Positions 1-64,000 of a DNA stretch of 64,000 nucleotides are shown here, piece after piece (position 1 is the stretch's first letter; the number at the start of each line of letters is the position of its first letter). Below the pieces are notes generated by a model, which saw nothing but the letters and a program-made list of their open reading frames with translations, ran no database searches and had not been told where the DNA came from. A program made the position numbers and the translations under genes. Source of the stretch: Bifidobacterium breve (GTDB taxonomy: Bacteria; Actinomycetota; Thermoleophilia; Solirubrobacterales; Solirubrobacteraceae); assembly GCA_945881845.1 (NCBI GenBank), contig CAMCVN010000009.1:1-64000 (forward strand), given 5' to 3'.

Positions 1-1374
1 GTTGCTGCAGCGGTTTCCGTAGCTGCCGCCCCCGCGGCTCCGGCTTCCAGCGCGAGCAGCGCCGTAGCTCCGGTCGCCGAAGGGCCTGCCCTGCTCTACG
101 GCGGCGACGGTTCGACCTGCTTCTGGCATGTTGGCGCTATCGGTGTCGAGACTTACAACATCGCCTACCCAGACGCCGGCGCTCACTACTGGGGCGCAAT
201 CTGGACCCACATCCCGGGCTCAACGCTGCGCCTCAAGGGCCAGTTCCCTTATGCGCGCTACACCTCGCTCAACGCCTACGACCGACTCGGCGCGATTCAG
301 GACACGATCAGCGACTTCCAGTGGAATCCTGATGCAGGCTCGTCCAATCCGTACCGGGTTGGTGTTCGGCGTGACGTCGCGAAGCGTAATTACACGTTGA
401 CGATTTCGCCCGATCGCTCGCCTATCGCGTTCGATCCCAACCGGCGCTCCAACGCTGCGGCTCGCAACACGATCTACACCGAGCCCGCTGGCGGCGACAC
501 GATCCGGGGGATCGCAATTCGCGTTTACATTCCGAACAAGGGTAAGAACATTGAGGGCGGCGTATCGTTGCCGAAGCCAGAGCTAACGCTCGCTGACGGC
601 ACCGTTCTGACCGGTCAGGCGGCTTGCGCTGCGCTCGGTTCAGAGACAGCGCAAACGCTCGATCCATCGGCGTTGCTGCTCTCAGCCGAGCAGTACGACG
701 CGCTCCGCTACCAGCCAGGCAAGCCGGACTACTTCCCGGCGCTTGCTGGTGGAAAGCCAAACTGGCGCACGCAGTACAACCGCCAGTACCTGCTGAACCT
801 CTTCCACCCGGAGGCCGATCCGATGCAGGGCGCGACCAAGCTCGGCCAGGCAGGGTTCTTCCCGAACGGTGACAACCAGTATGTAAGGAACGCGATCAAC
901 CGCAAGTTCGGCAAGGTCTACGCGCTGCGTGGGAAGATCGGTACGGCGGCGAAGACGTTCACGAACCCGAAGGGCAAGTGGGAGGCGACGGACCTTCGCT
1001 ATCAGTCGTTCTGCATGAACGAATCGCCGAAGACAACGCGAGTGATGGACTGCGTGTACGACGAGGAGGTCCCGCTCCGGGCCGGCCGCAAGTACCTCGT
1101 GATCACCAGCCGCGCTGTCGACAAGCCAAAGAACGCGACCAAGAAGTGCGGCGTGGCATGGATCGAATGGTCGTCTCGTGGAGACGGCGGAAAAGACACC
1201 GACTTCGGTTGGATGCAGATCCGCAACATGCTCCCGGCTGCTGGCTTCAAGCACGCGATCCAGGGCACGAGCACGCCAGGTGACGAGAAGAAGGTTCTCG
1301 GCGCTTACCTGCCGGACTCCAAGTACTACGCGGACAAGAAGGCATTCGAGAAGCTCGGCTGCCCAGCCAAGTAG
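1..1374 (+). CDS. Secreted DUF1214-like protein, 5' end missing
   Basis: The frame is open from base 1 to a TAG at 1372-1374 (457 codons), so the start lies before the window. The first ~25 visible residues are an Ala/Ser/Pro-rich stretch, as at the end of a signal peptide or in an extracellular linker. About residues 80-120 contain ARYTSLNAYD and DAGSSNPYRVG, which recall the RYMSF..YD and DPGSxNPF segments of DUF1214/DUF1254 proteins; this is from memory, not a search. Six cysteines are spread through the protein and fit an oxidised, exported product. No catalytic motif was recognised. A hairpin follows the stop at 1389-1446. Confidence 0.7.
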   Translation, partial: VAAAVSVAAAPAAPASSASSAVAPVAEGPALLYGGDGSTCFWHVGAIGVETYNIAYPDAGAHYWGAIWTHIPGSTLRLKGQFPYARYTSLNAYDRLGAIQDTISDFQWNPDAGSSNPYRVGVRRDVAKRNYTLTISPDRSPIAFDPNRRSNAAARNTIYTEPAGGDTIRGIAIRVYIPNKGKNIEGGVSLPKPELTLADGTVLTGQAACAALGSETAQTLDPSALLLSAEQYDALRYQPGKPDYFPALAGGKPNWRTQYNRQYLLNLFHPEADPMQGATKLGQAGFFPNGDNQYVRNAINRKFGKVYALRGKIGTAAKTFTNPKGKWEATDLRYQSFCMNESPKTTRVMDCVYDEEVPLRAGRKYLVITSRAVDKPKNATKKCGVAWIEWSSRGDGGKDTDFGWMQIRNMLPAAGFKHAIQGTSTPGDEKKVLGAYLPDSKYYADKKAFEKLGCPAK

Positions 1375-1388
1375 TTCTTTAGACGCTC

Positions 1389-1446
1389 AAGCAGCGCAAC
1401 ACTCGCGGCCCGGGTCCCTGATGGGGCTTGGGCCGCAGTGCTGCTT
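1389..1446 (+). terminator. Hairpin after the first gene, probable terminator
   Basis: AAGCAGC...CACT.GCGGCCC (1389-1411) pairs with GGGCCGCAGTGCTGCTT (1430-1446), leaving a small bulge and a ~18-nt loop. It starts 14 nt after the stop codon. There is no clean T-run after it, so its strength is uncertain. Confidence 0.5.
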
Positions 1447-1466
1447 GGGCTCAGTATTGACTTGGG

Positions 1467-1564
1467 CTTAAGTGCTTCGCCGGTCGCGCCGCCGAGGCGT
1501 GAAAGCGCCCTCCGGGCTGGCTTTCACGGGATTCCTCGGCCGGCGCGCCGACGAACCACTTAAG
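1467..1564. repeat. 98-bp imperfect palindrome
   Basis: The left arm 1467-1497 (CTTAAGTG...GCCGAGG) and the right arm 1534-1564 (CCTCGGC...CACTTAAG) are near-complementary over 31 bp with a few mismatches. An inner 8-bp stem GTGAAAGC (1499-1506)/GCTTTCAC (1520-1527) continues the same axis. Both outer ends are CTTAAG. The structure ends 4 nt before the GTG start at 1569. It could be a transcribed regulatory hairpin, a folded cruciform or a small mobile palindromic element; a terminator is less likely because it sits so close to the next start. Confidence 0.8.
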
Positions 1565-1568
1565 GCGT

Positions 1569-1817
1569 GTGGCTCGTACTGTGTTGCCGATGCTGACTCT
1601 CTTTGGTGCCTGTGCTGTGACGTTCATGATGTTGATGTATGCGTTGGAGAGCCGTGGCTCCCAGTTTGTTCTCTTCTTCGGCTTCGGCTGCCTGTTGTCG
1701 AGCGCGTACGGCTTCCTCGCAGGCGCTTGGCCCTTCGGCGTCGTCGAGGTGATCTGGGCAGTCGTTGCCTTCGCGCGCTACCGCGGCCTTCAGCGGTCGC
1801 CTAGCGCCGCGATTTAG
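1569..1817 (+). CDS. Small conserved-looking membrane protein (82 aa)
   Basis: This short ORF begins with GTG and encodes two to three hydrophobic segments: about residues 5-25 (LPMLTLFGACAVTFMMLMY), 30-50 and 55-70. The middle carries YGFLAGAWPFGVVEVIWAVVA, followed by a short basic tail. I recall similar small actinobacterial proteins of unknown function with a GAWPFG..E..WA core, and no function can be assigned. A longer ORF in another frame (1472-1804) is Arg-rich and not credible. The gene follows the long palindrome directly and converges on the NHL gene, with 15 bp between the two stops. Confidence 0.65.
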   Translation: MARTVLPMLTLFGACAVTFMMLMYALESRGSQFVLFFGFGCLLSSAYGFLAGAWPFGVVEVIWAVVAFARYRGLQRSPSAAI

Positions 1818-1832
1818 CCGCTGTCGCGAGCT

Positions 1833-3719
1833 TTAGCGCTTGCGCTTCAGCTTGACGATCTTCGTCTTCACGGTCGGCTTGCCCTTCGCTGGTGTGAAGG
1901 TCGTGCGGATCGTCAGCGTCATCGCCTTCTTGCGCAGAGCGGCTCGACTCTTCTTGCTCATCTTGCATTTCAGCGGATATTTGCCAGCAACCTTGACGAT
2001 CTTCGTCACCTTGCAGCGCGTGACCGTCTTGGCCTTTTTCTTCTTCTTGCTGACGCCTGCCTTCTTGGCCTTCTTCTTAGTGACGCGCGTCGTGGCGATC
2101 TGCGTGATCTTGCCGGCCCCTGGCACGCTGACGGCGGTTACGACGGTTACTGCCGTCTTCGTGATCAGCGGCGTGAACTTGACGGCCTCAAAAACCTTGA
2201 CGGCGGAGACCGGGCTGATCGAGCCGGAGGCCGCGGAGCCGGTTGATGTGCCGACCGCGTTGGTTGCGACGGAGGAGAAGGTGTACGCCACTCCGTTCGT
2301 TAGGCCGGTGATCGTGCACGAGCCGGCCGCGCCGGTAACTGTGCAGGTCTTCCCGCCCGGTGAGGCGGTGACTGTGTAGCTGGTTGGAGTGCCACCGCTG
2401 CCAGCGCTGACCGTGATCGTCGCCGAGCCGTCACCGGCAACTGCGGTCGGCGCCGGTGGCGTGCCGGGGGCAGCGGTCGCGGAGGCTGGGTTGACCGAAC
2501 CCGAGGCCGTCGAGCCGCCCGACGTTCCGCCAGCGTTGGTGGCGGTTGCTGAGAAGGTGTATGCGGTGCCGTTGCTGAGACCGGTGACGGTGCATGAGCC
2601 TGCCGCGCCGGTGACGGTGCAGGTACGTCCTCCGGGGAATGCGGTGACTGTGTAGCTGGTGGGCGCGCCGCCGCTTCCTGCAGCCACGGTCACTGTTGCG
2701 GAACCGTCACCGGCAACGGCGGTTGGCGTTGGCGGCGTGCCGGGGGCCAGCAGCTCAGAGATCGTCGAAACGCGGTTGGTCGCCTCGTTAGTCACGAAGA
2801 GCGTCCCGCTGGCGTTGATCGCGATGCTCCGGGGGTAGACCCAACTTGAGCTGATTCCCGAGCCGAAGGTGCTTGACCCGCCGACTTGTGTGACTTTCGA
2901 AATCGTGCTGGAGCCGAAGTTCGACGTGTAGACATTGCCGGCAGCGTCGAGGACAATGCCGCTGGGCTGAGCTCCGGTGCTGCCGAGCGTGGAAACCGCG
3001 CCCCCCGTCGTGATCTTCGAGACTGTCGCAGAAGCCCAATTCGCTACGTAAAGGTTGTCGCTGGAATCGATCGCAAGTGCTTCCGGCATAGTTCCAACCG
3101 CCGCGAAGGAACCTGTAGTCGTACCACCCGAAGTGATCTTTGAAACCGTTGCCACGGCGTAGTTGGCTGTGTACACGTTGCCAGCGGAGTCGATCGCAAT
3201 TCCGTGCGGGTTGGTTCCGGTGTTGGAAAGGTTGAACTTCGACGCTGATCCGGCGGCAGTGATCTTGGTTACGCTGCGCGAACCCTCGTTGGTCACGTAA
3301 ACGTTGTCGGCGCTGTCGATCGCGATCGCGTAAGGGTTGAGCTGGGCTGGCGCTGGCGCGATCGTCGTCGTCGAGCCATCGGCTGCTATCCGCGTGACGT
3401 CGTTTGAGGTGTAGTTGGCTGTGTAAATATTTCCAGCCGAATCAATTGCAATCCCATGCGGGTTGTCACCGGTCGCGTAAGTGGCGACGATTGTTCCGGA
3501 AGAGTTGATCTTTGAGACTGTGTCGAGCGCCGCGTTGGCGGTGTACACGTTGCCACTTGAATCGAGCGCGATGCCCCAGGGCGATGCGCCACTCGGTAGC
3601 GTGGCGAACGTCGTCGTTGTTGCCGCTGCCGACGCGGCGGCGGGGAGGGCGCCTGCGCCGACGGCGAGCAAGGCTGCTGCGGCGAGTGCGATGGATGAGT
3701 TCTTCTTGGACATTCTCAT
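1833..3719 (-). CDS. Secreted NHL-type beta-propeller protein with two FN3 domains and a basic tail
   Basis: The 628-aa product starts with a signal peptide (MRMSKKNSS then a long Ala/Leu run ending ASAAA). Residues ~35-330 are about seven repeats of the type P.GIA.DS.GN.YTAN....VSKI, the signature of NHL/Virginiamycin-B-lyase-like propellers. Two fibronectin type III-like domains follow (~330-420 and ~420-515), nearly identical to each other. The last ~70 residues are very rich in Lys/Arg (KKKAKKAG, KKSRAALRKK). The protein is probably exported and binds the cell surface or an anionic polymer through its tail. A GGAGA ribosome site lies 7 nt before the ATG at 3719. No catalytic residues could be identified, so a scaffold or ligand-binding role is as likely as an enzyme. 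Confidence 0.8.
   Translation of the reverse strand: MRMSKKNSSIALAAAALLAVGAGALPAAASAAATTTTFATLPSGASPWGIALDSSGNVYTANAALDTVSKINSSGTIVATYATGDNPHGIAIDSAGNIYTANYTSNDVTRIAADGSTTTIAPAPAQLNPYAIAIDSADNVYVTNEGSRSVTKITAAGSASKFNLSNTGTNPHGIAIDSAGNVYTANYAVATVSKITSGGTTTGSFAAVGTMPEALAIDSSDNLYVANWASATVSKITTGGAVSTLGSTGAQPSGIVLDAAGNVYTSNFGSSTISKVTQVGGSSTFGSGISSSWVYPRSIAINASGTLFVTNEATNRVSTISELLAPGTPPTPTAVAGDGSATVTVAAGSGGAPTSYTVTAFPGGRTCTVTGAAGSCTVTGLSNGTAYTFSATATNAGGTSGGSTASGSVNPASATAAPGTPPAPTAVAGDGSATITVSAGSGGTPTSYTVTASPGGKTCTVTGAAGSCTITGLTNGVAYTFSSVATNAVGTSTGSAASGSISPVSAVKVFEAVKFTPLITKTAVTVVTAVSVPGAGKITQIATTRVTKKKAKKAGVSKKKKKAKTVTRCKVTKIVKVAGKYPLKCKMSKKSRAALRKKAMTLTIRTTFTPAKGKPTVKTKIVKLKRKR
2197..2748 (-). repeat. 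Two tandem ~276-bp repeats coding FN3 domains
   Basis: Two copies, ~2473-2748 and ~2197-2472, lie head to tail inside the NHL/FN3 gene. Each encodes about 92 aa beginning APGTPP.PTAVAGDGSAT. The GTGCCGGGGGC junction recurs 276 bp apart. The copies differ by scattered substitutions, so the duplication is not brand new. Confidence 0.8.
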
Positions 3720-3846
3720 GGGTATATCTCCGGCGGGATTTCGTGGGAACTACTTATTGAGTCGGCGTAAATTGCAGCATAGCCATATTGATCTCAGGTA
3801 AGCGCCGGTACTGATCTCCGGTCAAGGCGCCTGCGTTGCCGCCCGG

Positions 3847-3852
3847 TATGAT
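3847..3852 (+). promoter_or_regulatory. -10-like box for the TetR gene
   Basis: TATGAT ends 7 nt before the ATG at 3860. Transcription would begin at or next to the start codon, which argues for that ATG over the earlier in-frame TTG at 3836 and ATG at 3848. Confidence 0.5.
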
Positions 3853-3859
3853 TTGCGCG

Positions 3860-4468
3860 ATGGCCGTTGCAAAAGCCACGCGCGCAGAACGTTCCGACCC
3901 TGAGGTTCGCCGCGACCAGATGATCGATGTGGCGATGGCCGCCTTCGCAGATCGCGGCTACCCCGCCGTCGAGTTGAAGGAGATCGCAAGCGAAGTTGGC
4001 GTCACGCCAAACCTGATCCACCACTACTTCCCTGGTGGCAAGAGCGAACTGCACCTCGAGGCCGTAAAACGCGCCTGCGCGGAGCTTGAAGCGATGTTTG
4101 AGTCAAGCCCCGAGATTCCGGTCGCGAATAAGATGCCCGCGAACGTCGCGCGCTACGTCGACGAGGCGTTGGCCCCGACCGATCGTTGGAAGCTCTACGT
4201 CCGCTCGCTACGCAGCGCAGACGATGACCTCCGCGCCTGCGCGGTCGCGACGAGGCTCGCCGTGATGGAAGGGGTCTCGGCCAACCACCTTGGAACTTCG
4301 AACCCTTCCCCTGAAGTACGCGCCGCGCTCTTCGGCGTCTACGGCTTTCTCGAAGACTCATCCGACGAATGGCGCGCTCAAGCGATCAACGACCGCCCCA
4401 AGCTCGAGAACCTGATCATGGCGGTCCTCATCGCCGCGCTGACAGCAACCGCAGCGGACGATCGCTAG
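3860..4468 (+). CDS. TetR/AcrR-family transcriptional regulator
   Basis: About 202 aa from the chosen ATG. The N-terminal ~60 residues form a TetR helix-turn-helix: MIDVAMAAFADRGYPAVELKEIASEVGV, then TPNLIHHYFPGGKSEL, the usual recognition helix and 'YYHF.SKE.L' segment (the last part is written here as HHYFPGGKSEL). The C-terminal part is the variable helical ligand-binding domain. Such proteins are usually dimeric repressors of a nearby gene or of their own gene. The neighbours are the divergent NHL protein (3719, minus) and the convergent rmlB, so the 3720-3859 region is the natural operator candidate; I saw no clear inverted repeat there. The stop at 4466-4468 abuts the rmlB stop. Confidence 0.9.
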   Translation: MAVAKATRAERSDPEVRRDQMIDVAMAAFADRGYPAVELKEIASEVGVTPNLIHHYFPGGKSELHLEAVKRACAELEAMFESSPEIPVANKMPANVARYVDEALAPTDRWKLYVRSLRSADDDLRACAVATRLAVMEGVSANHLGTSNPSPEVRAALFGVYGFLEDSSDEWRAQAINDRPKLENLIMAVLIAALTATAADDR

Positions 4469-5455
4469 TTAGCCGAGCGAGCTGCCGTACTGGCGCTCGT
4501 AGTACTCGCGGTAGTCACCGGAGCGGATCGGCTCCCACCACCAAGTGTTCTCTTGGTACCAGGCAACCGTTTCGGCGAGACCCTCTTCAAAGCGAACCTT
4601 CGCTTCCCAGCCAAGTGCCTTCACTTTCTCCGAACCAAGCGAGTAGCGGCGGTCATGGCCGGGGCGGTCATCTACATAGGTCAGCAGTGACTCGTCGGCG
4701 CCGGTCAGCGCGATGATTCGCTCAACGACCTCAAGGTTGACGCACTCGTCTGGGCCGCCGACGTTGTAAACCTCGCCGCTAGTCCCGTGGGCGAGAACAT
4801 GGCCGATGCCGGCGCAGAAATCGCTCACATGGAGCCAGTTGCGTACCTGCTGGCCGTCGCCGTAGACCGGCAGCGGGTCGCCATGGATCGCGTTGAGGAT
4901 CATCAGCGGGATCAGCTTCTCCGGGTACTGGTAGGGGCCATAGTTGTTTGAGCCGCGGCAGATCACCGTTTCGAGATCGAACGTGCGGCTGTACGACTGG
5001 ACGAGCAGGTCGGCGCCGGTCTTCGTTGCGCTGTAAGGCGATGACGGTTCGAGCGGGCTCTCTTCGGTGAACGAACCGGATTCGATCGATCCGTAAACCT
5101 CGTCGGTTGATACTTGGAGGTAGCGGAGCGAATGCTCGCGAGCAGCTTCGAGCAGGACGAAGGTTCCAAGCGCGTGCGTGCGGACGAAGGCGTCGGGTTC
5201 GGAGATTGAGCGGTCAACGTGCGTTTCGGCCGCGAAGTTGACGACCGCGTCTACGCCGGCGATCGCGTCGGCAACGGCGGATGGATCCTCAATCGCTCCG
5301 TGGACGAAGCGGTGTTCAACGTCCTGCAGGTTCTCCTTGCGACCGGCGTAGGTCAGCTTGTCCAGCACAGTTACTTCGTCTCCGTGTTCGCCTACGCGGG
5401 CGCGGACGAAGTTGGAGCCGATAAATCCTGCGCCACCGCAGACCAGAAGTTTCAC
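4469..5455 (-). CDS. rmlB: dTDP-glucose 4,6-dehydratase
   Basis: This 328-aa extended SDR enzyme converts dTDP-glucose to dTDP-4-keto-6-deoxyglucose, the second step of dTDP-L-rhamnose synthesis. The NAD-binding GGAGFIGS is at residues 7-14, and AETHVDRSI at ~76-84 is typical of RmlB. The TDE triad element is at 117-119 (STDEVYG), and the catalytic Tyr/Lys pair is Y141/K145 in YSATK. RGSNNYGPYQYPEKLIP near residue 167 is the usual substrate-site block. Length and motifs match the family. It is last in the leftward rmlA-rmlD-rmlB unit, and its start codon directly abuts the rmlD stop. Confidence 0.96.
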   Translation of the reverse strand: MKLLVCGGAGFIGSNFVRARVGEHGDEVTVLDKLTYAGRKENLQDVEHRFVHGAIEDPSAVADAIAGVDAVVNFAAETHVDRSISEPDAFVRTHALGTFVLLEAAREHSLRYLQVSTDEVYGSIESGSFTEESPLEPSSPYSATKTGADLLVQSYSRTFDLETVICRGSNNYGPYQYPEKLIPLMILNAIHGDPLPVYGDGQQVRNWLHVSDFCAGIGHVLAHGTSGEVYNVGGPDECVNLEVVERIIALTGADESLLTYVDDRPGHDRRYSLGSEKVKALGWEAKVRFEEGLAETVAWYQENTWWWEPIRSGDYREYYERQYGSSLG

Positions 5456-6331
5456 TTAAGCACCTTGTGCCGCGTTTGCGGCCGAGTCGATTACGCCCGC
5501 TGCGACCAGATGGCCGCGGAGCCCGTCGTGCCAGTCTGGCAGGACGATGGCCTCGTCGCCACGTTCGCTCCCTAGAACGCTGAAGGCCGGGCGTGGGGCG
5601 GGGCGTGGGAAGGACTCGGTTGTCGTCGGCTCGACCTTGCAGTCAAGACCCGCGAGCGAAATCGTTTCGCTCGCCAAGTCAAACCAGCTGCAGCGCCCGC
5701 CGCCGACGGCGTGGAAGATTCCGGTTCCGTCAGCCGCCGCGCAGGCGACGAGCGCTGGCGCGAGGTGGCCGGTCCAGGTTGGGCAGCCGATCTGGTCGGT
5801 GACGACCTCGATCTGTTCGCGCTCAGCGCCAAGCCTGAGCATCGTGTCAACGAAGTTCGGGCCACCGGCGCCAAACAGCCATGCGGTGCGGACGATCGCG
5901 TAGTCGCCGCCGCCAGCTTCAATCGCCGCTTCTCCCGCGAGCTTGCTGCGGCCGTAGGCCGACTGCGGGCTGACGGAATCGGACTCAACGTACGGCTCAG
6001 TCGCGCTCCCGTCGAAGACGTAGTCGGTTGATACGTGGACCAAGCGAACGCCGCTGCGAGTGCAGGCAGCGGCCAGATTTGCCGCGCCGCCTCCGTTGAT
6101 CTCGTTTGCGGCAGCCTCCTCCGCTTCGGCGCCGTCAACGTCGGTCCAGGCGGCACAGTTGATCACGGCGTCGGGTTCGAACTGTTCGATCGCTGCGCTC
6201 ACCGCGGCGGCGTCGGTGATATCGAGCTCGCCGTGGCCTAGAGCGAGCGTCTGGTCAGAAGACTTCTCGGCAGCCGCGACGACCGCTTGGCCGAGCATCC
6301 CGCTGGCGCCACTGACGAGCAGCTTCGCCAC
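5456..6331 (-). CDS. rmlD: dTDP-4-dehydrorhamnose reductase
   Basis: The 291-aa product catalyses the last, NAD(P)H-dependent step to dTDP-L-rhamnose. GASGMLGQ at residues 8-15 is the nucleotide-binding loop, NCAAWTDVDGAE at ~58-69 is the RmlD signature, STDYVFDG is at 101-108, and the catalytic YGRSK has Y126/K130. RTAWLFG and the C-terminal RPAFSVL block also fit. It lies 2 nt after rmlA and is contiguous with rmlB. The 3,5-epimerase (rmlC) that should act between RmlB and RmlD is not found in the window. Confidence 0.95.
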   Translation of the reverse strand: MAKLLVSGASGMLGQAVVAAAEKSSDQTLALGHGELDITDAAAVSAAIEQFEPDAVINCAAWTDVDGAEAEEAAANEINGGGAANLAAACTRSGVRLVHVSTDYVFDGSATEPYVESDSVSPQSAYGRSKLAGEAAIEAGGGDYAIVRTAWLFGAGGPNFVDTMLRLGAEREQIEVVTDQIGCPTWTGHLAPALVACAAADGTGIFHAVGGGRCSWFDLASETISLAGLDCKVEPTTTESFPRPAPRPAFSVLGSERGDEAIVLPDWHDGLRGHLVAAGVIDSAANAAQGA

Positions 6332-6333
6332 CT

Positions 6334-7407
6334 TCAGACAACTCCGATGTCGGATCGGTCTCCTACCAGGAAGCGGTAAGCCGATGGCTGCCCGTCGGAG
6401 CGGGCGATAGTCACATCGCGGCCGAGCAACGAGGATTCAACGCGGGCATTGAGGTCGGTAACCGAACTGCCTTCGAGCAGGATTGAGTTTTCAACCTCGG
6501 CCCGCTCGACGACGCAGCGCTCACCGATCGCCGAGTAGGGGCCAACGTAGGCGTCGATCAGCCGTGCTCCGGCGCCGATTACGGCCGGGCCGCGGACCGT
6601 TGAGCGCTCAAGGATCGCTCCGGCCTCGACGATCACGCGTCCTTCGCAGGTTGAATCGATCAGCTCGCCGTCGAGCCGGCGCTCGACCGTGTCGAGTACC
6701 AGCCGGTTCGCTTCCAGCATGTCTTCGAGCCGGCCGGTGTCCTTCCACCAACCCTGAACCACGTGAGGCTCAACGCGCTTGCCCTCGTCAACGAGGTATT
6801 GAATCGCGTCGGTTATCTCAAGCTCGCCGCGGGCCGACGGTTCGATCGCCCGCGCTGCGTCATGAATCCCTGCCGTGAACATGTAGACGCCGACGAGCGC
6901 GAGGTTGGTCTTCGGCTCCGGCGGCTTCTCCTGAAGGCTGATCACGCGGTCGCCGTCGAGCTCGGCAACGCCGTAGTTCTCAGGGTCGGAGACCGGCGTC
7001 AGCAGAATCAGTGCGTCGGGGCTGCTGGAGCGGAAGGCTTCGACAAGGTCACTAATCCCACCCTGCAGCAGGTTGTCGCCGAGGTACATGACGAACGGAT
7101 CCGTGCCGAGGAACTCTTCCGCCGTCAGCACAGCGTGGGCGAGTCCGGCCGGTTGGTCCTGCTCGATGAAGGTGACGTTGACGCCGAACTGCTCGCCGCT
7201 GCCGACCATCTCGCGGATCTCATCGCCGGTCTCGGGCGCGATGATGATCCCGATCTCTTTGATCCCGGCGCTGGCCATTGCGTCGATCCCGTAGAACAGC
7301 ACCGGGCGGTTGGCTACCGGCACCAGCTGCTTGGCGCTGGTGAAGGTGATCGGCTGCAGGCGCGTGCCTTTACCGCCGGAGAGAATTAGGCCCTTGAGCT
7401 GTTCCAT
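6334..7407 (-). CDS. rmlA: Glucose-1-phosphate thymidylyltransferase, long form
   Basis: The 357-aa nucleotidyltransferase makes dTDP-glucose from glucose-1-phosphate and dTTP. The signature GGKGTRLQPIT is at ~11-21, AKQLVPVANRP at ~25-35, LGDN at ~109 and WWKDTGRLEDMLEANR at ~220. The C-terminal ~120 residues add hexapeptide (left-handed beta-helix) repeats such as VIGAGARLIDAYVGPYSAIG. This makes it the long class seen in actinobacteria and archaea rather than the ~290-aa enterobacterial form. It starts the rml unit, and a TAGCCT box stands 7 nt before its ATG. Confidence 0.93.
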   Translation of the reverse strand: MEQLKGLILSGGKGTRLQPITFTSAKQLVPVANRPVLFYGIDAMASAGIKEIGIIIAPETGDEIREMVGSGEQFGVNVTFIEQDQPAGLAHAVLTAEEFLGTDPFVMYLGDNLLQGGISDLVEAFRSSSPDALILLTPVSDPENYGVAELDGDRVISLQEKPPEPKTNLALVGVYMFTAGIHDAARAIEPSARGELEITDAIQYLVDEGKRVEPHVVQGWWKDTGRLEDMLEANRLVLDTVERRLDGELIDSTCEGRVIVEAGAILERSTVRGPAVIGAGARLIDAYVGPYSAIGERCVVERAEVENSILLEGSSVTDLNARVESSLLGRDVTIARSDGQPSAYRFLVGDRSDIGVV

Positions 7408-7414
7408 CAGCCGC

Positions 7415-7420
7415 AGGCTA
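7415..7420 (-). promoter_or_regulatory. -10-like box for rmlA
   Basis: On the minus strand TAGCCT ends 7 nt before the rmlA ATG, within the 26-bp gap after the PPOX-fold gene. It would give the rml genes a promoter of their own. Confidence 0.45.
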
Positions 7421-7433
7421 CCCGCGTGGGGGC

Positions 7434-7925
7434 TTAATAGACGCCGCCGAGCTTGCGGTGGTCCCAGCTGACCCGCCGCTGCTCGACAAACTGGAAGGCA
7501 ACGCGCTTTGCTGCCTGCCCGCGAATCATCTCTTGTACCTCTTCGCTGAGACCCTCCTCGAGCCCCGGCGTGTAGCGCGCAAAGATCTCCATCCCGAGCG
7601 CGAGCACGTCCTCAACCTCACGGTGGATCACTACCTCGGTCTCAAGCATCACGCCGCGTAGAACTTGATATTCCTCGCCAGCCTCAATCTGCAGAGAGGC
7701 GCGTGCGTCGCGTTCAAGGTTCTTCGTCTTCTGCGACTTGGCGAAGGTCCAGGCCCAGATTTCGGGGGCGTCCTCAGGGCCGGTGTTGCGGACGACGAAC
7801 CAGAGCGGCATCAGATGCGGCCATCCGCTGAGGCCGTTGGTCGCGCAGATCATCGTCTTCTCTTCGCCGAGAAAGGCGACGACCTCCTCGTCACTCATTC
7901 GGATCTGGTCGCGGCGACTTGCCAT
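7434..7925 (-). CDS. PPOX-class (pyridoxamine-oxidase-fold) flavin or F420 protein
   Basis: 163 aa with the split-barrel layout of the pyridoxamine 5'-phosphate oxidase family. The N-terminus is RMSDEEVVAFLGEEKTMICATNGLSGWPHLMPLWFVV. A basic strand follows (TFAKSQKTKNLERDARASLQIEAG), which typically contacts the cofactor phosphate. Homologues in actinobacteria use FMN or F420; the sequence alone does not decide which, and the substrate is unknown. It lies 11 bp after the PafBC gene on the same strand, so it is probably co-transcribed with it. Confidence 0.8.
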   Translation of the reverse strand: MASRRDQIRMSDEEVVAFLGEEKTMICATNGLSGWPHLMPLWFVVRNTGPEDAPEIWAWTFAKSQKTKNLERDARASLQIEAGEEYQVLRGVMLETEVVIHREVEDVLALGMEIFARYTPGLEEGLSEEVQEMIRGQAAKRVAFQFVEQRRVSWDHRKLGGVY

Positions 7926-7936
7926 CGCGGCGAGCC

Positions 7937-10003
7937 TTAGGCCCGTGCGGCGGTACGCAGCTTGCGCACTGCGCTGAGGACGGCCTTGCGCGCTGCGACC
8001 GGCTTGATCACTGCCGCGTCGCCGGCCTCTTTGAGTACCTCGCGCACGAGCCAGTCGCGGCCGGCGTAGGTCGTCTCAATCAGGACTGCGCCATCGGCAA
8101 GCTCTTCGACGACGGTGCTCTCCTCGCGTGCCCAGCGAGCGCGTTCGGGCGAGATCCAGATCAGCGCCGTGTTCGAGGCCGGCAGCTCACCGGTCTTCGG
8201 CCAGCCTTCGACATCGGCCGACGGGTTGACCTCGGGGCGCCGCTTGAACTGCTTGCGACTTACCGATGCGTGGCGTACGCGGTCGAGGCGGAAGTGACGA
8301 ACGTCGTCGCGCTCTGGATCGAACGAGGCGACGTACCAACCCTCGCGGCCGTTGACGAGCGCGTAAGGCTCGACGACGCGCTCCGTGAATTCATCCTCGT
8401 TCGGCTTGTAGTAGTCAAGCTTGAGCATCTTGCCTGCTGAAATTGCCTTTGAGACGACGCGTGCGACCTGCGAATCGTCGGCGCCTCCGTCGGCAACCTG
8501 AAGCCCCTGCTCGAGTGGGTCGGCGCCGAGCGCGGCGACGATCTTCTCGCGCGCACTGGTCAGTGTTCCTTCCGGCATATGGTCACCGATCAAGTCGATC
8601 GCGGCGATCAAAGCCTTCGCCTCAACCGGCAGCAGCCGTGCTGGGCGGTCGAAGTTGTCGGCGTAGGGCTCAGGGTCGACTTCGATCGTTCCGTCCTCGG
8701 CCAGCTCGGCGTAGAGCACATACGAGCCGCCGCCGAAGTTGACGACGTTGAGCACGGCGATGTCCTCAGCCAGTTCCTCGCGCGTGATCTGGACCTGCTC
8801 ACAGACGTCGGTTGCTTGAAGGGTTGCGCCGGCCCGGCCGGAGCTGATCAGGATCGAAGCCAGCGTTACAAGGCGAGCGAAGCGCTCGGGCCGGATCGCG
8901 ACGTCGGGGCGCGTGTCGATCTCTTCGGCCTCTGCTCCGTCCTCACCGCCGCCGGCCGCGTTCGGCAAGATAGCGGCCATCTCCAGCTCACCGTCGTGGC
9001 GTTCCTGAATCAAGACGATCCGCTCTTCTATCTCCGCAACAAGCTCCGGTGGGCCGGCAATGCGGGCGTGCTCGCCGAGGCCGAGCACAAACGAGATAAC
9101 CATTCGAGGCGAGGCATAGGGGGTCGTGAAGAGCATTTCGTTCTCACTGTCGGCCTTGCGGATCTCACCGAAGCGACCGAAGTGGCGCTCGACCTGCCAG
9201 GCGAGCCGTTCGGAGACGAGAATCTCTGCGACGCCCCGCTCCTCACCAAACTGCCAATCGGCGCGCTTGGCGTAGGCGCGTGGATCAAAGTCGTCGGGCC
9301 GTTTGAAGTCGTGCTCGGCCTTCGTTGCGTAGGCGACCTTGCCCTGAATTCGCGTTAGGCGGAAGACGCGGATCGCTTCGCGGTCGTGGCAGTAGCCGAG
9401 CAGGTAGAACTGGCTGCCGCGGAAGAGCAGGTGGTAGGGGTCAACCTTGCGCGAGCCAACTTCGTCGCGGGCGATTGTGAAGTACTCGAAGGTGATTGTC
9501 TTGTGGCGGAAGATCGCCGTCTCGATCTTTGCCAGCCGGCCTGAGAGTTCGTGGCCACCGGCTGAGGCCGTGATGCCAAGCGCCAGCGAACGCTGGTCGG
9601 GAGCTTCGAGCGGGCTTGGGCGCCCCCAAGTGATCTGCTGCAGGGCGAGGCGCAGCGGTTCGGCGTAGGCGAATTCGCCATCGAGCAGGCTGAGCGCGAA
9701 TTGGAGCGCGGCAAGTTCATCGTCGGTGAATTCGATTGCTGGAAGGTGGAAGTTCTCCGGCCGCAGCGAGTAGTTCTCCTGCTCGGCGGCTCCGTCGGCG
9801 GGGCGGTCAACGGTCAGCTGGATTCCGAGCGAGTGGAGCTCGGCGCGGTCGGCGTAGAAGCGCCGCGCGAATGCGTCCTCGTTCATTCCGCTGTAGCCCT
9901 CAACGTCGCGGCGGATCTCTAGCGCAGTCACTGGCCGTCTCTCGGCCATCAGGTACGAGATCAGCGAGAGCTGGCGGATCAGCTTTTCCGTGTCTTTTGC
10001 CAT
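7937..10003 (-). CDS. pafBC: Fused two-module WYL regulator, PafB-PafC type
   Basis: The 688-aa protein is two WYL proteins joined end to end. Module one (about 1-330) has a winged-helix start (KLIRQLSLISYLMAERRPVTALEIRRDV) and a WYL domain with VDPYHLLFRGSQFYLLGYC...FRLTRI. Module two (about 370-688) has a second helix-turn-helix-like segment (ITREELAEDIAVLN) and a WYL domain with EPYALVNGREGWYVASF...FRLDRV. PafB and PafC form the transcriptional activator of the RecA-independent DNA-damage response in actinobacteria, and natural fusions are known. WYL domains sense a ligand, apparently single-stranded nucleic acid. The usual neighbour pafA (Pup ligase) is absent here; the upstream neighbour is a YhaM-like nuclease. 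Confidence 0.88.
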   Translation of the reverse strand: MAKDTEKLIRQLSLISYLMAERRPVTALEIRRDVEGYSGMNEDAFARRFYADRAELHSLGIQLTVDRPADGAAEQENYSLRPENFHLPAIEFTDDELAALQFALSLLDGEFAYAEPLRLALQQITWGRPSPLEAPDQRSLALGITASAGGHELSGRLAKIETAIFRHKTITFEYFTIARDEVGSRKVDPYHLLFRGSQFYLLGYCHDREAIRVFRLTRIQGKVAYATKAEHDFKRPDDFDPRAYAKRADWQFGEERGVAEILVSERLAWQVERHFGRFGEIRKADSENEMLFTTPYASPRMVISFVLGLGEHARIAGPPELVAEIEERIVLIQERHDGELEMAAILPNAAGGGEDGAEAEEIDTRPDVAIRPERFARLVTLASILISSGRAGATLQATDVCEQVQITREELAEDIAVLNVVNFGGGSYVLYAELAEDGTIEVDPEPYADNFDRPARLLPVEAKALIAAIDLIGDHMPEGTLTSAREKIVAALGADPLEQGLQVADGGADDSQVARVVSKAISAGKMLKLDYYKPNEDEFTERVVEPYALVNGREGWYVASFDPERDDVRHFRLDRVRHASVSRKQFKRRPEVNPSADVEGWPKTGELPASNTALIWISPERARWAREESTVVEELADGAVLIETTYAGRDWLVREVLKEAGDAAVIKPVAARKAVLSAVRKLRTAARA

Positions 10004-10104
10004 CAGCGCGTCACCCTATTGACCGGCCGCGCCGGTCGTCATCAAGAATCGAACTTTCGCCGCAGTTTGCGCCCATTTTCGCTGGTAAGCCGTGCTCGGA
10101 CGGC

Positions 10105-11130
10105 TCAGGCAGCGGCGCGTCGCGGCTCGTCTGAGCTACGCGGGCCGAAGTAGGCGCCGCCGCCGATCGCACGGTCGAAGCTCGACCATGCGGCTCCCGG
10201 TGCCAGTTCCTTCTCAATCCGGTCGAAGCTTCCGAGCCGGCCGCCGAGGTTGTCCATCATGTGCACGAGCGTTGCCTCGCGCGTAGCTGGTACGACCGGG
10301 CTGCCGTGCTCGAGCGAGCCGTGGTGGCTGAGGATGATGTGCTCGATTGCCGACGCGAGCTCCGGCGGGAAGTCAGCGATCTCGCTGATTTGGTCGCGCA
10401 CCAGCGCGTAGCCGAGCGGGATCTCGCCCTGCAGGCGGCCAGCGTCGGTTAGGTCGATGATGCCGTCGACGTCGCCGTAGGCCTGAAGTTTGCCGACGTC
10501 GTGCAGCAGCGCTCCGGTAACCGCAATGTCGCGGTTGACTCCAGGAAAGATCGCGCTGCTGGCACTGACTGCCTGCGCGACTGTCAGCGAATGTTCAAGT
10601 AGCCCGTGCGCGTAAGCCTGGTGGAAGTACTTTGCTGCTGGTGCGTCGCGGTAGCGCTCCCAAGTAGGTGCGTCTGGCCCGATGATCCGGCCCAGTAGCT
10701 GCTGCAGGTAAGGGTCCTGAACCGTTGCGGCGAGCTCGCGAAGGTCGCTTTCCATCGTCGCCGCGTCGCGCGGCGGGCCGTCGAGCAGGTCGGCCTCGTC
10801 GTAGCTGCCGGCTTCAGCTTCGAGCAGGTCGTAGAGCTTGAGCTGCGGGCCGTACTTGGGGTTGACTTCAAAGCGGGCACGAACACGGACCGGCGAACCG
10901 GGTTTACAGAGTTCGAGCGCCTCGTCGTAGTTGTCCCAAACCATCCCCGTCAGAGAGCCGCTGCGGTCCCCCAAAGAGAGCCTGAGGAAAGAGCCTCCGG
11001 CCTTCTTATCTCGTAGCTCAGCGCTGCGCACCAGAAGCACCTGATCAAGATCGTCGCCATCGCTGAATTCACTAAGCAGCACGTCGGCAACGGTAGGGAG
11101 GGTTTCGGACGGGAGAGGGGCAATTCGCAT
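10105..11130 (-). CDS. HD-domain nuclease, YhaM-like (OB fold + HD)
   Basis: 341 aa. Residues ~15-115 look like an OB-fold nucleic-acid-binding domain (FLRLSLGDRSGSLTGMVWDN). Residues ~165-310 are an HD phosphohydrolase domain with HGLLEHSLTVAQ, LLHDVGK and EHIILSHHGSLEHGSP supplying the metal-binding His/Asp residues. This order is that of YhaM/CBF1 3'-5' exoribonucleases, which trim RNA ends and can act on DNA. The gene starts 37 bp from a divergent SDR gene. Function is inferred from the domain order, and the substrate is unproven. Confidence 0.85.
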   Translation of the reverse strand: MRIAPLPSETLPTVADVLLSEFSDGDDLDQVLLVRSAELRDKKAGGSFLRLSLGDRSGSLTGMVWDNYDEALELCKPGSPVRVRARFEVNPKYGPQLKLYDLLEAEAGSYDEADLLDGPPRDAATMESDLRELAATVQDPYLQQLLGRIIGPDAPTWERYRDAPAAKYFHQAYAHGLLEHSLTVAQAVSASSAIFPGVNRDIAVTGALLHDVGKLQAYGDVDGIIDLTDAGRLQGEIPLGYALVRDQISEIADFPPELASAIEHIILSHHGSLEHGSPVVPATREATLVHMMDNLGGRLGSFDRIEKELAPGAAWSSFDRAIGGGAYFGPRSSDEPRRAAA

Positions 11131-11167
11131 AGGCTTATGGTCGCTTCAGGCGAGAGTGATCTGACAG

Positions 11168-11848
11168 ATGCAACAGACAGCGATAATTACCGGTGGAACT
11201 GGCGGCCTAGGTGCCGCCGTTGTCGCGCGCTTCATCGCCGGCGGTTGGCGCGTAATCGTCCCTTGGGTCAACGAGGCGGAACTTGAGCGCGTCGAGCGCA
11301 ACGACAATCTGGTGCTCGTTCAGGCCGACCTCTTTGACGAGCAGGCGGTCGCTGAACTCGCGGCTGAGGCCGGCGCCGATCTGCGCGCCGTCGTCAATCT
11401 CGTCGGCGGCTTCGCGGCCGGCGGTCGCCTGCACGAAACGAACGTCTCTGAGCTTGAGGGCCAGCTGCGGATCAACCTGACCCCCGCTTGGCTCGTCACG
11501 GCAGCTGGAATTCCAGCGATGCTGGCGGCCGGTGAAGGCGCGATCGTCTGCGTCTCCTCGCGTACCGCGCTCGAACCATTCTCCGGCGGCGCCGCCTACG
11601 CAACCGCCAAGCGTGCCGTGCTCGGGCTCGTCGACGCGCTCCACGTTGAGTACCACGAGGACGGCATTCGCACCAACGCCGTGCTTCCCTCGACGATCGA
11701 CACGCCAGGAAACCGCGCTGCAATGCCTGATGCCGATCCAGCCAATTGGGTGACAGCAGCGCAGATCGGTGCCACAATCTTCGATCTCTGCAGTCCAGAT
11801 TTTGCCGCCACAAGCGGTGCCCATATCCCTGTATACGGAAAGGCCTGA
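11168..11848 (+). CDS. Short-chain dehydrogenase/reductase
   Basis: 226-aa classical SDR. TGGTGGLG at residues 8-15 is the cofactor loop, NLVGGFAAGG at ~77-86 replaces the usual NNAG, the catalytic Ser is in VSS (130-131), and Y144/K148 are in YATAK. The short length and the VVNLVGGF segment define a subgroup I cannot name. The substrate is unknown. It is followed after 3 bp by the ROK kinase gene on the same strand, so the two are probably one operon and may act on a shared sugar-related intermediate; that link is only inferred from position. Confidence 0.88.
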   Translation: MQQTAIITGGTGGLGAAVVARFIAGGWRVIVPWVNEAELERVERNDNLVLVQADLFDEQAVAELAAEAGADLRAVVNLVGGFAAGGRLHETNVSELEGQLRINLTPAWLVTAAGIPAMLAAGEGAIVCVSSRTALEPFSGGAAYATAKRAVLGLVDALHVEYHEDGIRTNAVLPSTIDTPGNRAAMPDADPANWVTAAQIGATIFDLCSPDFAATSGAHIPVYGKA

Positions 11849-11851
11849 TTA

Positions 11852-12922
11852 ATGCCACTGCGTCGACGTTCCCGCGACACCGCCCCTGCCACCCCTGTGG
11901 CCGGCGTCCCAGCCCCGGCCGCGACAACAGCGCCGGCAGCGGTTGGCGCGCCCGGCGAACTGCGCGCCGGCGTTGACCTCGGCGGCACAAAGATCCTCGT
12001 CGTCGTCGTTGATGGCAACAACAAGATTCTCGCTCGCTCGCGCGCCGAAACCCCTCACAAAGGTGGCCCGCAGGCCGTCGCCGATCAGATCGCGACCAAC
12101 ATCGATGACGCGCTCGGCCAAGCTGGAGCTGACGCAAAGGACCTGAAGGGGATTGGCGTCGGTTCGCCCGGTTCGGTAGACCAGGCAGCCGGTACGGTCG
12201 CCAACGCCAGCAACCTGCCCGACTGGATGGAACCGTTCCCACTCGGCGGCGTGCTCTCCCAGCGCTTCGGCAACCTTCCCGTGCGGCTCGGCAACGACGT
12301 CAGCGTGGCGGTTAACGCCGAGTACAAGCTCGGCGCAGGTCGGCCTTACGACTCGCTGCTCGGCGTTTGGTGGGGAACCGGCGTCGGCGGCGGCCTGATT
12401 ATCGATCGCCGCCAGTGGGATGGCCGCGGCTACGCAGGTGAATTTGGCCACATGGTGATCGAGCTGGGCGGCGCCAAGTGCGGCTGCGGCAATCGCGGCT
12501 GCGTTGAGGCTTACGCTGGGCGCCGCGACATGGAGGCCTGGGTTCGCAAGCAGCGCAAGAAGGGCAAGAAGACCGACCTCGTCAAGATCATGAAGCACCG
12601 CGAACGCGAGTCATTCACGAGCGGCATTTGGGCGAAGGGGATTCGCACCGACGACAAGCTTGCCGCCAAGGCAGTCAATCGGGCGATCGCAGCGATCTCG
12701 GCGGGGATTGGTTCGACCGTCAACCTGCTCGACGTTCCGGCGGTCGTGATCGGCGGTGGCATGGGCGAGCGCTTCTTCAGCGATCGTCAAGCCGAGTTCG
12801 AGAGCGAGACTGCCAAGCACCTGTTCCGCAAGGAGGCGCCGCCGGCGCTGCTGGCGACAGAGCTCGGCGATGATGGCGGCGCGCTCGGCGCAGCACTTCT
12901 CGTACTTGCCGGTACGCAGTAA
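11852..12922 (+). CDS. ROK-family glucokinase
   Basis: 356 aa. After a ~35-residue Ala/Pro-rich N-terminal extension, DLGGTK at 42-47 is the phosphate-binding loop and GIGVGSPGSVD the second. NDVSVAVNAEYKLGAG contains the catalytic Asp. HMVIELGGAKCGCGNRGCVEAYAG is the ROK zinc signature, with three Cys and an upstream His. It phosphorylates glucose or a related hexose in the cytoplasm; phosphate donor choice (ATP or polyphosphate) cannot be read from the sequence. The extension is unusual, and an alternative downstream start is possible, although no good ATG lies near residue 35. Confidence 0.9.
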   Translation: MPLRRRSRDTAPATPVAGVPAPAATTAPAAVGAPGELRAGVDLGGTKILVVVVDGNNKILARSRAETPHKGGPQAVADQIATNIDDALGQAGADAKDLKGIGVGSPGSVDQAAGTVANASNLPDWMEPFPLGGVLSQRFGNLPVRLGNDVSVAVNAEYKLGAGRPYDSLLGVWWGTGVGGGLIIDRRQWDGRGYAGEFGHMVIELGGAKCGCGNRGCVEAYAGRRDMEAWVRKQRKKGKKTDLVKIMKHRERESFTSGIWAKGIRTDDKLAAKAVNRAIAAISAGIGSTVNLLDVPAVVIGGGMGERFFSDRQAEFESETAKHLFRKEAPPALLATELGDDGGALGAALLVLAGTQ

Positions 12923-12986
12923 TTCATGCGGCAAAACCCCCGTGGTTAGCTTTATCACGGCGGTCGACTGTGCTAGAAAGTAGTAG

Positions 12987-13646
12987 ATGACGAGCGCTGA
13001 ATCGATCACGAGCCAAGACCCGGCAGAGATGCCGCGGCAAGAGCTGCTGAAGGCGTCACCGCCAATGTTTGGGACGCCTTGGCTCGATCGCTTCACGCGA
13101 GTCCACGTTGCCGTCGTGCCTGTCATCTTCATCCCCGTGATCGTCGCCTTCGCGATTCTTGGCCTGCGCGAGATCGTCTTCTGGCAAGGAATTCTCTGGG
13201 CGATCGGCGGCTACACCGTTTGGACGCTTACGGAGTACTGGCTCCACCGCGTCGTCTTCCACTTTGAGCCCGATCATCCACTTGGCGCGCGGCTCCACTG
13301 GATGATCCACGGCGTCCACCACGACCACCCGAACGACCCGATGCGGCTCGTGATGCCGCCTTCGGCCTCGATTCCACTCGGCCTGATCTTCATCGCCGCC
13401 TTCCAGTTGCTGCTGCCCTTCTCGCAGGCCTGCATGCTCAGCGCCGGTTTCTTCATCGGCTATCTCACGTACGACATGACGCACTACTACCTCCACCACC
13501 GCCGTCCGACGACGGCCGTTGGGCGCAAGTTGCGCGAGCTTCATATGCGCCATCACTTTCAGGACCACGATCGCGGCTATGGCGTGAGCGCGCCGTACTG
13601 GGACAACGTCTTCGGCACGGCGCCGAAATCTCGCAGCGAAGACTGA
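12987..13646 (+). CDS. Sterol desaturase/fatty acid hydroxylase family membrane protein
   Basis: 219 aa with four hydrophobic stretches (about 38-62, 68-88, 125-145, 148-165). The histidine clusters that hold the di-iron centre are present: LHRVVFH, HWMIHGVHHDH, HYYLHHRRP and ELHMRHHFQDH. The pattern resembles fatty acid 2-hydroxylases rather than sterol C5 desaturases, so a lipid alpha-hydroxylase acting at the membrane is the best guess. TAGAAA ends 7 nt before the ATG, a weak leaderless-type start. No operon partner is obvious. Confidence 0.87.
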   Translation: MTSAESITSQDPAEMPRQELLKASPPMFGTPWLDRFTRVHVAVVPVIFIPVIVAFAILGLREIVFWQGILWAIGGYTVWTLTEYWLHRVVFHFEPDHPLGARLHWMIHGVHHDHPNDPMRLVMPPSASIPLGLIFIAAFQLLLPFSQACMLSAGFFIGYLTYDMTHYYLHHRRPTTAVGRKLRELHMRHHFQDHDRGYGVSAPYWDNVFGTAPKSRSED

Positions 13647-13764
13647 TCTGCGCTCCACTACGAGTGGCTGTAAGCCAACTGGCACGCGCGGACTTCACTT
13701 TGCTGTAACGTCGCGCGGGTCGCCGATTGGGGCGGCAGACGGTCTGATCTAAAGGGAGAGTTAG

Positions 13765-16242
13765 ATGAAGCGTTTTATGGTTGGTGCTTGTTGTGCGATC
13801 AGCGCGATTGCAATCCTTCCGGCCGCAGCTTCGGCTCGTACCGACTTCGCCGGGAAGGCATTCCAGGTGCTCTCTCCCGGTGCCGACGGCAACCTGCCGC
13901 TAACGCGCAACTCAACCGATCAAGCTGCGCTCTACGACGCCTTGACGCCTCTGCGCGGCAACGTCACAGCCGCAGACCTCAAGACCAAGTTCCTGTCAGA
14001 GAAGTTCGGCCCAGCCGGCAAGATCGTCAAGACCGAGAGCACCGGCCGCAAGGGCCTGAAGATCGTTCGCACCGCCGACGGAATCCCACACATCACCGGC
14101 AAGACGCGCTGCGACGTCACATTCGGCATGGGCTACGTTGCCGCCAAGGATCGCGGCCTGCTGCTAGGCCTCGGGCTCGGGCCAGCGTTCGCCGCCACGC
14201 TTGACATCCCCGGCATCAACGCCTTCGGCCTCGTAACCTCGGGCCGCAAGTTCACTCCAAGCGCTGCAGCGCGGAAGTTCGTCGCCGATCAGGCCAAGCT
14301 GATGACGAAGTACGGCAAGGAAGGCAAGGAAGTACTCGCCGACCTCAAGTGCTGGGCAGACGGCGTCAACGCCTTCAACCTGCGCGAGCGCGCGCCGGCC
14401 GACCGCATGCCGCGCGTCGGATTGACCGAAGCAATCGCGGCCTACGCCTTCATCGGCTCGATCTTCGGCAACGGGGGTGGCGGCGGAGTCAACAGCTCGA
14501 TGTTCCTGAACCAGCTTCAGACCAAGTTCGGCGTTGCAGACGGTACGAAAATCTACCGCGAGCTAAGCCAAACGAACGAGGCCGAAGCGGCAACCTCGAT
14601 CCCGAACGCCTTCCCTTACAACCTTGTTCCGAAAGGCGCCACCCCAGGCTCGCCGCTCGTTGATCCTGATTCCGCTGGTGCTTCAGCGGACGCAACGCTC
14701 GCAGCAACCGCCTCGAGCCACCGGATTGCCTCAAACGCGCTGCTTGTGGGACCAGGTAAGTCGGCAAGCGCCAATTCGCTCGCCGTCATGGGCCCACAGC
14801 TCGGCTACTTCTACCCCGAGATCGTGATGCAGGTCGACATTCACGGAGGCGGGCTCGACTTCGCTGGCGCTGCACCTCCGACGATGCCTTACGGCTTGCT
14901 CGGCCGTGGCAAGGACTTTGCCTGGTCGCTGACCAGCGCCAGCAACGACAACACCGACGTCTTCCTCGAGCAGCTCTGCGAGCCGGGCGGGGGAACCCCA
15001 ACACGGACGTCAACGCATTACAACTACAAGGGCAAGTGCATAGCGATGAAGCGGTTCGACGCCGGCCTGCTTGGGGCAAGCGCGACCGAGCCTGCCCGTC
15101 AACTGGTCTTCAACGAGTCGGTCCACGGGCCGATCGGTGGAACGGTCACCGTCGGCGGGAAGCCTTACGCGATCTCGACGATGCGCGCAACACGTGGCCG
15201 CGAGCCGATCTCGGCGCTCTTCTTCAAGCACATGAACGAGAACAAGGTCACCTCGCCTACTTCGTTCTTCAAGATCGCAAACGAGCTTGAGACGACCTTC
15301 AACATTCACTACAGCGAGCGCAAGCACATCGCTTTCTTCTCGTCAGGCCGTCTGCCAGTTCGCGCTAAGGGAACCGATCCAAGCCTCGCAACGCTCGGTA
15401 CCGGCGCCTACGACTGGAAGGGCTTCCTGACCCAGAAGCAGCACCCGCACCAGGCCGATCCGCCGTCCGGCTACATCCTCAACTGGAACAACAAGCCAGC
15501 TCCGATGTGGGGCGCCGCTGACGGTACGTACGGCTGGGGCTCAGCTCAGCGGGTTGAGTTGTTCACCGGCTTCCCGGCGAAGTCGAAGCTCGAGAACGTC
15601 GCCGGCGTGATGAACGGTGCGGCAACGCGCGATCTGCGCGCCTCGATCAACTGGCCGGTCATCAAGCGCGTGCTTGCCAAGACCGACGCGCCAAGCACGC
15701 TCGCCAGGCATGCAGCGGAACAGATTGATACCTGGGTCGCAGCCGGTTCCGACCGCCTCGACACAACCGGCAACGGTGAAATCACGGCTCCGGGCGCTGC
15801 GATCATGGACAAGGCCTTCCCTGGCATCGCCCGCGCCGTTATGGAAGGCAAGCTCGGCACCGACATGACCGACGCGCTGAAGAAGCAGATGGGTTACTCC
15901 AACAACCCAAGCTCCGGCGGCTCGTCGTTCGGTAGCGGCTGGTACTCCTACATCGACAAGGATCTGCGACAGATTCTTGGCGACAAGGTGAAGGCGCCGT
16001 GGAGCAACCAGTACTGTGGCGACGGCACAGTCAATAGCTGCTCAGAGGCGCTATGGGCTGCGGTCAAGGCTGCAGCGGACGGGCTCGCGGCCGATACCGG
16101 ACGCGTCGACCCAGCCACCTGGCACTCCAGCGCGACCCGTGAGCGGATCACGTTCGCACCGGGTCTTCTGACCGGTACGACGATGCGCTGGACCAACCGC
16201 CCGACCTTCCAGCAGGCGATTGAGTTCAACGGCCACCGCTAG
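13765..16242 (+). CDS. Secreted penicillin acylase (penicillin amidase) family protein
   Basis: 825 aa with a signal peptide ending near ASA (residues 21-23) and a strong AAGGGAGAG ribosome site. The N-terminal (alpha) part contains GIPHITGKTRCDVTFGMGYVAAKDR, the family block 'G.PHI.A....D..FG.GYV.A.DR'. The predicted nucleophile of the beta part is S323 in ASNALLVGP, matching the family's 'GSNAWVV.G', so autoproteolysis before S323 is expected. GRGKDFAWSLTSASNDNTDVFLE matches the downstream substrate-site block. Members cleave penicillins, cephalosporins or acyl-homoserine lactones; the natural substrate is not readable here. A strong hairpin follows. Confidence 0.93.
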   Translation: MKRFMVGACCAISAIAILPAAASARTDFAGKAFQVLSPGADGNLPLTRNSTDQAALYDALTPLRGNVTAADLKTKFLSEKFGPAGKIVKTESTGRKGLKIVRTADGIPHITGKTRCDVTFGMGYVAAKDRGLLLGLGLGPAFAATLDIPGINAFGLVTSGRKFTPSAAARKFVADQAKLMTKYGKEGKEVLADLKCWADGVNAFNLRERAPADRMPRVGLTEAIAAYAFIGSIFGNGGGGGVNSSMFLNQLQTKFGVADGTKIYRELSQTNEAEAATSIPNAFPYNLVPKGATPGSPLVDPDSAGASADATLAATASSHRIASNALLVGPGKSASANSLAVMGPQLGYFYPEIVMQVDIHGGGLDFAGAAPPTMPYGLLGRGKDFAWSLTSASNDNTDVFLEQLCEPGGGTPTRTSTHYNYKGKCIAMKRFDAGLLGASATEPARQLVFNESVHGPIGGTVTVGGKPYAISTMRATRGREPISALFFKHMNENKVTSPTSFFKIANELETTFNIHYSERKHIAFFSSGRLPVRAKGTDPSLATLGTGAYDWKGFLTQKQHPHQADPPSGYILNWNNKPAPMWGAADGTYGWGSAQRVELFTGFPAKSKLENVAGVMNGAATRDLRASINWPVIKRVLAKTDAPSTLARHAAEQIDTWVAAGSDRLDTTGNGEITAPGAAIMDKAFPGIARAVMEGKLGTDMTDALKKQMGYSNNPSSGGSSFGSGWYSYIDKDLRQILGDKVKAPWSNQYCGDGTVNSCSEALWAAVKAAADGLAADTGRVDPATWHSSATRERITFAPGLLTGTTMRWTNRPTFQQAIEFNGHR

Positions 16243-16269
16243 AAACCGAACGACGGCAAGTTGCTGAAC

Positions 16270-16295
16270 GCGGGCCGCTCAAGTGAGCGGCCCGC
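16270..16295 (+). terminator. Strong hairpin terminator
   Basis: GCGGGCCGCTC (16270-16280) and GAGCGGCCCGC (16285-16295) form a perfect 11-bp stem with a 4-nt loop, 27 nt after the acylase stop. The T-run is weak (TGTCGTTGG). Confidence 0.75.
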
Positions 16296-16335
16296 TGTCG
16301 TTGGTAATCCGCCGCGGTCGCTAGTCTGAAGCGTC

Positions 16336-17820
16336 GTGTCGACGACCGAACGCAATCGCGCCGGCGGCGACGAACGCCTAGAGCGCTACGTGATGATCGC
16401 GCTGATCATCGTGATTTCGGTCGCGGTGATCGTCGGCTTCATCGAGTACCAACCGCCGGCCACCTTTGACACGCTCTCGGCGCTGAACTGGTCGCGCGAT
16501 ATTTGGGACGGAAACCTGCCCAATTTCGGCGCCTACCGTGCGCCGACACAGCATCCGCTGATGCTCGCGATCGGGCTGCTGCTGCAGCCGTTCGGCGCCG
16601 CCGGACCGCAGATGTTTGTCGCCCTCTCGCTGATTGGCTACGTAGCGCTGCTGATCGCAGTCTTCCGCTTCGGCTTCTTCATCACCGGCATCTTCGGCGG
16701 CCTTGTAGCGATCGGCTTGATGGCAACGCGGCTCGACGTCGCCTGGCTCGCCGGCGTCGGCTTCCTTGATCCGCCGTACGCGGCGCTGATCTGCTGGGCG
16801 GCCTACCTTGAAGCGCGTTCACCGCGCCGCGGTGGCATCGTTTGGGTGCTGCTGATCATGGCGGGGCTGCTGCGCCCCGAAGCTTGGCTGCTGCTCGGGC
16901 TTTACTTCCTTTGGGTCGGCTATCCGCTGAGTTGGTCGGGCCGCTTTCGGATTCTCTGCTACGCCGCTATCGCGCCCGTGATCTGGGTCGCAACCGATTG
17001 GATTGTGACCGGCAATCCGGTCTTCTCTTTGACGGTAACGAGCCGTACCGCGGTCGACCTCGGCCGCAGCCGGCCGCTGGGGACGCTGCCTTACTACACG
17101 CTCTTCTGGACCAACTCGGTGCTGAAACTGCCGCTCTCGATCCTCTCCGGCCTTGGCGTTGTACTGGCGATCCAGCAGCGCCGCAAGCAGCTAATCGTCC
17201 CAGCGATCATGGTCGCGACGACCTGGTTCTCGTACCTCGTGATTGCAAGCGGCGGGTTGGCCAACGTTTGGCGCTACATCCTGATTGCCGTAGTTGGCTT
17301 GATTCTCTTCGCTACATACGCCGTTACAGGCTGGAGCAAGACCGAGCGCGGTTCGACCTTCAAGAAGATCTGGGCTGGTAGTGCGCTTCTGTTGGTGGTT
17401 GTCGGGGCGGGCTGGACGGTCACTCACCTCAACCTCAGCAGGGTCGACGAGGACATCCGTCGCCGCCGCGCGATCACAAACCAGTTCCGCGAGATCATGA
17501 CTCAGCCTGCCGTGCTGAAGGCGCGCCTCTGCGGCCCTGTCAGCGTTCCGAACCAGAAGCTGCTGCCCGAGGCCAAGTGGAGTTTCCGCCTCGATCCGCC
17601 GCAGATTATCCCGCGATCCGACCTCACCGCACCTGTGCAGACTGAAGGCGTTGCGATCATGATCAACCCGGCCTTCGAGACGCGCCCCGACCTCAACGTC
17701 AATGAGTACGCGGTCGACAATGGTTGGGAGGGGTTGCAGATCCCGCCGCCCGGATTCAAGTACCTCGACAGCAACGAGTACTTCCTCGCCTACGGGCGCT
17801 GCGCGCCGGGCAGTCCTTAA
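16336..17820 (+). CDS. Polytopic membrane protein, GT-C glycosyltransferase-like
   Basis: 494 aa starting with GTG, with TAGTCT ending 8 nt before it. One TM segment lies near residues 20-38, then about nine more up to residue ~370, followed by a ~120-residue soluble C-terminus that ends YFLAYGRCAPGSP. The first periplasmic-side loop has an acidic segment (TFDTLSALNWSRDIWDGNLP), which is where GT-C transferases keep catalytic Asp/Glu residues. GT-C enzymes use polyprenyl-linked sugars to glycosylate lipids or proteins outside the membrane. This is fold-level recognition only. A second protein of similar design is at 19690. Confidence 0.6.
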   Translation: MSTTERNRAGGDERLERYVMIALIIVISVAVIVGFIEYQPPATFDTLSALNWSRDIWDGNLPNFGAYRAPTQHPLMLAIGLLLQPFGAAGPQMFVALSLIGYVALLIAVFRFGFFITGIFGGLVAIGLMATRLDVAWLAGVGFLDPPYAALICWAAYLEARSPRRGGIVWVLLIMAGLLRPEAWLLLGLYFLWVGYPLSWSGRFRILCYAAIAPVIWVATDWIVTGNPVFSLTVTSRTAVDLGRSRPLGTLPYYTLFWTNSVLKLPLSILSGLGVVLAIQQRRKQLIVPAIMVATTWFSYLVIASGGLANVWRYILIAVVGLILFATYAVTGWSKTERGSTFKKIWAGSALLLVVVGAGWTVTHLNLSRVDEDIRRRRAITNQFREIMTQPAVLKARLCGPVSVPNQKLLPEAKWSFRLDPPQIIPRSDLTAPVQTEGVAIMINPAFETRPDLNVNEYAVDNGWEGLQIPPPGFKYLDSNEYFLAYGRCAPGSP

Positions 17821-17869
17821 GCGATAGCGCTGGGCGGCTTGGGAGCCGCTGGTAGATGCGAAGCTTGGC

Positions 17870-18661
17870 TCAGGCGACGGGCAGCGGCACTTGGCCGAAG
17901 TTCGCGCCGCGCTGCTCGTTGAAACCGGCCGGAATGCCGCTGCGCAGGAGGAAGCGTGGGTTTGCTTGGGTTAGGCGCCAAGCTTGAAGCGACGAGGCAC
18001 CGGCCTTGAGCGTCAGCGCGAAGCCGAGCGCTGCGGTGTGGTCGCGCGTGCCCGGGTGGGCGTCGGAGGCAAGCGTGAAGGCGTAGCCGCTGCGCAGTAG
18101 CCCAACAGCGGCCTCCTGCGCTTCGAGGCCGTTGTTGCCGAGCAGCGAGCAGACGTTGATCTGCAGCAGCGCACCTTCCGCGACGAGGCCACGAAGTAGC
18201 TGCCATCCGCCATCGCTGAAGAGCCCGCGGGCGCGCTCGGGGTGGGCGATCACGAGGCCAAAGCCGCGTGCCATCAGCTCGCGGCAGTCGTCGGCGAAGC
18301 GCTGGTCAACGCCAGCGAAAGGGATCTCAAAGAGCAGCCAGCGGGCGCCGGGAGGGCCGTTGGCGATCAGCTCGAGCTGATCGTCACTGAGTGAGTTTGG
18401 CTCCGAAGGGTGGAGTTCACCGCCGACGTGGATTCGAAGCGGGATCTCTCGCTGCTCGAGCTCGGAACTGAGCGCGGCGACGCGATCGGCGACCTCGGAG
18501 GGGTCGAACGGGAAGCGCGGGTTGCCGACGTGCGGTGTTGCGATCAGTTCGCGAACGCCCTCGTCAACGAGCCTGCGCGCGTACGCAACGCTCTCTTCAA
18601 GGTCGCGCGCACCATCGTCGATGGCGGGCAGAATGTGGCAATGGATATCTACGTATGACAT
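17870..18661 (-). CDS. PHP-fold tyrosine-protein phosphatase, CpsB/CapC type
   Basis: 263 aa from the ATG at 18661, which begins MSYVDIHCHILPAIDDG, the exact family N-terminus; the longer frame from 18709 adds an unconvincing leader. Metal-binding motifs in order are DIHCHILP, ATPHVGNPRFPF, HPERARG and SDAHPGTRDH. These Mn-dependent phosphatases reverse tyrosine phosphorylation of Wzz/BY-kinase co-polymerases and so control capsule or exopolysaccharide length. No BY-kinase gene is in the window. It converges on the 16336 membrane protein, with 49 bp between the stops. TAGGCT lies 16 nt before the ATG. Confidence 0.9.
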   Translation of the reverse strand: MSYVDIHCHILPAIDDGARDLEESVAYARRLVDEGVRELIATPHVGNPRFPFDPSEVADRVAALSSELEQREIPLRIHVGGELHPSEPNSLSDDQLELIANGPPGARWLLFEIPFAGVDQRFADDCRELMARGFGLVIAHPERARGLFSDGGWQLLRGLVAEGALLQINVCSLLGNNGLEAQEAAVGLLRSGYAFTLASDAHPGTRDHTAALGFALTLKAGASSLQAWRLTQANPRFLLRSGIPAGFNEQRGANFGQVPLPVA

Positions 18662-18742
18662 TTGGTGGTCTGTAACGAGCCTAGGACCACTTCGCCATTC
18701 TGTTGCCACTCCCGCTGCGCCTTAACGAGATTTTTACTGAAA

Positions 18743-19579
18743 TCAGCTCTCCGGCCAGCTGTCAACGAAGATGTCGAGCGCGAGCTGCGAGTCGTCCTCG
18801 GCGTAGCCACTTAGGTCGGTGATCCCAGCCTGCGCCAGCGCTTCATCGTCAATGAACGCGTTGCCTGTGCACCCCGCAGGGTCGCGGATCAGAATTTCGC
18901 GGGCGGCGTCGGCGACGATCTGCGGTGCCCGCGCTTTGGCCATCGATTCGTCGCCGCCGAGCAGGTTCTGAACCGCCGCCGTGGCGATCAGCGTGCGCGG
19001 CCATAGGCAGTTCGCCGCGACCCCGTTGGCGCGCTCATCCTCTGCCAACCCGAGCGTCAGGATCGACATTCCGAACTTTGCGACGGTGTACGGGCCGTGG
19101 CCCGCGAGCCACTTCGGGTCGGTTGAGAGCGGCGGGCTGAGCGTCAGCACGTGGGCGTGGTCTGACTGACGAAGGTGTGGCAGGCAGGCCTGCGTAACTA
19201 CCAGCGTGCCGCGGACGTTGATGTCGGCCATCAGGTCGTAACGCTTCGGCGGCAGCTCGCCGATTGGGCGCAGGTCGATCGCCGACGCGTTGTTGACGCA
19301 GATGTCGATCCCACCAAAAGTCTCGACCGTCTTCGCGACCGCCTCGGCGACCTGATCTTCGTAGCGGATGTCGCCAAGGATCGGGAGCGCATTGCCACCG
19401 GCAGCGTTGATCTCCTCGGCAGCGGTGTGGATCGTCCCCGGCAGCTTCGGGTTCGGCTCGTCGGTCTTCGCCATGATCGCGACGTTGGCGCCCTCCTGAG
19501 CGAGGCGAACGGCGATCGCGAGCCCGATACCTCGGCTTCCGCCCGACATGAAAACGGTCCGTCCCTTGAAATCGTCCAC
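18743..19579 (-). CDS. SDR oxidoreductase, HSDL2-like
   Basis: 278 aa, starting with GTG and an AAAGGA ribosome site 6 nt upstream. SGGSRGIG is the cofactor loop, NNASAID the NNAG equivalent, LSPPLSTDPKWLAGHGPYTVAKFGMS the catalytic stretch with Y and K in YTVAK. The LSPPL...AYT.AK.GM arrangement is that of the HSDL2/short-chain family, whose members act on fatty acyl or branched substrates, though their exact substrates are poorly known. No SCP2 domain is attached. Its promoter region faces the 19690 gene (110 bp). Confidence 0.87.
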   Translation of the reverse strand: MDDFKGRTVFMSGGSRGIGLAIAVRLAQEGANVAIMAKTDEPNPKLPGTIHTAAEEINAAGGNALPILGDIRYEDQVAEAVAKTVETFGGIDICVNNASAIDLRPIGELPPKRYDLMADINVRGTLVVTQACLPHLRQSDHAHVLTLSPPLSTDPKWLAGHGPYTVAKFGMSILTLGLAEDERANGVAANCLWPRTLIATAAVQNLLGGDESMAKARAPQIVADAAREILIRDPAGCTGNAFIDDEALAQAGITDLSGYAEDDSQLALDIFVDSWPES

Positions 19580-19677
19580 TTCAGTTCCTTTCGTCAGGCG
19601 ACCGACATCTGACCGCGCCTAGGCGGGAGGCTACCGAGCGATCGACCGGGGGGTCAGCTTCCCGGCCGCCGCGCCGA

Positions 19678-19683
19678 TAGTCT
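19678..19683 (+). promoter_or_regulatory. -10-like box before the 19690 GTG
   Basis: TAGTCT ends 6 nt before the GTG, and no ribosome site is visible; this supports the GTG as the true start. Confidence 0.5.
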
Positions 19684-19689
19684 CGGCCC

Positions 19690-21066
19690 GTGGCCAGGCC
19701 CGACGAGCGGATTGTTATCGCCTGCTGCCTTCTCCTCGGGGCGGCGACGGTTCTGATCGCCCCCGCGCTTGGCTACGACGCGTGGGCCTGGATGGTTTGG
19801 GCGCGCGAGCTAACCCAGCTCTCGCTCGACACGACCGGCGGACCCTCGTGGAAACCGCTGCCGGTGCTGGTCAGCGCGCCATTCGCTTGGATCGACGGGC
19901 TCGCGCCGTTCCTCTGGCTGGCGCTGATCCGTGGCGCCGCGATCTACTCGCTTTGGCTGGCGGGGCGCTGCGCGGCGCGGCTGGCCGGCTCTCCCGCGGC
20001 CGCGGCAGCGTTTACTTTCGCCGCCTTCGCGCTGCTCGTCAGCACCGACCTGCCGCGCACCGCGCTGTACGGCGCTTCGGAGCCGCTGCTCATCGTCTGT
20101 GTTCTTGCCGCGGTCCTCGCCTTCCTCAGCGATCGCCCGCTCGTCGCGCTCGGGCTGATTGCCGTCGGCGGCCTGATCCGCCCTGAGCTTTGGCTCGTCG
20201 GTGGGATCTACGGGCTTTGGTGCCTCTACTCGGTTCCCGCGCGCCGACAACTGACCGTCGCTCTGATCGTCGCGCCAGCGGTTCTTTGGTCGGCACTCGA
20301 ATGGGCCGGATCGGGCGGCCTCGCGCAGGGCGCCGAGACCGCCCAGAGCACCACGCCGACGACGGCAGCGAATGCGGCGAGCCCATCGCTCGAGGTCCTC
20401 AGCCGGCTCGGTGACTCGGTGATACTGCCGGTCTTGCTGCTCGCGGCGGCCGCGATCGTGGTTGCCTGGCGACGCGGAAATCGTCAGCTGTTGCTGATCG
20501 CGCTGCTCGCGGTGGGGTGGGTCGTTGTTGTCGCCCTGATGGCCGAGTTTGGCTTCACCGGCGCGCGTCGCTACCTCGTCGGGCCGGCAGCGCTTAGCTG
20601 CGTGCTGGCGGGCGTCGGTGCCGGCTGGCTGATCGCCGCGCTTTCGGCTCGTTCGCTCAAGTACGCCGCCAGTGGGGCGCTGGCAATCCTGTTCCTCGTC
20701 TTTGGCCTCTTCGTGCTGCGCACCGATGCTCGCCTGCTCAGCGTTGCGCGGCTCGACGCTGCGCAGTCCGAGCAACTCAGCGGAGCGATCGGCGCAGTTG
20801 GCGGGCGCGAAGCCGTCGTCGCGGTAGGCAAGCCAGCGATCAACCCGTATGAGCAGACGGGGCTGGCGTGGAAACTAGAGCTGCCGCTCAGCGAAGTGCA
20901 GGGAACCTGGGCTTCGACCGAATCTCGGCCAAACTGGCAGCCGCCGGCGGTCGTCTTTGTCGCTCCAGCGCGCCTTGCCGGGCCCAAGCCAGCATTCGGG
21001 ACAAACACGAAGTCGAGAAAGCTAGGTAGTTTCCGGCGCTGGCAGGTATTTCGGGCGGACCCGTAG
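19690..21066 (+). CDS. Polytopic membrane protein, GT-C glycosyltransferase-like
   Basis: 458 aa, GTG start. About nine to ten TM segments run from residue 10 to 345, with an extracytoplasmic C-terminal domain after FGLFVLRTDARLL. The first loop (GYDAWAWMVWARELTQLSLDTTGGPSWKPLP) has the Asp and Trp-rich character seen in mannosyl/arabinosyl GT-C enzymes. General layout and size match the 16336 protein, but direct sequence similarity is weak by eye. It is followed after 10 bp by a small membrane protein on the same strand. Confidence 0.6.
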   Translation: MARPDERIVIACCLLLGAATVLIAPALGYDAWAWMVWARELTQLSLDTTGGPSWKPLPVLVSAPFAWIDGLAPFLWLALIRGAAIYSLWLAGRCAARLAGSPAAAAAFTFAAFALLVSTDLPRTALYGASEPLLIVCVLAAVLAFLSDRPLVALGLIAVGGLIRPELWLVGGIYGLWCLYSVPARRQLTVALIVAPAVLWSALEWAGSGGLAQGAETAQSTTPTTAANAASPSLEVLSRLGDSVILPVLLLAAAAIVVAWRRGNRQLLLIALLAVGWVVVVALMAEFGFTGARRYLVGPAALSCVLAGVGAGWLIAALSARSLKYAASGALAILFLVFGLFVLRTDARLLSVARLDAAQSEQLSGAIGAVGGREAVVAVGKPAINPYEQTGLAWKLELPLSEVQGTWASTESRPNWQPPAVVFVAPARLAGPKPAFGTNTKSRKLGSFRRWQVFRADP

Positions 21067-21076
21067 GGGAGGAATT

Positions 21077-21580
21077 GTGCTGACTGCAGCGAAGTCCTGG
21101 CGCATGGGAAAAGTCTCCAGCCTCGTCCTGCCCGGCCTCTTCGTGCTCGCTTGGATCTTTGCGCTGTCAGGCCAGTCGCCCCCCGGTGACGTCCCCGGTG
21201 AACTGACCGACATCACCTACCTGCGCTGGATGCTCTACATGGCCGGCTGGGTATTCCTCTCCTCCTCGGTGATGCACACAATCTTCGCGAAGAAGATGGC
21301 CGAATCGATCGGCTGGGTTACGAATGGGTTCCAGCTTGAGATTGGCTTCGTCTGTCTTGGCCTTGGCCTCGGGAGTCTCTACGCCAGCCAGCACGGCAAA
21401 GAGGCATGGATTGCGATCTCGCTTCCGATCATCACCTTCCTTCTGCTCGCAGGCATCAACCATCTCGTTGAGATCGTGCGCGACAAGAACTACGCGCCGA
21501 ACAACACAATGATTCTGATCTGGGACTTCGGCATGCCGATCTCGATCGCCGCGCTGCTGCTCTCGTCGAACACGATCTAG
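21077..21580 (+). CDS. Four-TM membrane protein, DUF6790-like
   Basis: 167 aa starting with GTG, preceded by a GGGGAGG ribosome site. Hydrophobic segments lie at about 11-27, 45-65, 80-100 and 112-130, with a fifth near the C-terminus. The block SSVMHTIFAKKMAESIGWVTNGFQLEIGF recalls DUF6790 proteins, though this is a memory-based match. It has no catalytic residues that I recognise. Spacing of 10 bp suggests translation from the same mRNA as the upstream GT-C-like gene. Confidence 0.65.
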   Translation: MLTAAKSWRMGKVSSLVLPGLFVLAWIFALSGQSPPGDVPGELTDITYLRWMLYMAGWVFLSSSVMHTIFAKKMAESIGWVTNGFQLEIGFVCLGLGLGSLYASQHGKEAWIAISLPIITFLLLAGINHLVEIVRDKNYAPNNTMILIWDFGMPISIAALLLSSNTI

Positions 21581-21589
21581 CGCAGCGCA

Positions 21590-21595
21590 TAAGAT
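21590..21595 (+). promoter_or_regulatory. -10-like box for the alcohol dehydrogenase gene
   Basis: TAAGAT ends 6 nt before the ATG at 21602, only 10 nt after the preceding stop codon. Confidence 0.5.
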
Positions 21596-21601
21596 GCGCG
21601 C

Positions 21602-22708
21602 ATGAAGATTCGCGCAGCAGTTCTCGAAGAATTCGGCAAGCCACTCGTCGTTCGCGAGGTTGATCTCGCGGAACCGAAGGCCGGCGAGGTGCTGGTGCGG
21701 CTTGTCGCCTGCGGCGTCTGCCACACAGACCTCTACACGGCCTCGGGTGTTGACCCTTCCGGCTATGCGCCGACGGTGCTCGGCCACGAGGGAGCCGGCG
21801 TAGTTGAGGCGATCGGTGAGGGTGTCACTTCGGTTGCTGTCGGCGACCACGTCGTGACGCTCTTCTCGCCGCAGTGCCGAGAGTGCATCCACTGCCTCGA
21901 CCCCCGCACCAATATCTGCCTTGCGATTCGCGAGAAGCAAGGCGAGGGCTACCTGCCTGATGGAACTACGCGCCTCTCACTCGACGGTGAGCCGCTGCGC
22001 CACTTCATGGGCACCTCGACTTTTGCCGAGTACACCGTGATGCCGGAGATCGCTTTGGCGAACATTTCGAAAGAGGCGCCGCTCGATCACGCCTGCCTTT
22101 TCGCCTGCGGCCTCTCGACCGGGCTTGGCGCGGCGATCTACACGGCGAAGGTTGAGCCGGGCACGACCTGCGTTGTCTTCGGCGCTGGAATGGTTGGCCT
22201 TGGCGCCGTCGCCGGCGCGCGGCTGCAGGGCGCGGAAAGGATCATCTGCGTAGACCTCTCCGACGACAGGTTGGAGCTGGCGCGCGGGCAAGGCGCGACC
22301 GACACTTGGACGGCAGGCCCCGACACGGTTGAACGAATTCTCGAAGAGACCGGCGGCTTCGGCGCCGACTACACCTTTGAGGCGACCGGCCTCGTCTCCG
22401 TCATGGAGCAGGCCGTCGAGTCGGCACGGATGGGCTGGGGGCTCTGCACCGTTGCCGGTGTTGCCGGCAAAGGCGAGACGCTCGACATCATTCCGCGCTG
22501 GCTAATTACCGGCCGCCGCGTCTGCGGCTCATCGTTCGGTGGCGTCAAGGGCCGCGACCAGGTGCCTCAGTTGATCGATCGTTACCTCGAAGGCGAGATC
22601 GACGTTGACCCGTTCATCTCGCACAGCCTCAGCCTCGACGAAGTGAACCGCGGCTTTGAGCTGATGGAGGCCCAGGACGGGATCCGCAGCGTGATCGCCT
22701 TTAGCTAA
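21602..22708 (+). CDS. Zinc-dependent alcohol dehydrogenase (class III-like MDR)
   Basis: 368 aa. Catalytic-zinc ligands are in CGVCHTDLYT and GHEGAGVVE, and the structural zinc is held by the four-Cys lobe CRECIHCLDPRTNIC. The Rossmann part has VFGAGMVGLGAVAGARLQGA and an acidic residue (VDLSDDRLE) that favours NAD over NADP. Length and motifs match the S-(hydroxymethyl)glutathione/mycothiol dehydrogenase clade, but simple alcohol oxidation is equally possible. The gene converges on the haloalkane dehalogenase, sharing 8 bp at the palindromic TTAGCTAA that holds both stops, which invites the idea that it oxidises the dehalogenation alcohol. Confidence 0.9.
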   Translation: MKIRAAVLEEFGKPLVVREVDLAEPKAGEVLVRLVACGVCHTDLYTASGVDPSGYAPTVLGHEGAGVVEAIGEGVTSVAVGDHVVTLFSPQCRECIHCLDPRTNICLAIREKQGEGYLPDGTTRLSLDGEPLRHFMGTSTFAEYTVMPEIALANISKEAPLDHACLFACGLSTGLGAAIYTAKVEPGTTCVVFGAGMVGLGAVAGARLQGAERIICVDLSDDRLELARGQGATDTWTAGPDTVERILEETGGFGADYTFEATGLVSVMEQAVESARMGWGLCTVAGVAGKGETLDIIPRWLITGRRVCGSSFGGVKGRDQVPQLIDRYLEGEIDVDPFISHSLSLDEVNRGFELMEAQDGIRSVIAFS

Positions 22709-23582
22709 AGAGCTCGGCGCGCATCGCGGCGACGATCTCTTCCGGCTTGTCTTCCTGAAGGAAGTGGCCGGCGTTCTCAATCCTTACCTGCTCGCCTGCG
22801 GTCGGGATCAGCTCAGTGAAGCGGTCGCCCGACTTCGGGTAGGGGAAGACGGGGTCTTGGTCGGCGAAGGCGACGAGCGTCGGCTTATCCCAATCGGCGA
22901 GCGCGTCGTGCACGGCCATCATCTCGGTGACGCCAACCTCGTCGTTGCTGATTGGCACCAGCAGCGGGAATTGGTGCGCTCCGGCCTTGCTTGCGACGTT
23001 CGGGAACGGCGCTTCGTAGGCGGCGATGATTTCCGAGCTGAGCTCGCTCGTTGTTGAGTTGTCGATGATCTTCCCGACCGGCATGTCGGTCGTCTTCTCG
23101 GCGAACTCGCGCCAAGCCATGAAGCCCTTACTTACGCGGCCGGTGAAGATGCCGGTGTTCATGATCAGCAGGCGACCAACTTGGTCGGCATGCTCAACTG
23201 CCCAGCGCAGGCCGATTGCGCCGCCCCAGTCCTGCACGACGACGGTTACGTCCTCGAGCCCTTCGATCTGATCGAGATGGGCGTTCATGCTGTCGCAGTG
23301 GCGCTCGTACGTGTACCACTGCTGGTCTGTCGGCTTGTCTGAGCGGCCGAAGCCGACGAGGTCGGGGCAGATCACGCGCTTGCCATCGGCGACGAGAAGG
23401 TCGAGCATCTTGCGGTAGAGGTATGACCAGCTCGGCTCGCCGTGGAAGCAGAGCACCGGCTGCCCTTCGCCCTCGTCGAGGTGGTGGAGGCGCATTCCAT
23501 TGACCTCTACGTAGTTGGGCTCGTAGGCATAGCCGGGAAGGTTTTCGAAGCGCTCGTCTGGTGTGCGGAAGATCTCAGGCAT
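22701..23582 (-). CDS. Haloalkane dehalogenase (alpha/beta hydrolase)
   Basis: 293 aa from the ATG that begins MPEIFRTPDERF, a typical HLD-I start; the longer frame to 23630 adds a basic leader and is rejected. HGEPSW at 47-52 forms the oxyanion/halide region. The nucleophile is D118 in VQDWGG, with the halide-binding Trp directly after it, ADQDPVFP supplies the acid region and H273 in NAGHFLQED is the general base. The enzyme hydrolyses carbon-halogen bonds to alcohols in the cytoplasm. Several HLD-like proteins have unknown physiological substrates, so xenobiotic degradation is not assured. Confidence 0.88.
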   Translation of the reverse strand: MPEIFRTPDERFENLPGYAYEPNYVEVNGMRLHHLDEGEGQPVLCFHGEPSWSYLYRKMLDLLVADGKRVICPDLVGFGRSDKPTDQQWYTYERHCDSMNAHLDQIEGLEDVTVVVQDWGGAIGLRWAVEHADQVGRLLIMNTGIFTGRVSKGFMAWREFAEKTTDMPVGKIIDNSTTSELSSEIIAAYEAPFPNVASKAGAHQFPLLVPISNDEVGVTEMMAVHDALADWDKPTLVAFADQDPVFPYPKSGDRFTELIPTAGEQVRIENAGHFLQEDKPEEIVAAMRAELFS

Positions 23583-23634
23583 ACGCGCAAGCGTACGGAA
23601 ACGGTGACCGGCGCGACTCTGCGCCGCCAACAGG

Positions 23635-23640
23635 TAGGCT
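23635..23640 (+). promoter_or_regulatory. -10-like box for the lipase gene
   Basis: TAGGCT ends 6 nt before the ATG at 23647, inside the 64-bp gap between two divergent genes. Confidence 0.5.
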
Positions 23641-23646
23641 GCGCCG

Positions 23647-24639
23647 ATGACCTACCCAATTCGCCGCGCCCTGCTGGCCGCCGCCACTCTCTCGCTGATC
23701 GCAACCGCGCTGTTCGCTTCGTCGGCAGTTGCCAAGCGTTCCTACAAGGAGCCGGCGCTCACAGCGCCAAAGGCGCGCCTTGCCGAGTCGCTCGTCTGCC
23801 CAACCGCGATCAAGCGCGGAGGGATTCAGCCGATGATGCTCGTTACCGGCACCGGCTATACCGGCGAGGAGGCCTACTCGATCGGCTCGGCCGCACTGAA
23901 GACGACAGGTCGGCCAATTTGTTACGTCAACTTTCCCTACCGCACAACCGGCGACATTCAGGTCGCCGCCGAGTATCTCGTCTCCGGCATCCGCCGCATG
24001 GCCGCCAGCTACGGCAAGCCGATCGCAGTCTTCGGAATCAGCCAGGGCGGCCTTCTTCCGCGCTGGGCGCTGACCTACTGGCCTAGCCTGCGCGCCAAGG
24101 TGAGCGACGTCATCGCCGTGGCCGGCACCCAGCACGGCACCACGGTAGGCCTCGGCAACTGCAGCGCGCTCAACCCGTGTCAGGCTGCGAGCTGGCAGCA
24201 GGCCGCGCGTTCGAACATGCTCAAGGCGCTTAACGCTGAGCCCGACGAGTCGGTCGGTCCGACATCGTGGACGACGGTTCGCACTGCAACCGATGAGACG
24301 GTTCAGCCGACCACCGGTAAGAACCCGACCTCATCGTTGAAGGGCGCGACCAACATCCTGATCCAGGACGTCTGCCCGGGCCGCAGCGTAAGCCACATCG
24401 GCTCAGCGCTCGACTCGGTGACCTTCGCCGCCTCTGAGGACGCGTTGACGCACAAGGGGCCGGCGAGCGTGAAGCGCTTGCCGAAGAACGTCTGCGCCAA
24501 GCTGCTGGCGCCGGGGCTGAATGCATCATCGGCCGGAGGGGGAGGGCTGATGCAGCTGGCGGCGTTCTACACGGACCCAGCTCCGGAGCTGACCGCCGAG
24601 CCGGCGGTCAAGCGGTACGCGTTCATTCGCGTACCGTAA
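23647..24639 (+). CDS. Secreted lipase, Candida antarctica lipase B-like
   Basis: 330 aa with a signal peptide (MTYPIRRALLAAATLSLIATALFASSAVA). The mature part follows CalB in order: a VTGTGYTGEEAYS oxyanion block, GRPICYVNFPYRTTGDIQVAAEYLVSGI, then the nucleophile elbow GISQGG with LPRWALTYWPSLRAKVSDVIAVAGTQHGT. The nucleophile motif is G-x-S-Q-G, as in CalB's W-S-Q-G-G. The acid and His residues were not assigned with certainty. The protein is probably a secreted ester hydrolase of the CalB superfamily. It is followed after 9 bp by a gene with its own promoter. Confidence 0.82.
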   Translation: MTYPIRRALLAAATLSLIATALFASSAVAKRSYKEPALTAPKARLAESLVCPTAIKRGGIQPMMLVTGTGYTGEEAYSIGSAALKTTGRPICYVNFPYRTTGDIQVAAEYLVSGIRRMAASYGKPIAVFGISQGGLLPRWALTYWPSLRAKVSDVIAVAGTQHGTTVGLGNCSALNPCQAASWQQAARSNMLKALNAEPDESVGPTSWTTVRTATDETVQPTTGKNPTSSLKGATNILIQDVCPGRSVSHIGSALDSVTFAASEDALTHKGPASVKRLPKNVCAKLLAPGLNASSAGGGGLMQLAAFYTDPAPELTAEPAVKRYAFIRVP

Positions 24640-24642
24640 TAT
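24637..24642 (+). promoter_or_regulatory. -10-like box for the DUF6325 gene
   Basis: TAATAT ends 6 nt before the ATG at 24649 and overlaps the lipase stop codon (TAA, 24637-24639). It is the closest to TATAAT consensus of those listed. Confidence 0.55.
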
Positions 24643-24648
24643 TGGGCC

Positions 24649-25104
24649 ATGACTTCAGGCGAGCTTGAACTTGGCCCAGTAGATATCGCAGTTATCGGCT
24701 ATCCGGCCGACGCGGCGCGCAGCGGCGAGGCGCTGCCGCTGCTGCTTGACCTCGTTGACCGCGGAGTGATTCGGATACTTGACGTCTTGGCCGTCGCCAA
24801 GGCCGAGGACGGCTCGTTCGCTGGGATCAACATCGGCGACGTTGACGGTGATGGAATTCCGGATCTGATTGCCTTCGAGGGCGCCTCGACCGGGCTGATC
24901 GGCGACGAAGACATGCAGCTCGCGGCCGAAGCGATTGAGCCTGGCGGCGCCGCTGTGATGATCGTCTTTGAGAACGCTTGGGCAGCGCCGTTCATTACCG
25001 CGGTGCATCGCAATGGCGGCCACTTCGTCGCCTTCGAGCGTGTCGCCGCCGAAGATCTCGTCGACGCCGCCGCAGCTCTCGACGACGCAGACGCAGACGC
25101 CTAA
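24649..25104 (+). CDS. DUF6325-like protein
   Basis: 151 aa, acidic and cytoplasmic. It starts MTSGELELGPVDIAVIGYP, with ALPLLLDLVDRGVIRILDVLAVAKAEDGSF and EPGGAAVMIVFENAWAAPF, which I recognise as the DUF6325 layout of actinobacteria. Two ferredoxin-like halves are likely; biochemical function is unknown. Homologues are often followed by a SHOCT-domain protein, and that is the case here (20 bp downstream), so a stress-linked pair is plausible. Confidence 0.8.
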   Translation: MTSGELELGPVDIAVIGYPADAARSGEALPLLLDLVDRGVIRILDVLAVAKAEDGSFAGINIGDVDGDGIPDLIAFEGASTGLIGDEDMQLAAEAIEPGGAAVMIVFENAWAAPFITAVHRNGGHFVAFERVAAEDLVDAAAALDDADADA

Positions 25105-25124
25105 CTACCAACAAGGAGCCAGTA

Positions 25125-25400
25125 ATGCCGCTGATGAGAAGAATGGCCCGCACCGCTGTTGTTGCCGGTACTGCGACCGCCGTTGCCGGTGGCGTTTCGC
25201 GCCGCCAGTCGCAGCGCTTCCAGGAGAAGGACGCTCAGGGGCAGGCCGACGCCGCTCCGGCAGCTCCGGCTCCAGAAGCCGCAGCCGCACCCCAGACCGA
25301 CATGGTCACGCAGCTCAAACAGCTTGCTGAACTGAAGGATCAAGGGATCCTGACCGAAGAAGAGTTCGCAGCGCAGAAGGCAAAGCTGCTCGCAGCCTGA
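25125..25400 (+). CDS. SHOCT-domain small protein
   Basis: 91 aa. The start is the ATG at 25125, chosen because AAGGAG lies 6 nt upstream; the longer frame to 24978 overlaps the previous gene. The N-terminus has RRMARTAVVAGTATAVAGGV, a short possible membrane or membrane-proximal segment, then an Ala/Pro/Gln linker. The last ~35 residues are a SHOCT domain (QLKQLAELKDQGILTEEEF then AQKAKLLA). SHOCT domains are oligomerisation/tethering modules of unknown precise role. Confidence 0.88.
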   Translation: MPLMRRMARTAVVAGTATAVAGGVSRRQSQRFQEKDAQGQADAAPAAPAPEAAAAPQTDMVTQLKQLAELKDQGILTEEEFAAQKAKLLAA

Positions 25401-25411
25401 GCGGCGCGACC

Positions 25412-27262
25412 TTACGAGACTGGATCTAGCGGCGCTGCGCCCTTGGCCGAGCGGCGCGCTGCCTTTTCGCGGCCCACGTGATCGAGCGTGACCTTGCGCA
25501 TGCGGACGTGAGAAGGGGTCACTTCGACAGCTTCGTCGGCGCGCACGAACTCAAAGGCCTGCTCCAGCGAAAGCAGCTTCTTCGGGATTACGCGAACAAG
25601 TTCGTCGGCGGTTGATGAGCGCACGTTGCTGAGCTTCTTCTCGCGGACTGCATTGACGTCAAGGTCGCCCGAGCGGCTGTTCTCGCCGACGATCATTCCT
25701 TCATAGACCACTTCGCCGGGTTCGACGAAGAGCGTGCCGCGGTCCTGCATTGCGAAGCAGGCGTGGGCCGTGACCGGCCCGGTGCGGTCGGCTACGAGGG
25801 CGCCGGTCTGGCGCGTCTTCAGCTCACCAAACCAGGGCTCCCAGCGGTCGAAGACGTGGTGGGCGATGCCGGTGCCGCGCGTTTCGGTAAGGAACTCGGT
25901 ACGGAAGCCGATCAGGCCGCGGGCCGGAACGAGGTACTCCATCCGCACCCAGCCGCTGCCGTGGTTGCCCATCTCTTCGAGCCGCCCCTTGCGCAGCGCG
26001 AGAAGCTGGGTCACTGAGCCGACGTGCTCCTCAGGAACGTCGATCGTCAGCTCCTCGACCGGCTCGCTAAGAACGCCATCAATTTCGCGCGTTACGACCT
26101 GCGGCTGGCCGACAGTCATCTCAAAGTCTTCACGGCGCAGTTGCTCGACGAGGATTGCCAGTGCCAGTTCGCCGCGGCCCTGAACCTCCCACGAGTCCGG
26201 CCGGTCGGTCGGCAGCACGCGCAGGGCGACGTTGCCGACCATCTCGGCGTCGAGCCGGCTCAGTAGCTGGCGTGCGGTCAGCTTTGAGCCGTCCTTGCCT
26301 GCCAGCGGCGAAGTGTTGATGCCGATCGTGACGCTGAGGCTCGGTTCATCGACGGCGATCAGCTCGAGCGGGCGAGGATCCGCCGGGTCGGCCAGCGTTT
26401 CGCCGATCGTTACCTCGGCGATGCCGGCAACGGCGACGATCTCGCCCGGCCCTGCCTCGTCAGCTTCGACGCGGTCCATCGCTTCGGTGATGAAGAGGTC
26501 GGTCACTTTGACGTTTTCGATTGTGCCGTCGCGCTTGCACCAAGCAACCTGCTGGCCACGTTTGACGGTGCCGTCATGGACGCGGCAGATCGCTAGGCGG
26601 CCGAGGTAGTCGGAGGCGCCGAGGTTCGTGACCTGCATCCGCAGCGGCGTCTCAGGGTCAAAGGTGGGGGGAGGGATCGTCTCGACGAGAAGGTCGAGCA
26701 GCGCCTTGAGGTCCTCGCCTTGCGTCTCGGCATCGAGCGAGGCGGTGCCGGCCTTGGCGTTTGTGTAGACGATCGGGAAGGCGATCTGCTCCTCATCTGC
26801 GTCGAGGTCGAGGAAGAGCTCCTCAACTTCGTGCACGACCTCGGCCACTCGGGCGTCGGGGCGGTCGATCTTGTTGACAACGAGGATCACCGGAAGCTTC
26901 GCCTCAAGTGCTTTGCGCAGAACAAAGCGGGTCTGCGGCAGCGGGCCTTCGCTGGCGTCAACGAGCAGTAGTACGCCGTCGACCATGAAGAGGCCGCGCT
27001 CAACCTCGCCGCCGAAGTCGGCGTGGCCGGGAGTGTCGATGATGTTCAGCTTCACGCCCTCGTACGGAATCGAAGCGTTCTTGGCGAGAATCGTGATTCC
27101 CTTTTCGCGCTCCAAGTCCATCGAGTCCATCACCCGATCGGTTACTTCAGCGCCCTTGCGGAATACTCCAGACTGCTGCAGCATCGCGTCAACGAGCGTC
27201 GTTTTGCCGTGGTCGACGTGCGCGATAATCGCGACGTTACGGATGTCATTGCGTTCAGCCAT
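25412..27262 (-). CDS. typA: Ribosome-associated GTPase TypA/BipA
   Basis: 616 aa from the ATG at 27262 (MAERNDIRNVAIIAHVDHGKTTL); the frame runs on to 27514 but the added 84 residues are not family-like. GTPase motifs are AHVDHGKT at 14-21, DTPGHADFGGEVER, and NKIDRPDAR. EF-Tu-like and EF-G-like domains and the TypA C-terminal domain follow, with YLVPARGLIGFRTEFLTETRGTG and GEVVYEGMIVGENSR. It is a translational GTPase involved in ribosome assembly and stress adaptation. Its promoter region (138 bp) faces the SurE-like gene. Confidence 0.97.
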   Translation of the reverse strand: MAERNDIRNVAIIAHVDHGKTTLVDAMLQQSGVFRKGAEVTDRVMDSMDLEREKGITILAKNASIPYEGVKLNIIDTPGHADFGGEVERGLFMVDGVLLLVDASEGPLPQTRFVLRKALEAKLPVILVVNKIDRPDARVAEVVHEVEELFLDLDADEEQIAFPIVYTNAKAGTASLDAETQGEDLKALLDLLVETIPPPTFDPETPLRMQVTNLGASDYLGRLAICRVHDGTVKRGQQVAWCKRDGTIENVKVTDLFITEAMDRVEADEAGPGEIVAVAGIAEVTIGETLADPADPRPLELIAVDEPSLSVTIGINTSPLAGKDGSKLTARQLLSRLDAEMVGNVALRVLPTDRPDSWEVQGRGELALAILVEQLRREDFEMTVGQPQVVTREIDGVLSEPVEELTIDVPEEHVGSVTQLLALRKGRLEEMGNHGSGWVRMEYLVPARGLIGFRTEFLTETRGTGIAHHVFDRWEPWFGELKTRQTGALVADRTGPVTAHACFAMQDRGTLFVEPGEVVYEGMIVGENSRSGDLDVNAVREKKLSNVRSSTADELVRVIPKKLLSLEQAFEFVRADEAVEVTPSHVRMRKVTLDHVGREKAARRSAKGAAPLDPVS

Positions 27263-27400
27263 GGCTAGTTGACCTTGCCTCCGGGACGTCCCGAATGGAA
27301 AGGCCGTGTACTGAGAGTAGTAGGGCTGGAACCGCGCCCCGCTCGCGATCACCAAACCGTCACCTTCTCGCAACCGCGACGGGGCTAGCGTTTCCAGCTT

Positions 27401-28186
27401 ATGATCCCTCAGATGTTGAGTAAGAAAGTGTTTTTCGCCATTGCTCTGATCAGCGCGCTTGCCGTGCTGCCAGCCGCCAGCGCCAGCGCCGCCAAGGCCC
27501 CTGCGCCAATCCACATCCTCGTCTCTAACGACGACGGAATTAAGGGCGAAGGGATGAGCGCACTCGTAACCGCGCTGCGCAAGGAGAAGAAGGTCACTGT
27601 GACCGTCGTCGCTCCGCTTACTAACCAGTCAGGGACGGGCGGAAAGACGACGCCCGGTGTTCTGACAACGTCGAAGACGAGCACGCTCGCGGGCTTCCCC
27701 GCGGTCGCCGTCACCGGCTACCCGGCCGACAGCGTCAACTACGCGCTTGACCGTCTGCTGACCGGCAAGAAGAAGCCCAACCTTGTGATTGCCGGCATCA
27801 ACTTCGGCGCTAACATCGGCCCGTTCGTACCTCTCTCAGGCACCGTTGGCGCTGCGCGCGCTGGCGCCGCTCACGGCATCGCCGCGCTTGCCACAAGCCA
27901 AGGGCTCGCGACGCCGATGGGCTGGGCAGCCGGCGTCAAAGAGACGATCGCTTGGCTGCGCGCTAATCGTTCTTCGCTGAAGAAGGGTTCGGTTTGGAAC
28001 CTCAACATTCCGTCATGCAGCACCGGCAAGGTGCGCGGCTCGGTCAAGGTCAAGTCGACCTCGTCAACGTTCTACGCCTTCAATCCCTTTGGCACTGTCG
28101 ACTGCAGCGTCAAGTCGAAGCCTCTGACGAACGACGTCACGGCCTACTTCGCCGGTTTCGCGCCGCTCGTCAACATCGGCCGATAA
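27401..28186 (+). CDS. Exported SurE-like 5'/3'-nucleotidase
   Basis: 261 aa. SurE motifs are intact: VSNDDGIKGEGM at ~42-53 (metal-binding NDD), APLTNQSGTGG, TGYPADSVNYAL, and IAGINFGANIGPFVPLSGTVGAAR. SurE proteins are normally cytosolic phosphatases of nucleoside monophosphates. Here a signal peptide precedes the domain (KKVFFAIALISALAVLPAASASAAK), so this enzyme should act outside the membrane, perhaps in nucleotide or phosphate scavenging. ATG 27401 is used; ATG 27413 is an alternative start that still leaves the signal peptide. Confidence 0.88.
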   Translation: MIPQMLSKKVFFAIALISALAVLPAASASAAKAPAPIHILVSNDDGIKGEGMSALVTALRKEKKVTVTVVAPLTNQSGTGGKTTPGVLTTSKTSTLAGFPAVAVTGYPADSVNYALDRLLTGKKKPNLVIAGINFGANIGPFVPLSGTVGAARAGAAHGIAALATSQGLATPMGWAAGVKETIAWLRANRSSLKKGSVWNLNIPSCSTGKVRGSVKVKSTSSTFYAFNPFGTVDCSVKSKPLTNDVTAYFAGFAPLVNIGR

Positions 28187-28214
28187 GCCCCCGCCGCTAG
28201 CGCCGTAAACCGCT

Positions 28215-28236
28215 GCTAAGGCGCTCTCTTAGCGCC
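28215..28236 (+). terminator. Weak hairpin after the SurE-like gene
   Basis: GCTAAG/CTTAGC and the overlapping GGCGCT/AGCGCC give two alternative 6-bp stems just after the stop. No T-run follows, so this is a low-confidence call. Confidence 0.3.
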
Positions 28237-28320
28237 CCCGGAGGCTGCCTGCGCGCAGGTATACTTGCTCGCCTCGGCCCCGCCTGCAGCGCATACAAGC
28301 TGGGCAGGGTCCTTCATCCT

Positions 28321-30441
28321 GTGACCGACGAATCTGAACTCCCTGCGGACGCGAACGCGCCGAAGAAGCGGCTGCTGCGGCCGGAGATTCAGGCGCTCCG
28401 CGCGATCGCCGTCGCGACCGTCGTCGTCTTTCACTACTGGCCCGACCTAATCAGCGGCGGCTACATCGGCGTCGACGTATTCTTCGCGATCTCGGGCTTC
28501 CTGATCACCGGCCACCTAGTGCGCGAGGTTGACCGCAGTGGCCACGTTTCACTGGCCGGTTTCTGGGCCCGCCGCGCGCGGCGCATCCTGCCTGCGGCGC
28601 TGCTTGTGTTGCTGTTCTGCGCCGTCGCGACCTTCCTGATCGTTCCGCTCAACCTCTGGGATCAGTTCTTCCGCGAGATTCAGGCCAGCACGCTCTACGT
28701 TGAAAACTGGTACCTCGCTGACCAGGCGGTCGATTACCTCGGCGCCGACAACCGACCCTCGCCGGTGCAGCATTACTGGTCGCTCTCGGTTGAGGAGCAG
28801 TTCTACATCGTCTGGCCGGTACTGATCCTGATCGCGATGATGATCGCGCGTAAGGGCTCTGCGCTGCTGCGCCGCCGCTCGATCCTTGTGATGCTGGCGC
28901 TGCTCACAGGGCTCAGCTTGGCTTACTCGATTTGGCATACAGCCAACGACCCGGCGGCGGCCTTCTTCGTAACCCCAACGCGGGTCTGGGAGTTCGGCGC
29001 CGGCGGCCTTCTCGCGATGCTGGCGACCAGCACTGCGCGGCCGCAGCTGCGCGCCGCAGTCTCATGGCTGGGAGTAGGAATGATCCTGGTTGCGGCCTTC
29101 GTCTTCACGCCGAAGACAGCCTTCCCAGGAACTGCGGCGATACTGCCGATCGTCGGCACGCTCGCCGTAATCTGGGCCGGCAGCCCGGAGCTGCGCTGGT
29201 CGCCCTGGCACTGGATGAAGCTGCGCCCAACGCAGTGGCTCGGAGACGTCTCCTACTCGGTCTATCTCTGGCACTGGCCGCTGCTGATACTCGCGCCGTT
29301 CCTGCTGCTGCGGGAGCTCGACACGCCGATCAAGCTTGCGCTGGTTGCGCTGACGCTGATCCTCGCCGCGCTCTCCAAGCGCTTCGTTGAAGATCCGATG
29401 CGCTCCGGGCCGCTGCTTGCTGCGCACCGACCTCGCCGCAGCTTTGCCTTCGTGCTCGCCGGAACCGGCACCGTGCTGCTCGCCACCTTCGGCGCGCTCG
29501 CCGTCTTGAACTCGCAACAGAACGACGACCTCGTCGCGGCGAAGGCGCTGCTCGGCAGCAAGGCGCCATGTCTCGGTGCCGCCGCGCGCGACCCGCTTAA
29601 CCCGAATTGCGTGAACCCGAAGCTGCGACTCTCGGTAGTTCCGTCGCCTGCCAGCGCGCGTCTTGGAGAGGGCACGAAGACGAACAGCCAGATCTGCACC
29701 AACGACCGCACGCAGCGCTACGGAACTCTAAAGCTCTGCGTGCTCGGCGTTCCGCCAGAACGGGCCAAACTGCAGGCCGCGCTTGTCGGTGACAGCCACT
29801 CCTTCAAGTGGCGCACCGGCATCTTCGCGGCGGCGCTGGAGCGAAGCTGGAACGTAACCTCGATCGGCCTTGAGGGCTGCCAGTTCTCGACTGCGGTTGT
29901 GCCCGTTGGCAGGGCGGCAACGGAGAGCGCCTGCAGGCAATGGAAGAACGAGGTGCTTGGATGGCTCAAGAGCCATCCACAGGTGTCGACGCTCTTCGTT
30001 GCGCAGATCGCTGAGCTCTACTCGCCTTCGACCTTCAAAGCATCGGTCGCCGGATACCGCGAGCAGTGGGGCAAGCTGCCGCCGTCGATCAAGCAGATAG
30101 TCGTGCTGCGCGACAACCCGCGGATCAAGCCAGCGACGCTCGATTGTGTTGAGCGGGCGATCGCGGCAAAGCGCCCCGCCGGCGCGCTCTGCGCTCGCTC
30201 GCGTGCCGTCGCCTTGGACGTCTTCCCAGACCCTGCGGTAGCGGCCGCCAAGTCGCTCGGCCGGCGCGGCGTTGGCGCCGTCGACTTGAGCGAGTTTTAC
30301 TGTGACGCGAAGCGCTGCTACCCGGTGATCGGCGGGCTGCTGGTCAACTCAGATGAGAACCATGTGACACCCGCCTTCAACGGCACGCTGGCACCGTTCC
30401 TGCTGCGCGCGCTCGACCGCGGCGGCTGGCTGACGCGCTGA
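28321..30441 (+). CDS. OafA/YrhL-type acyltransferase with C-terminal SGNH domain
   Basis: 706 aa, GTG start. Residues ~20-395 form the acyltransferase-3 membrane domain with about ten TM segments; RPEIQALRAIAVATVVVFHYWP carries the conserved R and H, and GGYIGVDVFFAISGFLITG and WSLSVEEQFYIVWP are typical. After a TM at ~375-395, residues ~430-706 form an extracytoplasmic SGNH hydrolase-like domain: GDSH at 490-493 and the DxxH pair D678/H681 (DENH). Such fusions O-acetylate surface polysaccharide or peptidoglycan, moving the acyl group across the membrane. The substrate here is unknown, but it fits the polysaccharide genes elsewhere in the window. Confidence 0.93.
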   Translation: MTDESELPADANAPKKRLLRPEIQALRAIAVATVVVFHYWPDLISGGYIGVDVFFAISGFLITGHLVREVDRSGHVSLAGFWARRARRILPAALLVLLFCAVATFLIVPLNLWDQFFREIQASTLYVENWYLADQAVDYLGADNRPSPVQHYWSLSVEEQFYIVWPVLILIAMMIARKGSALLRRRSILVMLALLTGLSLAYSIWHTANDPAAAFFVTPTRVWEFGAGGLLAMLATSTARPQLRAAVSWLGVGMILVAAFVFTPKTAFPGTAAILPIVGTLAVIWAGSPELRWSPWHWMKLRPTQWLGDVSYSVYLWHWPLLILAPFLLLRELDTPIKLALVALTLILAALSKRFVEDPMRSGPLLAAHRPRRSFAFVLAGTGTVLLATFGALAVLNSQQNDDLVAAKALLGSKAPCLGAAARDPLNPNCVNPKLRLSVVPSPASARLGEGTKTNSQICTNDRTQRYGTLKLCVLGVPPERAKLQAALVGDSHSFKWRTGIFAAALERSWNVTSIGLEGCQFSTAVVPVGRAATESACRQWKNEVLGWLKSHPQVSTLFVAQIAELYSPSTFKASVAGYREQWGKLPPSIKQIVVLRDNPRIKPATLDCVERAIAAKRPAGALCARSRAVALDVFPDPAVAAAKSLGRRGVGAVDLSEFYCDAKRCYPVIGGLLVNSDENHVTPAFNGTLAPFLLRALDRGGWLTR

Positions 30442-30480
30442 GCGCCAACTCGCTCGCAGAGACGACAGGAATCTCTTTGG

Positions 30481-30801
30481 CTACTGAGGAAAAACGAGGT
30501 CGCCAAGAAAGAACAGCAAAGCGCTTACTCCGAGGAGCAGCGGGATTAGAAGAAGCGCGCTGCGGTTGGGGCCGCGTATCAGAGACCACGCGGCGACCAC
30601 ACCGGCAGCCAGCAGGGACACCAGTGACAAGGCCGCCAAACCATCCGGCAGCAGATCAGAGAAGAAATCCCCGTTGTCGCTGCGTCCCTTGCCGCCGGTC
30701 ACGAGAAAATAGACGGCAAAAGCGGCAACCGCAACCAAGTCCAGCGCGAAGGCCGTCCGAAACAAGATGCTGTGTCGGTCTTCCGAGCTCAAGCTAGTCA
30801 T
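30481..30801 (-). CDS. Small three-TM membrane protein
   Basis: 106 aa with three hydrophobic segments (about 17-35, 53-70 and 80-102), starting MTSLSSEDRHSILFRTAFALD. The ATG directly follows GAAAGG with no spacer, so initiation may not use a normal ribosome site. No family was recognised. Gene-like features are the clear TM pattern and the fact that it fills the gap between the acyltransferase and tRNA-Phe. The overlapping plus-strand frame is Arg-rich noise. Confidence 0.6.
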   Translation of the reverse strand: MTSLSSEDRHSILFRTAFALDLVAVAAFAVYFLVTGGKGRSDNGDFFSDLLPDGLAALSLVSLLAAGVVAAWSLIRGPNRSALLLIPLLLGVSALLFFLGDLVFPQ

Positions 30802-30902
30802 CCTTTCACGCGGTCAACCGAATAGAACTGCGGGCTTAGGCTGATAATCCGTTCAGCAGCCTGAGCTTTGAGTTTCTTCTTCTGTTTGGTCGTCTGTCTC
30901 GA

Positions 30903-30975
30903 TGGCGAGACCGGGACTCGAACCCGGGACACCACGATTTTCAGTCGTGTGCTCTACCAGCTGAGCTATCTCGCC
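30903..30975 (-). tRNA. tRNA-Phe (GAA)
   Basis: On the minus strand the 73-nt sequence folds as a full cloverleaf: acceptor GGCGAGA/TCTCGCC, D-arm GCTC...GAGC, anticodon stem CACGA/TCGTG with loop CTGAAAA (anticodon GAA), T-arm CCGGG TTCGAGT CCCGG and discriminator A. The 3' CCA is not encoded. No duplicated tRNA end or integrase is nearby. Confidence 0.97.
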
Positions 30976-31033
30976 GCGAAAGGCAGGGTATCGCGGGCGC
31001 CGCCTAAGCGTCACCGGGACTGGTGGCTTGCAG

Positions 31034-31594
31034 CTACTCGCCGAGCCTTGGCCCTCGCGAATCGCGCGTCAGCTCGCTCGCGCCGCTGCGCTCGTCGAGC
31101 TCGAGGTCGAGCCCGGCCATCACTGCCGCGAGGCCTGAGTAGATCGCCACGACGAGTTGCAGTTCGACGACTTCACGGTCGCTGAGCGCCGCGCGCGCCG
31201 CCGCCAACTGCTCGTCGGAGGGGCGGCCGCGCTCGAGCGTGATCTGCGCCAGCTGAAGAATTGCCTGCTCGTCGTCGCTGAAGCTGGCCAGCTCAAGCGC
31301 ATCGATCGCAGCTATCTCGTCGTCGCTGATCTCGCAGATCCGTGCGACCTCGATGTGCTGAAACCATTCGTATTCGCAGTCCAGCCGCCGCGCGACGAGC
31401 AGGATCACAAGCTCGCGCCGGCGCGGTGAGAGCTCCGCGTTAGTCCAGAGGCCGCCGGTCAGCGCGATGAACTTTGGAAACGCAGAGTCGGCAAGCGAGA
31501 GCAGGCGGAAGATGCCGAGGTCGGGGAGCGACGCGAGCGAGCGCTGCGTATCGGGTGAGAGCGAATCGCGCTCAGGGAATGGAATTCGAGCCAT
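31034..31594 (-). CDS. Carboxymuconolactone decarboxylase family protein
   Basis: 186 aa, mostly helical. The core block LSPRRRELVILLVARRLDCEYEWFQHIEVAR matches the CMD/AhpD-like family's 'L....RELvil.va....ceYEW..H...A'. The redox CxxC of true AhpD is absent (only C-E-Y-E), so a peroxidase role is unlikely. Function of this subgroup is poorly defined. It is 9 bp after the old yellow enzyme gene on the same strand and is probably co-expressed with it. Confidence 0.85.
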   Translation of the reverse strand: MARIPFPERDSLSPDTQRSLASLPDLGIFRLLSLADSAFPKFIALTGGLWTNAELSPRRRELVILLVARRLDCEYEWFQHIEVARICEISDDEIAAIDALELASFSDDEQAILQLAQITLERGRPSDEQLAAARAALSDREVVELQLVVAIYSGLAAVMAGLDLELDERSGASELTRDSRGPRLGE

Positions 31595-31603
31595 CGCGCG
31601 CTC

Positions 31604-32740
31604 CTATTTTCCGTCGGCCGCTTCGGCCAGCGCCGGGTAGTCGGTATATCCCTCGGCGCCGCCACCGTAGAAGGTCTGGAAGTCGGCCTCGACAATCGGC
31701 TCGCCGGATCGGATCCGTTCGACCAGATCGGGGTTGGAGATGAAACGGCGCCCGTAACAGATCAGGTCGGCGCGGCCTTCAGCGACGATCTCATCGGCCA
31801 GCTCGAGTGGCCAGTCAACTTGGAAGTTGGAGTTGACAATCAGCGTGCTGTTCCAGGCCTCGCGTGCGACCCCAACCGACGACCAGCCGGCGTCGGGTGG
31901 CGTCTCCATCATGTGTAGATAACAAAGGCCAACTGCGTTCAGCTCGCCGAGTAGCTGCGGGTAGAGCGTCTGCGCATCGTTCTCCGAGATGTCATTGACG
32001 TTCTGGTTGGGGCTGAGCCGAATTCCGACCCGCTCGGCGCCAATCCGCTCGGCGACGAGCTGCGCGGTTTCGACGACAAAGCGGCAGCGGTTCGCCGCAT
32101 CGCCGCCGTATTGGTCGCTGCGAAGGTTCGTCACGTCGGAGAGGAACTGGTGCAGCAGGTAGCCGTTGGCGCCGTGCAGCTCAACGCCGTCGAAGCCCGC
32201 CTCTAGCGCGTTCTGTGCGCCCTGCGCGAACTGCTGCTGCAGCTCTGCGATCTCTTCAAGCTCGAGCGCCCGCGGCTCGTCAAAGGGAATCTTCTCGCCG
32301 GCGATCCGCGCGTCTCCTTGCGGCCTGACTGCGCTTGGCGCGACCGGCCGCTCTCCGCCCGGCGCAATAAGCTCGTGGCCGATCCTGCCGCCGTGCATCA
32401 GCTGAAGGAAGATCCTGCCACCGGCTCCATGAACGGCGTCGGTTACGAGCCGCCAGCCGGCAATCTGCTCGGCGGTTTCGATTCCCGGCTGGCCGGGGAA
32501 GGACTTGCCGGAGGAGTGGGGGAAAGAGCCCTCGGCGATTATCAGGCCGGCTGTTGCTCGCTGCGCGTAGTACTCGGCGTTCAGCTCGCCCATTACGCCA
32601 TCTGCGTCGGCGCGCATCCGCGTTAGCGGCGCCATCACGAGGCGGTTCGGGAGTTCGAACTCGCCGAGCGGGTAGGGCTGGAATAGCTGGTCGAAGATGA
32701 TCTGGTCCGCTCGGAGTGGTTTGCGCGGCTGCGAGCGCAA
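31604..32740 (-). CDS. Old yellow enzyme (alkene reductase, NADH:flavin oxidoreductase)
   Basis: 378-aa FMN TIM-barrel. MAPLTRMRADADGVMGELNAEYYAQRA is the N-terminal block, GFDGVELHGANGYLLHQFLSD holds the substrate-activating His and the Asn (HGAN here, against the common H-G-A-H), LRSDQYGG and NRCRFVVE follow, and YGRRFISNPDLVERI is the C-terminal phosphate site. It reduces activated C=C bonds with NAD(P)H. The start is a TTG at 32740, and the nearest ATG (codon 36) would remove the first barrel strand. Some start inside the first 15 codons is also possible. Confidence 0.92.
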   Translation of the reverse strand: MRSQPRKPLRADQIIFDQLFQPYPLGEFELPNRLVMAPLTRMRADADGVMGELNAEYYAQRATAGLIIAEGSFPHSSGKSFPGQPGIETAEQIAGWRLVTDAVHGAGGRIFLQLMHGGRIGHELIAPGGERPVAPSAVRPQGDARIAGEKIPFDEPRALELEEIAELQQQFAQGAQNALEAGFDGVELHGANGYLLHQFLSDVTNLRSDQYGGDAANRCRFVVETAQLVAERIGAERVGIRLSPNQNVNDISENDAQTLYPQLLGELNAVGLCYLHMMETPPDAGWSSVGVAREAWNSTLIVNSNFQVDWPLELADEIVAEGRADLICYGRRFISNPDLVERIRSGEPIVEADFQTFYGGGAEGYTDYPALAEAADGK

Positions 32741-32819
32741 AGCTTACGGATTCTCTTGACCTGCCAGCTCAGCGCTGGTTCAAACGTTCGATTGCTGGCT
32801 ACGACCGGGAGCTGGTGAT

Positions 32820-33758
32820 CTAGCTAGCTGCCCACTTCTTCAGCTGCGGCAGCGGGTCGATCGGCTTCGTTCCCGGGCTGTCGCGCCAGCCGTTTGGCCA
32901 GATCTCAAAGTGGAGGTGGGGGCCGGACGAGTCGCCGGTTGAGCCGAGCAGGCAGAGGCGATCGCCGGCCTTCACTCTGTCTCCAGCCTTGACCGCCGCT
33001 GAGCTGTACTGGCAATGGGCGAAGAACATGTCCCAACCGTTGTTGGCGCGCAAGACGATGTAGCGCCCTGCGCCGGATGCCTGGTAGTCGACGTAGCGAA
33101 CCTCGCCTGCGAGCGGTGCAACGATCGGCAACCCGGAGTTGCCGACGACGTCCTGGCCTTCATGAATGTGCCCGGTCCGCCCGGCGCCAAAGCGTGCGCC
33201 GTCGCTGCCGAAGCTATAAGCGCCGCGGACAGGAAAGACGCCGGAGGTTGGCGATGGCGGGGCTGGCGTCGTCGGCTTCGGCTTCGTGACGCTCTTGGGT
33301 TTCACGGTCAGCGCCATCACGCCGCCACGAACGGTCTCCTGCGCCGTCGCGCCAAAGACGCTGACGGTAACGCGGTAACTGCCTGCGGCAAGCGCGGGCA
33401 GAGGAAGCACCTGCGAGCGGTTGGTTGTCACGCGGCCGGGGGAGTAGTTGATCGTCTTGCCGCCCTTGCGAGCGATCGCAATTCTCACCTGCGCGCTGGT
33501 CCCCTTCGAACGGTTGATCCGCACGACTACCGAGGCTCGGCTCCCTACCGTGATCGTGCTGCTGGAGAGCTTCTGGGCGCTAAGGCGAGGCTTGCCGGGG
33601 AGCGTCACGAGCGGTGCCCCATAACCGGCGCCGCCGCTCTGTTCGCCCGGTGAAGCTGGCTGGTCGGGGTCGACGCCGCCGGTCGTGGCGAGGGCTGGGC
33701 TGGCGCAAGCAAGCAGCGCTGCCGAGGCCAGCAGGGTTGGGAGAAGAAGTCGGTTCAT
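32820..33758 (-). CDS. Secreted M23-family peptidase
   Basis: 312 aa with a signal peptide (MNRLLLPTLLASAALLACASPALA). Residues ~60-150 form an Ig-like beta domain (KLSSSTITVGSRASVVVRINR), then a Pro/Thr linker, then an M23 peptidase domain. Zinc ligands are seen in GHIHEGQDVVG (H and D) and HLHFEIW (the second His). The DVVGNSGLPIVAPLAGEVRYV block is characteristic. It probably cuts peptidoglycan cross-links outside the membrane or acts as a regulator of other hydrolases. Confidence 0.92.
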   Translation of the reverse strand: MNRLLLPTLLASAALLACASPALATTGGVDPDQPASPGEQSGGAGYGAPLVTLPGKPRLSAQKLSSSTITVGSRASVVVRINRSKGTSAQVRIAIARKGGKTINYSPGRVTTNRSQVLPLPALAAGSYRVTVSVFGATAQETVRGGVMALTVKPKSVTKPKPTTPAPPSPTSGVFPVRGAYSFGSDGARFGAGRTGHIHEGQDVVGNSGLPIVAPLAGEVRYVDYQASGAGRYIVLRANNGWDMFFAHCQYSSAAVKAGDRVKAGDRLCLLGSTGDSSGPHLHFEIWPNGWRDSPGTKPIDPLPQLKKWAAS

Positions 33759-33840
33759 AGTCGTCTAAACGCCTGAGGAGACCCTTTCGACGCGGTGGCG
33801 AAAAAACTGAACGCTCGCTTGCAGAGTTAACTCAAGCAAA

Positions 33841-36126
33841 CTACGCGCCAGCAGCAAGCATTAGCTCCAGCAACTCAAGCGCCCCAGCCTTGTGCAGCGG
33901 CTCGTTGAGGTTGCCGCACTTTGGCGACTGCACGCAGGAAGGGCAGCCCTCGCTGCAGGGGCACTCGGCGATCAGTCGCTGGGCGTCGCCTACAAGCTGT
34001 TCGAAGTTGAGGAAGCCTTGCCGCGTGATCCCCACGCCGCCGGGGTGGCCGTCGTAGATGAAGATCGTCGGGCCGCCGGTCTGCACGTGCGCGTTGGTCG
34101 ACAGGCCGCCGATGTCCCAGCGGTCACACATCGCCAGCAGCGGCAGGACGGCAATCTGAGCGTGCTCGGTGGCGTGCAGCGCGCCGAGCAGAACGTCGAG
34201 CGGCAACTGCTCACTGAGCGAGCCGGTCTCAAACCAAAGCGCCTGAGTCGAGAACTGCGTCTTCGGCAGGATCAGCGAGTTGAGGTCGATCACCTCGTTG
34301 CTCGGCAGCCGCTTGCGCTGGTAGGCGAGTACCTGTTCGCTTACGACGACGCGGCCGAAGCTGAGCTGCACGCCGAGCGTTTCGCGGCGGTCTAGCAGCG
34401 CTTCGATCACTGTTTCGGTCTCCCTCTTAGGCTGCGTGAACCAGTCACCGCTGAACGGTTCGACCAGCGCCTCGCGACGGTCGAGATCAAGCGCGCTGAC
34501 TGAGTAGGAGCGGCCCATGTGGAGGTAGATCGCGCCGTCGTGAATCGTTGAGCAGGCACGCGCCGCTTCGACCGTGCCGATCAGTTCGCCTTGTTTGACG
34601 TCTATCACGCTGATCGAATCGGGCGAGGCCGAGCGGAGCGAAACGCGCGCGGCGGGAAAGTCCTCCGGCGACCGCAGCGTGAAACTGCCGCGCCGTTCGA
34701 TCATCACGCCGCTAGCGACGAGCGCCTCGCAGTGGGCTCGAACGCGCGGGCCGAGAATCTCAGCGTCGTCGTCCGGGTTGATCGGCCCTTCGTGGGCGGC
34801 GCAGGTTAGGTGGCTTAAGTGAATCTGCTCGTTCTCGTATTCGAGAATCGCCGCTTCGACAGGCCGATCAAGGAACTCGTCGGGATGGCGGCAGAAGAAC
34901 TGGTCGAGCGCGTCGTCGCCGGCAACGTAAACCGCGAGGCCGCGGCCACGGCGCCCTGCCCGCCCCCACATCTGCCGTAGCGAAGCGACCGTGCCGGGGA
35001 AGGTTATGCAGAGCGCAGCGTCGAGCTGGCCGATGTCGATCCCGAGCTCCAGCGCGTCGGTTGTGACGACCGCCAGCAGCTCGCCGCTAACCAGCTTCTG
35101 TTCCAGCTCGCGACGCTGCTGCGGCGTGTAACCAGCGCGATAGGCGGCGACACGGTCGGCCATCGCTCCGTCGCCGCGCCGGCGAAGCTGATCGGCCGCC
35201 ATCTTCGCGACCAGCTCGGCGCCCTTGCGCGACTTGATGAAACAGATCGTCCGAGCGTCGGCGCGTACCAGGCCAGCGACCATTGACGCCGCTTCGCTCA
35301 ACGGGCTGCGCCGCGTCTGTAGAACCTCATCCTCGATCGGAGGGTTCCAAATAGCAATCTGCCGCTGAGCGCCCGGCGCGCCGTCGTCATCTACGAGAGC
35401 GACAGGCTCAAGGCCGGTTAGCCGCTCAGCCAGCTCGACCGGGTTGGCGATCGTCGCGCTGGCGAGCAAGAAACGTGGCTCTGTGCCGTAGGCGCGTGCA
35501 ATCCGGCGCAGCCGACGCAGCACGTTGGCTACGTGCGAGCCGAAGACACCGCGGTAGACGTGGGCCTCGTCGATCACTACGACGGCGAGGTTGGCGAAGA
35601 AGTCGCCCCAGGCCTGATGGTTCGGCAGGATCCCAACGTGGAGCATGTCGGGGTTGGTGAGAATCAGGTTTGAGCGCTTGCGGATCGCCGAGCGCTGCTC
35701 GCGCGGCGTGTCGCCGTCGTAGATCGCTGGCCGGACCTCGTCGGTAAGTCCGAAGCGGGCGATAGAGCGGGCTTGGTCCTGTGCCAAGGCCTTCGTCGGA
35801 TAGAGGTAGAGAGCTCGAGCATGAGCGTCGCCGCAGAGCACCTCAAGCGTTGGCAGCTGGAAGCAGAGCGACTTTCCGGAGGCCGTTCCGGTCGTGACGA
35901 TCGTCGTTCCCTGCCAGGCCGCTTCGAGCGCTTCGAGCTGATGGCTATAGAGCTGCTCAATCCCGGCCGTTTCCAATCCGGCGAGCAGCTTTGGCTGCAG
36001 ATCTGCTGGTATCGGGGCGGTCTTTGCGGCGCGCGAACCTTCGAATGCTTCGCGCACCAGACGGCCGTCGGCGCGGCCTGCATCAAGCAGCGCGCTCCAA
36101 GGCTCAGTCGTGCGGACGGTGCTCAC
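33841..36126 (-). CDS. DEAD/DEAH helicase with C-terminal DUF1998, MrfA-like
   Basis: 761 aa, GTG start. SF2 motifs in order: GTASGKS at 80-86 (Walker A), DEAH at 186-189, ASATI, then TTDALELGIDIGQLD and MWGRAGRRGR in the second RecA fold. The C-terminal region (~500-761) is a DUF1998-type domain ending in a four-Cys zinc cluster, CPCSEGCPSCVQSPKCGN. This architecture is that of Bacillus MrfA and related helicases, which help repair mitomycin-type DNA damage. TACCAT ends 7 nt before the GTG. The divergent HAD gene begins only 19 bp away. Confidence 0.93.
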   Translation of the reverse strand: MSTVRTTEPWSALLDAGRADGRLVREAFEGSRAAKTAPIPADLQPKLLAGLETAGIEQLYSHQLEALEAAWQGTTIVTTGTASGKSLCFQLPTLEVLCGDAHARALYLYPTKALAQDQARSIARFGLTDEVRPAIYDGDTPREQRSAIRKRSNLILTNPDMLHVGILPNHQAWGDFFANLAVVVIDEAHVYRGVFGSHVANVLRRLRRIARAYGTEPRFLLASATIANPVELAERLTGLEPVALVDDDGAPGAQRQIAIWNPPIEDEVLQTRRSPLSEAASMVAGLVRADARTICFIKSRKGAELVAKMAADQLRRRGDGAMADRVAAYRAGYTPQQRRELEQKLVSGELLAVVTTDALELGIDIGQLDAALCITFPGTVASLRQMWGRAGRRGRGLAVYVAGDDALDQFFCRHPDEFLDRPVEAAILEYENEQIHLSHLTCAAHEGPINPDDDAEILGPRVRAHCEALVASGVMIERRGSFTLRSPEDFPAARVSLRSASPDSISVIDVKQGELIGTVEAARACSTIHDGAIYLHMGRSYSVSALDLDRREALVEPFSGDWFTQPKRETETVIEALLDRRETLGVQLSFGRVVVSEQVLAYQRKRLPSNEVIDLNSLILPKTQFSTQALWFETGSLSEQLPLDVLLGALHATEHAQIAVLPLLAMCDRWDIGGLSTNAHVQTGGPTIFIYDGHPGGVGITRQGFLNFEQLVGDAQRLIAECPCSEGCPSCVQSPKCGNLNEPLHKAGALELLELMLAAGA

Positions 36127-36145
36127 GTTGGTGATGGTATGCGCG

Positions 36146-36973
36146 ATGGCTACCCTCGATCATGTGCGCTGCGCATACGTTGACATGGATGGCACCTTGC
36201 TCGGCCCCGGCGGCGGTCTTTTCGCTGGCCCGGACGGTGAGGTAGCGCCGCTCGGTGCGAAGGCGATCGAAGCCTGCCTGCGCTCCGAGATTGAGGTCGT
36301 CGTGATGTCCGGCCGTCGCCGTTCAACGGCGATCGAGGACGCTCGACTGTTCGGCCAAGGCTGCTGCATCTTCGAAACCGGCGCCGGCATCGTGATGGAA
36401 GGCGAGACCTACTGGCTGACCGGTACCTGGCAGCCCGATGAGCGCACAATTCACCAGCAGATCGCCGACAGCGGTGCCCCGGCGCTGCTGCTCGAGGAGT
36501 ACTCCGGCTGCCTTGAGGTTCACGACCCGTGGCACACGGGGCGCGAGGTTTCGCACCTGCTGCGCGGCCTGATCGACACCAACGCCGCCGACCACTTCCT
36601 CGCCGACAATGGCCACGAGGAGCTTGAGATGACCGACAACGGCGCCGTTCATCGCCGCTCGCCAGCACTCGCCGAGCTATCCGAGGTTCACGCCTACCAC
36701 CTGCGCCCGCGTGGGGTTTCAAAGGCGCACGCCGTCGCCGCCCACCAGCGCATGCGCGGCTACAAGCCGGAGGAGTGCGTTGCGATCGGTGACTCGCGCG
36801 AGGACCTGCGCGTCGCGACGACGGTCGGCAGCTTCTGGTTCGTCGCCAACGCCTTGGAGCGTGACCCGCAGCTACTTGAAGCGATGGCGGGGCACGCCAA
36901 CGCGCGCGTCGCCGAAGAGGCTCACGGCGCCGGCGTCTACGAAGCGATCTTGACGACGCTCCGCGGCGTCTGA
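36146..36973 (+). CDS. HAD-superfamily hydrolase (Cof/SPP-like C2 type)
   Basis: 275 aa from the ATG that reads MATLDHVRCAYVDMDGTLL; upstream in-frame starts would overlap the divergent helicase start. Motif I is VDMDGTLLGPGG, motif II the Ser in VVMSGRRRS, motif III Lys near RGVSKAHAV, and motif IV AIGDSREDLRVA. The large cap between motifs II and III resembles sugar-phosphate or mannosyl-3-phosphoglycerate phosphatases. The substrate is unknown. Convergent with gpsA. Confidence 0.85.
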   Translation: MATLDHVRCAYVDMDGTLLGPGGGLFAGPDGEVAPLGAKAIEACLRSEIEVVVMSGRRRSTAIEDARLFGQGCCIFETGAGIVMEGETYWLTGTWQPDERTIHQQIADSGAPALLLEEYSGCLEVHDPWHTGREVSHLLRGLIDTNAADHFLADNGHEELEMTDNGAVHRRSPALAELSEVHAYHLRPRGVSKAHAVAAHQRMRGYKPEECVAIGDSREDLRVATTVGSFWFVANALERDPQLLEAMAGHANARVAEEAHGAGVYEAILTTLRGV

Positions 36974-36988
36974 CCCAACCCGCACTCG

Positions 36989-38074
36989 CTAACGCTGGCC
37001 GGTTAGGCGAGCGCGTAGACGCGCCCAGAAACCGGGCCGCACGCGCCTGCGCCAGAGCGCGGGCGGCGGCACCGAGGTACGAACGAGCCCAGTCCAGCTC
37101 TCAACGCTGAGCTGGCCTGAGATCAGCGCGCTGAGGCCGCTTGTGACAGGGGCATCAATCCCGGCGTCGGCCAGCGCCTTGGACAGCATCGGCACCGATT
37201 CCAGTGCTTCGACGGCTTGGCCGATCCGCTCTGGGATCTCAGCAGCAGGCACGCCCGAACCGAGCATCTCACCGGCGCGACGGTTGCGGCTGCCGGGGGC
37301 CAACGCGGTCGCGACGAGGTCGCCGGTGCCAGCGAGGCCGATCATCGATTCGGGCCTGCCGCCTTGACTCTCCGCGAGGCGCCAGATCTCTTGGAAGATG
37401 TGGCCTGCCGCGGCGCCAGCGGCGTTCAGCCCTTGCGCCTCAGTTGCGCCGGAGGCGAGCGCCGCAGCGTTCTTCGCCGCACCGGCGTACTCGACGCCGA
37501 GCGGGTCGTTTGAGATTTCGCAGATCACGCCGCCGCGCGTGAAGAGATGGGCGAGCATCCCTGCCAATCCTTCGTCGGTCGATGCCGCTACCAGCGCGCC
37601 GCCGTCGTGGACCAGTTCGTCGGCGTGGGCTGGGCCGCCGATCACGGCCACGCGCTCGGCGCCAAAAAGAGCGCCGGTGATCGAGGTCGTGACCGCGCCG
37701 GTCGGCGCAACTAGCCCCTTCGCCAGCGAAACGATCGGCGTGCGCGGCCCTAGCCCGCGCTGTCCGAGTCCGGCAATCACGCCAGCAATCGCGATCGAAG
37801 GAATCGCGAGTAGGACGACGTCGGCGCGCTCCAGTGAATCGGCAGAAGTTTCAACTCGCAACTCACGCGGGAGAGCGACACCTGGAAGGTAGGCGCGGTT
37901 CTCTCCGTCGCGCTGAATCTCGGCGGCCTGCGCGGCGGTGCGGGCCTGCAACGTCGTGCGTACGCCAGCGCGTACCAGCAGCACAGCGACCGCGGTACCG
38001 AACGAGCCAGCGCCGACGACGGTGGCGCGGCGCGGGGTGGAACCCCTAAAGGTTGAAGCTGAACGTTTGGTCAT
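36989..38074 (-). CDS. gpsA: NAD(P)-dependent glycerol-3-phosphate dehydrogenase, divergent
   Basis: 361 aa. VVGAGSFGTAVAVLL is the nucleotide-binding loop. VSLAKGL, VEYAGAAKNAAALASG (catalytic Lys in AAKN) and LAGTGDLVATALAPGSRNRRAG match GpsA. The second substrate block reads IGGPAHADEL where I would expect GPS.A.E, so this is a divergent subgroup. It makes sn-glycerol-3-phosphate for phospholipids. It is 26 bp after the glycerate kinase gene on the same strand. The last ~40 residues are Arg-rich, an unusual tail. Confidence 0.85.
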   Translation of the reverse strand: MTKRSASTFRGSTPRRATVVGAGSFGTAVAVLLVRAGVRTTLQARTAAQAAEIQRDGENRAYLPGVALPRELRVETSADSLERADVVLLAIPSIAIAGVIAGLGQRGLGPRTPIVSLAKGLVAPTGAVTTSITGALFGAERVAVIGGPAHADELVHDGGALVAASTDEGLAGMLAHLFTRGGVICEISNDPLGVEYAGAAKNAAALASGATEAQGLNAAGAAAGHIFQEIWRLAESQGGRPESMIGLAGTGDLVATALAPGSRNRRAGEMLGSGVPAAEIPERIGQAVEALESVPMLSKALADAGIDAPVTSGLSALISGQLSVESWTGLVRTSVPPPALWRRRVRPGFWARLRARLTGQR

Positions 38075-38100
38075 CGGTCTCTACGTACCCCACCGCGCGC

Positions 38101-39093
38101 TCAGAGGTACGCGGCAATTTCGTGCCCCGCCCGTTCGATCTCGTCGAGCGTCGTCGCTTCGATAATTGCTTGAATATCGAGGATCCGTTGATCGATCGCT
38201 TCAAGCCCGTTGCTGCCAACGACGGCGTAGCAGGGAACTCCCATCTGGCGCGCACGAACCGAGATCTCGGCGGCGATTTTGCCCTCCAAAGTTGTGCGGT
38301 CAAGCCGTCCTTCGCCGACGATCACGGCGCGCGCCGCTTGGAGCCTCTCGTCGGCGTCCAAGGCGCTGAGCACGAAACGGGCGCCAGGTTCAAGCGCTGC
38401 GCCGTACTGCGCCCACAGCGCGCCCGAGAGCCCTCCAGCGCAGCCGCTCATCTCGACGCCGCGAGGGTCGCGCGGAAGCTGCTCGGCGAACTCGTTGAGG
38501 CGCGTAGTGAGCCGCTCGACTGCCGCCGGATCGGCGCCCTTCTGCGGGCCAAAAACCTCGGCCGCCAGCTCAAACGGGGTATTGACGTCGCAGCAGACGA
38601 TTAGCTCCACCTCGCCGATTCCGCCGGCCTCTTCGATCGCCTCGATCGCGCCGGAGCCGCCGTCGCTGCTGGCGCTGCCACCGACGGCGACGATCACCCG
38701 CTCCGCGCCGCTCCGCGCGGCCGCCGCGATCAGCTGCCCGGCGCCGTAGGAGCTCGCTGCCTCGGCGTCGCGCTCGCTCTGCTTAATCTGTGGCAGGCCG
38801 ATCGCCTGCGCCGTCTCGACGATCGCGACCGACCCATTCTCAACGAGTCCAAAACCGGCTTTGATCGGTCGCCGCAGGGCATCGCATGCCTTCGCGCCCG
38901 CGGTCTCGCCACCAAGCGCCAGCAGCAGCACTTCGAGCGTCCCTTCACCGCCATCAGCGACCGGCATCAGGTCGGGCGCGGCGGCGACGACAGATTCAAG
39001 GCCGCGGCCGATCGCTGCAGCGACCTCGCTGGCGCGGAAGGTTCCCTTAAATGAATCGGGAGCTACGAGCACCGCTCGCGCGTCGTTTGGCAT
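38101..39093 (-). CDS. Glycerate kinase (GarK/GlxK family)
   Basis: 330 aa. The N-terminal VLVAPDSFKGTFRASEVAAAIGRGLE is the family signature, and MPVADGGEGTLEVLLLALGG continues it. VIVAVGGSASSDGGSGAIEAIEEAGG and GAALEPGARFVLSALD are the nucleotide and glycerate blocks, and VIVGEGRLDRTTLEGK the late catalytic block. It phosphorylates glycerate, usually at C2, feeding photorespiratory-type or glyoxylate carbon into glycolysis. It pairs with gpsA just downstream. Confidence 0.95.
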   Translation of the reverse strand: MPNDARAVLVAPDSFKGTFRASEVAAAIGRGLESVVAAAPDLMPVADGGEGTLEVLLLALGGETAGAKACDALRRPIKAGFGLVENGSVAIVETAQAIGLPQIKQSERDAEAASSYGAGQLIAAAARSGAERVIVAVGGSASSDGGSGAIEAIEEAGGIGEVELIVCCDVNTPFELAAEVFGPQKGADPAAVERLTTRLNEFAEQLPRDPRGVEMSGCAGGLSGALWAQYGAALEPGARFVLSALDADERLQAARAVIVGEGRLDRTTLEGKIAAEISVRARQMGVPCYAVVGSNGLEAIDQRILDIQAIIEATTLDEIERAGHEIAAYL

Positions 39094-39099
39094 CGCTGA

Positions 39100-39105
39100 A
39101 GCCTA
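39100..39105 (-). promoter_or_regulatory. -10-like box for glycerate kinase
   Basis: TAGGCT (minus strand) ends 6 nt before the ATG and partly lies in the 9-bp gap after the upstream metallophosphoesterase stop. Confidence 0.5.
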
Positions 39106-40032
39106 CCGGCAGGCTGCGCTGCCACTATCGGCAATCTTGCCGTCCGTCTGGATGAACTTCCAGCTGTAGCCGCGCGCGTAAAGATCGAGCTGGAGCACAC
39201 CAAAGTTGAGTGAGTGAGCGGCGCTCCCCGGTTTCTGGTTGAAGTCGAGGTAGCGCTTCACGCCGCCGGTGCCAACGATGAAGCTCGGCATTCCGCTGCT
39301 CGACTCTTTGCCGTCGCTGGTCATCGCCTCGAAGCGCTCGTAATCGTGGTCATGACCGGAGAGCACGACCTCGGCCGAAGCTTCGTTCAGCTGCGACCAG
39401 AAGTGGGCGAGGTTTGGATGGTTGCCGTGCGGGCCGGAGCTGAAGCGCGGGTAGTGCCAGATCGCCAGTGTGCAGAGTTTGGTCTTCTGCTTCAGGTCGT
39501 TCGCGAGCCACTTGGATTGCGGCGATCCAGCCTCGCAGCCACCGACCTGCTCGCAGCTTGAGTTCAAGCCAATCACGCGCCAGCCGCCGATCGTCGAAGC
39601 GTGCCAGCCCTGTTTGCGGTTGGCGGCGGCAGCGCCAAAATAGTCGAAGTAGCCTGCTGCGCCCGGCGTCTCGTACTCGTGGTTCCCGGGAACGGGGAAG
39701 GTGATCGGCTTCAGCTTGCCCCACGATTTGGCGTACGACTTCTTGTAGAGTCGCAAGGCGCCGTTCGGGTATTGCGTGTCGCCGATCACGAGCACGCGGT
39801 CGGGTTTCATCTTCGCTGCCACGGCGTAGGTAGCCGCCTGATGGCATTGATCCCCAATCGGGTTTGGTGAAGCGCAGGCGATGTCGCCGACAACGGCGAG
39901 CCGCGCGGTGTGGCTGCCGAGCGAACGATCAACCGTCGCTGAAGTCGCGTTGCCCGAGCTCGAGCCGCCGCAGCCTGCTGCCAGCAGCAGCGTTGTGGCA
40001 GCCACCGCTAGCCCCGCCCACGCCCGGGTCAC
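39103..40032 (-). CDS. Secreted/lipoprotein calcineurin-type metallophosphoesterase
   Basis: 309 aa, GTG start, N-terminal lipoprotein signal with LLLAAGCGG (Cys after the lipobox). Metal ligands are in VVGDIA, VIGDTQY, VPGNHEY, IWHYPRFS and LSGHDHDYER. The layout is that of purple-acid-phosphatase-like MPEs that release phosphate from organic esters outside the cell. Its GTG overlaps the stop of the upstream paralogue (GTGA), so the two are translationally coupled. The paralogues share motif order, spacing and a WLR/WLA..L block. Confidence 0.9.
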   Translation of the reverse strand: MTRAWAGLAVAATTLLLAAGCGGSSSGNATSATVDRSLGSHTARLAVVGDIACASPNPIGDQCHQAATYAVAAKMKPDRVLVIGDTQYPNGALRLYKKSYAKSWGKLKPITFPVPGNHEYETPGAAGYFDYFGAAAANRKQGWHASTIGGWRVIGLNSSCEQVGGCEAGSPQSKWLANDLKQKTKLCTLAIWHYPRFSSGPHGNHPNLAHFWSQLNEASAEVVLSGHDHDYERFEAMTSDGKESSSGMPSFIVGTGGVKRYLDFNQKPGSAAHSLNFGVLQLDLYARGYSWKFIQTDGKIADSGSAACR

Positions 40033-40940
40033 CGGCAGTACGCGGTGCCGTTATCTGTCGAGCCGCCGCCGGTGGGGTAGTAACGCCAGGTGTAGCCCTT
40101 CGAATAAAGGTTCAGCTTGAGGACACCAAAGCTGAGGCTGTAGCCGGTGCTGTTAGGGCGAGAGTGGACGATCGGGTAGAGCGATTTGCCGCCGCCACCG
40201 ACGACCCAGCTTGGGATCGCGTCGCTACCGCCGCCGGTTCCGTCGCTGTTCATCGGCAGGAAGCGCTCGTAGGCATGGTCATGGCCGGAGAGCACGATCT
40301 CAGCGTCGTAGTCCTGCAGCGTTTTCCAGAGGTCGGCCATCTCGGGGCTATCGCCGTGCTGACCGGAAGAGAAGCGGGGGTGATGCCAGAGCGCAATCGT
40401 GCACTTCTTTGAACGGTTCGTGTAGAGGTTGCTGCGCAGCCACTTCTCCTGCGCAGAGCCGGTTTGGCAGCCACCGATCGAAGCGCAGTTGGAGTTGAGC
40501 CCGATCACACGCCAGCCGCTGAAGGTCGAAGAGTGCCACCCTTGTGTGCGACCTCCGGCGGCCGAGCCGAAGTAGTCGAAGTAGCCGGTCGCTCCGGGCG
40601 TGATGTACTCGTGGTTGCCGGGAACGGGGAAGGTCTTGCTCTTGAGCTTGCCCCAAGTTGTCGCGTAGGAAGCTTGGTAGTCGGCCAGCGTGGCGCTGTC
40701 GTATTGGTTGTCGCCGAGCACCAGCACGTGGTCGGGATTCAGGCTGGCTGCGAGCGAGTAGGTCGCCGCTTGCTGGCATGTTGTCGCAGTAACTGCGGCG
40801 CCCGGCGGGCAAGCGATGTCACCGACCGCGACGAGCCGCGTCTTGTAGCTGCCCAAAGACGACGATGCCGCCGCGGTTGAGGCGCTGATCGCGGTGACCA
40901 GGCAGATCGCAACCGCTGCTGTCAGACGAACCATGTTCAC
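40029..40940 (-). CDS. Secreted calcineurin-type metallophosphoesterase (tandem paralogue)
   Basis: 303 aa, GTG start with AGGGG upstream. Signal peptide (MVRLTAAVAICLVTAISASTAAA), with no lipobox Cys unlike its neighbour. Ligand blocks are VAVGDIA, VLGDNQYD, VPGNHEY, LWHHPRFSSGQHG and LSGHDHAYERF. The two proteins share the framing motifs GYFDYFG, QGWH.ST..GWRVIGLNS and QYP/QYDS, so a tandem duplication is clear. Likely secreted phosphomonoesterase or diesterase, substrate unknown. Confidence 0.9.
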   Translation of the reverse strand: MNMVRLTAAVAICLVTAISASTAAASSSLGSYKTRLVAVGDIACPPGAAVTATTCQQAATYSLAASLNPDHVLVLGDNQYDSATLADYQASYATTWGKLKSKTFPVPGNHEYITPGATGYFDYFGSAAGGRTQGWHSSTFSGWRVIGLNSNCASIGGCQTGSAQEKWLRSNLYTNRSKKCTIALWHHPRFSSGQHGDSPEMADLWKTLQDYDAEIVLSGHDHAYERFLPMNSDGTGGGSDAIPSWVVGGGGKSLYPIVHSRPNSTGYSLSFGVLKLNLYSKGYTWRYYPTGGGSTDNGTAYCR

Positions 40941-40988
40941 AGCCCCTGAAACACTACTACTGCGCGGAAGATGCGGTGCTGCTTTGCG

Positions 40989-41783
40989 TCAGTCGCGTCG
41001 CGGCGCGGCTGTGCCGCCGCGAAGGCGCCGCAGCAGCGCGTCGCCGGCGCGGGGGCTGACGTTGTGGACCAGTTGCAGCAACCGCACGATCGGCGGGAAG
41101 TAGACGGCGCGCCGGTCTTCCTCGACAGCTTCGATGATCTTCGCGGCCAGGTGCGAGGGGTCGGCCGCGTCGCTGCCGCGGTACCAATCCGGCATTCGGT
41201 CACGCTCGTGAGCGTGGAGCGTCGTTTCAATTTCTCCGGGGTAGACGGTTGTCAGCGAGACGCCGGTGCCACTCAGTTCGTGCCGCAGCGCCTCGGCGAA
41301 GAGCCGCTGCGCTGCCTTTGTGCCGCCGTAAACCGCCGCCCAAGGGAACGAGCGCAGCGCCGCCCCGGAGCTGATCACGACGACCTGTCCGCGCGCGCGA
41401 TCAAGCATGTATGGAAGCCCGTAGTGGACTGTGCGTAGCGTGCCGTGCCAGTTGATTTCGCTCATCTCGAGCGCGTTGTCGAGCGGCTCGTCGCGGAACG
41501 GGCCGTAGTGCGTGATGCCGGCGTTAGCGACAAGTAGTTCGATCCCGCCTGCTTCGTCGGCGAAGCGATCGATAGCCGCTTTGACCGACTCGCTGGAGCG
41601 AACGTCGCACTGATATGCGAAATGTTCGCCGGGCAGCGAGGCCGAGAGCGCTTCGAGCTGATCGAGCGAACGCGCGGCAAGACCGACGGTGACGCCGCGC
41701 TCAGCCAGAGCCAACGCCAACGAGGCACCGATCCCGCGTGAGGCGCCGGTAATGAATGCCCGCGTGCCCGGTCCGATTTCCAT
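40989..41783 (-). CDS. SDR oxidoreductase
   Basis: 264 aa. TGASRGIGASLALALAERG is the cofactor loop, VANAGITHYGP the NNAG equivalent, VISSGAALRSFPWAAVYGGTKAA gives the catalytic S, Y and K (YGGTK). YPGEIETTLHAH follows. It resembles the actinobacterial SDRs annotated as short-chain fatty alcohol or DHRS-like enzymes, but the substrate is not readable. The C-terminal ~20 residues are basic. It is divergent from the DtxR gene with 37 bp between start codons. Confidence 0.88.
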   Translation of the reverse strand: MEIGPGTRAFITGASRGIGASLALALAERGVTVGLAARSLDQLEALSASLPGEHFAYQCDVRSSESVKAAIDRFADEAGGIELLVANAGITHYGPFRDEPLDNALEMSEINWHGTLRTVHYGLPYMLDRARGQVVVISSGAALRSFPWAAVYGGTKAAQRLFAEALRHELSGTGVSLTTVYPGEIETTLHAHERDRMPDWYRGSDAADPSHLAAKIIEAVEEDRRAVYFPPIVRLLQLVHNVSPRAGDALLRRLRGGTAAPRRD

Positions 41784-41789
41784 TGCGCG

Positions 41790-41795
41790 AGCCTA
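41790..41795 (-). promoter_or_regulatory. -10-like box for the 41783 SDR
   Basis: TAGGCT (minus strand) ends 6 nt before the ATG. It lies 12 bp from the opposing box of the DtxR gene. Confidence 0.5.
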
Positions 41796-41807
41796 TCCGG
41801 TGCGCGA

Positions 41808-41813
41808 TAGGAT
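41808..41813 (+). promoter_or_regulatory. -10-like box for the DtxR-family gene
   Basis: TAGGAT ends 7 nt before the ATG at 41821. The two opposing -10 boxes here are so close that the two RNA polymerases would compete, and the regulator could also control the divergent SDR. Confidence 0.5.
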
Positions 41814-41820
41814 CGAAGCG

Positions 41821-42537
41821 ATGTCGAAAGCGCAAGCCAGCGAAGCCGAAGAGGAGTACCTCCAGTCGATCTTCTGGCTGCGCGAGGCCGGGCTGCCGAT
41901 GACCGGCGCCAACGTCGCCCGCGCAATGCAGCTCTCGCCGCCGACCGTGCACGAGATGATCGGCCGGCTCGAGGCCGATGGTTACATCGAGCGCGCCGAC
42001 GACAAGACGATCTCTTTCACTGAGAGCGGCGACAAGACAGCGCACGAAATCGTCCGCCGCCACCGCCTGATTGAGCGCTTCCTAACCGACGTGCTCGGGA
42101 TTCCCTGGGATGAGGTGCACGAGGAAGCCGAACGGCTCGAGCACGCGATGAGCCCGGTGCTTGAGGAGCGAATGATGGCCGCGATCGGTGACGCCACAAC
42201 CTGCCCGCACGGCCATCCGATTGAGGGCGGAACGCGCGATCAGGGCGTGCCGCTGGCCGACGTCGCGCTCGGCGCCAAGGTTGAAATCATGCGCTTTGAG
42301 AATGAGGCCGAGGATCTGCTCCAGTACCTCAAAGCCGCAGGGTTCGCTCCGGGCCTGAAGGGAACGCTGGAGAGCTCCGATGACGAGGAGGTCGTAATGC
42401 TCAGCGAAGCTGGCGAGCAGTGCATCGTCACGCGCAGCGTCGCTGAGACGGTCGCAGTGATCGCCGACCCGTCGCCGCCGTCACGGACCGCTCTGCCTGA
42501 GCATCTCGTGATGTCGAGCGAGCGTTACGGCCGCTGA
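41821..42537 (+). CDS. DtxR/MntR-family metal-dependent transcriptional regulator
   Basis: 238 aa from the ATG at 41821 (MSKAQASEAEEEYLQSIFWL). The winged HTH is ANVARAMQLSPPTVHEMIGRLEADGYIER. The dimer/metal domain has HEIVRRHRLIERFLTDVLGIPWDEVHEEAERLEHAMSP, with the usual His/Glu/Cys-type ligands, then TCPHGHPIEG. The C-terminus is an SH3/FeoA-like domain. Such proteins repress iron or manganese genes when metal is bound. A ferritin gene is ~19 kb away; no metal transporter is in the window. The stop TGA abuts the aminotransferase stop. Confidence 0.93.
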   Translation: MSKAQASEAEEEYLQSIFWLREAGLPMTGANVARAMQLSPPTVHEMIGRLEADGYIERADDKTISFTESGDKTAHEIVRRHRLIERFLTDVLGIPWDEVHEEAERLEHAMSPVLEERMMAAIGDATTCPHGHPIEGGTRDQGVPLADVALGAKVEIMRFENEAEDLLQYLKAAGFAPGLKGTLESSDDEEVVMLSEAGEQCIVTRSVAETVAVIADPSPPSRTALPEHLVMSSERYGR

Positions 42538-43626
42538 TCAGAGCGAGCGGTAGGCATCGGCTAGTCGCTCAATGCCTTCGCTGATCTGCTCAGGCGTCAC
42601 GCCGGAGTAGGCCAGACGCAGCTGGTTGGTCGCGCCTTCGATCACGAAGTCCTCGCCCTTGACGAAGACGACGTCGCGCTCAGCTGCTGCCTGCTCGAGC
42701 GCCCCCACGTCTGTTCCTTCCGGCAGCTCAACCCACATGAAGTAGCCACCCTCGGGCGCGTTGTACTGCGCCTCAGGCAGGTGCTCGTCGAGCGCCGCCG
42801 TTAGAGCTGCGACGCGATCTGCCAGCGCAGCGCTAACGGTCTTGACCGACTGCTCGATCCGCCCGGAAACGCAGAACTGGTAGACGATCCCTTGCGCGAC
42901 CATGTCGGGCGAGATGTAGGTGTTGGTTGCCGCCGTCGTGATCTCCTTGATCAGCGCCGGGGGACCGACGAGGTAGCCAACGCGGATTCCTGGGCAGACC
43001 GTCTTCGAGAACGACGAGGCGTAGACGACGTGGCCGCCATCGGCGCCGTCGAGCGAGAGCATCGTCGGTAGCCGCTCACCTGTGAAGCGGATCTCGATGT
43101 ACGGGTCATCCTCGAAGATCAGAAAGTCGTACTGCGCCGCCAGCGCCAGCAGCTCCTCGCGCTTCGCTTGGCTGAGCGTGTAACCGGCAGGGTTCTGGAA
43201 GTTGGGAATGATGTGCGCGAAGCGTGGCCGCAGCCCGCCCTCGAGCTCTGCGCGCAGCGCGGCGGTATCGATCCCGTCGGGCTCCAGTTCGATCATCTTC
43301 ACGTCGGCGCCGCGATCCAGTAGGCCGAGCAGCGTGCGGTCGTAGGTCGGGCGCTCAACGACGACCGCGTCACCGGCCTGAACGAGCGCATCGAAGAGAA
43401 AAGCGTTGGCCTGCATCGAGCCGTTCGTGACGACTACTTGGTCGACGCCAACGCCGTGGCCGTCGGCGATCCATTTGCGCAGCGGCGCGTAGCCGCCGGC
43501 CGTGCCGTAGGCCGTTACTCCTCCCGGATCCTCGCTGAAGGATTCAGCCGCCGAGGCCTTCAGGCCTTCGATGTCGATGATGTCGAGTGAGGGCGCGCCG
43601 CGCGCGAATGAGATTGAGTCAGCCAT
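42538..43626 (-). CDS. PLP-dependent aminotransferase (class I fold, LysN/2-aminoadipate-like)
   Basis: 362 aa. ISFARGAPSLDIIDIEG opens the protein, YGTAGGYAPLRKWIAD and NGSMQANAFLFDALV follow. NFQNPAGYTLS and the PLP-binding Lys in SSFSKTVCPGIRVGYLVGPP are clear. The fold and the short N-terminus match the MocR-type/2-aminoadipate aminotransferase group without an attached HTH. The substrate is unassigned. The TAGATT box sits 7 nt before the ATG. Confidence 0.9.
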   Translation of the reverse strand: MADSISFARGAPSLDIIDIEGLKASAAESFSEDPGGVTAYGTAGGYAPLRKWIADGHGVGVDQVVVTNGSMQANAFLFDALVQAGDAVVVERPTYDRTLLGLLDRGADVKMIELEPDGIDTAALRAELEGGLRPRFAHIIPNFQNPAGYTLSQAKREELLALAAQYDFLIFEDDPYIEIRFTGERLPTMLSLDGADGGHVVYASSFSKTVCPGIRVGYLVGPPALIKEITTAATNTYISPDMVAQGIVYQFCVSGRIEQSVKTVSAALADRVAALTAALDEHLPEAQYNAPEGGYFMWVELPEGTDVGALEQAAAERDVVFVKGEDFVIEGATNQLRLAYSGVTPEQISEGIERLADAYRSL

Positions 43627-43633
43627 TAGCTGG

Positions 43634-43639
43634 AATCTA
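43634..43639 (-). promoter_or_regulatory. -10-like box for the aminotransferase
   Basis: TAGATT (minus strand) ends 7 nt before the ATG, in the 43-bp gap after cysNC. Confidence 0.5.
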
Positions 43640-43669
43640 CGCTAGCGCGATGTTTCTGGCGTGCCAGCC

Positions 43670-45571
43670 TCAGCCACTAGTGACCACTCCGCGGCTGCGC
43701 AGCAGCTCGAGTACCCGTTCCAGTGGCTCCTCATCTGAGTGCCGGATTACAAGCTCGGCCTGCTCGGGAGGTTCATACGGCGCGTCAATTCCAGTCATCT
43801 CCTTCAGCTCGCCGCTACGCGCTCGAGCGTAGAGCCCCTTTGGATCGCGCTGTTCGCAGATTTCTAGCGGCGTGTCGACGAACACCTCGATGAACTCGAT
43901 TCCTTGCTGCTCGTGGAGCTCGCGCGCCGCCGCACGGTCGGCGGCATAGGGGCTGACCAGCGATACGAGTGCAATCACGCCAGCGTCGGCCAACAAAGCA
44001 GCGACGCTGGCGGTGCGCCGGACGTTCTCGGCTCGATCCTTGGGGCTGAACCCAAGGTCGCCGGTCAAGCCGTGGCGCAGGTTGTCGCCGTCGAGTCGGT
44101 AAGCAGAGCGGCCGCCCTTTACGAGGCTTTGCTCGGTCGCTGCTGCGAGGCTCGACTTCCCCGACGCGGGTAGGCCGGTGAACCAGATTGTTGCCCCGCG
44201 TGTGCCAAGCGCACGCCAGCGACGCTCGCGCGTGATCTCGCCCGAATCCCAGCTAACACCGACTGTCCGCTGGGCCGAGAGCTCGGCAGCCTGCTCAGCG
44301 CCAACTTTGGCTTCGCCGATGATCATCCCTGCTGCGACCGTGTTGTTGCTGACCTCGTCAATCAAGATGAAACTGCCGGTAAGTCTGTTGCGGTTGTAGA
44401 GATCAAAGGCCAGGGGCACGCTGGTGCGCAGTCGCAGGCGGCCGATGTCGTTGAGCTCAAGGCTGGTGACGTTGACATCGCGGTGGAGCGTGTCGACGTC
44501 AATCTTGTAGTCGAGGCTGCTGATTACGGCAGTCGCCGTGCGCGTCGTGTGCTTGATCAGGTAACGCCCGGATTGCTCAGCTGCGCGCTGATCGAGCCAG
44601 CAGACGATCGCGTCTATGTCGCGGCTAACCTGCGGCTGGTTCCGCGGGCGGCAGATTAGATCACCACGCGAGACGTCTATTTCGCTGCTGAGCCGAAGCG
44701 CGACCGACAGCGGCGGGAAGGCCTCGGTCAAGGGCCCGTCAAAGCTGTCAATCGCCTCGATCGATGAGCGCGCCCCGCTCGGCAGCGCGACGATTTGATC
44801 GCCAACCTGGAATACGCCGCCGGCTACCTGCCCGGCGACAGCGCGGTAGTCGTGGTGTTCGTCGCCGCCGGGGCGGATCACCCACTGCACGGGTAGTCGC
44901 GGATCGATCAAGTTGCGATCCGAGGCAATGTGGACGTTCTCTAGGTGGTAGAGCAGCGGCGCACCGTCGTACCAGGCCATCTGAGTCGAGCGCTCGACGA
45001 CGTTGTCGCCGCTCAGCGCACAGATTGGAATGAAGGTGATGTCGACGATCTCGAGCTTGGCCGCAAAGTCGCTGAACTCCTCGACGATTTCGGCGAAGCG
45101 CTGTTCGCTCCAGTCGACTAGATCCATCTTGTTGACGCAGACGACCATGTGCGGGATTCGCAGCAGCGATGAGATGAAGGCGTGGCGGCGCGACTGTTCG
45201 GTGATCCCGTTGCGGGCATCGATCAGTACAACTGCAAGGTCGGCGGTCGAGGCACCAGTAACCATGTTGCGCGTGTAGTCAACGTGGCCCGGGGTGTCGG
45301 CGATGATGAACCTGCGATGGGGGGTGGCGAAATACCGGTAGGCGACGTCGATTGTGATGCCCTGCTCGCGTTCCGCGCGAAGGCCGTCTGTGAGGAGTGA
45401 GAGGTCAATTCCGCCGTCTTGGCCGTGTCGGCGCACCGATGCTTCACCAACTTGCTCGAGTTGGTCCTGCATGATCGATTTTGTGTCATAAAGCAGTCGG
45501 CCTATCAGCGTGCTCTTACCGTCGTCGACCGAGCCCGCGGTTGCAAAGCGCAGCAGTTCTGTCGCAGCCAT
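43670..45571 (-). CDS. cysNC: Bifunctional sulfate adenylyltransferase large subunit/APS kinase
   Basis: 633 aa from the ATG giving MAATELLRFATAG; the frame is open further upstream over cysD but that part is not real. Residues 1-~440 are CysN, an EF-Tu-like GTPase: GSVDDGKS at 13-20, DTPGHVDYTRNMV and NKMDLVDW. The C-terminal ~170 residues are CysC: GLPASGKS at 466-473 and RLDGDNLRHGLTGDLGFS, then PYEPPEQAEL. With CysD it makes APS from sulfate and ATP, and the kinase domain turns it into PAPS. The fusion is common in actinobacteria. The gene starts 52 bp after cysD. Confidence 0.96.
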   Translation of the reverse strand: MAATELLRFATAGSVDDGKSTLIGRLLYDTKSIMQDQLEQVGEASVRRHGQDGGIDLSLLTDGLRAEREQGITIDVAYRYFATPHRRFIIADTPGHVDYTRNMVTGASTADLAVVLIDARNGITEQSRRHAFISSLLRIPHMVVCVNKMDLVDWSEQRFAEIVEEFSDFAAKLEIVDITFIPICALSGDNVVERSTQMAWYDGAPLLYHLENVHIASDRNLIDPRLPVQWVIRPGGDEHHDYRAVAGQVAGGVFQVGDQIVALPSGARSSIEAIDSFDGPLTEAFPPLSVALRLSSEIDVSRGDLICRPRNQPQVSRDIDAIVCWLDQRAAEQSGRYLIKHTTRTATAVISSLDYKIDVDTLHRDVNVTSLELNDIGRLRLRTSVPLAFDLYNRNRLTGSFILIDEVSNNTVAAGMIIGEAKVGAEQAAELSAQRTVGVSWDSGEITRERRWRALGTRGATIWFTGLPASGKSSLAAATEQSLVKGGRSAYRLDGDNLRHGLTGDLGFSPKDRAENVRRTASVAALLADAGVIALVSLVSPYAADRAAARELHEQQGIEFIEVFVDTPLEICEQRDPKGLYARARSGELKEMTGIDAPYEPPEQAELVIRHSDEEPLERVLELLRSRGVVTSG

Positions 45572-45623
45572 TAGCGGAGTCTTGCTTTCCGAGTTACTGG
45601 TGCCTCTGGCGGGGCCGTTCGCA

Positions 45624-46532
45624 TTAGAAGTAGCCCTCCTTCTTTCGGTCTTCCATCGCTGCCTCTGACGCGCGGTCGTCGGCGCGCGTCTCTCCGCGCT
45701 CGGTGATTCGCGTGGCAGCAATCTCTTTGACGACCTGCTCGAGTGTCGAGGCCGAGGAGCGCACAGCGCCGGTACACGACATGTCGCCGACCGTGCGGTA
45801 GCGGACCGAGTCGGTGAAGGGCGTCTCGCCAGGGAGCAGTTCGCTTACTTCGCTGGTCGCATAGAGCATCCCGTCGCGCTCGAATAGTTCGCGTTCGTGG
45901 GCGAAGTAGATCGAGGGAATCTCGAGCTGTTCCTCGGCGATGTACTGCCAGATGTCAAGCTCTGTCCAGTTGGAGATCGGGAAGACGCGCACCTGTTCGC
46001 CCTGATTGATGCGCCCGTTGTAGAGGTTCCAAAGTTCGGGCCTCTGGTTCTTTGGGTCCCAGCCACCGGAATCGTTGCGGAACGAGAAGATCCGCTCTTT
46101 TGCCCGCGAGCGTTCTTCGTCGCGTCGTGCTCCCCCCAGCGCGGCCTCAAAGCTGTGCTCCGCGATCGCGTCGAGCAGTGTCGTTGTCTGAAGTTGGTTG
46201 CGGGAGGCGCGCGGCCCGCTCTGCTCGGCTACGCGGCCGCTGTCGATCGACTCCTGCACGCTGGCCACGATCAGTTTTTCGCCAAGCTCAGCAACGCGGC
46301 GGTCGCGAAATTCGATTACTTCGGGGAAGTTGTGGCCGGTGTCGACGTGCATCAGTGGGAACGGGAAGCGGCCGGGGCGGAAGGCTTTCTCAGCAATGCG
46401 CAACAAGACAATCGAGTCCTTCCCGCCGGAGAAGAGCAAGACCGGGCGTTCGAACTCGGCGGCCACCTCGCGCATGATCTGAATCGCGTCTGATTCGAGG
46501 ACCCCGAGATTGCTTAGTTCGTAGTCGCCCAT
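45624..46532 (-). CDS. cysD: Sulfate adenylyltransferase subunit 2
   Basis: 302 aa from the ATG at 46532, the usual CysD length; the frame open to 46622 is not supported. SGGKDS at 35-40 is the PP-loop that binds ATP, and FPLMHVDTGHNFPE, GARRDEERSRAKER and NLYNGRINQGEQVRVFPISNWTELDIW match the family. RYRTVGDMSCTGAV and the late AATRITERGETRADD block also fit. CysD with CysN forms ATP sulfurylase. The ATG overlaps the stop of a 19-codon ORF (TAATG). Confidence 0.97.
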   Translation of the reverse strand: MGDYELSNLGVLESDAIQIMREVAAEFERPVLLFSGGKDSIVLLRIAEKAFRPGRFPFPLMHVDTGHNFPEVIEFRDRRVAELGEKLIVASVQESIDSGRVAEQSGPRASRNQLQTTTLLDAIAEHSFEAALGGARRDEERSRAKERIFSFRNDSGGWDPKNQRPELWNLYNGRINQGEQVRVFPISNWTELDIWQYIAEEQLEIPSIYFAHERELFERDGMLYATSEVSELLPGETPFTDSVRYRTVGDMSCTGAVRSSASTLEQVVKEIAATRITERGETRADDRASEAAMEDRKKEGYF

Positions 46533-46591
46533 TACGCGATCCAACCGCGTAGTTGCGACACGCGCTTTGGCGCCGCATCGTTGTCGACCAT
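46532..46591 (-). CDS. Leader-like 19-aa ORF coupled to cysD
   Basis: On the minus strand AGGAG lies 5 nt before an ATG at 46591, and the ORF MVDNDAAPKRVSQLRGWIA stops at TAA 46532-46534, overlapping the cysD ATG (TAATG). The spacing and overlap are what is seen for translationally coupled leaders. It carries no cysteine codons, so it is not the classic actinobacterial cysteine-attenuation peptide. It may simply feed ribosomes into cysD. Confidence 0.5.
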   Translation of the reverse strand: MVDNDAAPKRVSQLRGWIA

Positions 46592-46599
46592 CGACACTC

Positions 46600-47535
46600 C
46601 TAACGCCTCGCTGCCGCCTCAACCGGCACGGCTCCGCTAAGCGCCTTGCGCAGAGCCGCCTCGGTCTCGCTGACGCTGGCGTTCGATGCGCTATCTGGTC
46701 GCGCGAGCAGTGCGATCCGCACGCTAAGCGGGTAGGCGCCGGAGCGCAGCGCTGAGGCAGTCGGCGCGACGCAGCTGCCGCCGGTATTGCGGACCTTCGT
46801 CAAACTGAGGCGGTTGGCCGCGTCGAAGTTGCCGCCGGCGATCGCCGCGGCGCGGCGCTGGGCGTTAATGCTGGCGGCTCCTGAAACGCCACTGGCCTGC
46901 GCCTTCGCGGCCGCCGCACGGCGCGCCTTCAAGACTCGCGCCGCGCGCTGACGCGTGAGGCCGCGCGCTGGGCGCCGCAGCTGCGCCGCCACCTGGCCGC
47001 CGCGCAAGCAGCGCCTGTTGCCACCGCGCTGGGCAACGCCGGTCGCTGAGACGGTCATCGTCAGAAGTTCCTTCAACCCGGCGCAGCCGACCGTCGTCGG
47101 CGCCGGTTGAACAATTACCAACGCTGCGCCTGCCGTGCCGGCGCAGGCCTCAGCGGCCGCGTTGCCGCGCGCCGCGCGGACGCCGCTGAGCTTCGCTATC
47201 GCCGCGACTTCGCCATTGCCAGAGAGCCCTGCTCCAAGCACGATCTCGGACGAGCCGGCGTTGGAGCTCTGCGTGCTGCTGCCGGAGCTGGCGAGCACTG
47301 CGACCAAGACGACGATCAGCAACGCGGCCGAGCAGAACCCAGCGATCAGCAGCCCGGACGGCCGCTGCCGCTCTCCTCCGCTGCCGCCCGAACCGTCCTT
47401 ACCCGAGCCACCTGCGCCTGGCGTCTGAGCGTCAGGCCCGGCTGCGCCGCTGCGCAGGTCGCCTTCCATCTCGCGCAGCCGACGTTCAAGCCCGCTGAGG
47501 GTGTCGCGTACGTCGCCTGGCTGCTCGTCGCTCAT
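46600..47535 (-). CDS. Membrane-anchored protein of unknown function, possibly PstS-like C-terminal segment
   Basis: 311 aa. Residues 1-60 are charged and then Gly/Ser-rich, a coiled segment near 10-30 (DTLSGLERRLREMEGDL) first. A single TM (LLIAGFCSAALLIVVLVAVLA) lies at about 62-82. The remaining ~230 residues should be outside the membrane. A basic, Ala/Arg-rich stretch covers ~175-230, and CVAPTASALRSGAYPLSVRIALLARPD near 270 recalls the C-terminal block of phosphate-binding PstS proteins (VAPT...G.YPL.R..Y.Y). It is in the run sucC-sucD-this gene-cysD-cysNC. Function unknown; an anion-binding role is only a guess. Confidence 0.6.
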   Translation of the reverse strand: MSDEQPGDVRDTLSGLERRLREMEGDLRSGAAGPDAQTPGAGGSGKDGSGGSGGERQRPSGLLIAGFCSAALLIVVLVAVLASSGSSTQSSNAGSSEIVLGAGLSGNGEVAAIAKLSGVRAARGNAAAEACAGTAGAALVIVQPAPTTVGCAGLKELLTMTVSATGVAQRGGNRRCLRGGQVAAQLRRPARGLTRQRAARVLKARRAAAAKAQASGVSGAASINAQRRAAAIAGGNFDAANRLSLTKVRNTGGSCVAPTASALRSGAYPLSVRIALLARPDSASNASVSETEAALRKALSGAVPVEAAARR

Positions 47536-47567
47536 CGCCCGGCTGACGCTACCTGCTGGCGGGCAAT

Positions 47568-48443
47568 TCAGCCGCCGAGAATTTCAACGGCGATCTCGGC
47601 AACCTGGGTCGGGGTGCGACCAACGCGCACTCCCTTCGCTTCAAGCGCCTCGGTCTTCGCCGCTGCCGTGCCCTTCGAACCGGAGACGATTGCGCCGGCG
47701 TGGCCCATCGTCTTGCCGGGAGGAGCCGAAAAACCGGCGATGTAGCCGACGACCGGCTTCGTCACGTGCTCGGCGATGTACTCGGCCGCAACCTCCTCGG
47801 CGTCGCCGCCGATTTCGCCGCTCATCACGATCAGTTCAGTCTGGTCATCGTTCTCAAACAGTTCCAGCACATCGACAAAGCTGCTGCCTGGAATCGGATC
47901 GCCGCCGATGCCAACGATCGAGGAATTGCCAAAGCCCTTCTGGGCTAGCTCGTTTCCAATCTGGTAGGTCAGCGTGCCTGAGCGTGACATCACGCCGACG
48001 TTTCCTTCCTTGAAGAACGAGGCCGGGATGATGCCGACGTTGGCCTTGCCGGGCGAGAGCACGCCGGGGCAGTTAGGGCCGATCAGGCGGACACCTGGCA
48101 TCCGCTTCAGCTGCGTGTAGACGCGTAGCTCGTCGTGGGCGGGGATGCCTTCGGTGATCGCGATGATCGTCTCAATCCCCGCGTCGGCCGCTTCAAGAAT
48201 CGAATCTGCAGCAAACGGCGGCGGCACGAAAATCATCGCCGTGTTGGCGCCGCTCTCCTCAACCGCGGCGTGGAAGGTGTTGAAGACCGGAATCCCCTCA
48301 ACGTCTTGGCCGCCCTTGCCTGGCGTTACGCCGCTGACGACGTTGGTGCCGTAGGAGCGGTTGTTCAGCGCGTGGAAGCTGCCCTCGCTGCCGGTGATCC
48401 CGGAGACGCAGAGGCGGGTTTCAGTACCGACGAGGACGCTCAT
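47568..48443 (-). CDS. sucD: Succinate-CoA ligase alpha subunit
   Basis: 291 aa. CSGITGSEGSFHALNN-type N-terminus (GITGSEGSFH), CoA-binding block GTNVVSGVTPGKGG, FVPPPFAADSILEA, and LIGPNCPGVLSPG. The phosphohistidine is H248 in GHAGAIVSGSKGTA. With SucC it couples succinyl-CoA to succinate and NTP in the TCA cycle. Its ATG overlaps the sucC stop by 4 bp. Confidence 0.96.
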   Translation of the reverse strand: MSVLVGTETRLCVSGITGSEGSFHALNNRSYGTNVVSGVTPGKGGQDVEGIPVFNTFHAAVEESGANTAMIFVPPPFAADSILEAADAGIETIIAITEGIPAHDELRVYTQLKRMPGVRLIGPNCPGVLSPGKANVGIIPASFFKEGNVGVMSRSGTLTYQIGNELAQKGFGNSSIVGIGGDPIPGSSFVDVLELFENDDQTELIVMSGEIGGDAEEVAAEYIAEHVTKPVVGYIAGFSAPPGKTMGHAGAIVSGSKGTAAAKTEALEAKGVRVGRTPTQVAEIAVEILGG

Positions 48444-49591
48444 AGCGACTCTCCCTTCGCCAGCGCGACAATCTTCTCGGCGGCTTCGTTCATCGTTGAT
48501 GCGGTGTAGACGCCGGGTAGATCAGCCTCGGCGAGGATTCGGCGCCCTTCGACATCGTTGGTGCCGTCGAGGCGCACCACGAACGGCACGCTCGGCGGGT
48601 TGGTCGCGAAGGCCTCGATCAGCCCGGCGGCAACATCGTCGCAGCGCGTGATGCCACCGAAGATGTTGAACAGCACGGCGGTGACGTTCTCGTTCGAACA
48701 GATCACCTCGACGGCGCGCGTGATCGCCTCCGGCTTGGCGCCTCCGCCAGCGTCAAGGAAGTTGGCCGGTTCGCCACCGAAGAGCGTGACGACGTCGAGA
48801 GTGCTCATTACGAGGCCGGCGCCGTTGCCGAAGATGCCGATGTTGCCGTCGAGTTTGACGTAGGCGAGGCCGTAGTCGCGCGCCATCTGCTCCTGCGGGT
48901 CCTCGTCGCTTGGGTCGCGCAGTGCTGCGTTCTCGGCGTGACGGAAGAGCGCGTTGTCGTCGAGCGTGACCTTCGCGTCGAGCGCCTTGACCTTGCCGTC
49001 CGGCGTGATGATCACTGGATTGACCTCAACCAGCATCGCCTCCTCGGCGATGAAGGTTGCGTAGAGGCGGTTGAGGAAGTCGCCGATCGGGCGGATCAGG
49101 TCGGCGGGGATCCCGGCTTCGAATGCCAAGCGACGCGCCTGAAAAGGCTGGAAGCCGAGCAGCGGGTCAACGTGCAGCGTTGCGATTGCCTCCGGGTTCT
49201 CTTCCGAGACCTGCTCGATGTCCATCCCTCCTTGGGTTGAAAGCATCACTAGGGCGGCCCGGGCCGAACGGTCGAAGACGATTGCCGCGTAGTACTCGGC
49301 TTCGATCTCCGAGGCCTCTTCAATCCAAAGCTCGTAGACCGTGAAGCCCTTGATGTCCATGCCGAGAATTGCTTCGGCGTACTCGCGTGCCTCGGTCGCG
49401 TTGGCGGCGACCTTGACGCCGCCGGCCTTTCCGCGGCCGCCGATCTTGACCTGCGCCTTGACTACGCAGGGGTAGCCAATCTGCTCGGCTGCTGCCAATG
49501 CTTCGTCGACTGTTCGCGCTGGAATTCCCGATGGAACGGGAATTTCATGACGCGCGAAAAGCTGTTTGCCTTGGTATTCGAGAAGGTCCAT
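48440..49591 (-). CDS. sucC: Succinate-CoA ligase beta subunit
   Basis: 383 aa. MDLLEYQGKQLFARHEIPVP begins an ATP-grasp domain; VVKAQVKIGGRGKAGGVK is the nucleotide-binding block, EVNPVIIT and ALDAKVTLDDNALFRH hold the metal-binding Glu/Asn and GNGAGLVMSTLD and NIFGGITRCDDVA are in the CoA-ligase domain. First gene of the leftward run to cysNC, adjacent to the divergent HAD gene at 49651. Confidence 0.96.
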   Translation of the reverse strand: MDLLEYQGKQLFARHEIPVPSGIPARTVDEALAAAEQIGYPCVVKAQVKIGGRGKAGGVKVAANATEAREYAEAILGMDIKGFTVYELWIEEASEIEAEYYAAIVFDRSARAALVMLSTQGGMDIEQVSEENPEAIATLHVDPLLGFQPFQARRLAFEAGIPADLIRPIGDFLNRLYATFIAEEAMLVEVNPVIITPDGKVKALDAKVTLDDNALFRHAENAALRDPSDEDPQEQMARDYGLAYVKLDGNIGIFGNGAGLVMSTLDVVTLFGGEPANFLDAGGGAKPEAITRAVEVICSNENVTAVLFNIFGGITRCDDVAAGLIEAFATNPPSVPFVVRLDGTNDVEGRRILAEADLPGVYTASTMNEAAEKIVALAKGESL

Positions 49592-49637
49592 AGCGAGGCG
49601 AAACGGTAGCGGAGAGCGCCCCTTGCCCGTCGCGACC

Positions 49638-49643
49638 TAGACT
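49638..49643 (+). promoter_or_regulatory. -10-like box for the HAD gene
   Basis: TAGACT ends 7 nt before the ATG at 49651 in the 59-bp gap that faces the divergent sucC start. Confidence 0.5.
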
Positions 49644-49650
49644 AAGCGCG

Positions 49651-50334
49651 ATGCCACTTCCCGCGAAACCCAAATGGGTCACCTTCGATGTCTACGGAAC
49701 TCTGATCGATTGGGAGACCGGTGTTAAGACCGCGTTTGCCACCGAGGCCAAGCGCAGCGGCTTTGAGATTCAGGATCCGAACGCTGTATTCGCCCGCTTC
49801 GTCGAGCTCCAGCATGAGATCCAAAGCGGCTCCTACGAGCTCTATGCCGAGGTTCTGCGACGCGTTGCGATGCAGATCGCGGACGAGATCAAGTGGGACC
49901 TTGAGCCTTCGCGGGCAGGCTTCCTTCCTGATTCGATTCTCCGCTGGCGTCCATTCAAGGAGACCAACCTCCAGCTCGGCCGCTTCGCGAAGAAGTTCGA
50001 GACCGGCTTGATCTCCAACATCGATGACCGTCTGCTCGGCGAGACGCGGCGCTACCTGCCGCTCGAGTTCGGCCTTGTCGTAACCGCGCAGCAGGTCCGC
50101 TCCTACAAGCCGGAGCCAGCCCACTTCAAAGAGTTCGCCCGCCGTGTTGGTGGTAAGAAGGACTGGGTCCACATCTGCTGCGGCTATGAGGCCGACGTGC
50201 TGCCGGCGCTGAAGGCCAAGGTTCCTGTGATCTGGGTCAACCGTACGAAGCGCAAGCTCGAGCCGAACGAGAAGCAACCGACGGCCGAGGTCAAGACGCT
50301 GTTGGCCGCCGCGAAGCTGCTCGGCGCCGCGTAG
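49651..50334 (+). CDS. HAD hydrolase, type II haloacid dehalogenase-like
   Basis: 227 aa. Motif I is VTFDVYGTLIDWETG, motif II ISNIDDRLL, motif III Lys in SYKPEPAHF. The late block HICCGYEADVLPALKAK differs from the HVSSN..D expected of L-2-haloacid dehalogenases, which need Ser/Asn there. The protein may therefore be a related phosphatase instead. MoaD-like partners are absent. A TAGACT leaderless-type box precedes it, and a metallo-beta-lactamase-fold gene follows 13 bp downstream. Confidence 0.8.
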   Translation: MPLPAKPKWVTFDVYGTLIDWETGVKTAFATEAKRSGFEIQDPNAVFARFVELQHEIQSGSYELYAEVLRRVAMQIADEIKWDLEPSRAGFLPDSILRWRPFKETNLQLGRFAKKFETGLISNIDDRLLGETRRYLPLEFGLVVTAQQVRSYKPEPAHFKEFARRVGGKKDWVHICCGYEADVLPALKAKVPVIWVNRTKRKLEPNEKQPTAEVKTLLAAAKLLGAA

Positions 50335-50347
50335 GGAGTCTTCGGGC

Positions 50348-51118
50348 GTGCGGGTAGTCGCGCTGCACGAGGACGTTCTGGTCGGCCGCTCGGCCTACTG
50401 GCAGACGAGCTGCACGGTCGTGCACCGCGGAGATGAAACGTTTGTCGTTGATTCGCCGCCGCTGCCCGAGGAGCTTGAGGCGCTTGGCGGGGTCTTGGAG
50501 CACGTTGGCTGGAGCTGTAGCGGCCTGCTGGCAACGCACGCCGACTGGGATCATCTGCTTGGCCGTCTCGCCTTCCCGGGCCTTGCGCTCGGCTGCTGTG
50601 AGACCAGCTCGGCGCGGCTGAAGGCCGAGCCCGGGGCCGCGGCGCGTGAGCTCCGCAAGTTCGACGAACAGAACTACGTCGAGCGGCCAGCCCCACTTTC
50701 GCTCGGGCAGGTTCAGGCTCTGCCGGTGCCAGGCGTGCTGGAGATCGGTGATCAGGAGCTGGAGCTCTATCCGACAGGTGGTCACACGGCCGACGGAATG
50801 GCGATCTTCGTGCCCTGGGCCGAGGTTCTGATCTGTGGCGACTACCTCTCGCCGGTCGAGATCCCAATGCTCTCCGAGGGCGGCTCGCGCTCCGCTTACC
50901 GCGCCACGCTGGAGCGGCTGCGCGAGCTGGTAGAGCGATCGGAGCATGTAGTCCCTGGCCATGGTGCAGTCTTGGACCGCACGCGCGCGCTGGCGATTCT
51001 CGGCGAGGACCTGAACTACCTTGAGACGCTTGAGTTGCCGCTGGCGCGCCGCGACAGCGAGCAGCAGAGGATTCACGCTGCCAACCTGCTGAAGGTCGAA
51101 GCCGAGCCTGGCTCTTAG
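50348..51118 (+). CDS. Metallo-beta-lactamase-fold hydrolase
   Basis: 256 aa, GTG start. The metal motif is THADWDHLLGRL (T-H-A-D-W-D-H), with YPTGGHTADGMAIFV (second His), CGDYLS (bridging Asp) and VPGHGAVLDR. It would hydrolyse a thioester, lactone or phosphodiester; glyoxalase-II-like. Probably in one operon with the HAD gene upstream (13-bp gap). Its stop TAG shares 4 bp with the stop of the convergent GNAT gene (TTAG). Confidence 0.88.
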   Translation: MRVVALHEDVLVGRSAYWQTSCTVVHRGDETFVVDSPPLPEELEALGGVLEHVGWSCSGLLATHADWDHLLGRLAFPGLALGCCETSSARLKAEPGAAARELRKFDEQNYVERPAPLSLGQVQALPVPGVLEIGDQELELYPTGGHTADGMAIFVPWAEVLICGDYLSPVEIPMLSEGGSRSAYRATLERLRELVERSEHVVPGHGAVLDRTRALAILGEDLNYLETLELPLARRDSEQQRIHAANLLKVEAEPGS

Positions 51119-51597
51119 GCGTCTGCGCCGAGGTTGCGGCGCAGGTAGAGGTCGCGGCCGCCGTGAGTGTTCTTGATCCCGAAGCCGAGCGATTCGTAAA
51201 GCTTCAACGCTGGCTCGTTCGCTTCGTTGACGTCAAGTTCAATCCTGCGGCTGTTTCGTGTGGTGGCGGCATGTTCGACCGCGAACTCCGTCATCGCCCG
51301 TCCGAGGCCGCTGCCGCGCGCCGGCTGCTCGATGAAGAGATCTTCCAGCAGGCAGTCGTTGCCGGCCTGCCAGAGGCCGTAGCGGAAGCGCAGCTGGCAG
51401 ACGCCAACGGCCGGCCCATCAGCCACAGCGCCGAGCAGGTAGTCGGTTGAGTCGCCGCTGATCAGCTTTGCGACGCCATCGGTGAAGTCCTGATCGCTTG
51501 GCCAGCCGTAGCCAAGGTCGTTGCGAAAGCCCAGCAGGAGCCGCGTAACCTCGTCTGCCTCATCGACCGATGCGACCCAGACGCGGTGGTCGCTCAT
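51115..51597 (-). CDS. GNAT N-acetyltransferase
   Basis: 160 aa. VCQLRFRYGLWQAGNDCLLEDLFIEQPARGSGLGRAMTEFAVEHA contains the acetyl-CoA pyrophosphate loop (R.SGLG.A), and ELDVNEANEPALKLYESLGFGI is the C-terminal GNAT motif B. It may acetylate a small amine or a protein. The start ATG overlaps the carboxylase stop by 4 bp, so it is co-translated with the alpha subunit. Confidence 0.9.
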   Translation of the reverse strand: MSDHRVWVASVDEADEVTRLLLGFRNDLGYGWPSDQDFTDGVAKLISGDSTDYLLGAVADGPAVGVCQLRFRYGLWQAGNDCLLEDLFIEQPARGSGLGRAMTEFAVEHAATTRNSRRIELDVNEANEPALKLYESLGFGIKNTHGGRDLYLRRNLGADA

Positions 51598-53375
51598 TCG
51601 GCCGGTGATTCGCTGACGATCCGTGCGATCGTGTCGCCAGCGCCGATCGGCGCGCCTTCGGTGATCGGCAGCTCGGCGATCGTGCCGGCCTTATGCGCAG
51701 TGATCTCGTTCTCCATCTTCATCGCTTCGATGATGCAGAGCAGCTGGCCCTCTTCGACCTTGTCTCCGGCCTTGACGACGACCTTCCACATGTTGCCCTG
51801 GAGCGGAGCTTCGAGCGTGTCGGCGCCGCCTGCGGAGCTGCTCTTGCGCTCGCCGCGCTTGGGCTTCGGCGCCGCTCCTGCGGCCGGCGCAGAGCCGCCG
51901 CTGGGCGGCGGGCCGATCACGTTGACGTCAAAGCGACGGCCTGAAACTTCAACCGTGTACTGCTGCTCAAGTAGCTCGCTGCCGTCGGCGTCAATTCGTT
52001 CGATCGGCTTCTCTGGCGCCGTTGACTTGAGCCACTTCTTGTCCTCGGTCAGGTCGCGGCAGATCTCGGCTTTGGCCCACTGATCGGTCGCCAGCAGCGC
52101 GCTGTGGAAGGGGATCAGCGTTGTGAGGCCTTCGATCTCGTATTCGCCAAGCGCGCGCAGCATTCGAGCTGTCGCGTGCTCGCGGTCAACGTCCCAGACG
52201 ATCAGTTTGGCGACCATCGGGTCGTACATCGGCGTCACTTCGCTGTTCGCGCCGACGCCAGAGTCAACGCGCACGCCGGGGCCTGCCGGTTCGATGTAGC
52301 GGCCGATCTTGCCGGGGGCGGGGGCGAAATTCTTCGCTGCGTTCTCAGCGTTGATGCGGCATTCGATCGCGTGGCCGCGCATCACAACTTGGTCCTGCGT
52401 TACCGAGAGCGGCTCGCCGGCGGCGGCGCGGATTCCTTCGCGCACGATGTCGATCCCGGTCACCATCTCTGTCACGCAGTGCTCAACTTGAACGCGCGTG
52501 TTCATCTCAAGGAAGAAGTATTCGCCGTCCTGCAGCATCCCTTCGACCGTTCCTGCCCCGACGTAGCCGACCGCCTTGGCGGCATCAACGCCGATCTTGC
52601 CGATCTTTGCGCGCAGCTCCTCATCAACGACCCACTCGGCGGCAGGCGCCTCCTCGATCAGCTTCTGGTGGCGGCGCTGGATCGAGCAATCGCGCTCGCC
52701 AAGGTGGATCGTGTTGCCTTGCGTGTCGGCGAGGATCTGAACTTCGATGTGGCGCGGGTTTGGCAGGTAGCGCTCGATGTAGACGCGGCCATCGCTGAAG
52801 AATTTTTCGCCTTCGCGCGAGGCGCCTTCGAAAGCCTCTTCGAGCTCGTCGGCCGTCAATGCGACGCGGAAGCCCTTGCCGCCGCCGCCGCCGGAAGCTT
52901 TGATCGCGACCGGGTAGCCGACCTCCTCGTCGATGATCTTACGTGCGAGCTCGACGTTCTCAACCGTCTCAGTGGTTCCGGGGACGATCGGTACGCCAGC
53001 GGCCTGCATCAGCTCACGGGCCGATGTTTTGCTGCCCATCGATTCGATCGCGCTGGCCGGAGGGCCGATGAAGACGATCCCCTCGTCGGCTAGGCGTTGA
53101 GCGAAGGGCCCGTTCTCGGCGAGGAAGCCGTAGCCGGGGTGCACGGCCTCGGCGCCGCTCTCCTTGATCACTTCGATCAGCTTCTCAACGTTGAGGTAGC
53201 TCTCAGCCGCCGGCCCAGGGCCAAGCAGGTAGGCCTCGTCTGCGGCCTGAACGTGGAGCGCGTCGCGGTCGAGCTCGGAGTAAACGGCGATCGACTTGAT
53301 CCCCATCTCCTTGCAGCAACGGATTACGCGGAGTGCAATTTCGCCACGGTTGGCGATCAGAATTGAACTGAACAT
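51594..53375 (-). CDS. pccA: Acyl-CoA carboxylase alpha subunit (biotin carboxylase + BCCP)
   Basis: 593 aa. ATP-grasp biotin carboxylase: SSILIANRGEIALRVIRCCKEMGI, VHPGYGFLAENGPFA, KASGGGGGKGFRV, VQILADTQGNTIHLGERDCSIQRRHQK and RVQVEHCVTEMVTGID. A linker rich in Gly/Ser/Ala/Pro (around 500-520) leads to a BCCP domain with the biotin-accepting K553 in EAMKMENEI. This is the actinobacterial AccA3 layout (~600 aa). It carboxylates biotin for acetyl-, propionyl- or longer acyl-CoA. pccA is a tentative name. Confidence 0.95.
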   Translation of the reverse strand: MFSSILIANRGEIALRVIRCCKEMGIKSIAVYSELDRDALHVQAADEAYLLGPGPAAESYLNVEKLIEVIKESGAEAVHPGYGFLAENGPFAQRLADEGIVFIGPPASAIESMGSKTSARELMQAAGVPIVPGTTETVENVELARKIIDEEVGYPVAIKASGGGGGKGFRVALTADELEEAFEGASREGEKFFSDGRVYIERYLPNPRHIEVQILADTQGNTIHLGERDCSIQRRHQKLIEEAPAAEWVVDEELRAKIGKIGVDAAKAVGYVGAGTVEGMLQDGEYFFLEMNTRVQVEHCVTEMVTGIDIVREGIRAAAGEPLSVTQDQVVMRGHAIECRINAENAAKNFAPAPGKIGRYIEPAGPGVRVDSGVGANSEVTPMYDPMVAKLIVWDVDREHATARMLRALGEYEIEGLTTLIPFHSALLATDQWAKAEICRDLTEDKKWLKSTAPEKPIERIDADGSELLEQQYTVEVSGRRFDVNVIGPPPSGGSAPAAGAAPKPKRGERKSSSAGGADTLEAPLQGNMWKVVVKAGDKVEEGQLLCIIEAMKMENEITAHKAGTIAELPITEGAPIGAGDTIARIVSESPAE

Positions 53376-53430
53376 TCGGCCGCGGAGCTTACCCGCAGAG
53401 CGGATTGAAGGGATTCCGGCCGATCATGGT

Positions 53431-53649
53431 TTAGGCCCGGCTTTCTGCCCAGCTGGCCGGGAGCTGCGGTTGGCGCTGGACGCCTTCGCTCAGTGCCGCC
53501 GCGAGCCAAGCAGGCTGTCGCTGCCCGTCTGCCGACGGAGCTGGTGCGTTGTCGTCCAGAAAACGGCGCAGCGCGGCGACAACGGCCGCGGCTTCTGCCT
53601 CGGAGGCTGCTGGACTGCTGATTTCGATCGCGGTCGGCTGCTCAGGCAT
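53431..53649 (-). CDS. Acyl-CoA carboxylase epsilon subunit
   Basis: 72 aa from the ATG (MPEQPTAIEISSPA); the extra TTG codon is less likely. A short acidic start, a single helix (EAEAAAVVAALRRFLDD), a Pro/Ala linker and a C-terminal W-x-AAL...ASWAESR pattern are those of the small AccE/PccE subunits that hold actinobacterial carboxylases together. It lies 55 bp upstream of the alpha subunit on the same strand. Confidence 0.75.
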   Translation of the reverse strand: MPEQPTAIEISSPAASEAEAAAVVAALRRFLDDNAPAPSADGQRQPAWLAAALSEGVQRQPQLPASWAESRA

Positions 53650-53676
53650 CAAGCCTGACCCTAGCGCGGCGACGCG

Positions 53677-55326
53677 CTAGCCGCTGAGCCCGGCCTGCCC
53701 TGGCTTGATCGTCCAGGAGAAGGTGCCGCTGATGCCGTTCCATGGCTTGCCTGCTGGGTCGTTGAGCGGCATCTTTTCGGTCGACTTCTGCTTCACCGTC
53801 TTCATCCGCACGAGGTCGCAGCCGAAGCCAGTGCCGCCAGCCTTGATGCGGCCATACCCGTGGTGGTCAACGTCGCCGTTCTTCAGCCACGGGTTGGCGC
53901 CGAGCAGGATGTCGTAGATCGCCTTACCTGTGCGTGGAAAACGCGTCGTAGCGACGTCGGCCGCAAGTAGACCTGGGAACGCGGCGTTGAGCCCGCCGTC
54001 GCCGAGCCCTTGCGAGCTGATCGAGCCACCTACGAACTCGGTCCCAACAGCTTTCGCATCGTCGTCGGTCACGCGCAGGTCACCGGCGGCGAAGGTGTGG
54101 ATGTCACCGACGATCGAGATTACGTTCTTGATCGAGTTGTCGCGGATGTAGCTGAGAACCTCGGTTCGCTGGGCCTGGTATCCGGTCCAGTCGTCGAGGT
54201 TGTAATCGGTTGTGGAAGTGAACTTGGTGTTCATCATCATCGCCTCGTTGGCGATCACCTTCCAAGTGGCGGTCGAGTTCTTCAGCCGTCCTTTGAGGAA
54301 AGCGAGCTGCTTGGCGCCAAGGTATTGGCGCGGGGCGGTTAGCGCGGCGACGTTCTCTGGCTTCGTCAGGTCAACCTGACCGCTGTCGTCGAGCGGTTGG
54401 TTCTCGCGGTACTGACGCTCGTCGAGCATGATGATCTCGACGTGCTTGCCGAAGCGCAGCGAACGGTAGATCTGCTGGCCTTCGCCACCCTTGATCGGGC
54501 TTATCGGCATGCTTTCGAAGAACGCTTGGTAGCCAGCCTTCTGGCGCGCAAGCGTGTACTTCTTCGCTGGGGCGAGGCCGCCGTCAGCGCCTGCGCCGCC
54601 TGCGTAGTTGTCGACAACCTCATGGTCATCCCAAGTCGAGACCATCGCGAAGTTGGCGTGCATCGCGCGTAGGTTGGCGTCGGTGCGGTAGAGCTTGTAC
54701 TTGTCGCGGTACTGCTTCAGCGTCACCGCTTCACCGCCCGGGTCGTTGCGAACGCCGTCGCCGCTGGTCTGGTGGTAGGCCTCGGCGTAGATGTAGTCGC
54801 CGAGGTTGATTACGAAATCGAGGTCGTCCTTGGCCATCGCAGCGTGCGCGTTGTAGTAGCCGAAGGTGTAGTCCTGGCAGGAGAAGAAGGCGAAGCGGAC
54901 CTTCTCGTTGGAGCTGGCGGGCAGAGCGGTGCGGAAGCGGCCTACAGGGCTGTCCTTGCTCTTCGTTGCGAAGCGGTAGTAGTACTGGGTGTAGGGCTTG
55001 AGACCCTTGATCTGCGCCTTGACTGAGAAGTCGGAGGCGGCGACGGCTGAGATCTTCTGCTTCGCGACGACCTTGCGGAAGCCCTTGTCGGTTGCGACTT
55101 CGAGCGCCACCGGGATCTTGCCGGCGACGTCGTGCAAGCGTGTCCAGAGTGTCATTCCAGTGGTCGTTGGGTCGCCGGCGATGATGCCCTCAGCGAAGGT
55201 TCCGCCAGCGGCGGAAGCGAAGGCGCGCGGGTTAACGCCTGTTGCGAGCGCCTCAGGGGCGATGATCAGGGCTGCGCCGGTTACTCCAGCGCCACGAAGG
55301 AAGTTGCGGCGTGTTGCGTCAGACAT
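53677..55326 (-). CDS. phoD: Secreted alkaline phosphatase D (PhoD)
   Basis: 549 aa with a Tat signal (RRNFLRG at 6-12, then GAGVTGAALIIAP). The PhoD blocks are present: FFSCQDYTFGYYN, FVINLGDYIYAE, STWDDHEVVDNY (the metal-binding Asp/His), ILDERQYR (as MLDERQYR), VIANEAMMM, and VSIVGDIHTFAAG. Such enzymes are Ca/Fe-dependent phosphodiesterases/monoesterases, folded before export. A GATAAT-like box and an AGAGGGA ribosome site precede the ATG. It sits between the carboxylase beta gene and the epsilon/alpha genes. Confidence 0.96.
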   Translation of the reverse strand: MSDATRRNFLRGAGVTGAALIIAPEALATGVNPRAFASAAGGTFAEGIIAGDPTTTGMTLWTRLHDVAGKIPVALEVATDKGFRKVVAKQKISAVAASDFSVKAQIKGLKPYTQYYYRFATKSKDSPVGRFRTALPASSNEKVRFAFFSCQDYTFGYYNAHAAMAKDDLDFVINLGDYIYAEAYHQTSGDGVRNDPGGEAVTLKQYRDKYKLYRTDANLRAMHANFAMVSTWDDHEVVDNYAGGAGADGGLAPAKKYTLARQKAGYQAFFESMPISPIKGGEGQQIYRSLRFGKHVEIIMLDERQYRENQPLDDSGQVDLTKPENVAALTAPRQYLGAKQLAFLKGRLKNSTATWKVIANEAMMMNTKFTSTTDYNLDDWTGYQAQRTEVLSYIRDNSIKNVISIVGDIHTFAAGDLRVTDDDAKAVGTEFVGGSISSQGLGDGGLNAAFPGLLAADVATTRFPRTGKAIYDILLGANPWLKNGDVDHHGYGRIKAGGTGFGCDLVRMKTVKQKSTEKMPLNDPAGKPWNGISGTFSWTIKPGQAGLSG

Positions 55327-55401
55327 TCGTTCCCTCTCGTAGTTGACTAAGAGAGATTATCCACGATTTCGAGCGCCTTGGCGCTGATAACAACAAGATC
55401 T

Positions 55402-56970
55402 TTACAGTGGAATGTTGCCGTGCTTTCGTTTCGGCTGATCAACGCGCTTTGTCAGCAGCGTCTCAAGTGCGCCGATTACCTTCGGCCGCGTCTCGTGCGG
55501 GATGATCACATCGTCGATGTAGCCGCGCTCTGCCGCGGCGTAAGGGTTCGCGAAGCGTTCCTTGTAATCGGCCATCAGCTCCGCGCGGCGGCCTTCAGGC
55601 GTCTTCTCGTCTGCCAGCTCGCGACGGTAGATGATGTTGACCGCGCCCTCGGCGCCCATCACGGCGACCTCGGCTTGGGGCCAAGCAAAGTTAAAGTCGG
55701 CCAAGAGATGCTTTGAGGCCATCACGTCGTAGGCGCCGCCGTAAGCCTTGCGCGTAATAACTGTGATCTTCGGCACCGTCGCCTCGGTGTAGGCGTAGAG
55801 CAGCTTCGCTCCGTGGCGGATGATGCCGCCCCATTCTTGTGAGGTTCCCGGTAGGAATCCGGGCACGTCGCAGAAGGTCAGAATCGGGATGTTGTAGGCG
55901 TCGCAGGTGCGGACGAAACGGGCGGCCTTCGATGAGGCATCGATGTCGAGCACGCCGGCCAGCTGCGCCGGCTGGTTTCCGACTACGCCGACCGAGTACC
56001 CGTTGAGGCGCGCGTAACCGCAGATGATGTTCTTCGCCCAGTGCTCGTGGAGTTCGAAGAACTCGCCGTCATCGACGACCGTCTTGACAACTTCACGCAT
56101 GTCGTAAGGCTTGTTCGGGTTCTCAGGAACCATGCTGTCGAGCGACTCGTCCATCCTCTGCGGATCGTCGGTCGGCGCGACGCGCGGCGCCATCTCAAGG
56201 TTGTTCTGCGGCAAGAACGAGAGCAGATAGCGGGTGTCCTCAAGCAGCGAGTCCTCGTCCTCCGCTGCGAGGTGGGCGACACCGGACTTAGTGTTGTGCG
56301 TCATAGCGCCGCCGAGCTCTTCGAAACCAACCTCCTCGCCGGTGACCGTCTTGATCACGTCGGGGCCGGTAATGAACATGTGCGAGCTCTCTTTGACCAT
56401 CATGATGAAGTCGGTGATCGCGGGGGAGTAGACGGCGCCGCCGGCGCAGGGCCCCATGATCAAGCTGATCTGCGGGATCACGCCGGAACACATCACGTTG
56501 CGAACGAAGACGTCACCGTAAGCGCCGAGCGAAACGACGCCCTCCTGGATCCGCGCGCCGCCGGAGTCGTTGATGCCGATCACCGGGCAGCCGATCTTTG
56601 CCGCTAGATCCATCACCTTGCACATCTTCTCGGCCATCACTTCGCCAAGCGAGCCACCGAAGACGGTGAAGTCTTGGCTGAAGACGCAAACGCGGCGCCC
56701 GTCGATCGTTCCGTGGCCGGTGACGACGGCGTCGCCCCAAGGACGGTTCTTCTGCATCTCGAAGTCGAAGGTGCGGTGGCGCATGAAGGTGTCTAGCTCA
56801 TGGAACGAGCCCTCGTCGAGCAGCTTCTCGATCCGCTCGCGCGCGGTGTACTTGCCGCGGTCGTGCTGCTTCGCCTCAGCCTCTGGCGATGAGTGCATCG
56901 CCTTCTCGCGCATCTCGCCGAGCAGCGCCAGTTTTGCGGTGAGGTCTTCAGCCTCAGGTTCGGTCGCCAT
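55402..56970 (-). CDS. pccB: Acyl-CoA carboxylase beta subunit (carboxyltransferase)
   Basis: 522 aa. Paired crotonase-fold halves: [38 protein letters not shown] and [21 protein letters not shown] in the first, and [29 protein letters not shown] and [19 protein letters not shown] in the second. [17 protein letters not shown] contains the oxyanion Gly. Matches propionyl-CoA carboxylase beta/AccD5. With the alpha subunit (51594) and the epsilon subunit it forms the carboxylase for propionyl- or acetyl-CoA. Confidence 0.95.
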
Positions 56971-57027
56971 CAGGCGCCTGAGTCTAGATGCTGGGCAGGG
57001 CGGTAGGGCCTGCGGCCACTGCTGCGC

Positions 57028-57855
57028 TCAGGAGCGCGAGTACGGGCGGTGGTGCGCGGCGCCGAGGTCGTCGAGCACGGTCTTAAGGATCTCGTCAATT
57101 GCTTCGGCGCTCAGCGGCGCCGGTTCAGGCGCTTCGGTGCTGACCTCAGGCTCAACTTCGGGCACGACTATTGGCTCCGGCATCGGCTCAGGCTCCGGAT
57201 CGGGCGTTGGCTGCGGTGTTGGTTCAGGCTCCGGATCGGGCATCGGCTCAGGCTCCGGATCGGGCGTTGGCTGCGGTGTTGGTTCAGGCTCCGGATCGGG
57301 CGTTGGCTCGGGCTCCGGATCGGGCGTTGGCTCGTCGCTGATCGCCGCTGGTCGCGCCGGGTCGGGGATTGGTGGACCGAAATCGAGCAGTCGCGCGAAG
57401 AAGCCGCGCTTGACGGGGGCGGCCTGGGTTGGCTCGGGCGTTGGCTCGGGTTCAGGTTCGGGCGCGGGTTCGGCCTCCGCTGCCGCTGGCGCGGCGATGA
57501 CCGCCGGCCCGGTTGGCGTTGCCACAGCGATCACTTCAGGCTCGATCACGTCGGGCTCGTTCACTGTGGGCTCGGTCAGTTCAGGCTCGGGCGCAAGGAC
57601 TGGGGAAGCGGCGACCGGGCGGTCCTGAACCTCGACCGTCAGCGTCACCTTCGTTCCCCAACCCGCCGATGCGATTGCCACCGTGCCGCTAACTTCATCG
57701 CCCTCCCAGGCGACAGTGGTTTCGGGATCGGTCCCGGTTATGCGGATTTCGCCAAAGGCATGGAGGCGACGGCCAAGCGATTCCTGATCGCTGACCTCGG
57801 CCCAAAGCTCCGGCGAAGACTTAACAAGCCTGCGCTCTGCACTGTGCGCTGACAT
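57028..57855 (-). CDS. Protein with N-terminal SRPBCC-like domain and Pro/Glu repeats
   Basis: 275 aa. The first ~75 residues ([36 protein letters not shown] and the beta strands [31 protein letters not shown]) look like a START/SRPBCC domain. The middle ~130 residues are Pro, Glu, Asp and Thr, including exact 20-aa repeats of [20 protein letters not shown]. The last ~25 ([19 protein letters not shown]) form a helix. There is no signal peptide. The arrangement suggests a disordered spacer tethering two folded ends. The function is unknown. Confidence 0.7.
57181..57300 (-). repeat. Perfect 60-bp tandem repeat inside the Pro/Glu protein
   Basis: 57181-57240 and 57241-57300 are identical base for base. 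A partly diverged third copy of ~32 bp follows from 57301. The repeat keeps frame (20 codons). Confidence 0.97.
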
Positions 57856-57936
57856 CGTCGTCTTCTCTTCCCTTCTGCGAAGGCCATTCCTGCCGAAGTC
57901 GGACTCTGCAACGCTGCGCCCGCGCCGCTCAGCTGG

Positions 57937-58425
57937 CTAAGCCGGCTGGACGATCATCAGGAAGAGCGCGATCAAGACCAAGACGTTCGAGAGCATGCCT
58001 ACAAGGTTGAGCTTGCGGTAGGCCTTTTCGTATTCGGCTGAGAAGGTCATCGGCCCGCTGCTGCCGCGCGCCGCCAGTTCCTTCGTCGCCATCGCGCTGA
58101 GCTTCTTCTCGGTCGGCATCGCCAGGCCGTGGCTGAAGCCGATCAACACGATCAAGATCAGCAGCGAGCTCGAAACCCAGCTGGCCGACCAAAGATCTCC
58201 GTCTGTCGCGAGGTAGGCGCCGGCGAGGAAGAGCACGAGGTAGGCGCCGGTAATCAGCGTTCGTCCTGCGTGGATCATCGCGTTGTAGAGGCCGGGCAGC
58301 GCCTCGGGGTTTGCGTTCGTTACGCGGGCCAGGATGATCGGGTAGATGAACGGTGCACCGAAGGCGATCACTACTGCGGCCACGTGGATCCAAAGGACGA
58401 AGTCGTAGAGGCGCATGGCGATCAT
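57937..58425 (-). CDS. DUF2269/CopD-like membrane protein
   Basis: 162 aa with four TM segments (about 8-30, 52-72, 80-100 and 138-158). The N-terminus is MIAMRLYDFVLWIHVAAVVIAFGAPFIYPIILAR, typical of DUF2269-like proteins (WIHV and a conserved His pair). The TAGTCT box is 7 nt before the first ATG, favouring that start over the ATG four codons later. Function unknown; such proteins may handle metals or haem. Confidence 0.75.
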   Translation of the reverse strand: MIAMRLYDFVLWIHVAAVVIAFGAPFIYPIILARVTNANPEALPGLYNAMIHAGRTLITGAYLVLFLAGAYLATDGDLWSASWVSSSLLILIVLIGFSHGLAMPTEKKLSAMATKELAARGSSGPMTFSAEYEKAYRKLNLVGMLSNVLVLIALFLMIVQPA

Positions 58426-58432
58426 CGTCTTA

Positions 58433-58438
58433 AGACTA
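58433..58438 (-). promoter_or_regulatory. -10-like box for the DUF2269-like gene
   Basis: TAGTCT (minus strand) ends 7 nt before the ATG at 58425, in the 24-bp gap after the mutase stop. Confidence 0.5.
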
Positions 58439-58449
58439 GGAGATTGCCG

Positions 58450-60069
58450 CTAGAGGCCTGGCTTGTAACCGCCGAAGACGTCCTTCATTGCGCCGCAGAC
58501 CTCACCCATTGAGCAGCGGTCCTTGAGGGCGACGCGGATCGTCGGGATCAAGTTCTCTTCGCCGCGGGCAACCTCGCGCAACTCTTCAAGTCTGGCGGCG
58601 ACTAGCTGCTGGTCGCGGTCAGCTTTGAAGGCCGCCAGGCGGTCTAGTTGCTCGCGCTCCGATTCAGGGTCAACGCGCAGCAGGCCGGGCACCTCGATCT
58701 GCTCCTCGATGTATTCGTTGACGCCGACGACGATGTCCTGCTTCGTGCGGTAGCGCTCCTGGTAACCCCAGGCCGACTCGTCGATCTCGGCGGTCATGAA
58801 CTCGATTGCGTGAACGGCGCCGCCTAGCTCATCGACCTTGGCGATCAGTTCAGCCGAGCGGCTTTCGATCTCGGCCGTCAGCGATTCGACGTAGTAGGAG
58901 CCGGCGAACGGATCAACCGTGTCGGCCGCGCCGGATTCGGCGGCGATGATCTGCTGAGTGCGCAGCGCCGTCTTCGCGGCCCGCTCGCTCGGCAGCGCCA
59001 GCGCCTCGTCAAAGCCGTTCGTGTGGAGCGACTGCGTGCCGCCGCAGACGGCGGCGAAGCCCTGCAGCGCGACGCGGACGATGTTGTTCTCCGGCTGCTG
59101 CGCTGTCAGCGTGACGCCGCCGGTCTGGGTGTGGAAGCGCAGCATCATCGCCTTCGGGTTGGTCGCACCGAACCGCTCCTTCATGATCTGCGCCCACATC
59201 GTGCGCGCGGCGCGGAACTTCGCGACCTCCTGGAAGACGTTGTTATGGCCATTGAAGAAGAAGGCCAGGCGCGGCGCAAAATCGTTGACGTCGAGGCCGC
59301 GGTCGATCGCCGCCTGCACGTACGCGATTCCGGTCGAAAGCGTGAACGCAACCTCCTGGACTGCAGAGCAGCCCTTCTCGCGGAAGTGGTAGCCGGAGAT
59401 CGAGATCGTGTTCCACTTCGGAATGTTTTCGGCGCAGTACGAGAAGACGTCGGTCGTGAGTCGCATCGAAGCGTCGGGCGGGTAGATGTAGTTGCCGCGC
59501 GCGATGTACTCCTTAAGGATGTCGTTCTGAACCGTTCCGCGGAGCTGGTCGCTCGGTACACCCTGCTCCTCGGCGACTAGGTCGTAGAGCATCAGCAGCA
59601 CAGAGGCAGGGGCATTGATCGTCATTGAAGTTGAGACCTGATCGAGTGGGATCTGATCGAACGCGGTGCGCATGTCGTCGATCGTGTCGATCGCGACGCC
59701 GGTGCGGCCAACCTCCCCTTCGCAGAGCGCGTTGTCGGAATCGAGCCCGAGTTGGGTCGGTAGATCGAAGGCCATCGAGAGGCCGGTTCCGCCACGCGAG
59801 AGCAGGTAGCGGTAGCGCTCGTTTGATTCCTTCGCGCTGGCGTAGCCGGCGTACTGGCGCATCGTCCACTGCTGCGAGCGATACATCTGCTCGTGCACGC
59901 CTCGCGTGTAAGGGAAGTCGCCGGGCTGGCCGAGCTCAAGCTCGGTGGGAACGTCGGCCTCGCTGTAGAGGGCGTCTATCTCGATTCCCGAATCGGTGAA
60001 GCGGCGCGGGTCGTCGGGGCCAACGATCGGCGCGATTGTGAGGCGCTCGTCCTGCTCTGAAGAAGCCAT
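58450..60069 (-). CDS. Methylmalonyl-CoA mutase-like acyl-CoA mutase, catalytic subunit only
   Basis: 539 aa, the size of a mutase catalytic subunit; fused-length enzymes are ~720 aa and carry the B12 domain, absent here. It matches the (beta/alpha)8 barrel: FPYTRGVHEQMYRSQQWTMRQYAGY, GGTGLSMAFDLPTQLGLDSD, GTVQNDILKEYIARGNYIYPPDASMRL, ISGYHFREKG and GGTQSLHTNGFDEALALP. The first block has His where P. shermanii methylmalonyl-CoA mutase has Tyr89 (GPYATMY), as in related two-subunit mutases, so the substrate may be methylmalonyl-, isobutyryl- or another CoA. A B12-binding partner gene is needed and is not in the window. Confidence 0.9.
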   Translation of the reverse strand: MASSEQDERLTIAPIVGPDDPRRFTDSGIEIDALYSEADVPTELELGQPGDFPYTRGVHEQMYRSQQWTMRQYAGYASAKESNERYRYLLSRGGTGLSMAFDLPTQLGLDSDNALCEGEVGRTGVAIDTIDDMRTAFDQIPLDQVSTSMTINAPASVLLMLYDLVAEEQGVPSDQLRGTVQNDILKEYIARGNYIYPPDASMRLTTDVFSYCAENIPKWNTISISGYHFREKGCSAVQEVAFTLSTGIAYVQAAIDRGLDVNDFAPRLAFFFNGHNNVFQEVAKFRAARTMWAQIMKERFGATNPKAMMLRFHTQTGGVTLTAQQPENNIVRVALQGFAAVCGGTQSLHTNGFDEALALPSERAAKTALRTQQIIAAESGAADTVDPFAGSYYVESLTAEIESRSAELIAKVDELGGAVHAIEFMTAEIDESAWGYQERYRTKQDIVVGVNEYIEEQIEVPGLLRVDPESEREQLDRLAAFKADRDQQLVAARLEELREVARGEENLIPTIRVALKDRCSMGEVCGAMKDVFGGYKPGL

Positions 60070-60075
60070 TGGGGA

Positions 60076-60081
60076 ACCGTA
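60076..60081 (-). promoter_or_regulatory. -10-like box for the mutase
   Basis: TACGGT (minus strand) ends 6 nt before the ATG. It faces the box of the MoaDE gene within a 53-bp gap. Confidence 0.5.
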
Positions 60082-60109
60082 CCGCCGGATCGAAAAAGAG
60101 GTTGTGCCG

Positions 60110-60115
60110 TACGCT
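60110..60115 (+). promoter_or_regulatory. -10-like box for the MoaDE gene
   Basis: TACGCT ends 7 nt before the ATG at 60123. Confidence 0.5.
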
Positions 60116-60122
60116 GCGCGCT

Positions 60123-60773
60123 ATGCAGGTTTCGATCCGTCTATTTGCAGGGTTGCGCGAGCGCTTCGGCAGCGATTCGCTGCAGCTTGAGCTGGCCGAC
60201 GGTGCCAGCGTTGCCGACGCGCTTGCCGCGCTCAGCGGCCAGGTCGACGCCAGCGGCTGCCTGTTGGCGGTCAACCGCGAGTACGCCAACGATGATCTCG
60301 TCCTCGCCGCCGGTGATGAGCTCGCGCTGATTCCACCGGTCTCGGGAGGCGGCGCGCAGGCCCACGTCGCTCTGAGCGATTCGCCGCTTTCGCTCGATTC
60401 GCTGCTGGAGCGCGTCCGCGACCCGCGCGCAGGAGCTGTTGTCAGCTTCTCGGGAGTCACGCGAGACGTTGACTCTCTCGACTACGAGGTTTACGCCGAG
60501 ATGGCGCTTGAGCAGATGGCCCGGATTGTTGACGAGGCAATCGAGCGCCACGGGCTTTGCGCCGCCGCGGCCGAGCACCGCGTCGGCACGGTTCCTTTGA
60601 GCGAAGCGAGCGTGATCGTCGCCGCCAGCGCGCCGCACCGCGGCGAAGCGTTCGCCGGCGCTCGCGAAATCATCGACGAGCTGAAGGCCTGCGCGCCGAT
60701 CTGGAAGGTCGAGGTTGAGGGCGACGAGCGACGGCGCGTCGAAGGCGAAGCGCCGAAACGCCCTCAGGACTAA
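60123..60773 (+). CDS. Fused molybdopterin synthase MoaD-MoaE
   Basis: 216 aa from the ATG at 60123; the frame open from 60069 has a non-family leader. Residues 1-77 are MoaD (ubiquitin-like: MQVSIRLFAGLRERFG and LAAGDELALIPPVSGGG). The GG of SGGG at 74-77 is the thiocarboxylate site, which must be freed. The rest is MoaE, with VVSFSGVTRDVD, Y.VYAEMA and the catalytic Lys pair K188 and K195 (DELKACAPIWK). The loop after GVTRD is short, lacking the usual 'N.G..V'. It uses precursor Z plus sulfur to make molybdopterin. M. tuberculosis MoaX is a known cleaved fusion. Confidence 0.93.
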   Translation: MQVSIRLFAGLRERFGSDSLQLELADGASVADALAALSGQVDASGCLLAVNREYANDDLVLAAGDELALIPPVSGGGAQAHVALSDSPLSLDSLLERVRDPRAGAVVSFSGVTRDVDSLDYEVYAEMALEQMARIVDEAIERHGLCAAAAEHRVGTVPLSEASVIVAASAPHRGEAFAGAREIIDELKACAPIWKVEVEGDERRRVEGEAPKRPQD

Positions 60774-61312
60774 GCCGAAGCGCCGCCGGCCTGCGCTGGC
60801 GCGGTCGGGTCTACGCTGCCACCGGCCGACGCGGCCATCTCCCGGGCGAGGTGATCTTCGATCTGCATCGGGCTGTCGATCAGCCGCTCGACGACGGTCA
60901 GCAGGTCGGACATCGATGAGACCTCTTCAACCTGCTCCTTGATGAACCACTGAATGAACTGCTCGCCAGCGAAGTCGCTCTCCTGGCGCGCGACCGCGGC
61001 CATTGCGTTGATCTGGTCGGTGACCGTCTTCTCCTGTTTGAGCGCGAGGCTTACGGGCGCGGCGATGTCGTCAAAGTTCGTCTGCGGCGCGGCGATCCCG
61101 GGAACGATTGGGCCAGCGTCTTGATCGAGCAGATACTGCACCATCATCATTGCGTGGCCACGCTCTTCGAGCGCCTGCTTGTAGAAGAACTGCGCCATGT
61201 GCGGCAGCGTCTGCTCGTCATAGAAGACGGCGATCGCTGCGTACTGCTGGTGCGCGGCGTATTCATGGCCGATCTGCTCGTTTACGGCGTTGGCGAAGGC
61301 GGTTGAGGTCAT
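60770..61312 (-). CDS. Ferritin (non-haem, bacterioferritin-like storage protein)
   Basis: 180 aa. Four-helix ferritin pattern: QIGHEYAAHQQYAAIAVFYD gives the first ferroxidase Glu, YKQALEERGHAMMMVQYLLDQ the second with the E..H pair, LALKQEKTVTDQIN the third, and FIQWFIKEQVEEVSSMSDLL the fourth helix. It stores iron and lowers Fenton damage. The C-terminal ~15 residues are a Pro/Gly/Ala tail. Its stop overlaps that of MoaDE (CTAA), convergent. The metalloregulator at 41821 is a plausible controller, unproven. Confidence 0.92.
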   Translation of the reverse strand: MTSTAFANAVNEQIGHEYAAHQQYAAIAVFYDEQTLPHMAQFFYKQALEERGHAMMMVQYLLDQDAGPIVPGIAAPQTNFDDIAAPVSLALKQEKTVTDQINAMAAVARQESDFAGEQFIQWFIKEQVEEVSSMSDLLTVVERLIDSPMQIEDHLAREMAASAGGSVDPTAPAQAGGASA

Positions 61313-61318
61313 CTAGAG

Positions 61319-61324
61319 AGCCTA
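61319..61324 (-). promoter_or_regulatory. -10-like box for ferritin
   Basis: TAGGCT (minus strand) ends 6 nt before the ATG at 61312. It faces the box of the UXS-like gene, with 73 bp between the start codons. Confidence 0.5.
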
Positions 61325-61373
61325 GGGCCTCTTGCCCGCACGAAACGGCCCGCCGCAGAGATCTTTAACTCCG

Positions 61374-61379
61374 TACCCT
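61374..61379 (+). promoter_or_regulatory. -10-like box for the UXS-like gene
   Basis: TACCCT ends 6 nt before the ATG at 61386, supporting that ATG over the longer frame. Confidence 0.45.
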
Positions 61380-61385
61380 TGGCCG

Positions 61386-62333
61386 ATGGCTACTTCCCTA
61401 GTTACTGGCGGCGCAGGCTTTCTTGGTTCGCACCTTTGCGACGAGCTGTTGCGCCGCGGCGACCGCGTTATCTGCGTTGACAACCTCGAGACGGGCTCGC
61501 TGCACAACATCGAGCACATCCGCGCCGACGAGTTCACCTTCGTCAACTGCGATATCACCGAGCCGTACTTCATCGAGGAGCCGATAGATTCGGTCTACCA
61601 CCTCGCCTCGCCGGCGTCGCCAATCGACTATTTGCGCCTGCCGCTGCAAACTTTGAAGGTTGGCTCGCACGGAACTCATCACACATTGGGTCTTGCGAAG
61701 GAGCACCGCGCCCGCTTCCTGCTCGCCTCAACCAGCGAGGTTTACGGAGACCCGCAGGTTCACCCGCAGACTGAGGATTACTGGGGCCACGTCAACCCGA
61801 TCGGCCCACGCGGCGTCTACGACGAAGCTAAGCGCTACGCCGAGGCATTGACGATGGCCTACCACCGCCAGCAGGGCGTTGACACGGCGATCGTGCGGAT
61901 CTTCAATACCTACGGGCCGCGGATGCGCGCCCACGACGGCCGCGCTATCCCGACCTTCCTGCGCCAAGGGCTCGCCGACCGCCAGATCACCGTTTACGGT
62001 GACGGTTCGCAGACGCGCTCCTTCTGTTTCGTCTCTGACCTGATCCGCGGGCTTATCGCCTTGAGTGAATCGGGTGAGCATCAGCCGGTCAACATCGGCA
62101 ACCCGGACGAGTTCACGCTGCTGGAGCTAGCGCAGATTGTGATTGAGGTTTCCGGCTCGCGCTCGGAGATTATTCACGAGGCTTTGCCTACCGATGACCC
62201 GAAGCAGCGCAAGCCAGATATCACGCGTGCGCAGGAACTACTGCAGTGGGAGCCGAAGATCGGATTGCGTGAAGGACTTGCGCAGACGATTGAAGAATCC
62301 GGCGCCGAAGCGCTGCTCGGTATTCCAAGCTGA
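61386..62333 (+). CDS. UDP-glucuronate decarboxylase-like NAD-dependent epimerase
   Basis: 315 aa from the ATG at 61386; the upstream in-frame part is not family-like. [22 protein letters not shown] is the nucleotide loop, [13 protein letters not shown] the UXS signature, and STSEVYGDP and [12 protein letters not shown] give the catalytic Ser/Tyr/Lys. [24 protein letters not shown] and [19 protein letters not shown] are the sugar-nucleotide blocks. UXS makes UDP-xylose from UDP-glucuronate. A general epimerase/dehydratase remains possible. It starts a rightward polysaccharide cluster. Confidence 0.9.
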
Positions 62334-62384
62334 CCTCGAGCGTCACTTTTGTGGCCTTCGCGTGTTGTAGGTACTAGAAGAGCC

Positions 62385-63866
62385 ATGACCGAGAAGCCCC
62401 GCCAACCCAATAGTGCGCCGCGCGATCCGTTCGCGCCGCCGCCGGAGTTGGAGGTCGTTGCCGACGGTCACGATTATCGACGCCGCAGCACGCCGCTTTC
62501 GTTCCTGCTGACGATGGACACGCTGCGCAGCGTTGCGCGCGTCGCCTCGCTCGCCGTCGTGGATGCCGCTGGGATCTACGTGGCGATCCTCGTCGCGCTG
62601 GAGAGCAAGTCGCTGCTCTTCGACGGCGTCAGCTTGAGCGCCAACGCGACTCAGGCTTACAACTACGGCGTCTTCGCCGTGCTGCTGACCTTGCTGCTGT
62701 TCGGCCGCGCCGGCCTATACGGAGACCGCGGTTCGCGGCCGGGGCTCGGGGCCGTCGTCTCGGCGCTCTTCTCGGTCGCGCTCGTCGCGCTGATCTACTC
62801 GCTGGTCGTCGGTCGCGACTTCTCGAGCTACTACATCTTCTGGGGCACGCTGATCTTTGCCGTCGTGATCGTCGGCTCGCTTCGCGCGCTCTATGACCGC
62901 GTTAGTGGACGACTTCTGCGCGCCGCCGGCTACCGCCGCAGCGCGCTGCTGGTGGGAGTCGGAGCGCACGCCGCGGCGGTTGGCGTGGCGCTCTCGTCGA
63001 GCCGCGCCAACCCGGTTGAGATCGTTGACATCGTCGGGCCAGCTGAGCTCGATGAGGCCTTTGACGAGCAGTACTTCGATGAGCTTGTGATCGCCGACCC
63101 AGGCTTCAGCGAGGAGCGCGTACTTGAGATCGTTGACCGCTGCCATGAGCGTGGTGTTCGCGTCCGGGTTGCTCCGTCGACGAGCGAGCTGCTTGCGCGC
63201 CGCGCCGAATTCGTGCCCGGCTCAGCGGTGCCGCTCTTCGAGCTGCGCGCGCCGGTCTTCGATGGCGCCGACTTCGCACTTAAGCGCTTCTTCGACCTTG
63301 GCGGAGCAGTGTTCGCCCTGATCGTCCTCAGCCCGCTGCTGCTGCTGATCGCTGTTGCCGTCAAGGTCAGCTCGAGCGGCCCGGTGCTGTTCCGCTCGCG
63401 CCGGCCCGGAATCGCCGGCGTACCGTTCGCCTGCCTCAAGTTCCGCACGATGTATGAGGGAGCGGAGCTGCGTCAGTCCGAGCTGGAAGATGAGAACGAG
63501 GCCGACGGGCCGCTCTTCAAGATCCGCCACGATCCGCGGATCACGCCGGTCGGTCGCATGCTGCGCCGGTTCTCGCTTGATGAATTGCCGCAGCTTTGGA
63601 ACGTGCTGCGTGGCGAGATGTCGGTCGTTGGCCCTCGGCCGCTGCCGCAGCGCGACTATGCGCGGCTTGAAGATTGGCACCGCCGCCGCTATCTCGTGCT
63701 CCCGGGAATGACCGGTCTCTGGCAGGTATCAGGCCGCTCTGAGCTTGATTTCGATGACCTCGTAAATCTTGACTTCCTTTACATCGAGCGCTGGTCGCTG
63801 GCGCTTGACCTCAGCATCATCGTGCAGACGATCCCCGCCGTCCTGCGCCGTCGCGGCGCTTTCTAG
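62385..63866 (+). CDS. Polyprenyl-phosphate sugar-1-phosphate transferase (WbaP/WcaJ type)
   Basis: 493 aa from the ATG at 62385. About four TM segments at ~45-185, a Rossmann-like regulatory part (~190-290), then a TM and the cytoplasmic catalytic domain. FALKRFFDLGGAVFALIVLSPLLLLIA, VLFRSRRPGIAGVPFACLKFRTMYEGAE, FSLDELPQLWNVLRGEMSVVGPRP and LPGMTGLWQVSGRSELDFDD are the phosphoglycosyltransferase motifs. It starts repeat-unit assembly by loading the first sugar onto undecaprenyl phosphate. A methyltransferase gene follows directly. Confidence 0.95.
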   Translation: MTEKPRQPNSAPRDPFAPPPELEVVADGHDYRRRSTPLSFLLTMDTLRSVARVASLAVVDAAGIYVAILVALESKSLLFDGVSLSANATQAYNYGVFAVLLTLLLFGRAGLYGDRGSRPGLGAVVSALFSVALVALIYSLVVGRDFSSYYIFWGTLIFAVVIVGSLRALYDRVSGRLLRAAGYRRSALLVGVGAHAAAVGVALSSSRANPVEIVDIVGPAELDEAFDEQYFDELVIADPGFSEERVLEIVDRCHERGVRVRVAPSTSELLARRAEFVPGSAVPLFELRAPVFDGADFALKRFFDLGGAVFALIVLSPLLLLIAVAVKVSSSGPVLFRSRRPGIAGVPFACLKFRTMYEGAELRQSELEDENEADGPLFKIRHDPRITPVGRMLRRFSLDELPQLWNVLRGEMSVVGPRPLPQRDYARLEDWHRRRYLVLPGMTGLWQVSGRSELDFDDLVNLDFLYIERWSLALDLSIIVQTIPAVLRRRGAF

Positions 63867-64000
63867 GTGGCCGACTGGCACGAAGAGGTTTGGGCCGCGG
63901 TTCCGCCCGATGCGCTGCCGGAGCGCTTTGAGCAGCGCCGCGAGCTGCTGCTGGCCGACGTGATTGAAGGCCAGCGCGTGCTTGATCTTGGCTGCGGCGA
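63867..64000 (+). CDS. SAM-dependent methyltransferase, truncated at window end
   Basis: GTG immediately after the preceding TAG opens a frame that reads VADWHEEVWAAVPPDALPERFEQRRELLLADVIEGQRVLDLGCG, 44 codons up to base 64000. The VLDLGCG is motif I of class I SAM methyltransferases. The remainder lies beyond the window. It is likely part of the polysaccharide cluster, decorating a sugar; substrate unknown. Confidence 0.75.
   Translation, partial: MADWHEEVWAAVPPDALPERFEQRRELLLADVIEGQRVLDLGCG

What the first reader, a model, noticed from the sequence alone, without database searches (positions are those of the whole stretch)
1467..1564. 98-bp imperfect palindrome ending 4 nt before a small membrane-protein gene
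Outer arms of 31 bp with few mismatches plus an inner 8-bp stem on the same axis, ends CTTAAG. It is too close to the GTG at 1569 to be a simple terminator for a gene that reads through it. A long stem here could sequester the start of an 82-aa membrane protein, or the unit could be a mobile palindromic element.
Basis: seen in the sequence. Interest (0 to 1): 0.55.

Follow-up and report, generated by a model that had tools for sequence, protein, structure and literature searches.

The report
Conserved long hairpins after gene ends
The palindrome is one member of a small family of roughly 75 to 100-base hairpins found in one bacterial genus just after the ends of a few genes; they change far more slowly than nearby DNA, sometimes flip in place, and probably shape messenger-RNA ends rather than control the small gene beside this copy.

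Summary
In detail: window 1467-1564 is an imperfect palindrome and the best-folding stretch scanned in the 64 kb. As a start-site stem for the 82-aa membrane gene it fails: the likely start is ATG 1590, 40 non-carrier relatives of that gene lack such a stem, and only 4 of 16 close copies precede it. It belongs to a small repeat family with no clear match outside its genus. I found 23 copies in 10 of 17 genus genomes, each after a gene: a 484-aa protein (site A, this copy), a lipoprotein (B), rfbB (C) or, as a diverged form, rpmA (D). The own genome has A and D. Intact A copies differ by 3-7%, D cores by 1-8%, against 18-32% and 13-41% at four-fold sites of neighbouring genes. Arms change in compensating pairs. 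The core is reversed in 2 of 7 D and 1 of 7 C copies; one copy is an A/C hybrid. Best reading: an old ERIC-like palindrome, retained as an orientation-indifferent 3'-end hairpin (partial terminator or RNA-processing site). Template switching between arms may explain the flips and part of the covariation. The RNA role is inferred, not tested.

The parts
1467..1564 (.). palindromic element, copy A
1467..1497 (+). left outer arm
1534..1564 (+). right outer arm
1498..1528 (+). inner hairpin: 13 pairs (1498-1510 with 1514-1528), 2-nt bulge, 3-nt loop
1529..1533 (+). one-sided 5-nt bulge, the asymmetry that shows orientation; the surrounding core (CACGGAATTCC in most copies) is shared with the rpmA-site copies
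1388..1447 (+). separate hairpin after the 484-aa protein gene; also present in L106, which lacks the palindrome at this place
   Evidence: read by eye
1..1374 (+). 3' part of the protein gene (484 aa in L101; 'secreted' is my reading of its N-terminus, no family match) whose end the element follows, 92 nt after the stop in 5 of 5 copies at this gene, the window's included
1590..1817 (+). small membrane-protein gene, probable real start ATG 1590 (not GTG 1569)
4468..4469 (.). abutting stop codons of tetR (+) and rfbB (-) where relatives have site C and other genes; no copy here

Best explanation
The palindrome is copy A of a small family of long, GC-rich, nearly symmetrical hairpins found in one genus (record titles of relatives say Solirubrobacterales or Actinomycetota). 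Shown: homologous copies lie at four kinds of place, each downstream of a gene (lipoprotein, 484-aa protein, rfbB, rpmA); they keep their pairing and, apart from one hybrid copy, diverge much less than four-fold sites of neighbouring genes at the two sites measured (A and D); they can lie in either orientation at the same place; one copy is a recombinant of two others. Inferred: the element spread to these places long ago in the manner of ERIC/NEMIS-type repeats, and is retained because its transcript forms a strong hairpin at the 3' end of the upstream gene, acting as a partial terminator, a barrier between converging transcripts, or an RNase III-type processing site. Its near-symmetry would make orientation irrelevant. 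Also inferred: polymerase template switching between the arms produces the in-place inversions and part of the paired changes.
For: Family: 16 A/B/C copies in 8 of 17 genus genomes; D after rpmA in 7 of the 13 genomes whose rpmA end could be read. Model R1, built from A/B/C alone, finds 3 of the 7 D copies, at E 2e-8 to 2e-6. Position: 15 of 16 A/B/C copies begin 17-92 nt after a stop codon, the 16th 105 nt after it across a run of N; all 7 D copies follow the rpmA stop. Conservation: A, 2.9-6.9% against 18.4-31.6% at four-fold sites and 11-20% in the 90 nt before it, 6 pairs without the hybrid; D core, 1.3-7.8% against 12.7-40.5%, 21 pairs. Pairing: 97.3% of cells paired and 33 cells changed on both sides against 12.9 in shuffles, 0 of 500 shuffles as high; 8 pairs with such changes, 2 of 500 as high. 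Variable columns lie more often in unpaired positions for A (4 rows), C (6 rows) and D (7 rows), Fisher p 0.04, 0.01, 0.0002. Terminators without a U-tract and hairpin clusters are described (PMC8355165, abstract and one section).
Against: No T-run follows and the terminator scan of window 1300-1900 found none. At A the gene already has its own hairpin. After 3 A copies, 1 B copy and several C copies a gene on the same strand begins shortly after the element, so a full terminator would silence it. No RNA data exist. For B (4 rows) the paired/unpaired contrast is not significant (p 0.36), the G004 C copy and the hybrid were left out of that test, and the structure came from the same sequences, so the test leans towards pairing. 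One of the five pairing measures is not clearly above shuffles (48 of 500 as high), and related sequences inflate the others. R1 missed 4 of 7 D copies at E 1, so D's kinship rests on 3 model hits and the shared core. The limits of the D core were chosen where it is conserved. There are only four kinds of place, and most intergenic spaces lie after some gene. The hybrid copy diverges 10-15%, about as much as its surroundings.
Confidence: 0.5

Rival explanations
1. A non-autonomous mobile palindrome (MITE- or ERIC-like) with no host function, inserted at several places and possibly still mobile; both orientations at one place would be separate insertions.
For: Copies share sequence up to the palindrome ends but not the flanks between sites; presence and absence vary between species; both orientations occur at sites C and D.
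Against: Copies resemble each other by place rather than by genome; intact A and D copies diverge far less than four-fold sites; at most 4 A/B/C/D copies found per genome; Y1 (REP-type) transposase in 0 of 17 genomes; no match in viral contigs by two exact patterns or in plasmids by blastn. No clear target duplication seen by eye.
Confidence: 0.25
2. Mainly a mutational product: polymerase template switching between the arms keeps copying one arm onto the other and flips the middle, giving paired changes and inversions without selection on a transcript.
For: The process is described to homogenise arms and invert spacers, and its authors report that non-coding regions with inverted repeats in proteobacteria are more conserved than their surroundings and read this as repeated template switching (PMC8604942, passages). 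The D core is reversed in G000 and G005 though G005's nearest relative on the tree, G010, has it forward.
Against: Neutral arm copying alone should not lower the total rate of change severalfold (my inference; those authors read conservation as a sign of template switching). It does not explain spread to unlinked places. The spacer inversions described in the passages I saw change 2-5 bp, not a core of about 74.
Confidence: 0.18
3. A leader stem that controls translation of the small membrane protein.
For: Closeness of 4 nt to GTG 1569.
Against: Start probably at 1590; no comparable fold upstream of 40 non-carrier relatives; 12 of 16 A/B/C copies and all 7 D copies do not precede this gene.
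Confidence: 0.03
4. A single-strand recombination site like an integron attC that shuffles the genes between copies.
For: Gene content between copies varies; the G007 copy joins an A-type left half to a C-type right half with the genes between A and C absent there.
Against: 0 of 17 genomes have an integron integrase over the model's cut-off; all 17 have weaker matches, as expected of other tyrosine recombinases, and no control genome passed the cut-off either, so the search lacked a positive control. The attC box motifs, recalled from memory, are not at the ends. Ordinary homologous recombination between copies would explain the deletion.
Confidence: 0.04

Closest known systems
ERIC / NEMIS (Correia) and similar bacterial MITEs
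   Same: Units of about 100-200 bp, mostly intergenic, whose transcripts form long stem-loops, proposed to affect stability or processing of neighbouring mRNAs (PMC2229807, part 1 of 3 and passages).
   Different: GC-rich, no TA ends, no target duplication seen, few copies per genome, same places across species, slow evolution. For ERIC the mRNA effect is said to depend on orientation, here both orientations occur.
REP sequences
   Same: Palindromic, extragenic.
   Different: REPs are 20-40 bp, in high copy in some genomes, most with a GTAG or CGTC tag (PMC3733652, title and abstract start in a listing); here about 75-100 bp and few copies; no Y1 transposase in the genus.
Factor-independent transcription terminators, including hairpin clusters without a U-tract
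   Same: Strong hairpin soon after a stop codon; at A the second of two hairpins (PMC8355165, abstract and one section).
   Different: Much longer stem, sequence shared between unrelated places, same-strand genes often start soon after it.
Stem-loop repeat families of Cozzuto et al. 2008
   Same: Many structured repeat families that lie in intergenic regions (PMC2267715, abstract and one section).
   Different: That survey covered 40 genomes; in the parts I saw this genus is not named. I made no sequence comparison with its families.

Membership tests
ERIC/NEMIS-type bacterial MITE | small unit (about 100-200 bp) with terminal inverted repeats | tested here: met
   98 bp, 31-nt arms; the D core is 74-75 nt plus a variable outer stem, a little under the range
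ERIC/NEMIS-type bacterial MITE | TA at the ends, A+T-rich | tested here: not met
   ends such as CTTAAG, CGTGAG, CTCAAG; G+C-rich
ERIC/NEMIS-type bacterial MITE | target site duplication | tested here: inconclusive
   none consistent by eye in printed flanks; empty sites too diverged
ERIC/NEMIS-type bacterial MITE | many dispersed copies | tested here: not met
   at most 4 found per genome, in incomplete bins
REP | 20-40 bp, high copy, Y1 transposase partner | tested here: not met
   PF01797 in 0 of 17 genomes, control positive in 5 of 14; length and copy number
Intrinsic terminator | hairpin shortly after a stop codon | tested here: met
   for A/B/C, for D
Intrinsic terminator | run of T after the stem | tested here: not met
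   copy A only, window 1300-1900
Intrinsic terminator | transcription actually ends there | not testable with these tools
   no RNA data
Translational leader of the membrane gene | stem conserved with the gene | tested here: not met
   40 non-carrier relatives without unusual fold
Integron attC site | integron integrase in the genome | tested here: not met
   TIGR02249 over cut-off in 0 of 17; no positive control among the 14 control genomes
Any Rfam family | match at the gathering score | tested here: not met
   three sub-threshold hits only in window 1200-1900

The most novel reading that the evidence does not exclude
A genus-specific hairpin module that is selected for pairing and works in either orientation, installed at the 3' ends of a few genes including rpmA, and that inverts in place often enough to differ between closest relatives. 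It would act as a symmetric boundary between neighbouring transcripts and, as a side effect, as a junction at which the genes between copies are lost.
Probability: 0.2. Interest if true: 0.55.

Novelty: new member of a known kind. Interest (0 to 1): 0.38.

Why it matters
It is a small, clean case in which palindromes at the same places can be followed across related species: arms changing in pairs, cores inverting in place and copies recombining, against the known divergence of neighbouring genes. That could help to separate selection on a hairpin from template-switch mutation. It also marks candidate 3'-end signals in a lineage known here almost only from metagenome bins. None of the titles listed in my six paper searches is about such an element in this lineage, the one that named Solirubrobacterales, listed 10 of 1,164 papers, so this is weak evidence of absence.

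Tried and rejected
Repeat finder on the window with a minimum of 18 nt: did not list the palindrome. Weak arm matches: of 39 besides the window's own copy in the own genome I folded five, plus window 12875-12898 found; none of these six is a copy. Core pattern with one mismatch: 33 hits in 15 of 17 genomes; of twelve that I folded ten are not family hairpins and two are D copies; most of the rest are known copies; one, in G007 contig C129, was not examined. R1 outside the genus: G128 (E 0.002) and G125 (E 0.09) lie in open reading frames; the G128 stretch folds as a long hairpin but was not pursued. R2 hit in G108 (E 0.04) not followed; R2 was run on the family only, 146 genomes. R1 over 232 genomes of the order: no genus but the own at E 0.001, with filters that lose weak matches. 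Rfam, viral contigs, plasmids: nothing. Integron and REP-transposase ideas: not supported. The pairing counts are of sequences, not independent events; copies fall into a few site groups, so the number of independent paired changes is small.

Full report
What is there. Window 1467-1564 is an imperfect palindrome: outer arms 1467-1497 and 1534-1564, an inner hairpin 1498-1528, and a one-sided 5-nt bulge 1529-1533. The fold of 1450-1600 is far better than shuffles (z -5.6), and the stretch starting at 1461 is the best-folding of the 110-nt stretches taken every 20 nt through the window. It follows the end of a protein gene (stop at 1374) that has a hairpin of its own at 1388-1447, and precedes a small membrane-protein gene. 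That gene has relatives at 47 loci. Its start is more likely ATG 1590 than GTG 1569, because L108 has an in-frame TAG two codons upstream of the equivalent position and 32 of 47 matches begin at residue 6-9 of the 82.

A family. The own genome has no close second copy. Among 17 genus genomes, 8 hold 16 strong copies in all. They lie at three neighbouring places: A, after the 484-aa protein gene; B, after a 145-aa lipoprotein gene; C, after rfbB. Gene order between them varies. What follows a copy is the membrane gene, the 484-aa gene, a methyltransferase gene, a bestrophin-like gene, another gene, or a convergent gene. The window has no C: its tetR and rfbB stop codons abut at 4468/4469. A covariance model of these 16 copies found a diverged form, D, after rpmA in 3 genomes. 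Reading the end of rpmA in the 13 genomes where it was complete (15 of 17 had a match, 2 of them cut short) showed D in 7, including the own genome (G000 contig C3, about 7093-7193), and none in 6. A/B/C and D share the core CACGGAATTCC around the bulge, with single changes; the D model in turn finds A, B or C copies only weakly (E 0.008-0.04). In all, 23 copies in 10 of 17 genomes. Over 232 genomes of the order no other genus gave an R1 match at E 0.001; with the D model only the family was searched, with one weak hit outside the genus that I did not follow. Two bins (G008, G012) each hold two versions of rfbB with C, so they may be strain mixtures and copy numbers are approximate.

Conservation and pairing. 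Between the four intact A copies the element differs at 2.9-6.9% of positions, while four-fold sites of the 484-aa gene differ at 18.4-31.6% and the 90 nt before the element at 11-20%. The hybrid G007 copy differs more (9.8-14.7%). The D core differs at 1.3-7.8% against 12.7-40.5% at four-fold sites of rpmA and the SDR gene, over 21 pairs; for G005 only about 55 such sites were available, and the core limits were chosen where the alignment is conserved. I did not measure B and C in this way. On the A/B/C alignment 97.3% of cells form standard pairs and 8 of 40 pairs have changes on both sides; slid versions reach at most 44.1% and 2 pairs. Shuffles reach the percentage paired, the changed cells and the covariation score in 0 of 500, the 8 pairs in 2 of 500, and the number of pair types in 48 of 500. 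Variable columns are enriched at unpaired positions for A, C and D but not significantly for B; the G004 C copy and the hybrid were left out, and the structure came from the same sequences.

Inversions and recombination. At D the 74-75-nt core is forward in 5 copies and reversed in 2. G013 and G010 match at 74 of 74; G013 against G005 matches 73 of 74 only after reverse-complementing, 59 of 67 as they stand. On a tree of about 1.5 kb of rne-rplU-rpmA from 10 genomes, G005 (reversed) and G010 (forward) are sisters with full support; most other inner branches are unresolved, but the label still needs at least two changes. At C the G004 copy is opposite to the other 6. The G007 copy joins an A-type left half to a C-type right half, with the genes between A and C absent there, as recombination between direct copies would give.

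How it probably works. Shown: dispersal of one sequence to several 3' ends, conserved pairing, both orientations at one place. Inferred: retention because a transcribed hairpin ends or trims the upstream message, or separates converging transcripts. Precedents are ERIC and NEMIS elements acting on neighbouring mRNAs (PMC2229807), although the ERIC effect is said to depend on orientation, and terminators without a U-tract (PMC8355165). Template switching between arms is described to homogenise arms and invert spacers (PMC8604942, passages) and may have produced the flips and part of the paired changes. The authors of that work also read conservation of inverted repeats as a sign of template switching. 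I argue that a neutral process should not lower the overall rate several times, and therefore also invoke selection; this step is argument, not measurement.

What speaks against it. No T-run at A; genes on the same strand start soon after several copies; only four kinds of place; no RNA data. The start-sequestering idea fails the comparison with 40 non-carrier relatives and the presence of the element beside other genes.

Verdict. A real, conserved and somewhat unusual feature: a new family of a known kind, with an untested RNA role.

Noticed in passing
L098, about 5050-5080, just beyond copy B; L107, just beyond its B copy: A right-half fragment of the element follows the full copy in G007, a more decayed one in G013 (read by eye): perhaps remains of an extra copy.
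   Followed up: partly
window 1388-1447: A separate hairpin after the 484-aa protein gene, conserved in the window and four relatives with A, and in L106, which has no palindrome there.
   Followed up: partly
window 4468-4469: tetR and rfbB stop codons abut where relatives carry site C and further genes, probably a lineage-specific deletion.
   Followed up: partly
L099/L100 (G008) and L103/L104 (G012): Two versions of the rfbB region in one bin each: strain mixture or duplication.
   Followed up: no
L108, L109: Lipoprotein gene followed directly by the membrane gene without element or 484-aa gene, perhaps the older order.
   Followed up: partly
   Followed up: no
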